From: Umbelopsis isabellina
Taxonomy: Eukaryota > Mucoromycota > Umbelopsidomycetes > Umbelopsidales > Umbelopsidaceae
DNA length: 64,000 nucleotides
Reading direction: 5' to 3'
Assembly (NCBI GenBank): GCA_016758905.1
Contig: JAEPQZ010000002.1
Location: forward strand, 1,711,013 to 1,775,012
Notes under the pieces: model-generated
Told to the model about the DNA's origin: nothing
Databases searched by the model: none
The model's input: the letters and a program-made list of their open reading frames with translations, nothing else
Shown here: positions 1 through 64,000 of the stretch, piece by piece
How the letters are laid out: each line of letters starts with the position of its first letter
Numbering within the stretch: the first letter of the stretch is position 1
Made by a program: the position numbers and the translations under genes

Positions 1-155
1 TACATTATGTTAGGCAATATGTTTGAGCCGGTTGATCCTCGGTAAGAGACTTATATGATCAATAGCTAATGTATATTTTATTTTATGTAGTTGGGTTAAA
101 TATATGCTTTATATCTGAATTACAGTTTGTAGACCACCGTGAATCTTCGAGAAAG
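1..155 (+). repeat. Left arm of long inverted repeat (cut by window start)
   Basis: This stretch matches the reverse complement of 1239-1393 almost end to end, at roughly three quarters identity with one small gap. The longest perfect block is 21 bases (87-107 against 1287-1307). Base 1 already pairs, so the repeat probably continues outside the window. The roughly 1.08 kb between the arms has no convincing gene. The layout fits a non-autonomous inverted-repeat element. No target-site duplication can be checked because the left end is missing. Confidence 0.7.
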
Positions 156-1238
156 AACTCACTACATAACATGCGCCAGCTCAATAATCTGACTTTATGT
201 CATTCTGTCAAATCATAACAAATTTTGAAGGCCATTAGGAACAATAAGGGTGGCAGCTCACCTTAGTTGTACTTTACCTACAGTGACAATATTTCACCAA
301 AGTCGAGCGATTATAGAGTATTTTCCAGTGAATAATCCACAAAAAGCAATGATTGATACCTATTCAGTGCTAATACATGGAATTGCAGCCATGATTTGTG
401 TGCTGAGGTACCTGTATAACAAACTAAGCTTCAGCCTGGCAAAAATGTTCTTTTGGTTTAAAGTTTGAAGTTTATAAATATGCATTACCTCGCTTTGTTT
501 TACAGTCAACTTAAAAGAAGACTAGACAGTCAATGAATGTGTTCGATGTGCTGACGGTACTGCCAACAAGACCATCAAGCGCATCGCATGTATGGCCCTC
601 AACGATTTTCCACTTTATATAACTTTTAATTTATTCAGATTAAATATAACAATAACACTGTCGACATCAGGGCTTTATCACGTTTTTATTCCTATTTTGA
701 AATATGAATGAACAAGACACTGCATAATATAAACTTTCGATTTTACACCAAAACAAACATAAATACCAACCATTTGCGAAGCCAACAGATGATATATTGT
801 AGGCCGGTGTTGTCCCAGTGAAACGACGTTCTGAATATTGATTGATAAAATAGGGCAAGTCATAATTCAGAGGAATCTTACATTATACAATCTAATGACT
901 ATGCATAGTTAAACTGCTTCTCATGTTTTGTGACCTCAATATCATAAACCTAAGCAAAATTGTTGAACATTTCAACAAGGTTTAAACTTTGATTTGCTAC
1001 GGTGGTCCCTAATACGCAAATAATGTCTGCAATTCTATGTAATAGAGTTAAATAAACATCAGTCATTGCTTTTGATGGCTATTTCACTGAAAAATTATTA
1101 TAAGATTGCTCGGTTCGGTTGATATTCTCATTGTCAGCTGCTACCCCTCATATTTTTGAACAGCCATCCAGATATTTTATACTTTGACGACATTACATGA
1201 ATTCTGAATATTATTGGAGCATAGTATATAGTGCATTC

Positions 1239-1393
1239 ATCCTTGAAGACTCATGGTGGTCCACAGCCTGTATTATTGGATATAAGGCATATATTTAACC
1301 CAACTACTTGAAATAACGTATACATGAGCTGCTGATCAGATAGAGCTCTCACCGATCATCAACCGGCTCGGACATAGTGCCTTACATGATGCA
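1239..1393 (-). repeat. Right arm of long inverted repeat
   Basis: Reverse-complement partner of 1-155. The match appears to fade after 1393, so an element boundary may lie near here, but without the left partner this cannot be fixed. The divergence between the arms points to an old insertion. Confidence 0.7.
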
Positions 1394-2463
1394 ATAGCCC
1401 GAATTGTTGGTCGCTACCCCACATGACTGTGCAGCGGAATATATCTTATTGGAACCAGCCGAACTACTCTCGAGATATTACATGTGGAAAGCTTAATCGT
1501 CACTTTTAAACTTCGGTTGCTTGTCTTGCAAAATATTTAATGTGTATTTTCTCGGCTGCAGGATCAAAGTGCAAAGCAATGAGTAAAAAACAGTCTAAAT
1601 CACCAAAGCAATGAATATAAAGATCATATTGAAATGAATCGGCTAGCTTGTGGAAATTCCTGCAGGTTCAAAGCTTTGAGAGCTATGGAAAATTTTATGG
1701 GACTTCTCACGAACTGCTAGTTTTAGTTGTACCTGCAGATCAGGTTGAACAGCAGAGAAAGCCACAAACTATATTTCATGTGTATTTGGACCGCAGTTAG
1801 GTCTGAAATAGAAGCTGTGTGAAACAGTCGCTTCTTACCATTGTTTTGGGAAGTCAGTTACTGGATGAAAGAGTTCAAGTTGAGGGGATAAAATATAAAA
1901 TATATTTTAATACCAAGACCAACACATTAGAACCGTCCTATTGTGTCGCTCTCTAGCCATGTATTCTTTATTTTTTCACAATTGTGCTGTTCAGTTGATC
2001 AATATATGTCAAGTCGGCAAAGTATCTGGAGACTTAATTCGGACGGAGATTCTGAAATTATACAACTCAAAAACTGAAAGCATTGTGACCTTTCCAATCT
2101 CGAAGTTTGTAATTTAACTGATCGGCTTAATGTATCGACACAGATGCATTGCATCGAAGGCTTTCATGCAATAGCCGAATCGTTTACTTGATAGAGAGTA
2201 AATTGAGTGCTGAATCTACATTCGATATTGCTAAGCTCTCCTTACCAATATTCAAGTTATTGCACCATTTCAAATAGTCACAAAAATCCTAAGTAAAATG
2301 TTTGCATAAACACGTTAAATGCTGTCCTTGAAGGCAGAACGGTGCAGCTGCTTATACCCCGGTTCCGAGGCCATGGCTCGTCTCATTCTCGTTGCGTTCT
2401 CTATGATCTCTACACATGAATAGACTTGTTATCAATTGGACTGCATCCCACTTCGCCAAAACA
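1394..2463. other. AT-rich intergenic, no gene seen
   Basis: I see only short open frames without recognisable domains and no RNA gene. Confidence 0.5.
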
Positions 2464-2470
2464 TATAAAA
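2464..2470 (+). promoter_or_regulatory. TATA box of the small secreted protein gene
   Basis: TATAAAA lies 66-72 bases upstream of the ATG at 2536, a normal position for a strong fungal core promoter. Confidence 0.6.
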
Positions 2471-2535
2471 GGACCATGGACCACCACTGACTTGAATTAC
2501 TTACTTCCAAGTGCAACAAAAAAACAATTCAAATC

Positions 2536-2862
2536 ATGATTGGCTACAAGACTCCTCTTATTCTGATGGCTATTGCCTACGTCTCAGCCGTTCCTCTTAC
2601 TGTTGAGTCTCACGGTCAATTGGAGAGAAGACAAGACGGACAACCTAGCCTGCATCTACCTGATATCACCAAAATCATTACTTTGTGTCCCTTACAATGT
2701 TCGCCAATTCAAAAGCTAGCGCAGTGTGTTCCTGAATGCCTCAACCTTCTTAATCTCGATAGATGTGTTCTATGTACTGGTGGCACTTTCAACGAGGTTG
2801 TCAATTGTGTCGAATGTGTTGCTCTCAATGTGTTGCCAACTTTTGGAACCGAAACTAACTGA
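2536..2862 (+). CDS. Small cysteine-rich secreted protein (8-Cys layout)
   Basis: Single exon of 108 aa. Residues 1 to about 19 form a signal peptide (hydrophobic core ending AYVSA), followed by a short pro-like stretch with a dibasic site (LERRQ, possible Kex2 processing). The second half holds eight cysteines arranged CX3C-X8-CX3C-X8-CX2C-X10-CX2C (CPLQC, CVPEC, CVLC, CVEC). I recognise no named family. The same arrangement and a similar signal peptide (AIAYVSA against AIAYTSS) occur in the protein at 60173-60436, so the two are probably paralogues. A TATA box sits just upstream. A secreted signal, effector-like or wall-associated role is possible but unproven. Confidence 0.75.
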   Translation: MIGYKTPLILMAIAYVSAVPLTVESHGQLERRQDGQPSLHLPDITKIITLCPLQCSPIQKLAQCVPECLNLLNLDRCVLCTGGTFNEVVNCVECVALNVLPTFGTETN

Positions 2863-3331
2863 TATGAACGCGCTACGCGGCAGTTGTCAGTAATAGTAAA
2901 AATGTAGACAGGAAGTGTTCAAGATCTTCTGTTGCATTTTGCTAAGTTTACGTGCTTTGGCAACTTTGCCACTTTTATAATTTCAAATTTATTTAATAAA
3001 GCACATTTAAATGGTGATATTAACGACCGAAGCTCGGCCAGCAGTTAGAAATTGATCGCAATTAATGTTGTTCGAATAGATACCATGTAATCAACATGTG
3101 TCTAAACCTCGCAGTGATGATTTTAAGTAGACGTATATATAAGCAATAGGTTAGTATATATTTTTGAAACAAGGTTGCCTTCCAGCAGATATAAAATGAC
3201 ATAATAGTTGTAGAAATGCGTTAAATATACCATGCACTTCCAGGCAGGAAGCTCAGCCTTCACAAATTTTTTGGGACATGCAATTTTTTGGTTCTCGAGT
3301 CAGGAACCGACAGTCAAGCGTATAACTGATC
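2863..3331. other. Intergenic, nothing specific seen
   Basis: AT-rich spacer between the secreted protein gene and PTH2. It will contain the 3' end of the former and the promoter of the latter. Confidence 0.5.
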
Positions 3332-4092
3332 ATGTTAGAAAATTGGAAGCATTCGTTTTCTCTGTATGAGCTTGGTATCATAAGCTCTGTTGCTTTAGTA
3401 ACCGGATACGTATTAGGAACTTCCAGAAAACACAGAAAGCAGGTTAGTTCTTATTTCTCCCTTTAGTGGGCCGTTCAAACCTGTGAAGAACAACTTGTAG
3501 ATTAACATGCTTTGACAGATTCATGACGCAGCTGCAGATGATTCTGAAGATGAGGAAGAAGAGTTGACTCCCTCAGGAACCATTGACCCTGCACAATTCA
3601 ATAACTTTAAGCTTGTTTTGGTTGTACGAACTGATCTTGGAATGACGAAAGGCAAGATCGCTGCTCAGTGCGGTCATGCTACTTTAGCTTGCTATAAATC
3701 CACCCTTCGCACCAATGCTCCATTGTTACATCGATGGGAACATACTGGACAAGCCAAGGTAGCACTTCGATGTGATAGCGAAGAACAAATGTATGACTTG
3801 GAACTTTTACACGCATATTTTAAGTGCAAACCGCTCATAATCTTAAATATTGGTAGGCTCGAACTCCAAGCATTAGCAACAAGCATAGGCTTAACAGCAC
3901 GCAGTATTCAAGATGCTGGCCGAACTCAAATAGAAGCTGGATCAAGGACTGTTCTAGGCATTGGGCCGGGTGAGTAAAAGTGAAAGAATTATAAAATAGC
4001 TCAATGTATTCAGCTAATGACATGTATATCTTAATCGTTCAGGTCCAGTTGAGATGGTCAACCAAATTACCGGTCATCTGAAATTGCTTTAG
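3332..4092 (+). CDS. PTH2: Peptidyl-tRNA hydrolase 2 (Pth2/Bit1 family)
   Basis: Exons 3332-3442, 3519-3969 and 4043-4092 give 203 aa. The enzyme frees tRNA from peptidyl-tRNA that has dropped off the ribosome. Residues 12-30 form a hydrophobic N-terminal segment like the membrane anchor of eukaryotic Pth2, followed by an acidic linker (DDSEDEEEE). The catalytic domain is complete: LVLVVRTDLGMTKGKIAAQC with the conserved lysines and CGHA near its start, and GIGPGPVEMVNQITGHLKLL at the C-terminus, which is the family's ending. The last exon was placed because the unspliced frame would stop after GPGE and lose this tail. Both introns are GT-AG. The family assignment is secure; membrane location is inferred. 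Confidence 0.93.
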
Positions 4093-4959
4093 AATAATCC
4101 CGTAGAAAAATTACAGTAAATAATAACTATTCCTCAACACGACTTGTGTGTCAATTAATGAGCATTGAAACAGCATCTGTTTTCAGCACGCACGCTTCAG
4201 CTGCGTCATTGTGATCAAAATCCGCAAGGACTAGGTCAAATTGTCTTGCAAAGGCGTACAACTCATAAGAAGCATCCATCAGTAAATCAAATCATGTAAC
4301 TTATTTCAAGGAAGGGTACTGTCATTTTATGTATAAAAAAAAAACTCTTGCGTGCTTGTGTTGATCAACTGACAGTATCCAGGTTCAAAGTTTGCCTGCT
4401 GTCGATTTGGGAAAGCTGGAATCCCAATTAGAACTCTCAAGTCAATAATAAAGGCTTAACTGCAAACCTTAAATATATAATCTCAATGGTGAATAGCCTG
4501 TAAAACGAAAAATGCCTTTACTGTATATAAATTTGTGATGTATCTTACCAACCCCCCGGGAAATGATTCTGTTCCACTGAAACAAATGCATTCTCATTTG
4601 AAGTTGCAGTCCTGTGACGGCTGTTCGTTAGAAAAAGTGAGCCATGAAAAATTTCCCTGGTAAGAAATTTTTTCTTTGGTTGACATTTGTCTATGGTTAC
4701 TTACTATCTGAGTGGCTGACAAAGCTCTAAATTCCACAAGGCTGTAAATACAAGACTTTCTTATTCAAGTGCAAGTAGCAAAATGGGTAAACGAACTGTT
4801 AACTTCTAAAGTTCGATGTATAGACGGCCAAAACAATATGCAGTCGCTTTGTTCTGACTCACGAGATTTTTTTTTTTTTTTTGGCGCGCCGATCCGATAG
4901 AATAGCTCGAAACATCTTCTACTTCTCACGGCGGCCCTTTCTCTTTTCCACATCCTATT
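4093..4959. other. Intergenic with poly-T tract
   Basis: No gene seen. A run of 16 T from 4867 is followed by GGCGCGCC, just upstream of the transporter ATG. It may be a poly(dA:dT) nucleosome-depleting promoter element. Confidence 0.5.
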
Positions 4960-6579
4960 ATGACTTTGATAGAGGAAGATATCACTAGCATTCAGTTGGT
5001 CGAAAGAAGACCATCAATGCCCAAACGGGTGATAACCGATGATTCGCAAATAGAATCGGCACCAACTACCGCTAATAATACCCCAACCCTAAGTCGTACC
5101 AATTCAAATGCACACTTGGCCGGTTCTAGTACTGGTGTGGAGTTCTCTCTCCCTCCTGTCGACGGTGGTTTCAACGCATGGATTGTCCTCATTAGTGGCT
5201 TTATAATTGAAGGAATGGTCTGGGGGTATCCTTTCTCCTACTCCGTCTATCAGCAACATTACATGAAACAGCCCGAGTTTGCAAATGCAAGTGTGACGGA
5301 GTTGGCCATTGTTGGTACCTTGTCAACGGCTGTTGCATACATTGGCGGATTTTTGGTCGGCTTGCTAGGTGGCCGCTTCAGTCTAAAGTCCATGATGTAT
5401 GCCGGGTCATTGTTGATGGTTGTTGGATTAGTTGCCGCAAGTTTTGCCACTCAAGCTTGGCATTTGATGTTGACCCAAGGATTTGTTTTCGGTCTTGGTG
5501 GTTCATTTGGTACGTATAGTCCGAATACCTGCATGTTCGTTGTGGCGGCCTTCTAACTCACATACTTTCATATTCGCAGCTTACAACAGTCTTATGATGT
5601 TCATCCCAATGTATTTCTTCAAGTACCGCGGCATTGCAACTGGTGTTATATTTGCTGGAGCTGGTGTTTTTGGTCTTATTAGCCCTCAGTTAATTGATAT
5701 TAGTCTTCGCACAATCGATTGGCGTTGGACCCTTCGGGTGGTTGCATTGTTTTGCCTTGTGTTGTGCCTTGGATCATCGTTCATCATCAGACCTCGTTAC
5801 AGTCCCGATGCTGCTGCCAGAAACCGCAGCACTTTGAACCTCAAGGACTTTGGTTTCATCACCAGCAAGCGATTCCTCGTCATGGCCGGAGCTGTCTTGT
5901 TCCAAGGTATTGGTTTCTTTGTACCAAATTTGTTTATTCAACGTAAGTACCAAAAGCAGTATATGAAATTACAATCAATGGGATATTAACAGTGTACTAT
6001 TCAGCTTATGCTCTGTATATTGGAACTTCTGAGCAAACCTCTACTATTATTTTGTCTATTCTTAACGCTGCTTCTATTTTCGGTAAGTCAGAACATATCT
6101 AGGACATATTTGAGCATCAATGGGTTCTGACCAACATCGTCATTATAGGCCAACTTGCGCTTGGACATGTGTGTGATCGATATGGATATTCCATGTCCAT
6201 CATCATCTCCTCGGGAGTAGCCAGTCTGAGTGTGTTTTTCCTTTGGGGATTCGCTGGCAATTCATTTGCCTTGTTGATGACTTTTGTCGTTATTTATGGC
6301 ACCTTTGGTAGTGGATTCACCAGCAGTTTCCCATCTATTGTCAGTGACATTGCAGGTACTGAATACCGCAAACCTATCTTGATCAATGGCGTCTTTATGT
6401 TGCTTCGTGGCATTGGTAACGTGGTTGGTAACCCTATTGGATCTTTGATTCTGACCTCAGCTTCACGCGTGTCTGAGGCAGCCGGTTGGCATGATATGAC
6501 CTACTTTGTCGGCAGTGCGCTTATAGTCAGCACTATCTGCGGCACTGTTCGTCGCTTCATGCCTACACGATCATCCTAA
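4960..6579 (+). CDS. MFS transporter, monocarboxylate transporter (MCT/MCH) family
   Basis: Exons 4960-5509, 5580-5942, 5993-6082 and 6149-6579 join in phase to give 477 aa. A hydrophilic N-terminal tail of about 65 residues leads into PPVDGGFNAWIVLISGF, the DGG-x-x-W signature at TM1 of monocarboxylate-type MFS carriers. About 12 hydrophobic segments follow. The central loop (RPRYSPDAAARNRSTLNLKD) separates the two six-helix halves, and GHVCDRYGY is the MFS loop motif in the second half. The likely role is proton-coupled import or export of a small organic acid or related solute at the plasma membrane or vacuole. The substrate cannot be read from the sequence. All introns are GT-AG and 50-70 bp. 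Confidence 0.88.
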
Positions 6580-6815
6580 ATAATCTTTATCACCACCTGA
6601 TGCCGCGAGCATCTTTGCTGCATCCATGGATGCATGTAACCATATTCAGTATACATATCATTTGTAAAAAGAAAACAAATCTCAATAACTCTTAGACCTC
6701 TACTTCTCTTTCCGTAAACTATCATTGCTTACACACACTCCCCCCACTGTAAACTGCTTACGTTTGCTAGCATTCTACTATCGCACATTGATATAAAAAT
6801 AAATTTGATATCTAT

Positions 6816-9659
6816 TTAACAACGTTCGAATATTTTGTACAAGTCTGGTAGATCAGCCAGCTGGACTACGTGTCCGCTTCCTGGTCCGGAAGATGCGGCC
6901 AAGCTTTTTGGCGCTACGAATTGGTATTTCAAGGCCGGGAAAATGAGATGCTCCACTTGCCATAGATAATTCTTGTGCTCTTTCTCGTACGAGGTCTGAG
7001 CCGAACTCTCTCCTGTCATAGGATGATCTTGGTCCAATTCTTCGGGAGCTTCGTCTTCTCTTAATGGCGGTTCCGCACTGTAAAACAAAGCCAGCTCCTT
7101 GGCCAAGCTATCAAAACATTCTTTCTCACTATCCCAGTCCACCTATAACAATGATCAACACCAATATCTGTAAAGGAGACTCATGAAACACGTTTTGGCT
7201 TACCTCGGTGCCTAAACGCAACAGAAAAAGAGGTAATTTATCCATGGTGGGGACATAGTTTTTAATCAGCATGGGAAGGCTAAGCAGCTCGCCTTTGCTC
7301 GAAATTCTCAATGAAAAATATTCGTGCAACATGTCGGCTCTATCTATCAGAATATTTGTAATGGATTGTGCAATTTCCGCCTTTGGTTTCATATTATCCG
7401 GCCATCCATTTTGCGCCTCTTCTTCGTCAAGAGCTACTGTAATAAAGTCTTTAATAGGTATCGGCGTTGACAGATTAATGTAACCAAAGTTTGAAAACTC
7501 GCGAAGGACCAGTTGATAAAAGAAATCTTCGCTGCATCGTCCAAATTATCATTAAACTATGTCCCCTTCAACAAAGGTACATGCCAGAGCTACCTACCTA
7601 AGGACTGCATAATTCACCATATATAGCTTTGTTTGGTATTGTATTAGAGCCAGCGCATCGTCGACAATGCCGACAAACGTATGATTTGCAAAGATATCCG
7701 ATAATCCCTTGTGCTCGTTTTTCTTGACTTCCTTTCTCAACTCTAATAAGCTCGTGAGTCGGACTTCTATTCTTTCTCTATTGACTGGCGCTTGTGAGGC
7801 ATAGGATGATGATCTAAAGGACATATATGAGATTTGTATGACTTTCACTATCGATCAATCCATTATACTTACGAATTTTCGGCCGCAGGGTCAACTTCTA
7901 GCATAGTGACATCTTCTGGATTCCTCTCTTTTTCCGAATTGGATGCATTTGATGGTTGAAGAAAGTTATCCAGAGTTCGAAGTTTGCTATCTGTTCGAAC
8001 AAACTTATTTTCATTTATTTTGCCAGATGGCTTTGGAGCTTGACTACTTTCGTTTGATTCAGCGCTTGGAGCTCCTGGCAATAAAGTCTGGGCAACATTG
8101 AGTATCTTTGCCATTTGTAGGTCTATCAACAACTTTTTTGAAAACTATACCTGTGTATAAAAAGTGCGTGAGTCATTCGCTCCGGCCAGACGCTCTTGCA
8201 TTGCATCTGCGATGGCTTCAACGAGTGTATCCTCGTTGAGAAAATGAACCTATAAGAAGTAAACGTTAGCGAAAGTCTAGCCGGGTTCGCTTGTTCGTAT
8301 GCTTACCTCTCGTTTGGTAGGATGAACATTAACATCTACGTTCTGCGGATTGATCTCCAGACTAAGGTATATGAAGGGGTGAGAGCCTTTGGGTAATAAC
8401 GTTATATAGACATTCTCGATCATCTTCTTTAGCATACTGCTCTCTACGGCACGATCTGCGAGCAAAAAGAAATGAGGATATGTTGGAAAATTCACAGACA
8501 CCACAGATAAAGATACTTGCGGTTGATAAACAGTAACATGGTCAGTTTTTTGACATGATAATTAGCATTTGTGATGTATGCTTTCATTTTGAATTCAAGG
8601 TCTGCAAATTCTTTCTCTACAAGCAAAAGCTCCGAGGCTACCGTTGATCCATACAATAATCGTATATTATCGATAATCGAGTTATTTGTTGAGGTATTGA
8701 TGTCTGCTGCATTCGCAGCTTGCTATGTTCATGAAAAAATTATCAGCTTTTTGTCAAAATATATTAACATACCAAGTGTACCAGAACAAACCTTTTTGCA
8801 AGAAAACGAGACGCCAGAGTTATGAATAGCATAACGAGTAACGACATCGATGATTCGGTTGTATTCATCGCTTGGATTCTTTAAGGCCTTTCGTCTCGAA
8901 GGAACATTGTAAAACAGATCCTCGGCCTACAAAAAGATGGTTTTTCAGCATGGATAGATACCAAATGTAAATGCTTTTGAAAACTCTGCGTACGGTGATT
9001 TGTGTTCCATTGTTACCCGCAGTTGGTTTTGGGTCTGCGCTCATTCCCGGTTTTTGAGGTATCAATTTTCCATCCGAATACGAGGCTCTACATTAAAAAG
9101 TCAATACACATAAGAACTGTCATTCAAATACAAAAGCAATGGTTTCCTCTGCCGACCTGAAAGCGCACTTGGAATCTTCTGTCTTCGTGGTGATGGTAAC
9201 ATGGGCTACATGGGATATACTGGCCAACGCTTCACCCCTAAACCCATAGGTTGCAATACTACCCAGGTCATCGAACGACTTGATTTTGCTGGTTGTAAAT
9301 CGCTCACAGACAATGGCCATATCCTCTCGCTAACATATTGGTTTAGTCCTTATGATCATTGAAGTATCGCCACCGACGTTGACTTACCCTTATACCGCAG
9401 CCATTATCTTGTATCTGCAATAGCTTCAAACCACCGTCTTTGACCAGAACCTGAATATTTGTTGAGCCGGCATCCAATGAGTTCTCGATAAGTTCTTTCA
9501 AAGCATTAGCTGGGCGGTGTATGATCTATTCAGGCACACCGAGACGTTAGAAAAGACATGTGTTGGCATAGCATGCAAATTATAGTATACCTCTCCAGCA
9601 GCTATTCGATTGACGACCGTCTGATCTAGACGTCTAATTGAAGGGACGGCCGTTGTCAT
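6816..9659 (-). CDS. MLH1: DNA mismatch repair protein Mlh1 (MutL homologue)
   Basis: Twelve exons, in gene order: 9659-9591, 9525-9388, 9329-9157, 9087-8994, 8926-8773, 8718-8521, 8455-8307, 8249-8151, 8087-7873, 7813-7598, 7531-7204 and 7142-6816, giving 719 aa. Mlh1 is the common subunit of MutL heterodimers in post-replicative mismatch repair and meiotic crossing-over. The GHKL ATPase is intact: [16 protein letters not shown] at the N-terminus, [13 protein letters not shown] (Mg-binding Asn), DNGCGI, and [15 protein letters not shown] charged linker precedes the C-terminal dimerisation domain, and the protein ends in FERC, the conserved Mlh1 terminus. The intron after residue FIN uses GCAAGT as donor (8520-8515), a GC-AG intron required by phase. 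It is divergent from the MT-A70 gene across 168 bp. Confidence 0.95.
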
Positions 9660-9827
9660 GACAAAAAGCCTAAGCTATTCCTGCAGGTGAGGAGACGAGC
9701 AGGACATTTTTGAAGTCACAAATTTTGTGTTGTACGCGCGCCGCGATTTGAGATTTCGAAAGTGGAAAAAAACGCGTCGGACAGCACGCGCACTGTTTTT
9801 TTCCTCTTCACACAGCTTGTAAACAAC
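9660..9827. promoter_or_regulatory. Bidirectional promoter with MCB-type ACGCGT site
   Basis: These 168 bases separate the ATG of MLH1 (minus) from the ATG of the MT-A70 gene (plus), so both promoters must be here or overlap. The perfect palindrome ACGCGT at 9772-9777 is the MluI cell-cycle box bound by MBF in yeasts. It drives G1/S genes for replication and repair. Further CpG-rich words (GTACGCGCGCCGCG from 9732, CACGCGCAC from 9785) stand out in this AT-rich DNA. Regulation by MBF is an inference. Confidence 0.5.
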
Positions 9828-11684
9828 ATGTCTGACCGAACACGAAGAAAGCGAAAATCAAGAAACACGGTTGCCAGGTACAGACTAGACCACTGTGTAT
9901 GCAGCATATTGAACCACCACTCACTCATTCAACTGCTGTTTACAGTAACATTCATTATGTTGGTTACGTGGAGGATGAAGAATCCGTGGAAGCGATTATG
10001 AAAAAGTTTGAGGAATTAGACCGAATTCAAAAAGAATTTTCCTCTATATCAGTTACTGCAAATCCTTCAAATAACTCTGAGGGCAAAGATAGTGAGATGG
10101 ATTCAACAGATACACCTCGCATAGACGACACAGTAGAGCCTCCGCAAGGTCTGACAGAAGCGCAACTGCAAGAAGTGTTCAAGCAGACCTCGTCATTTAC
10201 AGTGCGAAGTGCAATGATGAATTCTGACGATATGGACGGATTGGACGATGTTGAAATATGGCAGTTGCAATACCAGGATGGTTTAACCGACGAAATATAC
10301 GAAGAAGAGTAAGTGACAATAGTCTTACTGTATAGGATTAGATTCACAATTTTAATGACTTTTATGTTTTTGCAGTGATTACATTCATTTGGATTTGGAG
10401 GATGATGACTTTTGGGATAGAGAGTTTGGTGAAGCACGGCACAAGAAGCGCTTACGACGAGTCCCAGCGCCTATACGGGAGAAGGTGCCAGGGGGCAGAC
10501 GAGGCATCGACAGGGAAAGTATCATTGCAAAGTACAAAATCATGCAGGTGCGAGTACAGGATCGCAATGGAAACTACTTTATGGTCAAGAAGAAAGTCAG
10601 GTTCGTCATTCGCGTCTGTTGTTTCTCGCTTTACATAACCTAAATGCTGACTGTTACTTGCCTTTCCAGTGCCATCGATCCCAGTTTACCGACTTATGTC
10701 AAAATACCGGGAGAGCCAATACCGCGATCATGGGTACATACTATATTGAATATGCCATCACCATCAGACTCCGTTATTTCATCCATCGGTCAAAAGTAAG
10801 ATGGTCCAACAGCACGATTCACATTTATTGTACCCTTAAGCTAACACATTCTACTAGGTATTGTAAAAAAAATATCCTGAACATGGATCTGACGGAGCTT
10901 GGTACCAACTTCCAGGCCATCTATATGGATCCTCCGCTTTTGTTGCCTGGGGAAGAACCTACGCCAGGCAAAATCAGCATCGAACAACTAGCGTCACTTG
11001 ATATTCCATCCATTGTTCCAAAGGGATTTCTCTTCATATGGTTGGAAAAGGAATGGCTTCCTGATATTGTACGAATGTGTGAAAAATGGCAATTCAAATA
11101 CGTTGAAAATTTTTGCTGGATTAAAAAGAACTTGAATAATCAAATTGCCAAGAAACCATATACATATTTCAACAAGAGCAAACTAAGCTTGCTCATATTC
11201 CGAAGGGTAAGAGCCTAAATTTTATTGCGATATGAAGTCATAACATGAGCCCAGTTCCCTTATTACTTGTCTATCAGGAAGGTGATGTTGAGCTAAGACA
11301 TCAACGAAACCCAGATTGTGTGTTTGACTTTAGCAAACCTCAAGTGCCAGGTAAGCTGCTTTTTATGGCCCAGAGCCAAATGTCCGTTTGCGATCAACCA
11401 AGCTTATATGCATGTATTAATTTGGCGTCTTTACTTAGGCGAATTGACGGAATTAAAGCCGCGCTTCTTATATCAAATCATTGAAACGTTGTTACCCTCC
11501 GCTATTTTCCACCCCGAAAATAATCCCAATGGTGAACGTCTGCTAGAGCTGTAAGTTTTGATATATGTTCATAGCAATCCCATATATACGCAAAATGACT
11601 GACCATGACACGTCACTTAGATGGGCCAAAGCTGACCAAAAAAGGCTAGGATGGACAACCGTAGTTGATGATCTCTCACTTTAG
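9828..11684 (+). CDS. MT-A70 family adenine methyltransferase-like protein with DPPL in place of DPPW
   Basis: Exons 9828-9877, 9946-10308, 10376-10600, 10670-10795, 10858-11206, 11278-11350, 11439-11550 and 11621-11684 give 453 aa. The N-terminus is basic (RTRRKRKSR, possible NLS), followed by a long acidic region and a basic patch. The methyltransferase core begins at AIYMDPPLLLPGEEP, continues with IPSIVPKGFLFIWLEKEWLP, FCWIKKNLNNQ and LRHQRNPDCVFD, and ends ERLLELWAKADQKRLGW. This order is that of MT-A70 proteins (METTL3/14/4, Kar4, ciliate MTA1/MTA9). The catalytic motif in active members is DPPW; here it is DPPL, as in pseudo-enzymes such as METTL14 (EPPL). It may therefore be a non-catalytic partner, for example MTA9-like in a DNA 6mA complex or Kar4-like in an mRNA complex. 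The exact subfamily is unresolved. Confidence 0.8.
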
Positions 11685-12388
11685 GACGAAATCGAGACAT
11701 TATTACAACGTGCACGCTTTAGTGCTGTAGATTTTCTATTAAATAACATTCTCTGGTTTTTCTTTATTCCCTTTTAATGGCCCTTGCAGAATGGCGAGAA
11801 TGCAACAGTGGTTTTTTCTATATATAAATTGTTTTACCTTGCAAGTGTGTTCTATTTCACAAGACAAAAATAAAAATAGACAGGCTTATTTCTGTGTAAT
11901 TGCAATTCCAAAGCTTCTAAGAACGAACAGAGGCTTGCATGCGGTGGGCGAGAGCCTATAGGTTGAAGCACCGCGCCACTTGAATAGGGTAAGTAGTACC
12001 TGGGAACCCACAAGCCTTAAATAATTTTTAAAATTTGGTACCACAAGGAAAATGACAATTTTTGGCAATTTTGCTTGTATTCGGCGCTAAAATAGTAGCT
12101 GTTTGGCTGATCTGCTGTTCCTTAAATGGGATCCACCATGAAGTTGAATGTAGAGCAGTGGATAGTGTTGAACTAAAAGTGAGGGTTAATGAGTAGGGAA
12201 CACCAGCGTATTTAGTGTATATTTTGGTTTTCATTTTGGCGTGAAGGGTGACTGACGCTCTGCAATAAATTTATACGATAATTTCAATAAAGAGTAGTCT
12301 AATTCTGGAGCATTCTGGCTTTATTATCTATTCCTTTCTCAGCCACCACCAAAACCTTTTTTTATCCTTTCCTTCCAACTTCATCTAC
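11685..12388. other. Intergenic, nothing specific seen
   Basis: Spacer between two same-strand genes with no convincing coding signal. CT-rich sequence just before 12389 looks like the promoter or leader of the downstream gene. Confidence 0.5.
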
Positions 12389-14083
12389 ATGGCTCCATTG
12401 CAGAGAAGCTGGTTAATCATCATAGGTGTATGCCTGTTCTTTGGCACTCTTGTATTGTTTCGACATTCTACTTTGGGGGATGTCACCACCCCGACTGCCC
12501 ACTCACAAGTGCAAGAAGACCACTCCCCGAAAAATTGCCCTCCACCTCCACCACCAATTAACTTGGATTTGCAACCGAAATGCCCACCACAGACATACTA
12601 TCCCAGTAAGTGCATGTTCATCTCTTTATGTCATGGATTGTGACAGTTGCTGACACTTAGTGCTAGTGACCATGCCGCTTTCGTCGCAAAATTTGGTGTT
12701 GAAAGCCCCTACAGCCCATCGCGTCACGTTGCGCTTGAATACCCACAGAGGAGATGGTTTTGGACCACAAGGTGTTAATGTGTTGGAGCCAGCCAAAGCT
12801 GGAGAAGATACATGGCAATTTGGTGTGGTAAGTTGGACGGTGAAGCGTGGTCTCGGAATGTGACTTGGAGTTCTAACATGCATGGAATCGGAAAATTATA
12901 GATCAACACTAAGCCCGATGTATTTGTGGCATCGCTCGGTCATATCGTCGATGTTCAACATCATTATCAGCGTGAATACCGTATTTATTCTTTAATGAAA
13001 TGGATTCTTCGTGTAAACCGACGAGACCCCGAGCGTAAAGAACCATTACTAATGGTGGATGCCGGTAAAAATTGTTAGTCTGGTTTCCATTGATTTTGTG
13101 ACTTGTGAGTTTGACATTTGTTTTCAGGATCAAATCATGGCCTTTTCTCCATGGTTGCATCTGTTAGCGGTGCCCACACTGTTGCATTTGAGCCGCAAAC
13201 TCATCTTCGTGGAGTCATCAACTTTGGAGCCCGCTTGAATCAGGTTACTAGTCGCCTTCGTATCTTACCGTTTGCCGTTCTGGATCGTTTCACAAAGGTG
13301 TCTATTTCCAATTATCAAATTAATGATGGTGGTTTAGGTCAGATTGACTTTGCTCACGGCGATCAGGTTATCCAAACCCAAACCATTCGCCTCGATAGCA
13401 TTCCTTCATACGATTTGTTGTTCCCCAAGCGTGGCCCATCAGCTTTGGGACCTCATGATGGTGATTTTGGAGACGAATACAATAACAAAGTCATTCAAGA
13501 CAGTGAGACTGAATTATCAAAGACACAAGAAAAAGCATTGTTGCTCCGCCAACGTATTCATTTCCTAAAGGTTGATGTTGAAGGTTTCGAGTTGTTTGCT
13601 CTGGAAAGCGCCAAAGGCTTATTTGACCAGAAACTCGTGGACCATGTTGTGCTAGAATTTGGTCCTCCCAAGCGCTGGGAACCCACTTTGGACGAGTCTT
13701 TGGGTTTGGATGAAATCCAGAAGCGCACCAAACAACAAGCTAAAGATGTGCTGAAGAAAGCTGGTACTGTGTGGGGCTTCGATCTGTACTTGCTTCCCGC
13801 TGAAGGTTGGGACAAGACCATTCAATGGATGAAGACCCGTACTACCGAACCACTCGTCCGCGAACTTCTTGCTTGGGATTTTGATGGCAAGGGCTTAGAG
13901 CAAGATGAGTTTGAAGAGGAATTGAAGAGCAAGAATAACGTAGTCACCGAATATCTGCCACTCCCCGTAGAATGGGTTGATGATTTCATCGAACATACAG
14001 CTAGTATTGGAGAGATGTATGTCTGGATGGTGCGTCGTGATTCCAACCCGGCGGTACTGCAACAAATCCGCGTTGCACAGTAG
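12389..14083 (+). CDS. Membrane-anchored FkbM-family methyltransferase-like protein
   Basis: Exons 12389-12605, 12661-12827, 12902-13064 and 13128-14083 give 500 aa. Residues 8-25 (WLIIIGVCLFFGTLVLF) form a signal anchor with a short basic cytoplasmic tail, followed by a proline-rich stalk (CPPPPPPIN). The lumenal domain has the SAM-binding start LLMVDAGSNHGLFSMVAS, then AVAFEP-like HTVAFEP, then TIRLDSIPSYD and FLKVDVEGFELFAL. The last is the IKIDVEG-E signature of FkbM-type methyltransferases. The topology suggests a Golgi or ER type II enzyme that modifies a glycan or another secreted substrate. The substrate is unknown. The four exons join in phase with short GT-AG introns. Confidence 0.8.
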
Positions 14084-14232
14084 CACGATTGAAACAATGC
14101 TTTATATTGAATAGCATGTTCACTCATTTTTTTAAAACATGATAGATCACCCTTTTCTTTCATTTTTGTATTCCCCTTCAAGACTGTATTATTTTTTCAA
14201 ATTTGAAATGAACCAAAATTACTCATTGTACG

Positions 14233-14328
14233 ACACATCTTTCATTGTACGTGTTGTCCATCTTGAGCTGCCGGGTGTTAACACATCTTTCATTGTACGT
14301 GTTGTCCATCTTGAGCTGCCGGGTGTTA
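14233..14328. repeat. Perfect 48-bp tandem duplication in 3' flank
   Basis: Bases 14233-14280 and 14281-14328 are identical. They lie about 150 bases after the FkbM-type gene, in the roughly 535-base spacer before the aquaporin stop. The rest of that spacer (14084-14618) shows nothing specific. Perfect identity means a recent duplication or a sequencing/assembly artefact. Confidence 0.9.
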
Positions 14329-14618
14329 ATCATTTGCACTCAACGCATTATGTTATGAATATCAATCGATGTGTTGTTAACAGATGAATTTATTGATGTG
14401 ACTGATTGACCATGCGGTATAACACAAAACGACCAGCAAGGTACAATGATGATATGGAATTGAAATTTGCAAATTGGTTAATTATTGTTTTCAGATATTG
14501 CTTTCTCCAAAACAAACAAAAAAAAAAAAGAATACAAGAGATAAACTCCAATGATAATATTAGAAGAAGATGATGTTTCTGAATACGGTTCACAGTTAAT
14601 CAATGGCTTTCAGCCAAT

Positions 14619-15733
14619 CTACTGCACTACAACATCATTCATTTCGTTGTTGACACCGGGAGCAGGAGGAGGAGGAGCCATGTTCACGTTACTATTGTCA
14701 GGCTTGTCCTTTTCGTCTTTCATACCACCCTCAACAGTACTTGTCAATTGATCACGCTCGAAGTCAGATTGCTGTTAGGAAGAAAAAGGAAAAAAGAAAA
14801 AAGTTCTTAGTATTGCTGATTTTGAATTTTGGTATGAAATGTCGACTGATATTTACCACTTCATATCTCAAAGACTTGAACATGACGTATATGATGACAG
14901 AGAACAATGCACCTGTGATAGGGCCCACCCAGAAGACCCAATGTTGCGACGTCCATTTTCCTGTCACAACTGCCGCTCCAAAGCTTCGAGCAGGGTTAAT
15001 GGAAGTTCCATCGATGTGAGTACCGATCAAATGACACATGAACACCACAGTGCCCACAACAAAGGGAGCAAAGGTAACAAGAGTATTCTTTTCAATAATA
15101 ATGAAAAGAACAGTCAAGCACAGGCAGCACGTCAACAGAGCTTCGGCAAATGTGGCCTGTGCATTGTTATATCCAGGAGCGACAGCGTTGACACCCAACA
15201 GGACACCCGATGTGACCCAATTGGCAAAGTAGGATCCAAGAATGGCACCGACTAACTCGGCAATCAATAGTAGGAATGCACGGAAAAATGGCAGATTTCC
15301 TGTCATCAATAGAGCAACTACCACTGCTGGATTGAGACAGCCACCACTGATAGGCGCGCAGAAGAAGAGAGCAACAGTAATTGCAGTACCGAAACAGAAA
15401 GCAATACTCTGAATTTGACTTTTCCAAAAACAGTTCAGCATATAATCATGAAATAACCCAAGTGATTGATATTGTAACTTACTCATAAGATGGACCCATG
15501 AGTGTAGGAACCAAGTTGCCAGAGCCAGCAGGAGAGATCAATGTGATTTGTACTCCAGCAAGTGCCAAAAAAATGAAGATGGTCATACCGACCAATTCAC
15601 CCAGGAAGGCGATAACATCACCTCTCAACGGGAAGTTTGGGTTCGTTAAGGCTGTAGGATTTGCCTTAGAAATGATTCCGATAGGTACAATTCCGGTAGG
15701 TACAACTTGTCCGGCCGCTCCAAATCGTGGCAT
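14619..15733 (-). CDS. Aquaporin/aquaglyceroporin (MIP family)
   Basis: Exons in gene order 15733-15483, 15418-14857 and 14771-14619 give 321 aa. Six hydrophobic segments and two half-helices are visible. The first signature is SGGCLNPAVVVALL (NPA). The second is TSINPARSFGAAV (NPA followed by R, the selectivity-filter arginine). The C-terminal tail is hydrophilic with a run of prolines (MAPPPPAPG). The channel passes water and possibly glycerol or other small neutral solutes through the plasma membrane or vacuole. The first intron uses an unusual acceptor (GGAAAAG) required by phase, so that junction is less certain. A possible TATA box reads TATAAAT on the minus strand near 15863-15868, about 130 bases upstream. 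Confidence 0.9.
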
Positions 15734-16483
15734 GCTTATGTTGATTCAATATTAAATTTAAAAGAAGATGAAGAAGATATACAATGGGAATAAAACAGCC
15801 TATTGAATAAAACAAAAGAAGAGCCAAGGATGATGGGATATCTTAACTCCGTGCTCATGCAATTTATACTCTCCGGCAATTTTCTTCGTGTCTCGACCCA
15901 TGCTGATACGAAGGTTGTGAATTTTTCTTCACCTTACAGTGTTTCGCATTTTGACAGGGGAGTATTGAAATTTCAGGACCGATGTATCATAAAAGGGTCC
16001 AATTCCTTTAGTTGAGATAGTCTCGTTTCTAGTCGGAATGTGATCTCCAACTCTCTGTTGAGCTACGCTATTGCATATTGATTCGATATTAGCAAAGAAG
16101 CATCATCAACGTTAACTAGTTCGATTTCGCCAGCCTTTGTTTATTCAATTTTTTTTTTGTTGATATTCATGCAGCGATCTAGAAATTCTGAAACACTTTT
16201 ATAAATCTACATAAATCACCGAATCACTAGCAACGATTTGACACTAAATCAAACGCCTGCGAATGAGAGTTTAATAGAAATAAAGTAGTAACTTATAATG
16301 ATTCTGTAAAGATATTAATCGTGCTTTACTGTAAATACATCTTTTATCATGCACATTTGTTAAACGAGTAGATACAATACTTTTGTATAGACTTGAGCCA
16401 CAGATAAAGAATGACATGTAGGCCGATTGCACGCTATGAGACGACACCGAAAAGGCACAAAGATGAATGTTGTTATTTACAAA

Positions 16484-16512
16484 TATGTTTCAGTGTTGCG
16501 TACTGAAACATA
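16484..16512. repeat. Perfect 11-bp hairpin with 7-base loop
   Basis: TATGTTTCAGT at 16484-16494 is followed after seven bases by its exact reverse complement at 16502-16512. It lies far from any gene end. The function is unknown; it could be a small foldback relic. Confidence 0.6.
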
Positions 16513-17342
16513 ATTGATTGGCGTTTGACTCAATAGAACCTATTCATTGTTTTAGATCTGTTCTTGCAAGCAGCAGGGAGGGAGGCATACATATCGAAAC
16601 CATTGCGTCAAGAACTAAGATTTAGTTTAAAAATCTATGAAAAGGTATTATTCGAATTTCCATTCATTTCGTTCCGGACTATTCGAACATTGAAGTCAAT
16701 GGTGGCATATGGGAGCCAAAATTTACGTTTAAAAATAAAAAAGTGGAGTGACAGCAATGCCATCGCAAATATCAGACCAGTTTTTCTCAACGCTAAGGCG
16801 TTTCGGTCCTTTATATTCGCCGTTAACTCTTATGGTCTTGGTTCGCGACTATCAAAGATTATCAGTAAGCCTATGCGGGCCATTTATAACCATAAAAGGT
16901 TACAGGATAGATGATTAACCATTGTTTTCACAGGCCAAAGTAATCGAATGTGGAAGGTGTAATCATTTATTTGACTTAGCCTTTGTTCATATATTTGATG
17001 GATCAATACATGGAACAACCTTGATCGGTTATTACCAAAAACGTGAGAGCACACGAGCTGTTTCACCTTGGGTTTTCAATATATTCTTCGAGTCCATCTA
17101 AACCTTATAGGCATCGAATCCCAAATGTGATTAAGCCGTGCTAGTGTGCTCCATTGTAATTTAATGTATGGCTTTAAAATAAACGACTTAGAAATCTTAT
17201 AGCTACTTTTTCTAGAAACAAGTACATTTGCAGGCCAGCACGGTTTTGGTACCAAAAATTGGCCAAAATGGGAGTTATTTCATCATGATATAATTATCTA
17301 TGTTAGCAGATTTTCTACAAACGGTATTTAGTAAAATTGAAA

Positions 17343-17398
17343 CGACACTGTATCTTTGAATCATAGACAATATCTTACCATATTTCTGTACAGTGTCG
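17343..17398. repeat. 10-bp inverted repeat with 36-base spacer
   Basis: CGACACTGTA (17343-17352) and TACAGTGTCG (17389-17398) are exact reverse complements, 133 bases past the COG2 stop. This could be chance or a 3' end structure. Confidence 0.4.
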
Positions 17399-17530
17399 CG
17401 AAGGTTACGATATGGAACGAAGGTATCTGCCGGGACACCACAGTTCTTTAACTATAACGGGTTACACAAAACGTTAACGGCGGATCATAGATAGATGGTA
17501 CCAAATTATATCCCCAATGGTCTCAAAGAC

Positions 17531-20500
17531 TCATCGCACGAAGCACCGCTCCGCGACAAACCTAGGCCAGGTCGTTTTCTCCAGGTACCACATTTCGGCC
17601 TTTGACACCATCGGGTATAGCTTTCTCCTCTGAATGAGATGATTGCTTACCTGTTGTCCGAAACCTTGTACATCTAATAACACTTGCAGACGAATCTTGT
17701 CTTCATCACTCATGCTTCTTTCATTTGATGTCGTTCCAACCAGTAACGACGACCCCATCGGCCCTCCCTTTTTACCCTTTTTGAATTTTTTCAAAGACTC
17801 TTCGGTCTTTTGAAGCTCGGAAAGCATGTCTGTCACGGTTTGAGTGTACCTACGGAGCATATGAATACGCAAACTCAGCATTGCGCTTTTACCTAATTTA
17901 AAACCTACCTGGAAGTCACTGCCTCAGCCACTGAAGAAGCTATCTCCAGCTCTCGTTGTGTTGATATCCAATCCTTGTTCTGATCACGAACGGTTATATA
18001 TGGCCGGAATATATTGGAAACGTAGTAAGATTGTTCTGACGGCGGTCGTTTGTTGGTGTACCGATACTGAGATGTAATACTCCTGACATTTTTGGCGACG
18101 TCAATACATCGCCGGCTTAGTATGGAAGTCAGCTTTTTTTGTAGCTCAGAAGAGATAGAATCTACAAGAGCCTGGAGCGCGTTATTCAAACTCTCTGGAA
18201 ACAAAGTGTGAGCAATCGATGGTCGTCCTGATATATGATGTTATTCAGACGAATTGCAACACCGTTTTACCTTTAAGGATAGGCTCATCTCGTATCGTTT
18301 CAGGCAACTTCAAAGTGATATTGTTTTCAAATTTTTGCTTAGTCTCGTCTACAAAAATATCGAGATCGTAACCGAGAACCAGCAGTTGACGCAGATGCCT
18401 GGTCTCTTCGACAGACATGTTTTCGCTTGGAGTCGATGGTCTGGCTGGGGTTGTGACCGAATTTGAATTGTCACTGTTACAGGCGGCGAGCGCGCTCGTG
18501 GCCCACAAGCCATAACGCTTTATGAGCTAGAAAGAGCAATTTGTTACATAAATGTTATTTTCACGCGCTTGAGCTGTTGTGAACCAGCATACCTGAAGCG
18601 TCAATTTCCAAAAGCGATGCGACAAGCTGAATATGAAGATTTGATCTGACCAGCATTGATCAATTGCATTCGACACTGCTTTCGTAGCAAGTAGAATCAC
18701 ACCTAAATCGAAATTTAAAGTTAATCATCAATTGCCTTGCTATGAAAGACCCACTCAGGAATATGGCTCACCTTTTGGCTTTATGTCCACTGGCATATCA
18801 AACGTATTGACTTTGAGTCTATTTTCAACAGGAAATACTATTTCCTTGAATCTAAAGTTCAATTGGTCATACGATACAGTTAAAATCATAGCCTTTGTAT
18901 CAACATATCTGTCATAGGTAACGCATTCCAAACTTTACCTGAGTTGGAAATATACAAGAAGCTGCCATCGACGCATGAAATCAGTGTAACTCGAATGGTT
19001 TCTCAGATACAATAAAGACTTTCGTGAGGGTAGTAAGGCTTCAATTTTTGAGACAAAATCGGTCGTTGTGATGTAGTTCTAGATAGCAATATTGGGTCAG
19101 CCGTGATTGTGAGTGTATTTAAAATCATCAGCTGCGCTACCAAAATCTTACTTTGTGAAAGACATCGGGTATACCAGGGGCGAAGATGGAGCTGCATTCC
19201 TTATTAATTCTATCTACCACATCAACCCACAAGCAATCTACCAGGAGTTCGTAATGTGCACCCTTGAGTGTGCGACTGGTCACTTCCATCAATGGTGTTA
19301 ATTGATCTGTGGCGAAGGCAATTATCTTATTATACATTGTCGCGAGCTGATCACCGCTCGCTTGTCCGTTAGTGGTGGGGCTGCCATTATCCAGTGCTGA
19401 ACGAGTGATAATCTGATATTGAAAAGGTTTTAAGATGGGTTGCTGAGTATGTACTACAACAAGTACTTCAACTTACAGTCGATAGCGCTGGGGATATGAT
19501 CTCTTTCCGTATCACTTGTTCGGCTAAGGATGCTTGGTCGAGTAAGGCATACGTTCGCAGACATTGTATCATGGTTGTCCTGACTGCCGCATCATTGGGG
19601 GATGATCTCATTTCCCTCAATGCAGAGGCGAGTGCTGTCGACAAATGACTCTGTAAAATATCTTTGATACGTGTGATCCGCTACAATCGTTGTTTAGAAC
19701 CCAAAAAACATACCAGCCAAACGCTGCCAATTTTAACGTTCTTACCCATTCATTTTCGACGACGAAAGGCAGTCCTTTTCCCCGATTCACCAGGTGCTGC
19801 ATTTGATTGTATTCGACAGCCACTCTTTCGATCTGCTTCTTGTCCAAATTACTGAAATCATGAGCATGTCAGACACTGTACCCTATAGCCGAGAATAGCT
19901 TTTCCTTTTTGCACTCGACAGATCATTACCTTTTGTTTTCATTCTCTTCCACATCTCCACCGATACCTAGCAGAGCCGACTGCCGTTTTTTCCCATCTTG
20001 ATTGATCTGTAAAAGATTCTCGACTTTGGTGACTGATTCGTGGATGTTCAGCAAAAGTTTAAGAGACGCCTATTATATGACATGTTATGAGTTAGTTCAC
20101 AGCTTAGTAAACCACTATCTCCTCATCCAGCGCGCACCTTCTGTTCCCGAACATGAGCGCGTTCTTGCAAGCTACTCTCCAATGCATCAACGACCTTCTG
20201 CATCTCCAAACGAGTTGTCTGTGGTACAAAAAGTCAATACAAGGTTCGCCTCAGCAAACAAATAACCTAACCCTTCTCGTACCTCGACCTCAGAACGCAT
20301 ATCTTTTATAGGGTTCAAGATGTCAGACATGACATTGTCCAAACCCTTCAAGTTTGTGCTCAAATTCACAAAGTCAGCATAATCCCGGTTAATCAGTTCA
20401 ACAAGCTGCGATTTAAGCTGACGAAGGTGGCCGTTGAGTTCAGTCTTTAGGCCAGCAAGGCCCAAGTGTCGTCGATTGGTGAGATAGGCATCGGCATCAA

Positions 20501-20645
20501 AGGTCGCACCGGTGAACGCAGATCGCTGGATAGCATTGCTGGCAAACGGCTCTAGCGATCCTAGTGTATCATCATCTTCATCTGTGTCTCCAAAATCAAA
20601 CACAAACCGTTTCTTCTTTGGATCCTGTGCCTGGAGTGCAGTCAT
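17531..20645 (-). CDS. COG2: Conserved oligomeric Golgi complex subunit 2
   Basis: Twelve exons in gene order: 20645-20283, 20218-20138, 20069-19930, 19851-19746, 19680-19477, 19412-19152, 19078-18939, 18908-18772, 18702-18593, 18526-18271, 18194-17909 and 17849-17531, giving 800 aa. Cog2 is a core lobe-A subunit of the tether that captures retrograde vesicles at the Golgi. The N-terminus has the family block FDADAYLTNRRHLGLAGLK and ELINRDYADFVNLSTNLKGL. Downstream are FMRRWQLLVYFQLR and CWSDQIFIFSLSHRFWKLTL, both typical of Cog2. The last 35 or so residues after DVQGFGQQ do not look like the family, so the true end may be a further exon. Exon 7 starts in a different frame from the longest local open frame; phase and similarity (ITTTDFVSKIEALLPS) fixed it. 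Confidence 0.9.
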
Positions 20646-20727
20646 GACAATGCTAACATGGAACTAAACCGTGGCTAGTCGGTCTTTCATTCTATTTCAT
20701 ATTCACAAATTTGGGGATATTTTATTT

Positions 20728-21360
20728 CTAATGAAAATGGTCATCATGGAACCCTCTGAGCCCACGATATCTACCAAAGATCATTTCACCCACGAAAACA
20801 CCAGCAATAATGCATATAAAGTAGGCGCCATTGCCTGTCATCACCACCAACATGAGCAAGTAACTGATGAAGGTAATAAGCGTGGTAAGAAGACTACGAA
20901 GCGTGTCAGTTCTCCAGTGGAAAGCAGGAACATGAGGAAGCTCTGGCCGATGTGGTGGGTCTGATTTGCTGGTGCGTATTGTCATTACAGGCGATGCTCT
21001 TGCTTCATATTCTGGTGATTTCTCGCTATTGGATGGCTCGCGACGTCTTAAACTATCTATGTTCTCATTGACAGACGCTGTGACCGTCGCTGAAGCTGTA
21101 TCATAGTTGCTGCTACTCTGTTGTATCGCATGAAGTTTTTTTTCTTCCTTCATGATCATCCATGCTTCAAAATAGTATTGCAGTGCCGTTGATCCTCTAG
21201 CCAGAATGGCCAATACGAAAAGCGCAATGCAGCACCCAATATAGGCACCTTCAGAGTCTGGTACCCAGCTTTCAAACCAAAGAGCTTCACCAGTAGATAC
21301 CCAGTGGAAGGTACCCATAGGGCTCATGCTAGACATGTTCATTATGCTCGAGATCGACAA
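20728..21360 (-). CDS. Ctr-family high-affinity copper transporter
   Basis: Intronless, 210 aa. Ctr proteins are homotrimers that import Cu+ across the plasma membrane or release it from the vacuole. The short N-terminus is methionine-rich (MSISSIMNMSSMSPMGTFHW), as expected for copper capture. TM1 lies at about residues 38-57. A long cytosolic loop with serine-rich and charged sequence follows, then TM2 with the MxxxM copper-gating motif (MLVVM) and TM3 with the trimer-packing glycine pattern (GVFVGEMIFG). The C-terminus carries HDDHFH, which may bind Cu+ for hand-off to chaperones. It lies 82 bases upstream of COG2 on the same strand. A reductase and a BIM1-like copper protein follow within 6 kb. 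Confidence 0.93.
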   Translation of the reverse strand: MSISSIMNMSSMSPMGTFHWVSTGEALWFESWVPDSEGAYIGCCIALFVLAILARGSTALQYYFEAWMIMKEEKKLHAIQQSSSNYDTASATVTASVNENIDSLRRREPSNSEKSPEYEARASPVMTIRTSKSDPPHRPELPHVPAFHWRTDTLRSLLTTLITFISYLLMLVVMTGNGAYFICIIAGVFVGEMIFGRYRGLRGFHDDHFH

Positions 21361-22306
21361 GTGACAGTCAAAGGGTAGGTTGGTTATGGCCTAAAGACTG
21401 TTGCTGAGCTCGAATATATGGAGATTTGGCGAGTCAATTTTGCGAAACGACCCAATTTTACTGGCTAAACCTTCTCAGCAACATCCCAAAATTTTGGTCA
21501 AAGGGACGACGGCTTACTGATCAATGTTATTATTGAAAAAAAAAAGGACGTGGCAATAAAGAGAGACGATATATTTTATAGCTATTAGAACTACATGCGC
21601 AAGGATGCGACAAGAGAGACGCGTTCCTCGTCAATGCAATGCATTAGCACAATACGTACATTAACCAGCTTGGGAAGGCTTTATATAGCATTTTGCCGCT
21701 TTGCTAGACTAGGCAACGCTGTTACCGCCAGTGCCGAGATTTCGGAGGTTTGGAACGTCAGCCCCCAATAGATTTGAATGTATATCGGCAAGTTCTTGGA
21801 GGCAACCGGTATTGAGGTTGGCAAATCAATATAACGGAACGTATCTGATGAAACAGACTACAAAGTGGTTTGTAATGCAAGTTAGCTACAGTCCTGTAGT
21901 GTGAGCTGGGTGGATGAATGAATTAATTCGTAGCCAATAGCCTGGCCCCTATATTTTTCAAATGCCCCTCTGCAGCAGCAATTGCTGTCCTGCCTTGTTG
22001 GGACAATTTTGGCGGAGTAGATGAACTCTCAGCTGACAGCACAGCGGCAACGATTGTTTGTAGAACTGCAGTGGTTGAACTTTCCCAGGGTCCCCCTATT
22101 GTATCGGTGACAGCTTACTTGTCTCTTTCATCACGGTTTTCCTCAATATGTTGAACGCAAGGCTACATAATTGTGGGGGGTTAATGAATATCACTTGGAA
22201 AAATCAATTTTTAGCAAGATCTAGTTTGATGAATTCGGCGATGAAAAAACCTAATATCATCTATCAAAGACTGCCCTTGTGCTGTTCTGCTACTCAAAAT
22301 CACGAC
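21361..22306. other. Intergenic between divergent CTR and aminotransferase genes
   Basis: No gene seen. On the minus strand at 21484-21475, ATGTTGCTGA fits the degenerate copper element D(T/A)DDHGCTGD known for fission yeast Cuf1. It sits about 115 bases upstream of the CTR ATG. A match like this is expected about once per kilobase per strand pair by chance, so it is weak. Confidence 0.35.
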
Positions 22307-23952
22307 ATGGTTGACTATTCCAAATTTATTAACGAAAGAAGCAAGGCACGCACGCCGTCTGCCAGTAAGAACCAAGCTGGAGTGAATGCTCCCGAGAAAC
22401 TCGCTATGCACTCTCATTCTAACACCTGAATCCACAATGACAGTTCGTGCGCTATTCAAATACTATGATATACCTGGAATGGTAAGTTGTGCAAGCAGCT
22501 TCTTCATACTCGAGGTATCATTGTATTCATTAATTAATGCCGGTGCTTTGACTGTATCAGATTACTCTTGGTGCAGGATTTCCCAATAAGGATACTTTTC
22601 CCTTCGAGAGCCTCCAAGTTACTCTCAAAGATGGAACCACGTTGAAAATGGATCAAAAATTGTTCGAGTCATCTTTGCAATACAGTGCTACGGTAAGATC
22701 TTGCTTTATCAAATTTTCATGCTATCGCAGATCATTCACGCTCACATATTCAACAGCCTGGTCTTCCAGCTTTGACTGACTGGCTCCGTGAGCTTCAGTT
22801 GGATGAGCATAAACCTCGTAACAAGGATTTTTCCATCTCACTTGGTATTGGATCTCAAGATTTAATTACAAAGGCTTTCGAGATGTTCATTGGACCTGGA
22901 TCCAACATCCTCATCGAAAACCCATCTTATACCGGAATTGTGTCCTTCCTCAAGACTCAACCCTGTAACTTGGTATCAGTAGCTACCGACAAGCAAGGAA
23001 TTGTACCCGAGTCCCTCAACTCCATTTTAGAGAACTGGGAAGATGAGGAAACTCGACCCAAAGTTATCTATCTCATTCCTACCGGCTCCAACCCTACAGG
23101 AGCTACTATTCCAATGGACAGAAGAAAGGCAATTTACAGCATCTGCCAGAAGTACGATATACTTATCATGGAAGATGATCCGTACTACTTCTTACAGGTC
23201 AGTGACTAGATTAAGATAATCTAATTCGATAGGAACCGCATGTACTTATAATTCTCTTTAGTTCTGCGACCCTCGAGTGCCTTCGTTCCTGTCAATGGAT
23301 GTGGATGGTCGTGTGCTTCGTTTCGATAGTTTAAGCAAGATTCTTTCGGCTGGTTTGCGTTTGGGTTGGGTCACTGGTCCTAAGGAGCTGGTAGATAGAA
23401 TCAATATGCATACAATGGTCACCAACCTCCAGGTATCTGGTGTTGCTCAAGCCTTGGCAGCAACTTTGTTGCAGAAGTGGGGCCTTGAGGGCTTTTACAA
23501 GCATATCGAAAGTGTTGGTAAATTCTATGAAGAGAAACGTAATGTGTTTTTGGAGTGTGCCGAGCGTCGTTTGAAAGGTGTTGCAGACTGGACAGTTCCT
23601 CAAGCTGGTGAGTGAATGTGTATTAGGAAAATGCAGAGCAAAAATATGTTACTAACACAGCGTGTAGGCATGTTTGTATGGCTCAAACTTAACGGTATCG
23701 CTGATTCAAATGAGCTAATTACTACCGCTGCTGTCGAAAAGAAAGTACTTGCTGTTCCTGGAGTGGTATGTTACAATATAAGCATTGACATTGCCTAATA
23801 TTTGATTTGCTAATCAATTTTCGAATTCGCAGGCATTTGTACCTTCCGGCGAACCATCACCATATGTTAGAGTATCTTTCAGTGCCGTATCTCCCGAAGA
23901 AATGGATGAGGCGCTGAAGAGATTAGCTGAGGCTATCAAGGAGTCTCAATAA
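22307..23952 (+). CDS. PLP-dependent class I aminotransferase (Aro8/2-aminoadipate/kynurenine type)
   Basis: Exons 22307-22364, 22444-22481, 22561-22692, 22757-23197, 23262-23607, 23668-23765 and 23833-23952 give 410 aa. The N-terminus MVDYSKFINERSKARTPSAI and PGMITLGAGFPNKDTFPF match the Aro8/AADAT subgroup of fold-type I aminotransferases. Other landmarks are NPSYTG, IYLIPTGSNPTGATIPMDRR, EDDPYYFLQ, and the PLP-binding lysine in RFDSLSKILSAGLRLGW (K about 249). The C-terminus has PYVRVSFSAVSPEEM. The enzyme probably transaminates aromatic amino acids or 2-aminoadipate (lysine pathway) with 2-oxoglutarate. Substrate choice cannot be decided here. The short second exon (38 bases) was found by phase. 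It lies between the two metal-uptake genes but need not be part of that function. Confidence 0.9.
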
Positions 23953-24151
23953 ATAAATTTCTGCGGTATACAATTGCTATGCAATGTTTTATTAACTTGT
24001 GATATACATTGGCTCGAATGACCCAAAGAGCTCTTATAAAACCCTCATAATGATCCTAAGGGTTGCGGTCTATGATGAAGGTGTGAAAATATTATATACA
24101 GAATATAGTTATGTGAGGAAAGCTAGTGTACAATTTCACACTGAGCTGCCA

Positions 24152-25811
24152 TTAATATTCAAAGGCTTCTTTGCGGAAGTCAATGATGGTATTCCAGGTC
24201 GAGTATCGCGCAATGCTATTGGCCACACTGGCATTTAGGCTATTGGGACCACACACTAGAACAAAAACACATTTAATATCATTGCCGGCATCAATGTTTA
24301 CATGTCCATCAAAAGTAATATTTACCATATACGCCAGTGGTTGATTGTCGATCATAGATGGCATGATGAACTATTTGCTTGGCGTTCACACGTTGGCCAA
24401 GGTAGAGTTCAACTCTGGAGTCGCCGTCAAAGCTCGGTTCACATGCTTCAGAAGATTGTCGCGATACATACAATTGCACAGACACCGGTATGGAAGATTG
24501 TTTGAATGCTTGAAGACAATCAGAGATATCCTCGCGGAACCAAGACAGGTGTGTCTGGTCTCGTACACACCAAGCAAAAGTGATGGATTGAACATGCTTC
24601 AGATTGTTTTCGATTGCCATGCTTGCCAATTCCTTTAGATGGCGCATAGCAAAAGTCACGCCGGACCCGCCAGCAATGATGACGGTGGTGTCATGAGTTC
24701 CCAACGTGCTTGATGGTGAACCATAAGGACCAGCAACAAATATGGTCAATTCCTCTCCATCTTGGAAAGAATACAGCGCGCGAGTATAGTTTCCAGCCAC
24801 CTTTGCATGCAGTTCAACCCTTCCAGTTTCATTTGATGCTGATGTGATGGTAAAAGGATGCCATTCAAATGACGAGATTTTAGGTATACAGATGAAAACA
24901 TGCTGGCCGGCTTCATGTTTCATGTTGCTGTTGATAACAAGTTGAGTGCACTCGCCTGGGAGAATATGGACTCTGGCTCTGGTTAAATAAGTGTTGACAA
25001 ACCAACCAGCAAATACGTTGATGATGTACAAGATTATGCCGGTAGCGATGTATCGCATTGCATAAGGTGTATGAGTACCGACAGCGACGATGAAAACAAG
25101 GAACAGAAAATGGGTCGACACAAACAGCGCATAGCAGAACCGGCGGATAGGGTACATTGAGAAAAAGAAGATGAAGCACAATGAAGAGTAGGCGACTAGA
25201 CCCCAGTGGACTTTGGGCGTTGCAACTTGAGATGCGTAAAATGTTTTAAATGGCCACCAGGATGTGAGCATAAACGACATATGTACGGTTGTTGTGGCCA
25301 TTAGAGCTGTTCCTAGCAGTCTGTGCAGGTAATTGAGCCGAACATGCGATATGCCGGTAAGTAGTACCAGAGCTGATGATTTTCCGGTTGTTGCAAAGAT
25401 AAATGGAATCATGGCAAGCGAAATGAATCCTGCTCGATCAGAATTAATCTTGAGGTCAACATTCAATATCAAAACGGGCACGATTGTCGAGACAAGGGTA
25501 CAAGCAATGAGGATACCACCCAGAGGAGGCAGTAACACGAAAGAGCCAAGGTATGGAGTCCAGCTGAACTTGTTTACCACCAAAGTCTCCAATCTCTGAT
25601 ATAATAAAAGAGACTTTGTCGGTGGCAGTTCTTCGTTGTTTCCGAGTTTTCGATATCTTCTTCGATTGTTGTAGCAAGATATAGCTGCTATTATGCTTCG
25701 TCGGAAAGCAAGCAGTATAAAGAACCCGGCTAGTACACCACACAACGCAGCACCGTAAGGTGTGTTGACATTGTCAGGCGTAGTATCCATACTCATATGT
25801 GACATATCCAT
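24152..25811 (-). CDS. Ferric/cupric reductase transmembrane flavocytochrome (FRE family)
   Basis: Exons in gene order 25811-24326 and 24255-24152 give 529 aa. FRE proteins move electrons from NADPH through FAD and two hemes to extracellular Fe3+ or Cu2+, preparing the metals for import. The N-terminus is MDMSHMSMDTT, a Met/His cluster like those of copper transporters. The membrane domain has the heme histidines in SHVRLNYLHRLLG, VHMSF and the region of STHFLFLVFIVAVGTHT. HPFTITSAS is the FAD loop, IIAGGSGVTFAMRHL the NADPH loop, and VYVCGPNSLNASVA the C-terminal CGP motif, which is restored only by the intron 24325-24256. It is divergent from the BIM1-like gene across 517 bp. Confidence 0.92.
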
Positions 25812-26328
25812 CTTGGAAGAAGTGTATCTCTTAGGAGATGGAAAGAGGAGAGCAAAGTAGAGGGAAAGGAGATATTAAAGCTCCATACTTTAAGCTGGGC
25901 GGGACAAAATATAACAACTTTAAGGGCCTTGAAAATTGTCAGCATGGGCCAATCACAATGCAACTACGAGCTAAAACTGCTCACGGATAGTCACATTTGC
26001 GAGTCCACCACGCAGTTTGTATTACCCAAAAAAAAAATTACAAGTCATTGTTGTTTGGTATTTACAAGGCGATCACCACCTCAGTCCAGTAATACAATGA
26101 GGAAACGCAGAAATGGCTCACGGAAGCAGGCTGCAAGGTAACACATAGTAAAAAATAGGTAAAAAGATACGCAATTTGTCGGGACTTTGTGAACGGGTGA
26201 CAAAGCCTGGCTCGGGCGATTGACCAATCACTAACGAGCAATACGCCAAAAAAGCTCAGGGACTACATGAGTATAAAATCTGGCTGGATTTCATTAGTAC
26301 TAGACTTCCATACCTTCCTCCTAGAAAT
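25812..26328. promoter_or_regulatory. Shared upstream region of reductase and BIM1-like genes
   Basis: The two ATGs face away from each other across 517 bases. TATAAAA at 26272-26278 is 51-57 bases upstream of the BIM1-like ATG. TTTAAGCTGG at 25889-25898 fits the Cuf1 copper-signal consensus. GAGCAAA at 25850-25856 reads TTTGCTC on the minus strand, seven of the eight positions of the yeast Mac1 element. These words are short and could be chance. Shared copper control is an inference from gene content. Confidence 0.4.
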
Positions 26329-27011
26329 ATGGTCAAGTTCACCTTCTCTATTGCCGCTGTCCTCGTTGCTGCTCTCTCTTCAGCACAGGCCCATTACCAA
26401 CTGACTTACCCTGTACCTCGTGGACCTTTCTCTGAGGACAATGAGCCTATTGGACCATGTGCGACTTACAATGTGTCTCCCAACAGAACTGAGTTCCCTC
26501 TCAGCAAAGGTTTTATGGAGATCAACTCTGAGCATGTCCAATACACCTACAGTGTTCATTTGGTCTTGAATAGCAACCCCAGCGCTGCTGATTTCACTGC
26601 ACAGAATTCTACCGTCTCCAATGGTACTAACAGCTTCCCAGAGCAAGCCTGTCTTCCTGTTGATTTATCAAAGTACTCAAATATTGCTGACGGAACCAAT
26701 GCTACTCTTCAAATTGTCTACAATGCTGGTGATTCTATTCTCTACGAGGTATGTTTCGCAAACTCTTTTTGAGATTAAAAATCGGTTGACACATTGGTTC
26801 CGAATATTAACGCTTTCCATTTTAGTGCGCTGATGTTGTCTTGAAATCTTCACCCGCTGGCTGGAATGCTTCCGCCTGCTCTAACGCAAATGGTGCCTCA
26901 CCTTCCGGCAACGGAACCAGTGGTGGCTCCACTTCATCTGCTAGTGCATTGACTGCCTCTAGTGCATTGGCTGCTATTGGTCTTGTACTTGCCGCCGCTT
27001 CTCAATTCTAA
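26329..27011 (+). CDS. BIM1/X325-like secreted copper protein, GPI-anchored
   Basis: Exons 26329-26748 and 26826-27011 give 201 aa. Residues 1-21 are a signal peptide; cleavage after AQA leaves His22 as the mature N-terminus (HYQLTYPVPRG). This is the histidine-brace position of LPMO-like proteins. The sequence GPFSEDNEPIGPCATYNVSP, NRTEFPLSKGFMEINSEH and the four spaced cysteines match the X325/BIM1 group. In Cryptococcus this group assists Ctr1 in copper acquisition rather than cleaving sugars. The C-terminus has a Ser/Gly/Thr-rich stalk and a hydrophobic tail (ALAAIGLVLAAASQF) typical of GPI attachment. Several N-x-S/T sites are present. The function is inferred from the family and from the neighbouring CTR and FRE genes. 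Confidence 0.88.
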
Positions 27012-28018
27012 GTAACGGTCTCTGATGTTTGATACGTCATACCTCCATGTTCATATACTAAGATAAAAGAAACATCAAAAATAAGCAAATAGCCTTGATT
27101 CGCAATTTTTACACTAAAAAAGATAGACAAACCACCACATATCTTAACATCTATACACGAGTCTCTTTAACAGCCTCTAAATAATAAAACACATCTTCCA
27201 TATCCTTCAAATTGTCTGTGATTTTGCTTATATCATTTGCAGCATGTTGATTCTTTCAGACCTTGTTGTTATGTGACGTCAAAACAGAATAATTTAGGAC
27301 TGGTAAGAGCGGTTAGCTGGGTGTCACCAACGCCTGAACAAAGCTAAATCTTTCTAGAAAAACCACTCCATTATAGTATCAAACCTTCAAATTATGCATC
27401 CTGAAAGTGAAGCGGTAGGGGTTTACCAAGTGCAGGAATGGGAGCTTGATGCGGCGTGCAGCAGTGTTCTGGCGTGAGGCAGGGTGGTGACCAAAGTTTC
27501 AGTGCTTAAGATCTCTCATGCTGAGATCTCTCGTTCGGAATCGTGTTTTCGACAGTCCTTGAGATTTCTCATTCGATATCGTGTTTTCGACGTATCATTA
27601 TAAGCTTGTAATAAGGTTAAAGACCTACGACGTGCAACAGTGTTCTAGTGTGAGGCATGGTGGTGACTCAAGTTTCAGCCCTTAAAATCACTTATTCAAA
27701 TATCAAGTTTTCGACAGATAAATATACTCTTGTAATTGATTTGGGAACCTACATATGATATGCATTTGGCACATTTTAAAATACTAACGCGTTGATACAG
27801 CAAAACATAATGTAGAATTGCAGATTTGTTCAGTAATTTTTTCGGTGGGCCTGGATACAATTTTGGCTCAAATAAAGGCATTGAAGGCAGTTTACCATAA
27901 GGGGAAATTATATGGTCATGGCTTGCATGGGAAGCAGTCACGCTCACACCTTACTTACACCAGCCTCCTTTTCGCTTATCGGCTCTACACTCTTTTGTCT
28001 TTTCTTTCGAATTACAAC
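27012..28018. other. Intergenic holding a decayed repeat
   Basis: Apart from the repeat at 27455-27750 no gene is visible. The last 100 bases are CT-rich and probably form the promoter of the gene starting at 28019. Confidence 0.5.
27455..27750. repeat. Diverged tandem repeat, unit about 176 bp, with nested 38-bp repeat
   Basis: A unit beginning CGTGCAGCAGTGTTCTGGCG at 27455 returns as CGTGCAACAGTGTTCTAGTG at 27631 and can be followed for over 100 bases with substitutions and deletions. Inside the first unit, a 32-base stretch ending GTGTTTTCGAC is repeated at 27522-27553 and 27560-27591, and a worn third version ends near 27715. It has no coding potential and looks like an old minisatellite or element fragment. 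Confidence 0.65.
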
Positions 28019-29384
28019 ATGCAGTGGAAGCAACTTGCGCTCGGCCTCATTTCTGCACTTGGTATGGAATCGTCTCAATAACCTCAAGTACTGACTGTTC
28101 ACATTAACTAACGCATTTCTCTCCTTTTTATTTTCTCCCTCTAAACATTTCTACTTCCGAAATGCTTGGCGTTATCTTAATACTTTTGGAATCCGTTAAA
28201 CCACGACTACCAACTGCTTGCAACTTATCATATACCTCTGCAACCCCATGCTATCGACGAATTCTATATTTCTCATTGCTTTCACTATTTTTTGATATGC
28301 CACGATTTGCTGCGTAACCTTGATCGCTATCATCTGAACTCCCTATTTTTTAATTTCCACCTGGAATCAATAATTTTCGTTATATTTGTAATGTGGGATG
28401 TCAAATTTCTCTGGGCAAAACATCAACAGCATTGCAAAATGTAATTGCATCACCTCTCCAAGATATTTCCGCAACTTCAGTCGATATTCAAGAAGACTCT
28501 GTTGGCTTTGGCGGCAATGAACATCTGATTGTCACCGTAACTCGCGTCGACGACCTGTTGGATGATAATGGTGATTTCCTTGCCGAAAGAGTCATGGCCG
28601 TCCGTGTTAACTTTGATGTTGTTGAAAACCAGGTAAATTAGACAGATATCAATAAGTCATGTTTAAGCAGGTTATTAATCCTAAATCATTTTAGCTCATG
28701 TGCAACGGAAAGCCAGTTGACATCGGTGTTTCATCTATTCAAATTGAAGCTCAAATTGGTTCCAACCCTGAAAAGCTCTCCATCTCCTCAGCAGAGGAGC
28801 TCGCTCTTGTCGAGGATCAATTTTACCTTGGATTGGTTACTGTTGAAGTGACCGCCAGCCTGGAAGACCAATTGACTACTGAGGATGGTATCACTTTCCG
28901 ACGTATCAATGTTCAAGAACGTATTATGGAAATCAATGGCGAGAACGTCGTACAAACTGAAGCTGGCCAACAAGTCCTCGATGTCTTTGAGAGCGGAGCT
29001 ATCCAGAAGTGGAATGTCGATCCCTTGACTGGTTTCCTCATGCCCGGTCCTACCACTGCCATTCAAGATAGCATTAGCCAAGACGACAGCAACCTTGAGA
29101 TCTTCCCTGAACTTATTCCTGTAGAAGAGGAGAATGGCTGCTTCGGTGACTTCATTGATCCCGTCGCTGAATGGTGGACTGAGCAAGATGCTTATTTCCA
29201 AACCGCCATGACAGCTTCCTTTGCTTTGTTGCTCTTTGGATTTGTCGCCGCTACTCGAAAGTTGATGCTTGCTCGCAAGCACCAGTACGAGCCCCTGCAA
29301 GTTGACGAAGATGCCAACGCCATGGTTGACGAAGTCATCTGGGAAGAAAAGAAGGCTGGCCAAGCTGATAAAATTGCCGTTTAA
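28019..29384 (+). CDS. Type I single-pass membrane protein, unrecognised
   Basis: Exons 28019-28061, 28430-28632 and 28695-29384 give 311 aa. The first intron is long for this window (368 bp). It is supported because joining gives a normal signal peptide (MQWKQLALGLISALALQNV) and an open frame. The lumenal or extracellular part is rich in beta-type sequence with few cysteines and contains two repeats of the theme V-x-V-T-R/A (HLIVTVTRV, GLVTVEVTAS). The segment after GCFGDFIDPVAEWW leads to one TM (ASFALLLFGFVAATRKLML) and an acidic cytosolic tail of about 40 residues. I do not recognise a family. It could be a secretory-pathway or cell-surface protein. Confidence 0.7.
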
Positions 29385-29848
29385 CTGATGTTGGTCTCGA
29401 CATCAATATTATATCTTTCCTGTTTGTTATTTTTTTTCCAGTAGTTTTTCCCCATTTCCCTCTACATTGATTTGCCCATAGTATATCAATAAACAAATGT
29501 CAATATAAGAGTTTTTAAAAATTAGCACATGATCAGCCATGTATAACTATGACTCTCTTGCCCAGCTACTACGGCAATGACTATGAATGCAGAATCACGC
29601 GTCAGCAGCTATGTCTCTTGCACAAAGAGAGACGTGATTGAGGAACATTTGAGCTGTCAAATACGAAGGAGGGTTTCTCTCACATAAGCTAATTGATAAA
29701 AAGCAAGGGTTTTTGGTGTTACAAGCGCCAGTACTTTATAACTTTGCATTTATTACTGGAAATAGTTCTACCGTTAATTGGCTGGCTGGAACAAAAAAAA
29801 AATTATTTTTGTCGGCCCATACACACTATAGACTCATCTCTTCACTTC
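29385..29848. other. Intergenic, nothing specific seen
   Basis: Spacer between same-strand genes with 3' UTR-like AT-rich sequence and the guanylate kinase promoter. Confidence 0.5.
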
Positions 29849-30562
29849 ATGATGACCAAAGTTGCGGCTCCCATTTTTGTTCTTTCCGGCCCATCTGGCT
29901 CAGGAAAGTCAACGCTTCTGAAAAAGCTTTTTGCTGAATACCCCGACACCTTTGGCTTCAGCATCTCTCGTAAGTTGATTGGGGTTTTTGCCACCTGTTT
30001 GATTGAGCCCCCGCCTAAATCGTCTTGTAGACACTACCCGCCAGCCACGTCAAGGTGAAGAGAATGGAAAAGACTACCACTTTGTCAGCAAAGACGTCAT
30101 GACCAAGGAAGTTGAGGAAGGAAAGTTCATTGAGAGTGCCACCTTCTCAGGCAACATGTATGGTGAGTGTCTTTCAGTACAATTTCGATTACCTGTCAGT
30201 TTACATGGTTCTAACTCGAAAGGGGCGATCCAGGTACCTCTATCAAAGCCGTTCAGGATGTTGTGGAGAAAGGACAGGTCTGCATTTTGGATATTGATAT
30301 GCAAGGCGTCCAGTCTGTCAAGAAGACCGAATTGAAGCCTCGTTATATTTTCATTCAACCCCCAAGCTTGGAGACTTTGGAACAGCGGTTGCGTGGACGC
30401 AAAACCGAAAACGAAGATGCCATCTTGAAGCGATTAGCAGCTTCAAAGCAAGAATTTGAATATGCTAAGCAACCAAATGCTTACGACCGCATCATCGTCA
30501 ATGATGACCTGAACAAAGCTTACGCCGAGTTGAAGAACGCCATTTTCGATGAGAGCAACTAA
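29849..30562 (+). CDS. GUK1: Guanylate kinase
   Basis: Exons 29849-29969, 30031-30162 and 30234-30562 give 193 aa, the normal length for the family. The enzyme converts GMP to GDP with ATP in the cytosol. The P-loop is GPSGSGKST at residues 14-22. The GMP-binding part has [20 protein letters not shown] and [15 protein letters not shown]. The CORE region continues with [13 protein letters not shown], and the lid has [17 protein letters not shown]. The introns are GT-AG, and each falls inside a conserved block that reads correctly only when spliced. The start is the first ATG of a tandem ATGATG. Confidence 0.95.
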
Positions 30563-31575
30563 ACCGAAAGTACTCTGATATTTAAAATGTAGACACACAA
30601 AGAACCAAAAGAATAATAATACTATAGAATGTGCCACAAGAAGATCAAGACTTGTTGTTCCTGCCTCTTAAACACGCTGTTTTTAGACTGATTGATAAAC
30701 CAAGATCGCAGTATGATCTATGTAAAATAGGAGACCCTGAACTAAAATGGTCTGTAAATGCATGTTATATTGAAGGCATTCCTCTACAAGGTATTCTGAA
30801 TATATGCAGATCATTGAGTTTTGGTTAAATTTTTAAGAGGCGGTAAACGGCGGGGGTTATTGGGATATGCTAGTGTCAGATTAGCCTCAGAACCTGCTAA
30901 CCTTTAGCACGATTTTCATAACACTGAATCTCGGTATGATGTATTGACTTTGATTATGCTATAGACCCTAACGTAGCAGCTTTTGGAAAGATCTAGTGCT
31001 TTCATGAAAGTCATATAAAGTCTAAGTGAAGCGCACGGTGCACCTTTGTTGTTTTTTTTTTTTTGCTTGCCTAACAAGGAAGACGACGAGCTGCAATAGC
31101 AGTAGTCCGCTATCTGTATCCATTGCCCGCCAATTTGATCAAGACGAATACAAAGCTCATGATTGATATGCATATGGGTAGAGCATTTTAAGCTGGAAAG
31201 GAGCGTACAATCTTGTACGCTTGATCGCCGTTTAGAGAATTGATTGGATATAGCATGATGTCGTGGCAATTTCAAAACTAATATTGGTCAAAACAAACAC
31301 TACCATGCCTCACAGGCCTTGAAATTGTGGTTACTGGATGTGTAAGCATGTGTCTATTAGATTACCTGATATTTATCATAGTGCCTCCAACTCTTGAACC
31401 GTAGTCTATCGTAGGAGCTTCCAGCGGGGCTTCTGATCCCATATGACGCATCCAATGGAACAAGAGCGAAATAAATAGAAAGGGTTTGTGACGTTGTTTT
31501 TCCTGGCAAGATTTTTTTAATAGTCGATTTATTGTCTGCCTTAGCCAGCTCTCTCTTAATCCTTTCTCCAAAGTC
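30563..31575. other. Intergenic, nothing specific seen
   Basis: The 1 kb between GUK1 and SSE1 has only short unsupported frames on either strand. It should include the heat-shock gene promoter, but I could not point to a clear heat-shock element. Confidence 0.5.
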
Positions 31576-34153
31576 ATGTCTGTCGTTGGTAAGATATTAT
31601 GCCCATTAAGCTTTGAATGCAGATGACCAGATTTGTGTAATGTTAAATTGACTCAATTTGTTTGCAGGTATTGATTTCGGTAATCTTCAATCTGTCATAG
31701 CTGTCGCTAGAAACCGCGGTATCGACGTTATCTGTAACGAAGTTTCCAACCGTGCTACACCGTAAGTGATTGTCGACCAGATTGGAAAGCATTTATACCT
31801 CATGACGCTAATAAGTTGTATTTTCACCATCTTCTGCAGTTCATTGGTTTCGTTCGGTCCTAAGCAACGTTTCATTGGTGAGCCAGCCAAGAACCAAGAA
31901 GTTTCCAACTTCAAGAACACCGTCGCTTCCTTGAAGCGTTTGGCTGGTCGTTCATTCCAGGATAAGGAAATCCAGGAAATCGAAAAGCAACATATCAATG
32001 CTGAGCTTGTTGATGTTCACGGTCAAGTCGGTGTCAAGGTATGTAATATGGAGATATATGGGTGACAGATCAGTGCATAATACAGGGATTTATGCCATGT
32101 AACTAATTTTTTTTTATATCTTCTCTTTTCTCATAATCAGGTCAACTACTTAGGTGAACAACAAACTTTCTCCAATGTGCAATTGATTGCCATGTACCTC
32201 ACCAAGCTCAAGGAGACTACTGCTCTTGAGCTTAGCTCTCCTGTCTCCGACTGCGTTATCACTGTTCCCGGATGGTTCACTGATGTTCAACGTCGTGCCA
32301 TCTTGGATGCTGCTGAGATCGCTGGTCTCAACTGCCTTCGTCTCGTTAACGATCTTACCGCTACTGCTCTTGGTTACGGTATCACCAAGACTGATCTTCC
32401 TGAAGATAAGCCCAAGAACGTTGTTTTCTGCGACATTGGCCACTCTTCATACTCTGTCTCTGTTGTTTCATTCATCAAGGGTCAATTGACCGTTCGCGGT
32501 ACTGCTTATGACCGTCACTTTGGTGGTCGCAACTTTGACCAAGTCATTGTTGAGAAGCTTGCTGCTGAGTTCAAGGAGAAGTACAAGATCGATGTTTTCA
32601 CCAACAACAAGGCTCTTTTCCGTCTTCGCACTGCTGCCGAAAAGTGCAAGAAGGTTTTATCTGCCAACCCTCAAGCTCCCGTTAACATTGAGTCCATCAT
32701 GGATGATAAGGATGTTGGTACCGTTGTTAACCGTGCCGACTTTGAGGAATGGGCCGCTGAGACTTTGGTCCGTGTTGACCAACCTCTCAAGGCTGCCCTT
32801 GAGGCTGCTGGTATGACCGTTGATGATATCGACTCTGTTGAAATTGTTGGTGGAAGCACCCGTATCCCCGCCATCAAGAACGCCATCTCCAAGTTCTTTA
32901 ACAAGGAGGTCTCCACCACTCTTAACCAAGATGAGGCTATTGCCCGTGGTGCTGCTCTTCAATGCGCCATGTTGTCTCCTGTGTTCAAGGTCCGTGAGTT
33001 CCGTGTCCATGATGTTCTCCAATATCCTATCAAGATGAGCTGGGAGGCTACTCCTGAAGAAGAGGAAACCGAGATCACTGTCTTTGACAAGAACAACTCT
33101 ATTCCTTCCACCAAGATCCTCACTTTCCATCGCAGCCAACCTTTCGATCTTGAGGCCTCATATGCTAACCCTGCCGAGATCCCTACCGGTATTAACCCCT
33201 GGATTGGACGCTTCAGCATCAAGAATGTCGAAGCTACCAATGGTGAACCCTCTCAAATCAAGGTCAAGACTCGCCTCAACATTCACGGCGTTGTTTCTGT
33301 TGACTCCGCATACACTGTTGAAGAGAGAATTGAGGAAGTTGAAGAGAAACAATCTCCTACCAAGGAAGGTGAAGAGGCTAAGCCCCCAGTCACCAAGAAG
33401 GTCAAGAAGCTTGTCAAGAAGGCTGACCTTCCTGTCGTCTCTGGCACCACATCTTTAAGCCGCCCCGTTCTCGAGGAGTTCCGCGAGAAGGAATCCGCCA
33501 TGCACTCTACTGACAAGCTTGTCCACGACACTGAGGAGAAGAAGAATGCTCTTGAGGAGTATGTTTATGAAATGCGTGGAAAGCTCGAAGGTGGAGCTTT
33601 CAGCGATTATATCGATCCTTCCATCAAGGACAAGTACATCTCTGAGTTGAACACTGTTGAAGACTGGTTGTACGACGAGGGTGAAGATGCTACCAAGTCT
33701 GTCTACGTCTCCAAGTTGGACGAACTCAAGAAGACTGGTTCTCCAGTTGCCGAGAAATACCGTGAGTCTGAGGAGCGACCTCGCGCTGCTCGTTACCTCA
33801 CTCAGGCTGTCGAGAAGCTCACTCGTGAAGCCATGTCCTCTGACGACAAGTACTCTCACATTCCTGCTCACGAGAAGCAAGATGTTGTTGATCGTGCTGA
33901 CCGCGCTCGCCGATGGTTGGATCAGCAACTTGCCAAGCAAGACCAAGTTCCCAAGCACGAGACTCCCGTCTTGTTCTCCCGTGATATCACCAAGGAACAA
34001 GAGGCTTTGTATGCCTTTGCCAACCCCATCTTGAACAAGCCCAAGCCTGCTCCCAAGCCTGTTGAGACTGAGACCAAAACTGATGGTGACAACGATACTC
34101 CCATGTCAGAGAACGCCGAAGACGAGAAGAAGTCTGAGATGGACATTGATTAA
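31576..34153 (+). CDS. SSE1: Hsp110 chaperone / Hsp70 nucleotide-exchange factor (Sse1 type)
   Basis: Exons 31576-31588 (13 bases), 31668-31761, 31840-32038 and 32141-34153 give 772 aa. Hsp110 releases ADP from Hsp70 and holds unfolded clients in the cytosol. The start [20 protein letters not shown] and [17 protein letters not shown] are the Hsp110 version of the Hsp70 ATPase. Later come [32 protein letters not shown], and [15 protein letters not shown] substrate domain with the acidic Hsp110 insertion and a long helical C-terminus follow. It ends EMDID. Codon use is strongly biased, as for a highly expressed gene, which also creates long antisense open frames that are not genes. Confidence 0.95.
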
Positions 34154-35503
34154 AAGGTTTCATTGCTTTAAAAAAACAAAAACAAAAAAGCATTCAAACA
34201 TCGTGAAAAGTTCGAAAGTATATCCACAGATTTTCTTTTTCTCTTTTTCGTCATTTCAATCGTCGTGTAACAACTTCTTTAATTCTGCTCTTTGGAAACA
34301 CTTTTTTGATCAATTGTCATCGTTCCTCTTACTTTTTTTTTTTTTTCGATTCAATCCTATTATACAGTTTCAACAATGTGACGGTTCCACTAGCAGAACC
34401 AGAATAGAACAAATCAAGAATAAATAAATGCACTTGATTAAAATATTTAAGATCATGGATGGTTGAGCGGTGCACGGTATTTGGTTCTATTGTTTTTGAT
34501 AGAAATTATAGTTACATCTGACTGCAGTGTCAACTAGCCCCGGCTATACCGTTTCGATGTCGACATGTGGATCTGCTTCATGCTCGACATTTTATGTTTA
34601 GAAACGTGCATTGACAAAATAGTCTCCAAGCAATGAACAACTTGTTACATTTTTCCATGTCTTTGCCACGTTGTGTGGTCATTGTGTATATTCTATTTAC
34701 TGCTGAATATAATTGTTACTATTTTATGGCGACTTTTCAGAATTAGCCAGGTTTTATCCTTGGTAGCCAAATTTGATATTTGCAAGTTTAATTTCAGAAG
34801 CTTTGAATGCAATACTAACATCTCTTAACGTATATCTTTCGTTCATTACCATGGTGCCGTTTAGTATCAATGCATTTTTTTTTTTTTGGAATGCAAGTGA
34901 TGTGATAAAGTCAACATTAACACACTATTGTAAACTATCGCATTTAGACATGCATTGATATGTGTTGCAGTGTTGGGTCTCTTTATCCATTGCTCTCTCA
35001 CTAGCTACTTTTACTCGGCACTTTGATGCTTAAACTAAATACTAACAACATTTATCTGATAATGCTTTGAGATTAACAAACCAGGATATGAACTTTCTAA
35101 TGGTGATCAATGCATTCAAGAAAGATATAGTGGGGGTCAAAGGACCCAAGTAAATATAATTGCCTATATCTTTGATAGTTGGAAAACTTCATGTAGTTGT
35201 AACAACAACAACGTCAGCTCTTGAATGAGAGTAAAAAGCTGGTAAAAATACATTTATAAATGCGTGTGTAAAAGATGAAAGGTACAATTGCTCTGGCTTA
35301 ATTTAAGAAGGTGGTTGCGACCATTGATATCATGTCCTTAAGCCAGTTTTCAACTGAATGTAAAAGCGGATTTTGTGAACAAAATGTAACATGAAGAAAT
35401 ATGTACGAACTCTAAAGTCTAAAACCGTGAAAGCATATTTATTCTCGAATTATGACTTTACAGTCGAAAAAGGCATTATTCATATACTTTTTGCTTTTGA
35501 TTT
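34154..35503. other. Intergenic, nothing specific seen
   Basis: AT-rich convergent spacer holding the 3' ends of SSE1 and THO2. Homopolymer T runs occur near 34340 and 34876. No gene seen. Confidence 0.5.
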
Positions 35504-38500
35504 TTAACGTCGACGACGGTGATCACGATCGTCATGCCGCCGTCTGTCTCTCTCTCTACTATTAGGTGCATTTCTATCCTTCTCGCGCTCTCGCGCCGGT
35601 GGTCGGTTTCGATCTTTGTCTCTGTCATTGCGGTCTCGACCACTATCTCGAGCTCCATCACGAGCGTTATCACGTCCAGCATCGCGCCCAGCATCTCGTG
35701 CAGGCTCCTTTTCTCTTGGAGCGGCGTGAGCATCGCGTTCAGGCTTTGCATGCTCCCTCTCGCGGTCTCTATCACGACTAATTACAAACCAGTCAGCACA
35801 CTATTCTTAGTACATCAATCACGATAAGTGGTATACATACCTTGTTGGAGCATTTTTGGAGTGATCCGACGATGGCCGAGACAACTTGCGGTCAACGCTG
35901 TTGTCCGTCTTGCTTGGTTCCGGTGTATGGTGGCCAGTTTGTTCAGAACGATTAGGCGTAGTACGGGAACGCTTGTTGGCAGACTCAGATTCAGCTACTT
36001 CTTTGCTGCGCTTGTTGGGAATCTGAGAAGAAGTGTCGCTCTCCGTACCCCTCTTGTTGTTTTCTCGATCTCTTGATTCACGTTCTGGCCGTCGATCACG
36101 TTCGCGTACTCGCGTTCTGGACCGATCCTTGGCCTTCTCCTTTTCTTTATCGGCGACATCATCATCCCGGACACGCTTTGGTGGAAGCTCAATCTCTGGC
36201 TCACGTCCACGTTTAGTATTGCGTCCTCCTGGACTTTGTGGTCTGGAATGTGATCCGTTACGTCTAGGACTTGCAGCTCTAGATGAAGACGAGGACGTCG
36301 ATACATGCTTTGGCGACGCTCGAGGAGATTGCATTCTCGCGTTAGGGGAGAGCAAATCGCGATTAGGTGGTGGCAGTGGTGAAGCAGCACCCTCAACCGC
36401 CATCTCTTTAGCTTTGGCATTGGGATCTAGGCCCTTAAAATACAATTCTATCAGCAAATAGAAAATCACATCGATGTATTACCAATTTTGAATAAATTTT
36501 ACCTTGCTTATAGACATAAAGTTATCATTGGATATCCACGTTGGTCGATTCTTCTCGAGCTGGCCCAAATGACTGATTGCCAAGGTTTTCAGATTATCAC
36601 GTTTCTCACTGCTAACAATTTTTTGCAACTCGGCAACAAGGGCTTCACCATGTGCCTTCATGCGAGGGAAGAAACTCGAGAATTGTTTGAGTATAAGGAA
36701 ACTATTTCTCATCTGTTGAGCTTCACCCGAAGCCAGTCCTTGCTGTACAGCCTGCAATGAAATCTCAATTAACTCTGACCATCGGCATTGCTGATGGTGA
36801 GAAATAAAACACTTTACCGCATTGGTTTTGCTATGCCACTTGTACATCACTTTGCCAAAATCGGCGTGGCTAAGGAGATCGTCTTTGGAAACGACTTGAC
36901 CACCGGATTGTGGGGTCCAAACCTTTTGAAAGCCAATTAAATTGTCTCCTTGCGCTTTTTTTACATAAACATCCTCGTTCTTATGCCATTCAGTCATTTT
37001 CTGGAACACCTTTTCGATGAAGTGTGCTGCGAGATAATTGTGATTCAATATTAAGTTGGCATGGAGCTAACCTCAATTAAGTGTGCTACATACCGTGTAT
37101 GGTAGTTTCATGATCTGTAAACGTGGAAATGGCAATGGCAACATTCTCCGACATGATCTGTCAAAGAACAAAGTTAGCTTCTCTGCCAAAATTAAGCTAA
37201 AGGAAAATTGTATATAATCACCTTATCATAAAGTGTAAGACTTGAAAAATTCCACACTCCAAGCTTGTGCATCATAGCTACAAATTTTGCGCAAAACACT
37301 GCATCTCCTTCAGACATAACACTTCTGGGGTGCAGACAGTATTGAAGAATATCACCAATGATCGCCGCACGGTTGGAGCTACTTCTGAACCAGTGTTTCT
37401 GTTCTCTCTTGAGGCGTGCAACTGTGGTATCGAAATCCTTCTCGTGCTGAGCTAATTCTGCTTGAATTGCAGCAATACGATCTTTGGCTTTAGCTTCTAC
37501 CTTTGCAGCTTCGCGATGTGACAATTGTGAGCTTTGAGCGATAGCATCACGTTGCTTTTGAATGGCAGCCTTATAGTGCTCTGTTGGTACTGATATATCA
37601 TAAAGACTGAGCTGCCAGAAAGTTGTAAAGAATTGCGCTCTGAGATAAGGTATTAGTATGTGTCTCGAAAAATTAACGAGGTTCTGATAGCTTACGTTAT
37701 AGAATTGAACATATTCTCTGGCATTATTTCAATGACTTTGACAGTAAGCGGTGCCACGGCTGGATGTTCTTCTTCGGTGGTTTCGTTGGCAGAATCATGC
37801 TCCACAACAGCTTGCCGAAGCGCAGGACGAAGAATATGCATTCCAACATCCATATTCAACTTGTATTCGTCATACAAAACATCAATAGGGGGCATCATCT
37901 CAGCATATTCTTTTCCTTCAAATGTTGTGACAAGCATTTCACATATCTGCAGGAACGCCTCATGTACACTATCATACATAGAGCCTAACAAATTTGTGTT
38001 GAGACGGTCTCGTTCAACTCGTTTGTCAAATATACATCGTTGCCGTAATTGAGCAATGAGCGCCACCAACTGAACCGCCATATTGTTTCGTGTTAAGGCT
38101 TCTTTAAATCGAGAAAGTGTGCGTTTGGAAGCTTTCCGGTGATCTGGTGAAAGCGGTTGAAATGCTTCTGCTTTGACTGTTGGACCACATCCAGTCGCCG
38201 TCACTTGGTAATTGGTGACAGTTGTTCCTAATATTTCTATACCAAGTATTTTCGTAATGAATTCTGTCAAGATAATGAGGTTTTCCCACGCACTTTGGTG
38301 CTTTCTTGTAGCAACCATGCTTTCCTCACTGTGGAGTCCATCTTTCAACTGACACAACAGATATGTGAAGAGAGGCGAAGGATCTATGCTTTGTTTCTTG
38401 TAAAGAAGACCAGCAAACACAGAAAGAGCTATCATAGTATGTCAGTATACGTGAGAAGTGGTGATTTTTTGCGGTGTTCAGCTTTGTATTTACCTTTGAG

Positions 38501-41354
38501 CCAATCTTCATTGTTAATGCCATCATCTTTGAGCTTTTTCTTCTTCATTTTGCCAGCTCCTTGCGACCCAGTTAGTTTTTCAATCAGTAGGTAAGTTAAA
38601 ACTTCATATGATAAGGACTGCAGATATCGACAGGCATCAGCAATAAAGAAAGCCAAATTATCCATACGCTGGATGGAGTCGATGATGACTTCAAAAACTA
38701 CAGTCGGATTTGAATGCGCCAAACGTCCAATCTGTCTTCCAGATGGCTTCACAGTCAAGGAACCAATCTTTCCCACCAAACCCTTTGTATCTTTCTCCAT
38801 CTTGGTTTTTAATGTCTTGAGTTCTAAGCTCTTCTTATAAAACTCGTTCTGCCAATAGCCATATATAGAAAACCTGTTCAACAACGGTCAGTAATTCATT
38901 CAACTCTTTAAAAGACACTTGGTAACTAAGAGTAATACCTTTCTGGCAAGGAGAGAAGATCCAAAAACTCCCAGAATAACATGGATGTGGCAGGATTGCA
39001 GTTGCTCATTGAAACAGCTGGCAAGAAACATTCCCGTGCAATATTGATCCATTGTGTCTTAATTCCAGCAATTTCATTCTCCTAAAATGCACATCAGTAC
39101 TGAGAGGTAATGACTAATATATCCAACTGATTAAAACTTACCCTGGACAGTAAGGCTCTACCTAACGCCATCAAACGTTTGGTAAAACGAGGGTCAAGAT
39201 GATTGTTGTAGCCAGCGAGACGCATAATTGGCAGCAACTTGTCGATGATATGTTGATGAGATGTGCATTTATCAAGCTGATCTGCCCATTCCGAAAAGAA
39301 AAATTTGATCTTGGTATTGCGTTTCTTAGAATGATACAAGTTATCTTCTGCAACATTGAACGTTAGCTCAATAGTTGGATCCGGGAATTCGCTTCCAGTG
39401 CCAGGATCCACTTTGCCAGACTCCTTAGAAAGCAATCGTCTATTGGCAATTAAAGCAGAAAGCTCTCCCCTTCTAGCAAGATCTTCGTCTCTTTTGAGAA
39501 TGCCTGGCGGGATATAGAGCTTGTATGCAGGTTCCATGATAGCATCGCATAGTCGATAGATGAGCGACGCGATTTCAGGATACCGTGAACATATTCCTTC
39601 TGATTTCAGTATCAAAATTTCGGCGTTTTTGATATCACCAATAGAAAGTAAAGCATTGCATAGCATTGCTTTATCATGGGGAGCTTTCTTTGCTATGTCC
39701 TAATTTTTTGCTTGATTGTTAGCCCATTGTCACCCCATTGTGTAAGCTGTGCCGCTATTCTCACCTCTTTGGCGGTTTCATCCTCTTCAACGTTTTTCTG
39801 GTTTGATGACTTTACTCCTGGATTTGCATAATCCTCCAAATCACCTTCAAATGCCTATGTATGAATGCGTTTCAGTAATCAAGTCGTTGTCGCAAGTTAT
39901 TGCCGTTTATCATCACTCACTGCTAAAGGTTTGAAAGCATCTATTGTTGCATTCAATTCCTCTTTATATTGATCCATTTCCTTTGACCATTCCTCATCAG
40001 ATGGTCCCAGCTAATCAAAGTAAGAGTGAGCACATGTCATATCTCCAAGAGTTATACATCACACTTTCACTTACATATGGCAAAAGGTCTTCGAGTCGAA
40101 TAATGCCGTTCTTTATCAGTAAGGCACTAACGTAATACAACGCAGTGGGAGTAGTGGCCATTTGATCCGGAGACTGTTATGCAGCATCAGCATCAGCATC
40201 AGTATCATCTACAACAAAAAGTGAATATGCTCAACAAAATACTTACTTGATAGAATCGAAACTTGAAGCCCAAAAGATGTGAGATAAGGGGACATGGAGT
40301 CTGCGATTGTGAAGCCGTTCCATTGCTCATATCAATGTCGCCATCATTATCCGTGCTACCAGGTATCCAAGGAGACTGTTTTAAAAGTTGTATGAAGAAC
40401 TTATAGTTGTATTTCACCTGATCGATAAAAATGTCCAAGAGTATATCCAGAACTCGATTGGGGTCCAGATGGAAAGAGCCTACAAGTTTGTGTGTCAGCA
40501 AAAGATAAAGATAGCTTCTTGAACCCCTTTTTGCATACCTATCAGACTGGAGATATTTCTCAGGACAACCTTGATGAGATCATCGTAATTTACGTCCTCC
40601 TTTTCACCTTGTCGGGCGTCTGCATCAAAAGCATTGGCAATGATTTCTGCTACGAGCTTCGAAAAACCTAAAGTTTCTTCACGAGACAAATTGAATTTGT
40701 TCTGCTTGTAGCTAAAAGCAAGAAAAAAATGTCGATTGTGAGAATTACAGACAGTGTAACGGGTTACTCGAACTCTTCACTTACAGCATGGCTGTCTTCA
40801 TTCGAATTATACGTTTATCAAAAAAGGTTTTGTTGGCAATAAGACGCGCATCGGCTAAAAGCTGTGTCGATAATGTTGATTTACACAAGGAAGAGGGTAT
40901 ACTGCCGTTGGTCTGTGGAAAAAAGGACGATGAGAATATGTAGTGGTGAACAAAGTTGCTGGTAGTAACAAGCTCCAGCATTCTCCTAGTTCATAGCAGA
41001 GACAGATTGAGGTGAATTGACACTTGCCGTTGTTTCCTTGACGATTTGAGCTAGAGACTGTTGAATCTTTCCTGAATCGACACCAGAAGAATTGTCGGCA
41101 TAAAGCTCGCGTTCGGTATCCAAGACCCATAATGCATCGACAATTATTCGTGGCAAGTCAATGTTCTGATTAGCAAACGTCTGATCTTCGTCTTTGCAAA
41201 GTGCCGTTACCAATTCGACGTAGGATTCAACCGATCGCTGTCCTCGGACTGCATTATTGGTCTCCGTCATTATGAACTGTCGAAGTGGTGAGTCTTGTGG
41301 TTGCGATGTATGAGCAGCCGCATGACTTTTTGCTTTCTCAACCTCTTCTTCCAT
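35504..41354 (-). CDS. THO2: THO complex subunit 2 (Tho2/THOC2)
   Basis: About 17 exons spread over 5.85 kb encode a protein of roughly 1,600 aa. Tho2 is the scaffold of the THO/TREX complex, coupling transcription to mRNA packaging and export. Recognisable blocks in order are KTFFDKRIIRMKTAMLYKQN with FNLSREE, LFWEFLDLLSLPERFSIYGY, GRLAHSNPTVVFEVIIDSIQ, ENLIILTEFITKILGIE, and the ATGCGPTVKAEAFQPLSPDH region. A conserved MHKLGVWNFSSLTLYDK block follows, then a basic tail rich in RD/RE repeats ending DHRRRR, which suits RNA binding. The start is the ATG at 41354. The first junction (intron between about 41000 and 40937) has two possible donors and is not resolved. The stop is TAA at 35506-35504. 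Confidence 0.9.
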
Positions 41355-41516
41355 GGTTGACAACGAAAAAAGCTAAGATCTTACTCAATTCCGGCGATCT
41401 TTTTTAAATATCACGGTATGCCCAAAATTTCTTATTTTCAGCCAGCAGCTTGAGGTTCCGCTACGTCAGCTAAATCCAAAAGGCACTGGGGATAATTGTA
41501 GCGGTATTACTTTTTA

Positions 41517-43017
41517 TTATTCACAAGCAAGCTTCGCATCGAAAGATGATAACGCAATAGAAAATGCCTGTATAGGGCTAAGTGGATACCTAAAGTCCAT
41601 GGTGAAATTATCTTGGTCAATTTTACCAAATTGCATAACAATATAGTCCACTGCCGCATTTAGTATAAAAGTCTATTAGTACCAAAGCCATAAGGTATTG
41701 CATTCACTAAAAAGATATCTTACAGTCATTATCATGAACAATTTGAAAGTTCTTGACGGAAGCCTGGGTTACTCTTCCATTGAAATTCAGAACAAAAGAT
41801 TGCGTTTCTAGTCAAAAGTATACTTTCTCGTTAGTATCGTCAAGTAAAGCACTGTATTTGTCCTTGCCAAACCTACCTTCGTTCCATTGAGGACTTTTGT
41901 TATGTAGAGCCAAGATATTTTCAGCATCTCTTTGCTTGTGTTGTGCCAAAAGCGACTGTGACTCCTATGTATTTCATCGTAGGTATGAGTATTAAACCAC
42001 ATATTCAATAACGATCTGCATTCATGCGCAAACAATTTACCTTTGTCGGTCGGTATTTTATGCGTTCGCCAGTCTTACTCATGGTATGTAACAGCACCGT
42101 CATTTTTCTTGGGCCCCTAAAGCCCAATATGTTGGGTTCCTTAGGTAGAGAGTCCATGTCAGTCTATATGATCAACAAAGAACAACCACAGAGAGCTACT
42201 TACATATATTACAGCACCTAGTTCCTCCCGTATATCTGCATTTAATTTGTTTTCGTTATATTCTGAGAAAGATTTACTTGGATTGCGTCCATTAGAATAT
42301 ATGCTAAAGTTCGTCCCCAAGAAGTTTGACCTGCACAAAATGTTCTATCAGCCATATACCTGCAAATGAAAATAACATCATCATATACTTACCGCACTTT
42401 GGCAAGCTTCACCTGGTTTCCTCTTCCCTGCTGATCCGCTGGAAGACTTTCGTCATGAACAGATCCGAATATTGAGTAGTAACTGGTTTGACTCTGGCGT
42501 TTCTTTACGGCAGTAAGTAACCATTGTACCTCGTTGGTAGCCAAATTTTGTAGAAATAGATCGTAGCGAGGATTCAGTCTATCTATCCCTTCTCTATGAC
42601 GCTGTATTCGACACGTAAAGCGAATATTGATATCTGCAGGCCTGAAGGAAACAAAAGCAGTTAGTTTCAGCTGACCAAATGATATGGAACAATAGCAACA
42701 CGCACGTACTTGGTTGCAAAAATCGAAAGCTCCTGTTCGGTCATATTGAGATTTTGACATACAAAATCTATGCTTTGAGGTAGTGAAAGAGGCTCTCGTG
42801 GCTGCCGTGTGTCTATACCCACGGGTGCATTGTCTTGGTCGTCATTACTGCCTATGCTGGCCGATCGCCTGAGCGGAGGCCCATTCGCAGGATTTTGATT
42901 TTGCAAGTTGTTTGAAGACGATTGCGAATTGCTGGTGGTAAAATCTCTTTGTTCGCGATCGTATCCTTCCGTATGAGACCATGATCGTGGTGGAGGTGCT
43001 GTAGTCGACTGTCGCAT
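41517..43017 (-). CDS. Tubby-like protein (Tub domain)
   Basis: Exons in gene order 43017-42710, 42641-42393, 42330-42204, 42163-42041, 41964-41877, 41807-41724 and 41650-41517 give 370 aa. The first 90 or so residues are disordered, rich in Ser, Asn and Gln. The Tub beta-barrel around a central helix follows: [32 protein letters not shown]-like [40 protein letters not shown], then [20 protein letters not shown] and the terminal [10 protein letters not shown], which is the family ending. In animals and plants the domain binds PI(4,5)P2 and can work as a membrane-tethered regulator; the fungal role is little known. It lies 162 bases upstream of THO2 on the same strand. Confidence 0.92.
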
Positions 43018-43311
43018 TCTGCTGCTTTAAATGGCCGAATTGGGAGAAGGTATATGGCGGCAACCAAGTAATTCCCAAAATGGGAATTTGATGGTCAAGA
43101 CTCTGATTATTTTTTAGGAACAACAAGCTGACAAGTTCAGGAGATGGATTTGTACATTGGATATTATTATGTTTTTTATTAGCCAATATAGCGTGGATAT
43201 AATTCTTTGACTTTAAGATAGAAGAGTTATAGTCATTACAAGGACAGTAATATGAAAATGTGGAGTTGAAGGGTAATCTTTTCTTTCAAATCAACGTTAT
43301 AGCTCAGGAAT

Positions 43312-43818
43312 TCACATGAGCATAGCGAGAGCTGATACGGCCACGAGAGCGATCATGACGCTGGAGAGGTTGGGGATCAAGTTGGATGCAGGGCTGTTAT
43401 GAAGCAACAGTTGCATGCCACCGACTGAGCTAGCAGGGGCGTCACCCACAGCTGCCAAAGAATAATGTTCAATAACTCGAAGCCAGAAGGTTTGGTTCAA
43501 AACGCCTTGCGGAACCTTCCAGCCAGAGTAAGTGTAGTTCAGGGTGTTCTGAAGATTGAAGCCAGTGCTGTTACCATCTGGTACGTCATGGTTCAAGGTG
43601 ATATTAACTACGGGGATGTTCGTCGTGAGATCGTTGATAGCAATAATATCAACAGAGTAATTTCCAGTGCCGAGGTTTTCATACTCAAAGGTGATATCGA
43701 TAGAATCACCAGGATGGACGGTCTGATTTTGTTGTGGGGAAATGATAGGGGGACCAAGTTGAGCCACGGCAAGCAGTGGAAGCAGCAAGGCAAAGACTAA
43801 GGATAGGCGACTGAACAT
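43312..43818 (-). CDS. Secreted GPI-type cell-surface protein with Ig-like/Kre9-type domain
   Basis: Single exon, 168 aa, starting at the ATG that opens the signal peptide (MFSRLSLVFALLLPLLAVAQ). An upstream in-frame ATG exists, but it would put a hydrophilic tail before the signal. The mature protein starts LGPPIISPQQNQTVHPGDSI, resembling the Kre9/Knh1 and Ser-Thr-rich GPI beta-sandwich families. About seven N-glycosylation sequons are present (NQT, NYS, NIT, NST, NYT, NQT, NLS). The C-terminus is hydrophobic (SSVMIALVAVSALAMLM), fitting GPI attachment. A TATA box (TATAAAG, minus strand 43897-43891) lies about 75 bases upstream. It is next to the GH17 glucanase, which suggests a wall role. 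The family call is tentative. Confidence 0.75.
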   Translation of the reverse strand: MFSRLSLVFALLLPLLAVAQLGPPIISPQQNQTVHPGDSIDITFEYENLGTGNYSVDIIAINDLTTNIPVVNITLNHDVPDGNSTGFNLQNTLNYTYSGWKVPQGVLNQTFWLRVIEHYSLAAVGDAPASSVGGMQLLLHNSPASNLIPNLSSVMIALVAVSALAMLM

Positions 43819-44142
43819 TAGAGGGAAGGGAAAGAAAGGAGGGAGAGTTGAACAAGGGAGCAATATTTTTCTTTCACTTGAAAGCAAAATCTTTATATGT
43901 GGTTGGTGGAGTCTCTGGATCTTCGACATGCGGAGAAGAGCTGACTATGTCGGTGATACAGTGTTTACTGCTCTGGGAATGGCGCGTGGAGGTCGCACAG
44001 TGCAAACTCAGTTATTTTTATTGCACAAATGTTTTCTTTTTATATAACTGTAAATTTATTGCCTGTGCGAGCAAAAAGGTACTTCCTTCAGTCTAAAAGC
44101 TTACAAAAAATCCGACTTCGTCCCAAATACAGGAAGCAAAAC
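43819..44142. other. Promoter side of the GPI-type gene and 3' end of GH17
   Basis: Only the TATA box at 43891-43897 (minus strand) is visible. No gene seen. Confidence 0.5.
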
Positions 44143-45215
44143 TTAACAGCTAGCTTTAAGATTAATACCCTTGCTAGCGCCGTTGGCTTGCCAGATACCC
44201 CAGTGTTGCTCAACGTTCAAATTTCCAGGAGTCTTCCAAGGTGAGTCGTAGCTATCGAAGAAGTAGTACTCCATGGTTTTGTCCACACATTGAATTTGTT
44301 GGACGAAAGTTTGGAGGTTTTTCACGCTGGGAACTGCGGCACCGTTAGAATTTCCGGCTGTTGGCCATCCAGTCTCACCGACAATCAGTTTTTTTCCATT
44401 CATCTTTCCTTTCAAGCTATTGAATTGCTGTTGGAGGTTGCTGGCAGCAGATGAGGCTGCGACTTCTCCAAAAAACGGATGAATGTTGGCAACAAGGAAA
44501 TCGGAACTGCTAATAATGGCTGGATCAAAGGTCGATGGAGTCTCGGCAGTACCGACAGCAATGCCTTTAGCTTTGGACTTGACATCCTTGATCTTGCCTG
44601 CAAGGTCAGATGCACTCAAAACTTTGTTGTAAAGGACTTCGTTGCCAACAATGATACCAGATACATAAGCTTTGGCATTCTTATTCGAGCCCAGAGTGCT
44701 GGTAAGGGTCGAAACTTCAGTTTGATAGTCGCTTGCGCTACCTGAGGTGAGGTGAGGTGGAGGTGAGATATAAGAAACATGGATTGTTGAGATAATTCGG
44801 CAACCTTTATGAATATGCTTACTGTCTACCCATACGGCTGCAACTACAGTCATACCACCGCCAGCGCTGGCGATACCGTTAAGAATTTGATCCAGTTGAT
44901 TGCACTCTTGAGCATAAGTGCGGATGTTGAGAATTCCATTTTTCTTGAAATTGCTAATATCCTTACTAACGTTGGCTTGAGACATGCAACTACCATCACT
45001 GTTCTTAGGATTATAGCTAGAGGAGGTAATTACATTAATGCTTGTGTATTGATAAAAAATTTGTGAGTGCGTAAAGTTTTAACTTACGTGATACCGTATA
45101 GAGATGATCCTCCACGTGCTGAGGTGACGGAAGGTGCGCTGGATGAAGCTGGAGCTGCCGCGACCAAAGATGAAAGGGCACAAGTAATGAGTGTAATGGC
45201 TGAAAATGTCTTCAT
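44143..45215 (-). CDS. Secreted GH17 glucan endo/exo-1,3-beta-glucosidase or glucanosyltransferase
   Basis: Exons in gene order 45215-45088, 45016-44823 and 44741-44143 give 306 aa. The signal peptide is residues 1 to about 21, followed by an Ala/Ser-rich stretch. The GH17 barrel starts SLYGITYNPKNSDGSCMSQA and IRTYAQECNQLDQIL. The acid/base glutamate is in SGIIVGNEVLY, and the nucleophile glutamate in KLIVGETGWPTAG. The C-terminal part has MEYYFFDSYDSPWK and EQHWGIW. The protein remodels or cleaves wall beta-1,3-glucan. The second intron (44822-44742) is a multiple of three and open, so it could be mistaken for coding; splicing restores VWVDSSASDYQTE. Its partner at 43312-43818 is also a wall-type protein on the same strand. 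Confidence 0.93.
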
Positions 45216-46184
45216 TGTATAGTTTTGGATGATAAAGATATGAGATTTGGCCAGCCAAAAAAAGAAAAAAAAAAGGAAAGAAGGTAGAAAAAGTCGGATA
45301 TGAAAACTTTTTTCAATCTACTATTTCATCTTGAATATGGCTTCTTTTAAAGCTTCTTATCCAAAGCACGGGTACCTGGAAAATCCGCCAGGGACGGGAT
45401 CCACGATCCATTCTAGCATTCGCGGGAAGTTAAGCGTGGCTTGCGGACGCGATAATTAAGCCAAGACACAACCAGTAAGATCGAAGAACCGAACCTGAGT
45501 CGCGTTCCACATTAAAATTTGAAAGATAATGATAGCCGCAGCGTTGCCCAAAAAGAAAAGGGAGGCAACAGCTACATTGCAAGATATAGTAATCGCTAAC
45601 CGACTTGTTGTTACATCAATAGCTTTTGTTTATTGCACAAATAAAGGCCGTGCATTCTGTACACAATTTATTTTCGGACTTTGCTGTGTAACTAAATTGC
45701 TTGGAGTGGGTCCCTTGCACCACCCAAATTGACTTTCGTCTTACAGACCAGGTCGGACAGAACATGCCACCTATATAGAGTGGCAAATGCAATGGAGACT
45801 ATGCACTAAACGTCACTGAAAATGTCACCGAGACTAATAGAAACTAGTAGATATGATCCACTTTAGTCACTTCCCGTTTGCGGTAACAGGAGTATGATAA
45901 CAATTTTAATTTATGTGCAGAGTCAGATACGGAATAGCAATCTTTCAAGATTACACGAAAATCTTGCGTTCCAATTTTGGCTGTTGAAGCGTGCATGCGT
46001 TCATGGAGACAGAACTGCTGAAGTAGAATATCCAAATTTCAAGGTGATTGTAAGGTTGGTTCACAGTGGGCCCAACCAAAAAAAAAAAATAACCAAAGTC
46101 ACGCACGTCACGATCTCATCTTTCCCGCCATGCTTACTACTTATTCGTGCCCGCTGGTAGTGAACCCGGTCAAGGTTGGCGGAA
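45216..46184. other. Intergenic between divergent GH17 and F-box genes
   Basis: No convincing coding. A-rich runs occur near 45265 and 46078. The region should hold both promoters, but I saw no recognisable element. Confidence 0.5.
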
Positions 46185-47717
46185 ATGTCAGTACATCATG
46201 ACAATAGGAACACGTCTCACCTTGTACAACTGGCACCAGAGCTACTTTTGCACGTAGCCGCTTTCCTCAGCTTTGAAGACATTTTATCCTTATCATTCAC
46301 CTGCGTCACATTACACACTGTACTTACGCGGCGACCCCTATTGTATACCCCGCTCCTACTGTCTCCATACGCCGACAAAATAACTAGCAAAGTTCTATTT
46401 TCCGTCATGCGATGTCATTCTAATACGCAAGGCTACATAGAAGAGCTCGACCTCAGCGGTTGCCATCAACTAAGCTCAGATTCAATTATACATTTGGCCA
46501 AACGGTACCCCGGGCTCACGTCGTTAGACGTTTCGGTACTTCCAAGACATGGCAGAATGATTCCTGGAAAGCATAGGGACGGTGTTTATAAAGACTGGAG
46601 AAAATCATCAGCATTCTCGCAGAACCGGCCACCGTGGCGCCTTTCCAACAATGCCATTCAAGCTCTGACACAATGCTCACTACGTAACTTATGTTTAGCC
46701 GGACATGACTTGAACGCTTTGACGGCCATTGCAATATCGGAAATGAAATCACTCACCTCACTAGATATATCAGGCTGTACTTGGCAGCTCAGTCAAGCAG
46801 ATTTGCAGAACATTGTTCGTGGCCTTGGCGACAATCTGACTGAACTTCGCATACTGGGATTTGAGCCAACGGAACTGACCTTACTTTGCTTGCGACAGCA
46901 CTGTAAAAATTTAAATCTGCTTCATTTGACTGGAGGAAAACCTGCCATATTATCAAAATTTGCATTGAATTTGCCGGCTATGAAATCATTACGAAATCTA
47001 CGGGTAAATCAAATACAAGGCGGTAATGTTGATACGCTGATTCAACAACTCCACCCTGACACAACTAGCTTGGATTTAAGCGCCAAAATGGATGTATATG
47101 CATCTCGAGGAAGAGGGTTACGAGTGGAATCACCATTGAATATGACACCTGACGGACTTAGTGCATTGCAAAATTTAAGCTCATTAAGTGTGCTTCGACT
47201 GTCGAACTTAATGAGCATGTCCAAAGAAACGGCTTCTAGTCTATTAAAAAACCTCCCTCAATTGCAAGCTTTTGAGCTCAGGATGTGGCCTGATTTGGAC
47301 GCCAGCGATGGTCGCTGTGCCGACGTGGTGTCTTCACTGGTGCCTAGTGTTGTTCCAAATTTGATGGAGATCACTTTGGTCGGAGTTACACTGTCCCAGA
47401 ATACTTTGTTGGCATGGACCGAATTTAAAAATTTACGGCAAATAGAAATTTCTGATATTGGATCGGAAGCTGGCTCAGGTGATGGATTCCTACGACCATG
47501 GCTGTTAAGCATTGGTTCTTTGGAAGCTATACGTATCACTAAATGTGGTATTCAATGGGAGCAAGTGGCCGACGTGGTAAGAATGAAAGATGCCGAGAGC
47601 GACGACGCAGACGATCGTACAGATTGTTCTATAGATGAACTAGTTGGTAGTATGTGCTACGAAGATGAGGTTGTAATAATAAAGGGTCGCAAAGGTTGGG
47701 AATGGCGTTGGTCATAG
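46185..47717 (+). CDS. F-box and leucine-rich-repeat protein
   Basis: Intronless, 510 aa, beginning at ATG 46185. Residues about 14-60 form an F-box (LVQLAPELLLHVAAFLSFED, then LSFTCVTLHTVLTRRP), the Skp1-binding part of SCF ubiquitin ligases. Repeated leucine-rich units follow, for example IEELDLSGCHQLSSDSIIHL, LTSLDISGCTWQLSQADLQN and LSVLRLSNLMSMSKETASSL. The C-terminus is acidic (DAESDDADDRTD) and ends in a Trp/Arg-rich tail (KGWEWRWS). It probably selects a substrate for ubiquitination, but no substrate can be named. The lack of introns is unlike most neighbours but normal for such genes. Confidence 0.88.
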   Translation: MSVHHDNRNTSHLVQLAPELLLHVAAFLSFEDILSLSFTCVTLHTVLTRRPLLYTPLLLSPYADKITSKVLFSVMRCHSNTQGYIEELDLSGCHQLSSDSIIHLAKRYPGLTSLDVSVLPRHGRMIPGKHRDGVYKDWRKSSAFSQNRPPWRLSNNAIQALTQCSLRNLCLAGHDLNALTAIAISEMKSLTSLDISGCTWQLSQADLQNIVRGLGDNLTELRILGFEPTELTLLCLRQHCKNLNLLHLTGGKPAILSKFALNLPAMKSLRNLRVNQIQGGNVDTLIQQLHPDTTSLDLSAKMDVYASRGRGLRVESPLNMTPDGLSALQNLSSLSVLRLSNLMSMSKETASSLLKNLPQLQAFELRMWPDLDASDGRCADVVSSLVPSVVPNLMEITLVGVTLSQNTLLAWTEFKNLRQIEISDIGSEAGSGDGFLRPWLLSIGSLEAIRITKCGIQWEQVADVVRMKDAESDDADDRTDCSIDELVGSMCYEDEVVIIKGRKGWEWRWS

Positions 47718-47921
47718 CCGACAGACAATAAACTTGGTAAAGGCTATAATTGTTCAAATGTGCCACATCCAACCCTTTGGAAACTGTCACGTGGAGCATT
47801 GGCGACAGTAATTTGGCATGACCAGCTCGTGCTTTGCTCAGCAACTTTCGCTACATAACTCTTTCAAAAGCTATCTTACCTATTGTTTTATTTATCTATA
47901 TATGACTAATATCCATGTACA

Positions 47922-50900
47922 ATGAAAGTATACAGAGCAGAAACAGGTCAAATAGTTGGCCTACGAGACACCGACATCAGCGCTGTCAATTCGTAAGTAC
48001 TCATATCTCCTTACTTGACGATTCCAGAGTTATGTCACGGAGAATGTAAAGTAGTATGAAATTGGAGAGAGCGATTCGACCTACGCTATGCATGGCGACC
48101 GTAGTGCAGACAGGTACCGTTGGTTGTATATGCGGCTATGCATGTTATATCGGAGATCTTCCGATCGCCAATAATCTACGCCAAGAGTGGTCATAGTACA
48201 AATGTGTCCTACCGTTCGATAATATGTTCCGGGCGTAACGGATAACAGTATATGAAATATCTGGGACCTACAGTCTGAAAGCCATTTTCAATTGCTCAGC
48301 TTACAACTATGTTGCTAACATATTCATTTTGTATCAAACTCAGACTGGATGGACTGCGGCGACTGCTTGAAAGATACACTGGTGTGCCTGCAAGCGCTCA
48401 GATTTTAATGACTAGCTTTGGTACGCAAGTAAAACAGGACATGGTTAAGGATGTAGTTCAAGCGAGAGGAAAGGTATGAGATATAAGCGGCTATTTTATT
48501 GTATTGACGTTTCGACTAATCATTGTCCAGGAGGAATATATTCTAATTATATATGACCGTCAATATCTGGATGCATCTCATGATGAAGTTATGACATTGA
48601 TTGATGTCGAAATGCCAAAATTCCAACCTTCTCCAGCTGTCATTGATGGTAATTTTTTAGTAAATGTGCATATGGCAATGATTTATGTACACAAAACTCA
48701 CTTTGTAATTAGGTACATCTGCTTTACGATCATTGCGCGCCAAGTGTTCAGCCACAAAGTCAAATACATCAAAACATTTTGAGTTTTATTATTCACTATT
48801 TCAAGAATTTGAAAGTTATACCGAGGTAAGTCATATTGAATAGAAGACATTCAAGGCGTACCTTTGCTAAAGATAAATCAATATATTTAGGCTGCCCTGG
48901 AAGTAATCAAAATACACACTGCAACAGCAAACAATATTGTTGCGGAGCAGAAAGCACAGAGCATGGCACTTAATGTTGCACTCACCAATCTAGAAGCACA
49001 TGTTCGAGTGAGCAGCAACAAGTTCAAAGGTTTTCAGACTGTAGCCAATCGCGATTTTTCACAGCTTTTGATAGCAGTCGAGAACGTGTCTAGAGATATT
49101 GAGGTTCTTCAAAGAACTCAAGTTCATCCTCTCATTCGAGACGCTCTATCCCAGGAAAGAAATGTCAAATTTCTGTCGGAATTACTGGACGAACAAACCA
49201 CATTAAAGACGAGATCTTCCATCGCAAATACGAGAGATATTCTCGTAGAAGAGACACAAGAACTCGCATCATTAATTGACGATATTCAGCAAGGTGAAGT
49301 CGCTTTAAGGCAGCAAAGTTTGAGCGATTTCGACCTTCAAGCATTAGATACTCGATTAGTCGACGTCAGGGAAGTCTGTGAAAAGGCAATTTTCCTTCGT
49401 GACAAAATCGAGAGAGATTTTGCCAGAGTGCATGACAAAATCCAAGACATTATGCCTTTAACAAGTGGTTCGAGGCAGTTTAGCGATCGTCTATCTAAAT
49501 CTCCGGACAGACAACAGCTTTTTCAACCTTCACCTCCACCGACATTGCCATCTCATGCTAAAAAGACCGTGGAAGCTTTTGACCACCTTGCAGAAATCCA
49601 TGTTAAAGACTATCTGCCAAAGATTGCTGAATATGAGCAAGTCATACGAAATCACCTTTCCATGCTTATCAAATCAAAAAGAAGGGCAATGGAAGGGTTC
49701 TTGCGACAAATGAATGTTATATCACATTTGCAGAGCGAAATTGCTGCTGTTTCTCCTCGCATCGACGCTGTAGATAAAGAGATGAAAGGGTTGAAAAAGC
49801 AAGCTGGGAAAGACGGTTTGCAAAAGCCGAGGCTGATAATACTCGCATATGTAAGAAATATTTTAAGCATTTGGTTAGTGATTTATATAATACAGGCTGA
49901 CAAGGTATTACATAGGGTGCGTTGATAATAGAGATTGTCCGAAGGAAGGAATATGCCAATGTAAGTGCGCATGACTATAGTTCAAAATGAACAACATATT
50001 CTGAACCATATTCATAGATTCTGCTGGAAAATGCCAGTGTCATTGCTGATCTGTTTGGAAGATACCGCATGAGTGAACAAAATAGAAGAGATTACTATCG
50101 TACGGAATATGCCAGGCTGATCCCTTTTCATATTGAAGGTACTAATGAAAGCGCCATTGTGATTTTATGTTTCCTTCATTTCGTTAATTTTCCACCGTTT
50201 GCAGCAATGGATGATTCGGCTTCATACTGCGAAGTATCTGCATCAAATATCCGCGATAGAGGGCCGAATCTGACTCGAGACGATGCCAATCAATTCTTAA
50301 TGTTGATCAAAGAATACCTAAGCAATAACGATATTCAAAGTGCCATGGGATCACCGTTAGAGCAGTTGTCATCGCGGGTTCAATCCCCGTACAATCAGCA
50401 AACATCTCCTCTCAATAATTCGATCACTCTCAGAGGCAATAGTCCGTCAATGTCCAGGAACCCTTCACAATCCAGAGCGTTTGATTCGAAGCCCGAGAAA
50501 GTTGTCAATCAATTGATGAGCATGAATGATGACCTAAATACATTGAGACAACAATTTTTGGAAGCTGTAGATAAATCATGTATGTAAAGCTATGATATTG
50601 AACATGTGTTGTAACAATTTCATCTGATACACCTCATACCTCAGATTTTCAAGATCAAAAGTTTCCTAACACTAATGGTTCAAATCGACGGATATCCGCA
50701 CCTATAATGCCCACTTCCAGAGGTAGGTCTTTATGAATTTATGAAAGACAGCTGACATTCCGTTAAACATATCTATCATATCAGTATCGTCACCAGTTAT
50801 TGTTAGTGATTCAGAAGCGTTGCTGGTTCAAAAAACCAGAGCATTGGACATTGCCGATGAAAAGTTAAAGGTGAGACTGAAAGTCATTATAGGTGAATCT

Positions 50901-53686
50901 TGCTGTTGAATAACCACTGACCTGAACCAGACATACGAGGATCGTATTCAAATGCTAGAAGAAGCACTTCAAAAAGCTCACCAACCTACTCGTTCCAACC
51001 CTCTTGGAGAAAGTGTTTTGCTTGGAAAAGCTAAATGGAATGAGGAAGGCACGGCCATAGTGCAACAACAACACTCTGGCTCTTCCTCTTTCTATTCTGT
51101 AGCTGACGATGATTGGACCAAAAAGCAGATAGGAGAGCTATACGTAAAGTTGCAAGAAGCTGATAAGAAAAATTCAGATCTCGAGAGGCAGCTTTTAAGG
51201 CAGCGATCATCATCTTCTAGCATGTCCTCTCAGCGAAGCGATGCATCCCACAGCTGGGATAGAGAAAAAGTAGAGGTAAGCTTTGGTAGCAAATGAAATT
51301 GTGGGCTACAATATCTAAGTACATCGTTTAATAGTGGGAGAAATACCGAGAGTATAATGAACATGAGAAGGAAGATCTTCGTATGCAAATACAAAACCTG
51401 GAACAACTACTTGAAGAGGAACGTCAGACTTTCGAAGAGAACCGCAAGAGTGTGAGTATATTGGCTTCATATCTTGTCATAGTGTATGAGTTACTGAGTG
51501 ATATCATTTAGCTTCTGAAAGAAGCACAGATTCGCGATAACTTGGCAGATATTCGAATCGCTGGAGCTGAAGGTGATTGGAAGACTAGAATAGAGGAGTT
51601 GGAAGAGAATCTCAGTAAACAACAGGAAGAAGCTGATCAAATGAGTGTAAACTATGAAAAAGAAATCAAACTCCTGAAGGAAAGTCATATTCAAGAAATA
51701 TCCGCAGTCCAGCATGAAACTCAAAGTAAAGTACAAGAGCTTAAAGGTGCACACGACAAGATCTCTCAGCTTGTGCGGCAGTTGGAAGAACTTCAAGAAG
51801 AAATGAAGGCAGATAAGGTGGCCTCCAAAGAACAGCTTCGCCAAATGCAGGAAGAGATGGATAACAGCGAGCAGGCTCGGGATGAGATTAAGCAAAGACT
51901 TTCTCAAGCAAGAGATATGGTTGCTGCTGCAGAAGAAGATTGGATGGCTAAGAATACTGCACTTGAAAAGGTAGGAGTCATACTGACAAGCAAAGAGATT
52001 TTTCATTATTAACGATTAATGATTTCTAGATTATTGACGACCAAACCGTTTTGAAGGGCATAGTTCACAACATTGCTTCCAAACTTATCAGTGAGCAAGT
52101 TACAGAACTCGATCAAGAAGCAACTTTTCTACAGCTTTTGGATATCATAGATAAGAGTTTGGATACCAAATTGGAAGAATTGGAGGCTTTGAGATTGGTA
52201 GGTTTGACAAACCGTTCACCTTCATTATGAATAATGCATTAATTCTTTATATAGACTTTCAACGAACTGCAATCGAATCAGCAGCAGCTAGAGGAAGACT
52301 TGGATGATCTTTCGGAAAAGCATACGGCTTTGAGAAAACTCTGCTCCCAAATGGCAATGAAACTAGTAGATGTTCGTCTTTCAGTGTTTGGAGAAATAAC
52401 AAATCAACTACAGCTACCTGTGGACGAGAACGAGGCCAGCAACTTAGTACGCAGACTGTCGTTCGAATCTAACATTGATAGTTCCGCCGCTTTCGCACAA
52501 TGGTCAGAAACTCTTCACTCAATCAATAGTGTGGACTTGAGCAAATTTGTCTTCAAAGTGAGAAAGAAGGTGAAGGATGCACATGACCTTACCAGGAGAT
52601 GGCAAAAAGAATATAAAGACCTCAAAGGTAAGCCGTCAGCAATGCTTGTAAATTTAGGTTTGGCAACACCGTTATTCATCAAATGGCTCGTCCACCGTCA
52701 GAGAAATATGGCCGTACTGCAGCGGAATCATACGAAAAGATTGCGTTTCGAAAGTAAGACTTTTATACCTTGTTGTCCACATATAATACATTCACTCATC
52801 ACACGATTCAATGTTGTAGTTTCAAAGTTGGGGATGTCGCTTTATTCTTACCTACACGTAATTCAACCGGAAAGCCATGGGCTGCGTTCAATATCAATGC
52901 CCCTCATTTCTTCTTGAAACCAACCGATAACATCATCAGTCAAATGAGCACTCGCGAATGGATTGTAGCAAGAATAACTTCAATAACCGAGAATGTCGTT
53001 GATTACCAGGTTAGTTATTTGTGATCAATAGCACATTGGTAATGGAAGTGATGTTAACATCTCCTGCCTGCCTGTAGATCCCATCTTCGAACCCATACGG
53101 CCTTTCTGACGGCTTCAAGTTTTATCAGCTGGAAGTTGAAAATTGGAGGAATTCACATCACCGAAAAACTCATCGTAGTCAGGTTGGCAAGGACAAGGAT
53201 AAAGATGCCCAAACAAGTAGCTCTTCCAAATCACCAACGATGCAAAGCTCAACAACCATTGTAGCACCATCACAAACCGAACAGAATACCCAGATGGCTT
53301 CCTCAAAAGAGTTAAGTTACGGCCGGCGATACACGCTTCCTTACGTCAATGGAAAAGATACAGGGCTTGCTGCATTGGCCGATGAAACAATCAGTCCACC
53401 ACCCACGTCTCCTGGAATCAGTACTCGACGCATGAGCTTTGAACGTCAACCTACTGTTACCAGTCCGGTGTTCCGACGGCCTGGCTTTACATCCCACAAT
53501 ACTGTATCGGGTTATTTGCCCATGACAAGTAGCTCTTCCGGAATTATCTCGAATACCACGGCATCAAACCACCCTGAATCATCATCGTTAACACTTGATG
53601 CTGATTACCAGAGAAACCCTGATGACAAACTGGATCTGCCTAGCTCTATAGATCAGTCATCATTAATTTGGGCTGCACAGGAATGA
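47922..53686 (+). CDS. ATG11: Autophagy scaffold Atg11 (Atg11/FIP200 family)
   Basis: Eighteen exons: 47922-47992, 48344-48473, 48531-48648, 48713-48825, 48891-49850, 49916-49960, 50018-50138, 50205-50579, 50645-50722, 50785-50870, 50931-51275, 51335-51451, 51512-51970, 52030-52197, 52255-52627, 52702-52753, 52820-53009 and 53078-53686, giving 1,469 aa. Atg11 links cargo receptors to the Atg1 kinase in selective autophagy. The N-terminus (MKVYRAETGQIVGL) is the ubiquitin-like part. A helical Atg17-like region follows, including LAYGALIIEIVRRKEYANIL. Long coiled coils cover the middle. The C-terminal Atg11 'claw' domain is complete: NFKVGDVALFLPTRN, WAAFNINAPHFFL and EWIVARITSI. A Ser-rich tail of about 170 residues ends the protein. 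Intron 1 is long (351 bp). Confidence 0.92.
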
Positions 53687-53989
53687 TTTTTGGCTGCAAC
53701 GTAGCCGTGTTCATACCAACTGTACATTATTATTGTAATACAGCATAGGAGTAAATTTTGTATAATATATTCAGACTGACCATATATAAAGATAACTGCG
53801 GTCCTGAGCTTGGTACATATCTACTTACAAATACCTTCAATCATCCTCAACACGATCACACTTCTGAAAGTATGAATGAACAGATGTTATATTTTATTAT
53901 TTTTGTTTTATACAGTGTTTCGTAAAACTATGACAGCAGAATGCAGCAGTTAGCTTCTCATAACAACGTCCAAAAAATAACACGTATAT
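53687..53989. other. Convergent spacer between ATG11 and SMD2
   Basis: AT-rich, probably the two 3' ends. A last exon of SMD2 could lie here. Confidence 0.4.
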
Positions 53990-54430
53990 TCACTTACCCA
54001 GGACAACAGTGTCTCCTCGAAGGAACATTTTGCTAATGAATCTGTCTTTGTTCACGGGCTTGGCTTTTTTTCCTTTTCCACTCTTAGGAATCTCGGTCCA
54101 CATTTCCTTGACATTTTCAAGAACCATGTTGCAGTGTCGATCGAAAGCTTTAACACGCGCTAACAGTTTGCGGTTATTACGACAGTTGATCAATACTTGT
54201 GAGTTGTTCTTAACGGCAAGTTGCAAGACTGAAAGTGGTCCTGTGTTGAATTCTTGCTCTTCAATTTCGCGAAGCTCAGCTTCTGACATTTCAGATTTCG
54301 GTTTTGCAGCGCTAGATCAAAGACAAGGATGAGCGATTATGTGCTAATAAAACATTCATCCACGTTTAAAGATGATTGACTGTCGATTTTTGAAATCAAA
54401 TAATCAGTTACAACCGATTGCATACCTCAT
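53990..54430 (-). CDS. SMD2: Small nuclear ribonucleoprotein Sm D2
   Basis: Exon 1 is only five bases (54430-54426: ATG plus AG); exon 2 runs 54311-53990. The result is about 108 aa. Sm D2 is part of the heptameric ring on U1, U2, U4 and U5 snRNAs. Strongly conserved blocks are [57 protein letters not shown] and [17 protein letters not shown] (Sm1 and Sm2 motifs). As read, the protein stops soon after GDTVV with LGK. Most family members go on about eight residues (VVLRNP-type). A GGTAAGT donor at the same place hints that the real end may be a short extra exon, but no conserved tail could be found. Divergent from SEC72 with 161 bases between. Confidence 0.9.
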
Positions 54431-54591
54431 TTTATGTGCTGTGATCTAGAGTTGTGTCGGGTAGACTGAATGAAAAGCGTCCCAATTTTTTGTTGTGCAG
54501 AGTTGGTGAAAGCGCAAGATCACGTGTGGAATATAGACAGACACAGTCTGCAACTGTGTGATTTTCTATTGGACGACTGGTCACTCCGCCT

Positions 54592-55191
54592 ATGCCATCT
54601 CCTTCCACCATGACCGAACTGCTCTACGAACCAACCTTCGACTCAGAGTCAAGCAAGATATTGTGCCAAGCGCATTCCAGTGAGATCTGCAGAAAATGTA
54701 ACGTTGATTGGTCAGAACACAATGCCCTTGCAGAAAGCTTGAAACCTTCCAACGGTGAACTCCCCCCTCCAAATGCACCAAATCTACCAAGAAATGCACA
54801 AGTTAACAGGCTGCGTGAAGAAGGTAACAAGAACTTCAAAAGCGGCAACTTTCCAGAGGCTATCAAGTTTTACTCTATGGCCCTGGAAGTGTCATCGTCT
54901 CGACCGTTGTGGGAGCCTTTGGCATTTCAATTTATCAAAGAAGAACTATCACCAGTACTTAGCAATCGTGCTGCCGCTTATATGGGTATGAAGAACTTTG
55001 TAGACGCTCTTGTGGATGCTGAAGCTGTTACAAAGTTGAAGCGTGAGTGGAGTAAAGGCTGGTTCCGTAAAGGAAAGGCTCTTGCTGGGTTGGGTAGAAC
55101 GGAAGAGGCATTAGACGCGTTAAACATTGGTCTAGGATTTGATCCAGACAGCGAAGAGTTGAAGAAGGCTGTGGAAGAGATCAAGTCTTGA
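54592..55191 (+). CDS. SEC72: TPR protein, Sec72-like subunit of the ER translocon
   Basis: Intronless, 199 aa. The N-terminal part has a small Cys motif (ICRKCNVDWSEHNALAESL) shared by fungal Sec72. The C-terminal two thirds are TPR repeats: RLREEGNKNFKSGNFPEAIK, LSNRAAAYMGMKNFVDALVD, and WFRKGKALAGLGRTEEALDA. Sec72 sits on Sec63/Sec71 in the post-translational translocon and receives Hsp70-bound precursors through its TPRs. The assignment depends on the Cys motif and the overall layout; another Hsp70/Hsp90 TPR co-chaperone is the alternative. Confidence 0.82.
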   Translation: MPSPSTMTELLYEPTFDSESSKILCQAHSSEICRKCNVDWSEHNALAESLKPSNGELPPPNAPNLPRNAQVNRLREEGNKNFKSGNFPEAIKFYSMALEVSSSRPLWEPLAFQFIKEELSPVLSNRAAAYMGMKNFVDALVDAEAVTKLKREWSKGWFRKGKALAGLGRTEEALDALNIGLGFDPDSEELKKAVEEIKS

Positions 55192-55504
55192 TGTATATGA
55201 CTCTTTTCTTTATTACAAGCATAACCATGACAATAGTTTCTATTTCCCTTTTACATTAAAGAATTGTTTTAAAATTGCTGGCACAATATCTAGAAATGAA
55301 CAGAGACATCATAATCTGTAATATAGGGTATGGCACACTCATACACTGCATTTTAATATATGCGTTTTGGCAACTCGAAATGAGTGGTGTGGTCCAAAAT
55401 TTGGCAGGCACCATTTCAGCCGTCACATTTTTGTCTATTTGTTCTGCGGCACACCGCGTCTTTATTTCTTAACGACACCACTTTTCCTCTTAAGCTAATA
55501 TACC

Positions 55505-57332
55505 ATGAGTAAGTATCCACCACAACGCTGACCAACTACTGCATCTGTATAATCTCATAAACTAAACACTATAACCGATCAGGTTTCGGTAATCAAGGAA
55601 AACCTGGAGGCTTTGGCTTTGGTGGAAGCACTGGTACGGTCTAATCTCATTTCAGTTTGTACTGGATTAACACACAACAGTCGCTGCTGTACGAAACCAT
55701 TCCAAGATTGTATATGTCACTTATACTTATATTCTTGATATGCATTTCAGGATTCGGCTCAAATACTACACCTAGCTTTGGATCTTCAACACCTGCCTCT
55801 GGAAATACTTTCTCGTTCGGTGGACAAAATACTACACCAGCAACATCAGCACCAGCCGCGGGAGGATTCTCATTTGGTGGTGGAAACGCAGCAGCATCCA
55901 CACCTTCGTTCGGGTCAACTACACCAGCACCAGCCTCAACCCCGTCATTCAGTTTCGGTGGCCAGGCTAACACGACACCGGCAGCCAGTACCGGCGGCTT
56001 TGGCTCAACGACAACAGCCCCTGCTACTGGCTCTTTCAACTTTGGTCAACAAACCTCCACCACATCGACCGCACCTGCAAGTACTGGATTCAGCTTTCCT
56101 ACTGCGTCAGCTGCTCCAGCTTCTACACCTTTCGGTGCTACACCAGCCGCAAGCACTGCTCCAGCAAGCTCGGGACTTTCATTTGGCCAACCCAGCTCAA
56201 CCGCTACAAATACAACAGCATCTGCTCCACTATTTGGCGCTGCCTCTGCAGCCCCTGCTCCCACATCCTCTGCAGCATCTGGCTTCAACTTTGGACAGCC
56301 TGCCTCAACTCCTGCTGCTTCTGGATTTTCCTTGAATATGACCTCGAGTTCTGGCTCTGGTATGTTAATGATAAAAGTCTAGAGTAGAAAATAGAAAGGC
56401 AATTAACTTATTCATTACAGCAGCAACTTCTGCAACCGCACCATCTACTTTTGCACCTACTTTGACAACAAACCCAACCGTGTCTGGAGCACCTTCAGCT
56501 GCAGCACCTTCAGCAGCAGCGACAACAACTCAACCTAACAAACCTGTAACTGTTCCCACACCGTCATCTTTGAAGAACAAAACCATGGAAGAGATTCTTA
56601 ACAAGTGGACCAAGGAGTTGGACTCATATAGCTCTGAGTTTCATAGACAAGCAGTTGAAGTTGCTGAATGGGATCGGGAGTTGATACAGAATGGCAGCAA
56701 GGTGAGATACAAATAAGACCTGGGTTGTTACTCTGTATCTTCGTCAATTTATTTAACTTGGTATTACATTTTAGATCTCCAACTTGAATAACGATGTTAT
56801 CAAGACCGAAGCGCTACAAGGAGAGATTGATCAGAGCCTATCCTATATAAATGCCCAACAGGAAGATCTCAGCAGTATTTTAGATGCCTATGAGAAGCAG
56901 ATGAAGGAGGTGTTGGATCAAAGTAATTTGCAGCAACCAATGCAACCAGCAGATGTGCAGCGCGAAAAAGCTTATACTCTAGCCGAAAGTCTAAACAAGC
57001 AGCTTGATGATGTTAGCAGAAACCTGAATATCATGATCGAAGAAGTTAACAAGATGAACGGCGATGAACAATCCGTCGATGATAATGAATCTGAAGATAA
57101 TGTAAGTGTGATAGTTTCAAGCCGACAGCCATTCCTTTTTTTTTTTCTCTCTCTCTCTCTCTCATACTGACACTATCCAATGTAGGTCTCACAAATCGTC
57201 AAAATTCTTAATGCTCACCTTACATCCTTGCAATGGATTGATAGTACAACTATCACTATGCAAAATAAGATGCAAGAAGTTAATAAGTTACAAGAGAAGA
57301 TTGAGAGAGACCAAGCTCTACTACGAAGATGA
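55505..57332 (+). CDS. NSP1: FG nucleoporin Nsp1 (Nup62)
   Basis: Exons 55505-55508 (four bases), 55583-55633, 55751-56359, 56421-56701, 56775-57101 and 57186-57332 give 472 aa. Nsp1 forms the central channel of the nuclear pore with Nup57 and Nup49. The first 250 or so residues are FG/FxFG repeats in Ala, Ser, Thr and Pro spacers (SFGGQ, GFGST, FNFGQ). The C-terminal coiled-coil domain begins near KTMEEILNKWTKELDSYSSE and includes NAQQEDLSSILDAYEKQMKE. It is the Nsp1 family domain (PF05064 type). The intron before the last exon contains a T-run and (CT)n microsatellite directly upstream of the acceptor. Confidence 0.93.
57136..57163 (+). repeat. T11 followed by (CT)8 microsatellite in NSP1 last intron
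   Basis: The tract lies between donor 57102 and acceptor 57185 and gives an unusually strong polypyrimidine stretch. Length variation is likely. Confidence 0.85.
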
Positions 57333-58449
57333 ATGATACTAGGCTTATCTCCTTAAGGAAAGCAAAGACTGTAAACTGAAACAAATCATATCCAAACAAA
57401 AAAGCAAAAAAAAAAAAAATGACTTAGCATATAAGAACTTGAACCATCGTGCGCATCATTAATAGCTGTAGATGATTTTCGTGAAAATAAATGAAACTCC
57501 CATTGACTTATGTACCAGCAAATTGAATTGTTCGTAGACGCGATGAACTGCAAATAGACTTCCTTACTATTACCTGAGGCAGTCTGTATATATAATGCAT
57601 CTCAACTTACATATCTTTGAATACAACCTTCTTTGGATTGATTAGTGTATCATTATGTCAAGTCTAATGATTGCAAATGAGCAAGTGATAATGGAAAGTA
57701 AACCATAATGAATTTCTGACATCTGTTGCACTTTCGGTTGGCTTTTTGCCTTACCTATAGCTAATTCACTTTCTAATTTTTCCTTATTTGTTATGTAAAA
57801 GGCAAATTGAGAACTCAGAAAAACCAGATCACCGTCACCAATAAATGCATTTAGCTTGCGAGACTAATGAATGATAAGATTTCTACGCCTTCCGCAGTGA
57901 GGAAATTTGACTTGGATTTACTCGGTGATTTTGTACGGCGAATTCAACGCAGTTGCTCGAACGATGTTTCATACATTGTGATTCAAAGCAGAGTTGAATT
58001 TCGAGCCGTTACTGGACTCTAAGCAGCAGACAATTAGACATATTTGAGTCTGAGGTCATCTATGAATGAAACTGGCGATGCCGAGCCTCGTCACAATGTA
58101 GCCAAGTATATATTAAAGTCTCAAGATGGAAATTTGCCAATGTTAAGGTTTCGCATTTTTGCGTAATCAGGGTCCAAGCTGTTGACATATTGACAAGTGG
58201 TCAAATCATATATACAACTATATACCATCATTGTTCATAGCTGTCAGGTCATTTGAAATAATGCAAAAGGCACTTGAGATATGTAAGAAGACATGAACCA
58301 CTTAGTTATAAGTTTCCAATGATCTGGAAATTCCACCACTGCAATCCAATTTAGGTTACCACATACAGGCGTCTGGGATTGAAAAGACATGCCGCAAGTA
58401 CATAAATTCGTCAATCTTTTAGTAAACTTGCGTACTGCTCTTTCCCCTG
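57333..58449. other. Intergenic, nothing specific seen
   Basis: The 1.1 kb downstream of NSP1 starts with an A-rich run near 57408. No gene or repeat was recognised. Confidence 0.5.
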
Positions 58450-59571
58450 ATGATTGCCAAATCCTTATTAGCCTTGGCGGCCCTGACCGTTACTGGAGCT
58501 TTTGCCGCATCTCCTGAATCTCGCTACGTTTACGTTGGTTCATATGGCAACAACCTCTCCGTATTCACTGCCAATCCAGAAAGCGGCAATTTGACTCTTG
58601 TGCACCAGGCTGAGTCACTCGCTCCTTCTTATCTTGCATTCCACCCAAGTAATAAGTACTTGTATGCCTGCAACGAGCTCAACAACACATACTCGGCATT
58701 CAAATTATCTAAAAATGGGTCACTCCAATTCATCAACAAGAAGGATTCGTTGGGCGAAGCTCCTGCTCACGTTGGAGTTCATCCTTCTGGTAAATGGCTA
58801 TTGGGTACTTCCTATAACAATGGCACCTTTTACACCTATCCGATTGGTTCCGACGGCTCAATTGGTGAAGCGAACCGAGAAGTTAAGGATCCTGCCATAA
58901 ACGGAGCTAATCTGGCTTCATTGCAAGGACATGATTCTCCACACGCTCATCAAATGATCGCCGCCTACAATCAATCGCAGGTTCTCGGAGTTGATTTGGG
59001 TATTGACCGCATCAATTTATTCAACATTGAGAGTGATGGAACTTTATCTAAGAGTAACATACAGCCATTCATAAACATCAACAGCGGTGCTGGTCCTAGA
59101 CATGGCATTTTTGGAAAAGATGGAAAATTCTTCTACTTGATAACTGAGGAAGGAAACATTGTTATCGTCTTCAAGTATGATGCCAAATTAGGCACCTATG
59201 TATTTGAGCAGAGCGTGGATACTCTCCCTGCAAACTTTACAAAAGTTTCATATGGTGGAGAGATTCGCATTTCACCAGATTGGGCAACCCTCTATGTCTC
59301 TAACAGAGTATTTGGTCCTAATGAAGGCAGCATTACTGTCTATAAAATCAACCCAACAACCGGAAAGCTTTCGTGGCTCCAGAATATCGGCAGTGCCGGT
59401 CAATACCCACGTGGTCTTAACATTGACCCAGAGGGTAAATTTGTGTATAGTGGAAACCAGAATTCCAACACCATTGGCGTCTTCAAGGTCGGATCCGAAG
59501 GAAAGCTGCGATTGTCTGCAACTATCAACCACCCTTCTCCTTCTGACTTCCAGTTTGGACCATCTCATTAA
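58450..59571 (+). CDS. Secreted seven-bladed beta-propeller lactonase-family protein
   Basis: Intronless, 373 aa. Residues 1-19 are a signal peptide (LLALAALTVTGAFA). The rest matches the lactonase / carboxy-cis,cis-muconate-cyclase propeller family (PF10282 type): SRYVYVGSYGNNLSVFTANP, LAFHPSNKYLYACNEL, GHDSPHAHQMI, DLGIDRINLF, GAGPRHGIFGKDGKFFYLIT, and QYPRGLNIDPEGKFVYSGNQ. The PHAHQ and D-LG-D motifs are the conserved family landmarks. Members open lactones such as 6-phosphogluconolactone or muconolactone. A secreted form suggests an extracellular substrate, not the pentose phosphate pathway. Several N-glycosylation sequons support secretion. The substrate is not known. Confidence 0.88.
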   Translation: MIAKSLLALAALTVTGAFAASPESRYVYVGSYGNNLSVFTANPESGNLTLVHQAESLAPSYLAFHPSNKYLYACNELNNTYSAFKLSKNGSLQFINKKDSLGEAPAHVGVHPSGKWLLGTSYNNGTFYTYPIGSDGSIGEANREVKDPAINGANLASLQGHDSPHAHQMIAAYNQSQVLGVDLGIDRINLFNIESDGTLSKSNIQPFININSGAGPRHGIFGKDGKFFYLITEEGNIVIVFKYDAKLGTYVFEQSVDTLPANFTKVSYGGEIRISPDWATLYVSNRVFGPNEGSITVYKINPTTGKLSWLQNIGSAGQYPRGLNIDPEGKFVYSGNQNSNTIGVFKVGSEGKLRLSATINHPSPSDFQFGPSH

Positions 59572-60172
59572 ACTCTGTAGTGATGTTTTGCAAGTGTGAA
59601 CTAGAATGACCTGTATCTTTTTTTTCTCGAAAATTTCAACTTCTAATAAAATGCATAATCTTCTGCAACTCGCTGCAATATCCTCAGTTTTATATCTTAT
59701 AACACGTATATACATCGTTGTCTTAAATTCCAAAATCTTGTGACATATAAGGGTATATATGCAGGCCTGGCGTGTTACTTATAGAACCTTTATAGAACCT
59801 TTGGGTTCGAGGGGGAAAACGCTGAGTTTTTTGTCAATCAAGCTGCTGTGAGTGACCAATGAATAGCCTGCTCTTAGCTTGTACGTACGACTCAGTTATC
59901 CAAGACCAGTTCCACTGTAGCAATATCATATAGATATGTAAAATTGTCTCCGAAACAAGCAGCATATGTTATCAAGTTAAAGTAGGGCAAAATTACAAAT
60001 CTGAAGCAAGTGGATTAACACCGAGGAAATATAAAATTCAGTATACAGAACAGTGCTGTACAATAATAAATTTGACGGTTCACATAAATACCTCCACTAC
60101 CATGTAATAAATAAGCGAAGCTTAATTTGCATTCGTCTTCGATTATTCACTGATAGTACTGACCTAACCATA
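59572..60172. other. Intergenic with TATA box for downstream gene
   Basis: TATAAAA at 60030-60036 lies about 140 bases before the ATG at 60173. Nothing else was recognised. Confidence 0.45.
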
Positions 60173-60436
60173 ATGACACCAATCAATTACATTCTTTTGC
60201 TCACCGCTATCGCCTATACTTCATCTGCACTAACTCCAGAACAACCGACCAGTACAGATGTAAATCAAAAATCATTATTTGATCCATGCAAGCAACCCTG
60301 TTCATTTGACTTACAGAATTGCATATCTAATTGTCAATATCCAAGTCAATTGTCTGAATGCACAACTTGTCTCATCACAAAAATAGGCGGAGCAGATGTC
60401 TATAAATGTATTGAATGTATACAAACAAAGCTTTGA
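60173..60436 (+). CDS. Small cysteine-rich secreted protein (8-Cys layout)
   Basis: Single exon, 87 aa. The signal peptide is residues 1 to about 19 (ILLLTAIAYTSSA). Eight cysteines follow as CX3C-X6-CX3C-X8-CX2C-X12-CX2C (CKQPC, CISNC, CTTC, CIEC). Apart from two spacings this equals the pattern in the protein at 2536-2862, and the signal peptides are also alike, so the two are likely paralogues at opposite ends of the window. No named family was recognised. It lies beside decayed secreted-protein genes. Confidence 0.72.
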   Translation: MTPINYILLLTAIAYTSSALTPEQPTSTDVNQKSLFDPCKQPCSFDLQNCISNCQYPSQLSECTTCLITKIGGADVYKCIECIQTKL

Positions 60437-60869
60437 AGCCATAATCATATAACAAATTTGAAAGGAAACATCTAATTGGTTTTGCCCGAAAAATAAAATG
60501 AAAATAATTATGTGAAGCTACCATGGTGTTAAAGCTCTGGAAAGTATGTATATAACACAAACTATGTGAGTTGGAGCACACTGTATAGAGGGAACAGATA
60601 TCAATAGTCAAATTTGAGCCATTTTAGAGAGTAAACCTAAGGCTCACTAATGAATACCTTACATAAAGCGAAAGCAGTAATCAGCGGAACAGAGCCGTAG
60701 AAAGAAGACTTTTCATGAATATAGATAGTAGCTCTATGGTACATTTTACAAATGATACAAATGAAGTTTGAATACACATCTTCATTCAGTGAGAGTAGGC
60801 CAGCTCAAATAAAAAGTCAGTCTGGGAACCATTTGGGCTGAAAAAATGGAGCAGGCTTCTGTTTGGTTT
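60437..60869. other. Intergenic, nothing specific seen
   Basis: AT-rich spacer, no gene. Confidence 0.45.
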
Positions 60870-61309
60870 CTATCCAGGGCAAGATAAGGAGTACTGAACA
60901 GCGATTACCAATATTGGGAAATTCAAATCAAAAACTGTGGCATTTTCTGCGTTGGAGGCATTGAGAGGAGTGAGAACATAGTCAAAGTAGCTAAACACAG
61001 AGTAGCCTGGGCATTTTTGAACATACACGCTATGTTCGTCAGAAGTGACAATAAAAATAGTCTCGTTTCATTATGATGAGGCACGGATAGTCATGAATTT
61101 TTTGAGAATTGCTTCACTATCAGTAACATCAAACTGAGAATGGTTATCATCCTCATGGACACAGCTCAATATGATAAAGTTAATCTGGGACAAGGAAGGT
61201 AACAGCAGGCAAATTACCAGCAACGGCATTGTTCCTGAAAGCATGCTGCTGATTGTAGGGTTCATTCAAGGGCTTCTGCTTTAGGAGTAGCTCGAGGGGA
61301 ACCACTTTT
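60870..61309 (-). pseudogene. Decayed coding remnant, possibly phosphoesterase-like
   Basis: On the minus strand three protein-like pieces follow one another. They are NNAVAGNLPAVTFLVPD ending in a stop at about 61182, then DDNHSQFDVTDSEAILKKFM in the next frame, then two adjacent stops, and then ETIFIVTSDEHSVYVQKCPG continuing to a stop at 60870. The order LP-x-x-x-F-x-x-P followed by a helix and T-x-F-I-V-T-x-D-E resembles the C-terminal half of the secreted phosphoesterase family (PF04185 type). With a frameshift and stops it cannot be expressed as one protein. The family guess is weak. Confidence 0.35.
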
Positions 61310-61642
61310 GGACTCAACACCATGGGGAATTGGTCCTCTTCAGAAGTCTTCGGCGACCACTATCGTCGCCAGAAACGCCAACCAAAATTTTTTTGCAATC
61401 TTTGTCCTCCATATTAAAGCGATTCCTTGCTTTATAAGCTGTAGCAGCATTTCTAGAGTCATATTCGTTCAGTCTTTCGCACTAAGATAGTAAATATGCA
61501 CATCACACTGGCTTATTTCCTCATTGACCTTGCAATCCTTAAATACATATAAAAAGAAAAGATCTGCTTGCGCTGTTTTTATTATTTGTATACAAATATA
61601 GTTGGAAACCTTTCACTTGGGCAATAGATAGGATTTAATGCG

Positions 61643-63416
61643 ATGCAATATAAAGCACTATTGATTTTATTTTACTTTTACCTAATCAGCTGCTTCGTAC
61701 TCGCAGTATCCGCATTCTCCTTCAACCATTCACTTAACGCGGTGGAGATAATGACATTGACGCTCATAAACATGATCATGACGATGACAATCATGAGCTT
61801 CATAATATATATGACGACGACGGCAAAGGTGAAGATGACAACAGACATGATTACCATGATCATGAAGATAATATCAATTGTAGCGATATTATCTCCAAAG
61901 CCTCTGTCACTGTCGTTGTTGTTGGCAAGACCTACAAAATTCCTTGCAAAGTTGACATCAACAACATTTGCTTACATGCTTGTGGTAGAGGTGCTACTGA
62001 TTCCGAAACTGCCACCATCGGGTTCGGGACTGGAACAGGTGCGATTACCTCCGCAATCGCATGTGGCACTGGTATCAACATTATTCCTTTACAATCTATT
62101 TGTGCTCAAGCAACTGTTTGCTGCGATACACAATGCTCTTCAAATCAAAAGTGTATCAACGGTATATGAACATGTTGTGATAACAACTCTTGTGGCATTA
62201 GCTGTACATCATGTCCAACGGCCAACATTGTACATTGACAAATGATGGCACAAGTTATCAATGCGCATGTAACAACGCACCCAATTCATGCGGATTTCAA
62301 GACTCCTGTTCACCTTGCCCAACTCCTGAAAATGGTCAAGCTACTTGCTTGTCTGGTACATGCGGTATTTTGTGTAACAATGATTATGCTAGCTGTAATA
62401 ATGCGTGTGTCAATGAACAGACCCACATCAGCAATTGTGGAGCCTGTGGAAACCTATGCTCAGCTCCCCCAAATGGGCAAGATATTTGCCTGTCTGGAGT
62501 GTGTGGTATCTCATGTAACAGTGGCTATACTAGCTGCAATGGTACATGCGCCAATGAACAGACCGACATCAGTAATTGTGGAGCTTGTGGAAACACGTGT
62601 ACAGTCCCAGGCAATGGCCAAGCTACTTGCACATCTGGAACATGTGGCATTTCATGTAACAGCGGCTATAGTAGTAGCAACATTACAGGCGTTAATGAAC
62701 AGACAGACATCGATAATTGTGGAGAGTGCTGAAACATTTGTCCAGTCCCTGGAAATAGTATAGCAACTTGTACGACTGGAGTATGCGACATTTCATGCAA
62801 CATTGGCTATACCAATTGCAGTAGTGCATGTGTGAATGAACAAACAGACGGCAATAATTGCGAGAGTTGCGGAAATACATGCAATAATTATCAGCATTGC
62901 AGTGGAGATTATGTGTTTGCTCCCGACCCAAGCGTCAGCCCACCATTATGTAGTAATCGAAGCATTAATTTTGGCGATTTAACAGCATATGGAACATCTG
63001 TTCCCAATTATTATCAGACTTTCATTTAGTATAATTTTTTCATTTCATATTCAGAAGTTTAAAATTACTTCGCAGGAATAGGAACGATATCTCGTAACAT
63101 TCCGTGGTCTATATTTGGTATAGACGTCTTAACCACTTTGTCTGTTACATTCACAGCATTCAGAAATGGTGTTCGGGTTGGACAGTCTGTTGCATCAACC
63201 CTTGGAACTTTTGTATTTCCTCAAAAGAATTTCAGCATTATTGATAGCTTAAATGTTTTACCTGGCTCTGCCCTGTTCACTCAACATCTTGTATTGTCCA
63301 ACCTGATAGTTGCGCTTGAATGCAAATCAAATATTCTTCTATCATTTTTAGAAATCAATACTTCCTTTCTATATTCTGTTTATTTCCATTCAGAAAAAGA
63401 TCAAATTCCCAGATAA
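61643..63416 (+). pseudogene. Broken gene for a secreted His/Asp-rich, Cys-repeat protein
   Basis: The pieces lie in three successive frames. A signal peptide comes first (MQYKALLILFYFYLISCFVL, 61643 on). Next, in another frame from about 61741, is a His/Asp-rich segment (DIDAHKHDHDDDNHELHNIY) and a domain with VGKTYKIPCKVDINN and CLHACGRG. A TGA stops this frame at 62167-62169, yet similar Cys-rich sequence continues (CCDNNSCGISCTSCPTA) before a frameshift near 62205-62215. Then come 47-residue Cys repeats with a second TGA at 62730-62732, where the repeat has Gly (GGA to TGA). After the repeats a beta-type domain (RNIPWSIFGIDVLTTLSVTF) follows another stop. Unannotated introns could explain some of the shifts but not the repeat-internal TGA. 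Confidence 0.6.
62289..62858 (+). repeat. 141-bp tandem coding repeats (Cys-rich, STIG1-like)
   Basis: Units begin at 62289 (147 bp), 62436, 62577 and 62718, with a partial one from 62859. The translated unit reads CGACGNTC..P.NGQATC, then SGTCGISCNSGYTSCNGTC, then NEQTDISN, resembling the Cys spacing of plant stigma-specific STIG1 and related bacterial/fungal secreted repeats. Unit 3 has lost two cysteines (SSSN, ITG) and unit 4 has the TGA, so decay is under way. Confidence 0.8.
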
Positions 63417-63770
63417 GGCGAATTATTTCATAGCAGTAAGCTACGTAATTCTATTCATTATAACCCTGACAATATCGTGATCCAAACATGGAAGTCATGT
63501 CAAATAAATATTATTCATTCTCCACGACAAGAAAGTGGAAAGGCTAATAATTTTACGACTACCAAAAATTAACATATTGTAACTTATGGAGGGCTTTGAA
63601 CAATCAAAGAATGCAGATATCGCAGACACCAAATGTCAAACTTTCTTGTTTCTGGAGTAAACGGACCGGTAAAGTAGAATTTGGGTAACGCTATGGCGGT
63701 TGAATGGCTAATACAAGTATATCAACTAGAGACCAAGCTTTGGTCAGAGGCCCATTCAGGGAGTTATAAG
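63417..63770. other. Intergenic, nothing specific seen
   Basis: AT-rich spacer before the GC-rich minisatellite. Confidence 0.5.
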
Positions 63771-64000
63771 CTGGCAGAGCTAAGGGCTGGCAGAGCCATC
63801 ACACTAACGGCTGGCAGAGCCGTCCGCAGGGCGGGTGCCAGGTGAAGTGAGAGGGGCCATCTTCATATAGGCACGAATGGGGGGGTTACTGACTGGCAGA
63901 GCCGTCCGAAGGGCGGGTGCCAGGTGAAGTCAGGCTGGAGACACTTCATATAGGCACCGAATGGGGGGGTTACTGACTGGCAGAGCCGTCCGAAGGGCGG
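63771..64000. repeat. GC-rich minisatellite running off the window
   Basis: The core CTGGCAGAGC starts at 63771, 63787, 63811, 63893 and 63977. From 63811 a complete unit is visible with periods of 82 and 84 bases: core, then CGTCCG-AGGGCGGGTGCCAG, then CTTCATATAGGCAC and a G7 run. The composition is far more GC-rich than the rest of the window. The array is cut by the window end, so its length is unknown. It could be a minisatellite, or the end of a mobile or subtelomeric element. Confidence 0.8.

Follow-up and report, generated by a model that had tools for sequence, protein, structure and literature searches.

In the portions of the cited papers that were available, the arrangement closest to the one described here is that of Aspergillus fumigatus, in which Afu6g02800 (a GPI-anchored protein), Afu6g02810 (ctrA2) and Afu6g02820 (a metalloreductase) were reported to be adjacent and co-regulated (PMC2481287), the transporter being central by locus number. 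Accession numbers given in PMC13208438 suggest that the GPI-anchored protein is a BIM1 homologue. Under copper excess, ctrA2 was down 4.85-fold and Afu6g02820 was among the genes raised more in the wild type than in the aceA deletion (PMC8425704), so co-regulation of these three genes does not simply extend to all conditions. In Pseudogymnoascus (P. destructans), the BIM1-like gene BLP2 (VC83_03095) and a FRE7-like reductase gene (VC83_03096) carry consecutive locus tags (PMC12113139, PMC13208438), from which we infer that they are neighbours. When copper was withheld, these proteins rose together, with log2 fold changes of 3.57 for BLP2, 3.59 for the FRE protein VC83_03096, 7.18 for CTR1a and 5.88 for CTR1b (PMC13208438).

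Pairs of a copper transporter gene and a reductase gene are also described. The A. nidulans genes AnfreC and AnctrA lie on a shared promoter with Mac1 sites, and of 127 species screened, 110 have a reductase next to their ctrA orthologue (PMC7705104). The Fusarium pairs ctr3/fre9 and ctr1b/fre12 are divergent, with promoters bound by Mac1, and a copper-limited mac1 mutant could be rescued by overexpressing ctr3 together with fre9 (PMC11563359). The passages available from these two papers name no BIM1-like gene beside the pairs.

The BIM1 family itself is best described in Cryptococcus neoformans, whose Cbi1/Bim1 carries a GPI anchor, is induced when copper is limiting and has Ctr1 as an interaction partner (PMC9258870). 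Bim1, modelled on LaX325, has a His brace that includes the N-terminus, together with an Asp on a Gly-rich loop, and mutagenesis showed this ligand site to be important for copper import (PMC7529816). X325 proteins emerged from a hunt for new LPMOs (PMC7924993). In the parts of PMC9258870 and PMC7529816 that were available, no description of Cbi1/Bim1 gene linkage was found.

The locus analysed here lies in a window of 64,000 nucleotides, i.e., the whole stretch of DNA that was examined, and consists of four consecutive genes inside 6.3 kb (20728-27011; Table 1). The first-pass annotation had placed a Ctr-type protein, a flavocytochrome reductase and a BIM1-like protein here, with the last two genes divergent; gene models and Pfam matches confirm the three at their coordinates, as well as the divergence, with 517 bp between the start codons. 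FRE and the BIM1-like gene are directly adjacent.

Table 1. Genes and divergent intergenic regions of the locus (positions within the window)
Feature	Position	Strand	Details
CTR, Ctr-family copper transporter	20728..21342	minus	single exon, 204 aa; gene model and Pfam PF04145
CTR/aminotransferase divergent intergenic region	21343..22306		964 bp
Aminotransferase, kynurenine/alpha-aminoadipate (KAT2/AADAT) type	22307..23952	plus	7 exons, 410 aa
FRE, FRE/NOX-superfamily metalloreductase	24152..25811	minus	exons 24326..25811 and 24152..24255, 529 aa
FRE/BIM1-like divergent promoter region	25812..26328		517 bp, common to both genes
BIM1/X325-like protein	26329..27011	plus	exons 26329..26748 and 26826..27011, 201 aa

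Compared with the directly adjacent A. fumigatus trio, the order here is CTR, aminotransferase, FRE, BIM1-like, with FRE and the BIM1-like gene divergent. The pairing of a BIM1-like gene with a FRE gene resembles P. destructans by locus tag, whereas both P. destructans CTR genes carry distant tags (VC83_00191 and VC83_04814). The locus shares with the A. nidulans and Fusarium pairs the linkage of a copper transporter to a metalloreductase, but the shared promoter serves CTR and FRE in those fungi and FRE and the BIM1-like gene here. CTR has no share in that promoter, and an unrelated gene, that of the aminotransferase, separates it from FRE.

The BIM1-like protein matches Pfam PF20238 (BIM1-like_dom) at 7.3e-29, with 101.5 bits against a cutoff of 27, and its sole credible relative in the PDB is LaX325 (6ibh; 9.4e-21), with which 56 of 150 alignment columns are identical. 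Residues 1-19 are hydrophobic and are followed by AQA and then H22, which suggests that a signal peptide is cleaved before His22, making it residue 1 of the mature protein. His1, His49 and Asp122 of LaX325 align with His22, His69 and Asp135 (numbering from the alignment made here), bearing out the mature N-terminal His that the first-pass annotation had proposed. These three residues are the predicted copper ligands, their positions being taken from the LaX325 alignment and the kinds of ligand from PMC7529816; judged from sequence, the protein is thus of the same His-brace and Asp type as C. neoformans Cbi1/Bim1, which is GPI-anchored and acts with Ctr1 (PMC9258870, PMC7529816). The protein contains four Cys, and its C-terminus has a Ser/Gly-rich tail and a hydrophobic segment (181-199) resembling a GPI signal. 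The mature exon-1 part folded alone gave a pLDDT of 40.8, too low to provide a basis for a fold search.

The FRE protein matches Ferric_reduct (PF01794, 1.1e-19), FAD_binding_8 (PF08022, 3.2e-15) and NAD_binding_6 (PF08030, 7.7e-16), all over cutoff. It carries two His pairs (163/177 and 234/247), which we take to be bis-haem ligands, and HPFT (318), GGSG (381) and CGP (497), presumably the motifs of FRE metalloreductases; together with the three domains, these substantiate the reading as a flavocytochrome reductase. Its N-terminus is MDMSHMSMD. The CTR protein matches Pfam Ctr (PF04145) over residues 11-189 at 3.1e-36 (125.6 bits against a cutoff of 25.3), and the MxxxM motif previously noted in it is present as MLVVM at 164-168 in TM2, with GxxxG at 181-185 in TM3. 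Met occupies positions 1, 3, 6 and 9 of its N-terminus, and the C-terminus, FHDDHFH, contains His. In the PDB, it has a weak, distant match to Ctr1 (6m97, 2.2e-4). The protein is short, as is its N-terminus. A scan of viral contigs with the BIM1-like, CTR, FRE and Hsp70-like proteins, sensitive to close relatives only, returned zero relatives.

We consider it likely that CTR, FRE and the BIM1-like gene form a linked module for high-affinity copper uptake. The earlier idea of a reduce-capture-import pathway is supported by the profile matches, the conservation of the ligand positions and published work on such genes in other fungi. Gene identity, motifs, the alignment of the ligand residues with LaX325 and the linkage itself are observed; we infer copper specificity, a position at the cell surface, joint regulation and hand-over from one protein to another. 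The BIM1-like protein would be secreted, held at the cell surface by GPI, and catch Cu2+ in its His/His/Asp site. FRE would carry electrons from cytosolic NAD(P)H by way of FAD and two haems onto Cu2+, and the resulting Cu+ would then enter via the Met-lined pore of a Ctr trimer. A copper-starvation factor of the Mac1/Cuf1 type probably drives FRE and the BIM1-like gene from their common region, and CTR would belong to the same regulon.

The intergenic regions were scanned with Mac1, Cuf1/ACE1, CuSE and GATA consensus sites as we take them to be, except for the Fusarium Mac1 consensus. That consensus was the one given in PMC11563359. Counts were set against expectation without a significance test, and the scan of the CTR region covered 21343..22436, the start of the aminotransferase then being unrevised. 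The full TTTGCTCA occurred 0 times in both the CTR region and the FRE/BIM1-like region. The Mac1 core TGCTCA, part of an ascomycete motif that may not apply to the source fungus, occurred 0 times in the CTR region (0.77 expected) and once in the FRE/BIM1-like region, at 25978 (0.36 expected). The respective counts in the two regions were 1 (1.04 expected) and 2 (0.49) for HTHNNGCTGD, 1 (0.65) and 1 (0.31) for DTDDHGCTGD, 1 (0.17) and 1 (0.08) for TTTGCGA, which was first spotted by eye, and 4 (2.41) and 2 (1.14) for TTTGCKCA with at most one mismatch; GCTG occurred 16 times in the CTR region (9.97 expected). HGATAR fell below expectation (1 vs. 3.93 and 0 vs. 1.86), so GATA-type iron control gains no support. 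The two regions have in common 12 8-mers, two 9-mers and one 10-mer, and random pairs of regions share on average 23.9, 6.7 and 1.5, respectively. Thus, neither the consensus scan nor the shared k-mers revealed clear enrichment of a copper-responsive motif in either region, which counts against the module, as do the separation of CTR from the other two genes and the differing response of the A. fumigatus trio to copper excess.

The alternative that survives best, although we judge it unlikely, is that FRE and the BIM1-like gene are the only functional pair and CTR is incidental, perhaps a transporter that mobilises stored copper; CTR may be a vacuolar transporter of the Ctr2 type. The promoter common to just these two genes, the unrelated gene before CTR, the shortness of the CTR protein and its N-terminus, and the P. 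destructans FRE-BLP2 pair with its distant CTR genes all favour this view. However, the A. fumigatus transporter gene is adjacent to those of a reductase and a GPI protein (PMC2481287), the ctrA orthologue lies beside a reductase in most of the species screened in PMC7705104, and a random co-occurrence of the three genes is improbable. Three combinations of assumed gene-family sizes and total gene number were simulated with 200,000 genomes each, and a CTR, a FRE and a BIM1-like gene lay together in a run of four genes in 2e-5, 5.5e-5 and 9.5e-5 of the genomes, figures that are post hoc and use copy numbers assumed rather than counted in the source genome.

A joint copper role would be lost if FRE reduced iron or, as an NADPH oxidase, produced superoxide, and if the BIM1-like protein acted on the cell wall, which we regard as quite improbable. 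The best PDB matches of FRE are indeed NOX2 chains (8e-21), C. albicans FRE8 is described as an NADPH oxidase (PMC5728582), and Cbi1 loss also alters the cell wall in Cryptococcus (PMC9258870). However, NOX2 is simply a solved member of the superfamily, other NOX/DUOX proteins and bacterial ferric reductases match as well, FRE genes in Ascomycota clusters are copper-regulated (PMC11563359, PMC13208438), and the HGATAR deficit in both regions lends no support to GATA-type iron control. Coincidence, i.e., three genes together without shared regulation or function, is consistent with the lack of a clearly shared promoter motif, the intervening gene and a pattern spotted post hoc in one window, but it is hardly credible given the simulated chance under assumed copy numbers and the like combination in A. 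fumigatus (PMC2481287, PMC13208438).

The first-pass annotation had called this a linkage not known to be described for its lineage. For fungi generally, novelty is not supported, as the CTR/FRE/GPI-protein trio and the CTR-FRE and FRE-BIM1 neighbours of Ascomycota are printed, or follow from printed identifiers, in the portions of the papers available. Much the same trio appears to lie side by side in Aspergillus, which makes the present locus another instance of an arrangement already known and not a new system. What is possibly new is the gene arrangement and, if the placement in Mucoromycota is right, the phylogenetic depth; the titles and abstract openings of the matches listed included no report of the trio as one cluster in Mucoromycota. 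A more speculative proposal, to which we give limited credence, is that the CTR-FRE-BIM1 linkage is an ancient copper-acquisition cluster that predates the Dikarya/Mucoromycota split, with promoter pairs reshuffled between lineages, and that the Ctr-like Met/His segment MDMSHMSMD lies on the outer face of FRE, where it could retain freshly reduced Cu+ and pass it straight to Ctr. The reshuffled pairs would be CTR/FRE in Aspergillus and Fusarium and FRE/BIM1 here. According to PMC9258870, the way in which Cbi1/Bim1 contributes to copper uptake is unknown. If linkage of BIM1-like, reductase and transporter genes recurs across distant fungi, it would be independent evidence of a single pathway. 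It would also suggest that copper leaves the His-brace site with the help of the reductase.

The aminotransferase inside the copper-gene group is most likely a passenger, a possibility already raised and now judged the better reading. A candidate tie to copper came from F. oxysporum, in which the aminotransferase FOXG_06143 is Mac1-dependent (PMC11563359); it was set aside as a weak lead because the enzyme in the window is a clear KAT2/AADAT relative without a tie to FOXG_06143. The start of the window gene was placed upstream of that of an initial shorter model (Pfam PF00155, 2.3e-30) because the match to human KAT2/AADAT improves from 6.9e-116 to 5.8e-120. An animal-like rather than Aro8-like enzyme (5.8e-120 for human KAT2 vs. 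1.2e-65 for Aro8) may, short of proof, fit an early-diverging fungus.

Manual gene models, based on open frames and on introns with GT..AG borders, place a Ctr copper transporter gene (CTR), a flavocytochrome metalloreductase gene (FRE) and a gene for a BIM1/X325 protein (BIM1-like) around an aminotransferase gene. The span 20728..27011 of the first-pass annotation runs from the far end of CTR to that of the BIM1-like gene, and the three-gene observation made there was correct, as judged by gene models and domain matches. The introns, the gene content and the 41.6% G+C of the window fit a fungus. The trio is probably a linked copper-uptake module, with the aminotransferase as a passenger; the weight given to this reading was lowered slightly because of a copper-excess result in A. 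fumigatus, described below, and that of two rival readings was raised a little.

Gene models of the probable copper-uptake locus and its flank
Feature	Position	Strand	Basis
COG2 subunit gene	open frame 20190..20663	minus	COG2_N, 8.3e-19
CTR	20728..21342	minus	PF04145 (Pfam profile), 3.1e-36
Aminotransferase	22307..23952	plus	human KAT2 match
FRE	24152..25811	minus	Ferric_reduct, FAD_binding_8, NAD_binding_6 (Pfam)
BIM1-like gene	26329..27011	plus	PF20238 (Pfam), 7.3e-29

The CTR protein contains the MxxxM motif claimed for it (MLVVM, 164-168), GVFVG at 181-185, N-terminal Met residues at 1, 3, 6 and 9, one hydrophobic segment (30-48) and a further hydrophobic stretch (151-190) with room for two helices. 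The sole Ctr structure retrieved by a PDB search was Ctr1 (6m97), with a weak score of 2.2e-4. The reductase assignment held, with all three FRE domains above cut-off and the His pairs 163/177 and 234/247, HPFT 318, GGSG 381 and CGP 497 present. With the hydropathy threshold set to 1.4, six regions were called hydrophobic (about 26-44, 100-118, 133-151, 201-222, 226-252 and 251-276), and the helix carrying His163/His177 fell below this threshold. Presumably this helix is positioned as in NOX2, giving seven helices, which would place the FRE N-terminus outside. FRE begins with MDMSHMSMD (25785..25811, minus), the first eight residues of which hold four Met and one His; this segment is similar to the Met motifs found in Ctr proteins and, by this topology, would be extracellular.

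Among the 25 PDB matches listed for the BIM1-like protein, the only credible relative is LaX325 (6ibh; 9.4e-21, 56 of 150 alignment columns identical), and the remaining 24, designed armadillo-repeat and related entries, score weakly. His22 (mature residue 1), His69 (48) and Asp135 (114) align to His1, His49 and Asp122 of LaX325, in agreement with the mature N-terminal His predicted at first pass. A homology model of Cryptococcus Bim1 has copper held by a His brace to which the N-terminus belongs and by an Asp in a Gly-rich loop, and mutagenesis is reported to have confirmed these residues in copper import (PMC7529816). Since Asp135 lies within NAGDS, facing TGGDG of LaX325 in the alignment, it is taken to be the probable counterpart of this Asp. 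The C-terminus has a Ser/Gly-rich stretch followed by a hydrophobic segment (181-199) that looks like a GPI signal; a second Pfam match, GP40, is below cut-off (0.0029) and covers this low-complexity tail. The mature exon-1 part folded alone gave an unusable model (pLDDT 40.8). Downstream of the gene by 0.4-0.7 kb lies a 77-nt direct repeat (27452..27528 and 27628..27704, 79% identical), with 32- and 37-nt repeats nearby; its core has one weak third match elsewhere within the window (31296..31313).

Comparison of human KAT2 with an aminotransferase model starting at 22437 raised the suspicion of a missing N-terminus, which is supplied by an upstream exon at 22307..22364; with this exon the match improved from 6.9e-116 to 5.8e-120 (residues 3-409). 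The best Aro8-type relative scored 1.2e-65, so that the protein is far nearer to human KAT2/AADAT than to fungal Aro8-type structures. It would have a housekeeping-type role in lysine or kynurenine metabolism. The Mac1-dependent genes reported for F. oxysporum include an aminotransferase, FOXG_06143 (PMC11563359), to which no link was found.

Related linkages are reported in other fungi. In A. fumigatus, the gene of a GPI-anchored protein, the transporter gene ctrA2 (Afu6g02810; PMC8425704) and a metalloreductase gene lie side by side as Afu6g02800, Afu6g02810 and Afu6g02820 and are reported to be co-regulated (PMC2481287). P. destructans FRE VC83_03096, CTR1a and BLP2 (VC83_03095) have XP_747795.1, XP_747796.1 and XP_747797.1, respectively, as their counterparts in A. 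fumigatus (PMC13208438, Table 3). From these consecutive accession numbers we infer that they are the same trio, with Afu6g02800 as the BIM1 homologue. In P. destructans, VC83_03095 and VC83_03096 are both reported to rise on copper withholding (PMC13208438, PMC12113139), and their consecutive tags suggest that they are neighbours. A promoter bearing a Mac1 site serves both freC and ctrA in A. nidulans, and a metalloreductase adjoins the ctrA orthologue in 110 of 127 screened species (PMC7705104). Divergent pairs with Mac1 sites are described in F. oxysporum (ctr3/fre9, ctr1b/fre12 and fre10/FOXG_02393; PMC11563359), where FOXG_02393, termed uncharacterised, is a candidate BIM1-like gene. Given these linkages, the first-pass view of an undescribed arrangement, put forward there for this lineage, does not hold for fungi in general.

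However, expression of the A. fumigatus neighbours is not always coupled: under copper excess ctrA2 fell 4.85-fold, whereas Afu6g02820 was listed among genes raised more in the wild type than in the aceA deletion (PMC8425704). AnctrA2 (ANIA_03209) of A. nidulans is reported to share only 11% identity with A. fumigatus CtrA2 (PMC6354809), and the Aspergillus CTR-FRE linkages may thus be non-orthologous. Together, this identity and the copper-excess behaviour mean that such linkages could have arisen more than once. The interest of the trio is that it is possibly very old or repeatedly formed, with promoter sharing changing; the Met-rich FRE N-terminus is a second point of interest.

Random gene placement (200,000 runs, one CTR, FRE and BIM1-like gene within four consecutive genes) gave chance trios at 2e-5, 5.5e-5 and 9.5e-5, a post hoc estimate for assumed CTR/FRE/BIM1-like copies of 2/10/3, 5/10/5 and 6/15/8 and assumed totals of 9,500, 12,000 and 15,000 genes. 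The first copy set is that reported for P. destructans (2 CTR, 10 FRE and 3 BLP genes; PMC13208438, PMC12113139), and the other two are larger guesses; a 14-species table gives 1 to 4 CTR copies per fungal genome, with 3 in Rhizopus oryzae (PMC4196481).

Promoter motifs were counted in the shared FRE/BIM1-like region (25812..26328) and the CTR region (scanned as 21343..22436), with expectations, given in brackets, from the density across the whole window. TGCTCA occurs once in the former, at 25978 (0.36), and is absent from the latter (0.77). The respective counts are 2 (0.49) and 1 (1.04) for HTHNNGCTGD, 1 (0.08) and 1 (0.17) for TTTGCGA, 0 (1.86) and 1 (3.93) for HGATAR, and 2 (1.14) and 4 (2.41) for TTTGCKCA with at most one mismatch. 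These small counts neither support nor exclude copper control.

Elsewhere in the window, one long open frame (58426..59568) encodes a 7-bladed propeller lactonase (PF10282, 8.9e-80) with a hydrophobic N-terminus, secretion-like by eye. A Cys-rich repeat region at 62202..63029 (open frames 62202..62732 and 62733..63029) contains 3.9 copies of a 141-nt tandem repeat (62330..62883; 47-residue unit). An 84-nt tandem repeat (63811..64000, 2.3 copies, 91% match) reaches the window end, and a perfect 48-nt tandem duplication lies at 14233..14329.
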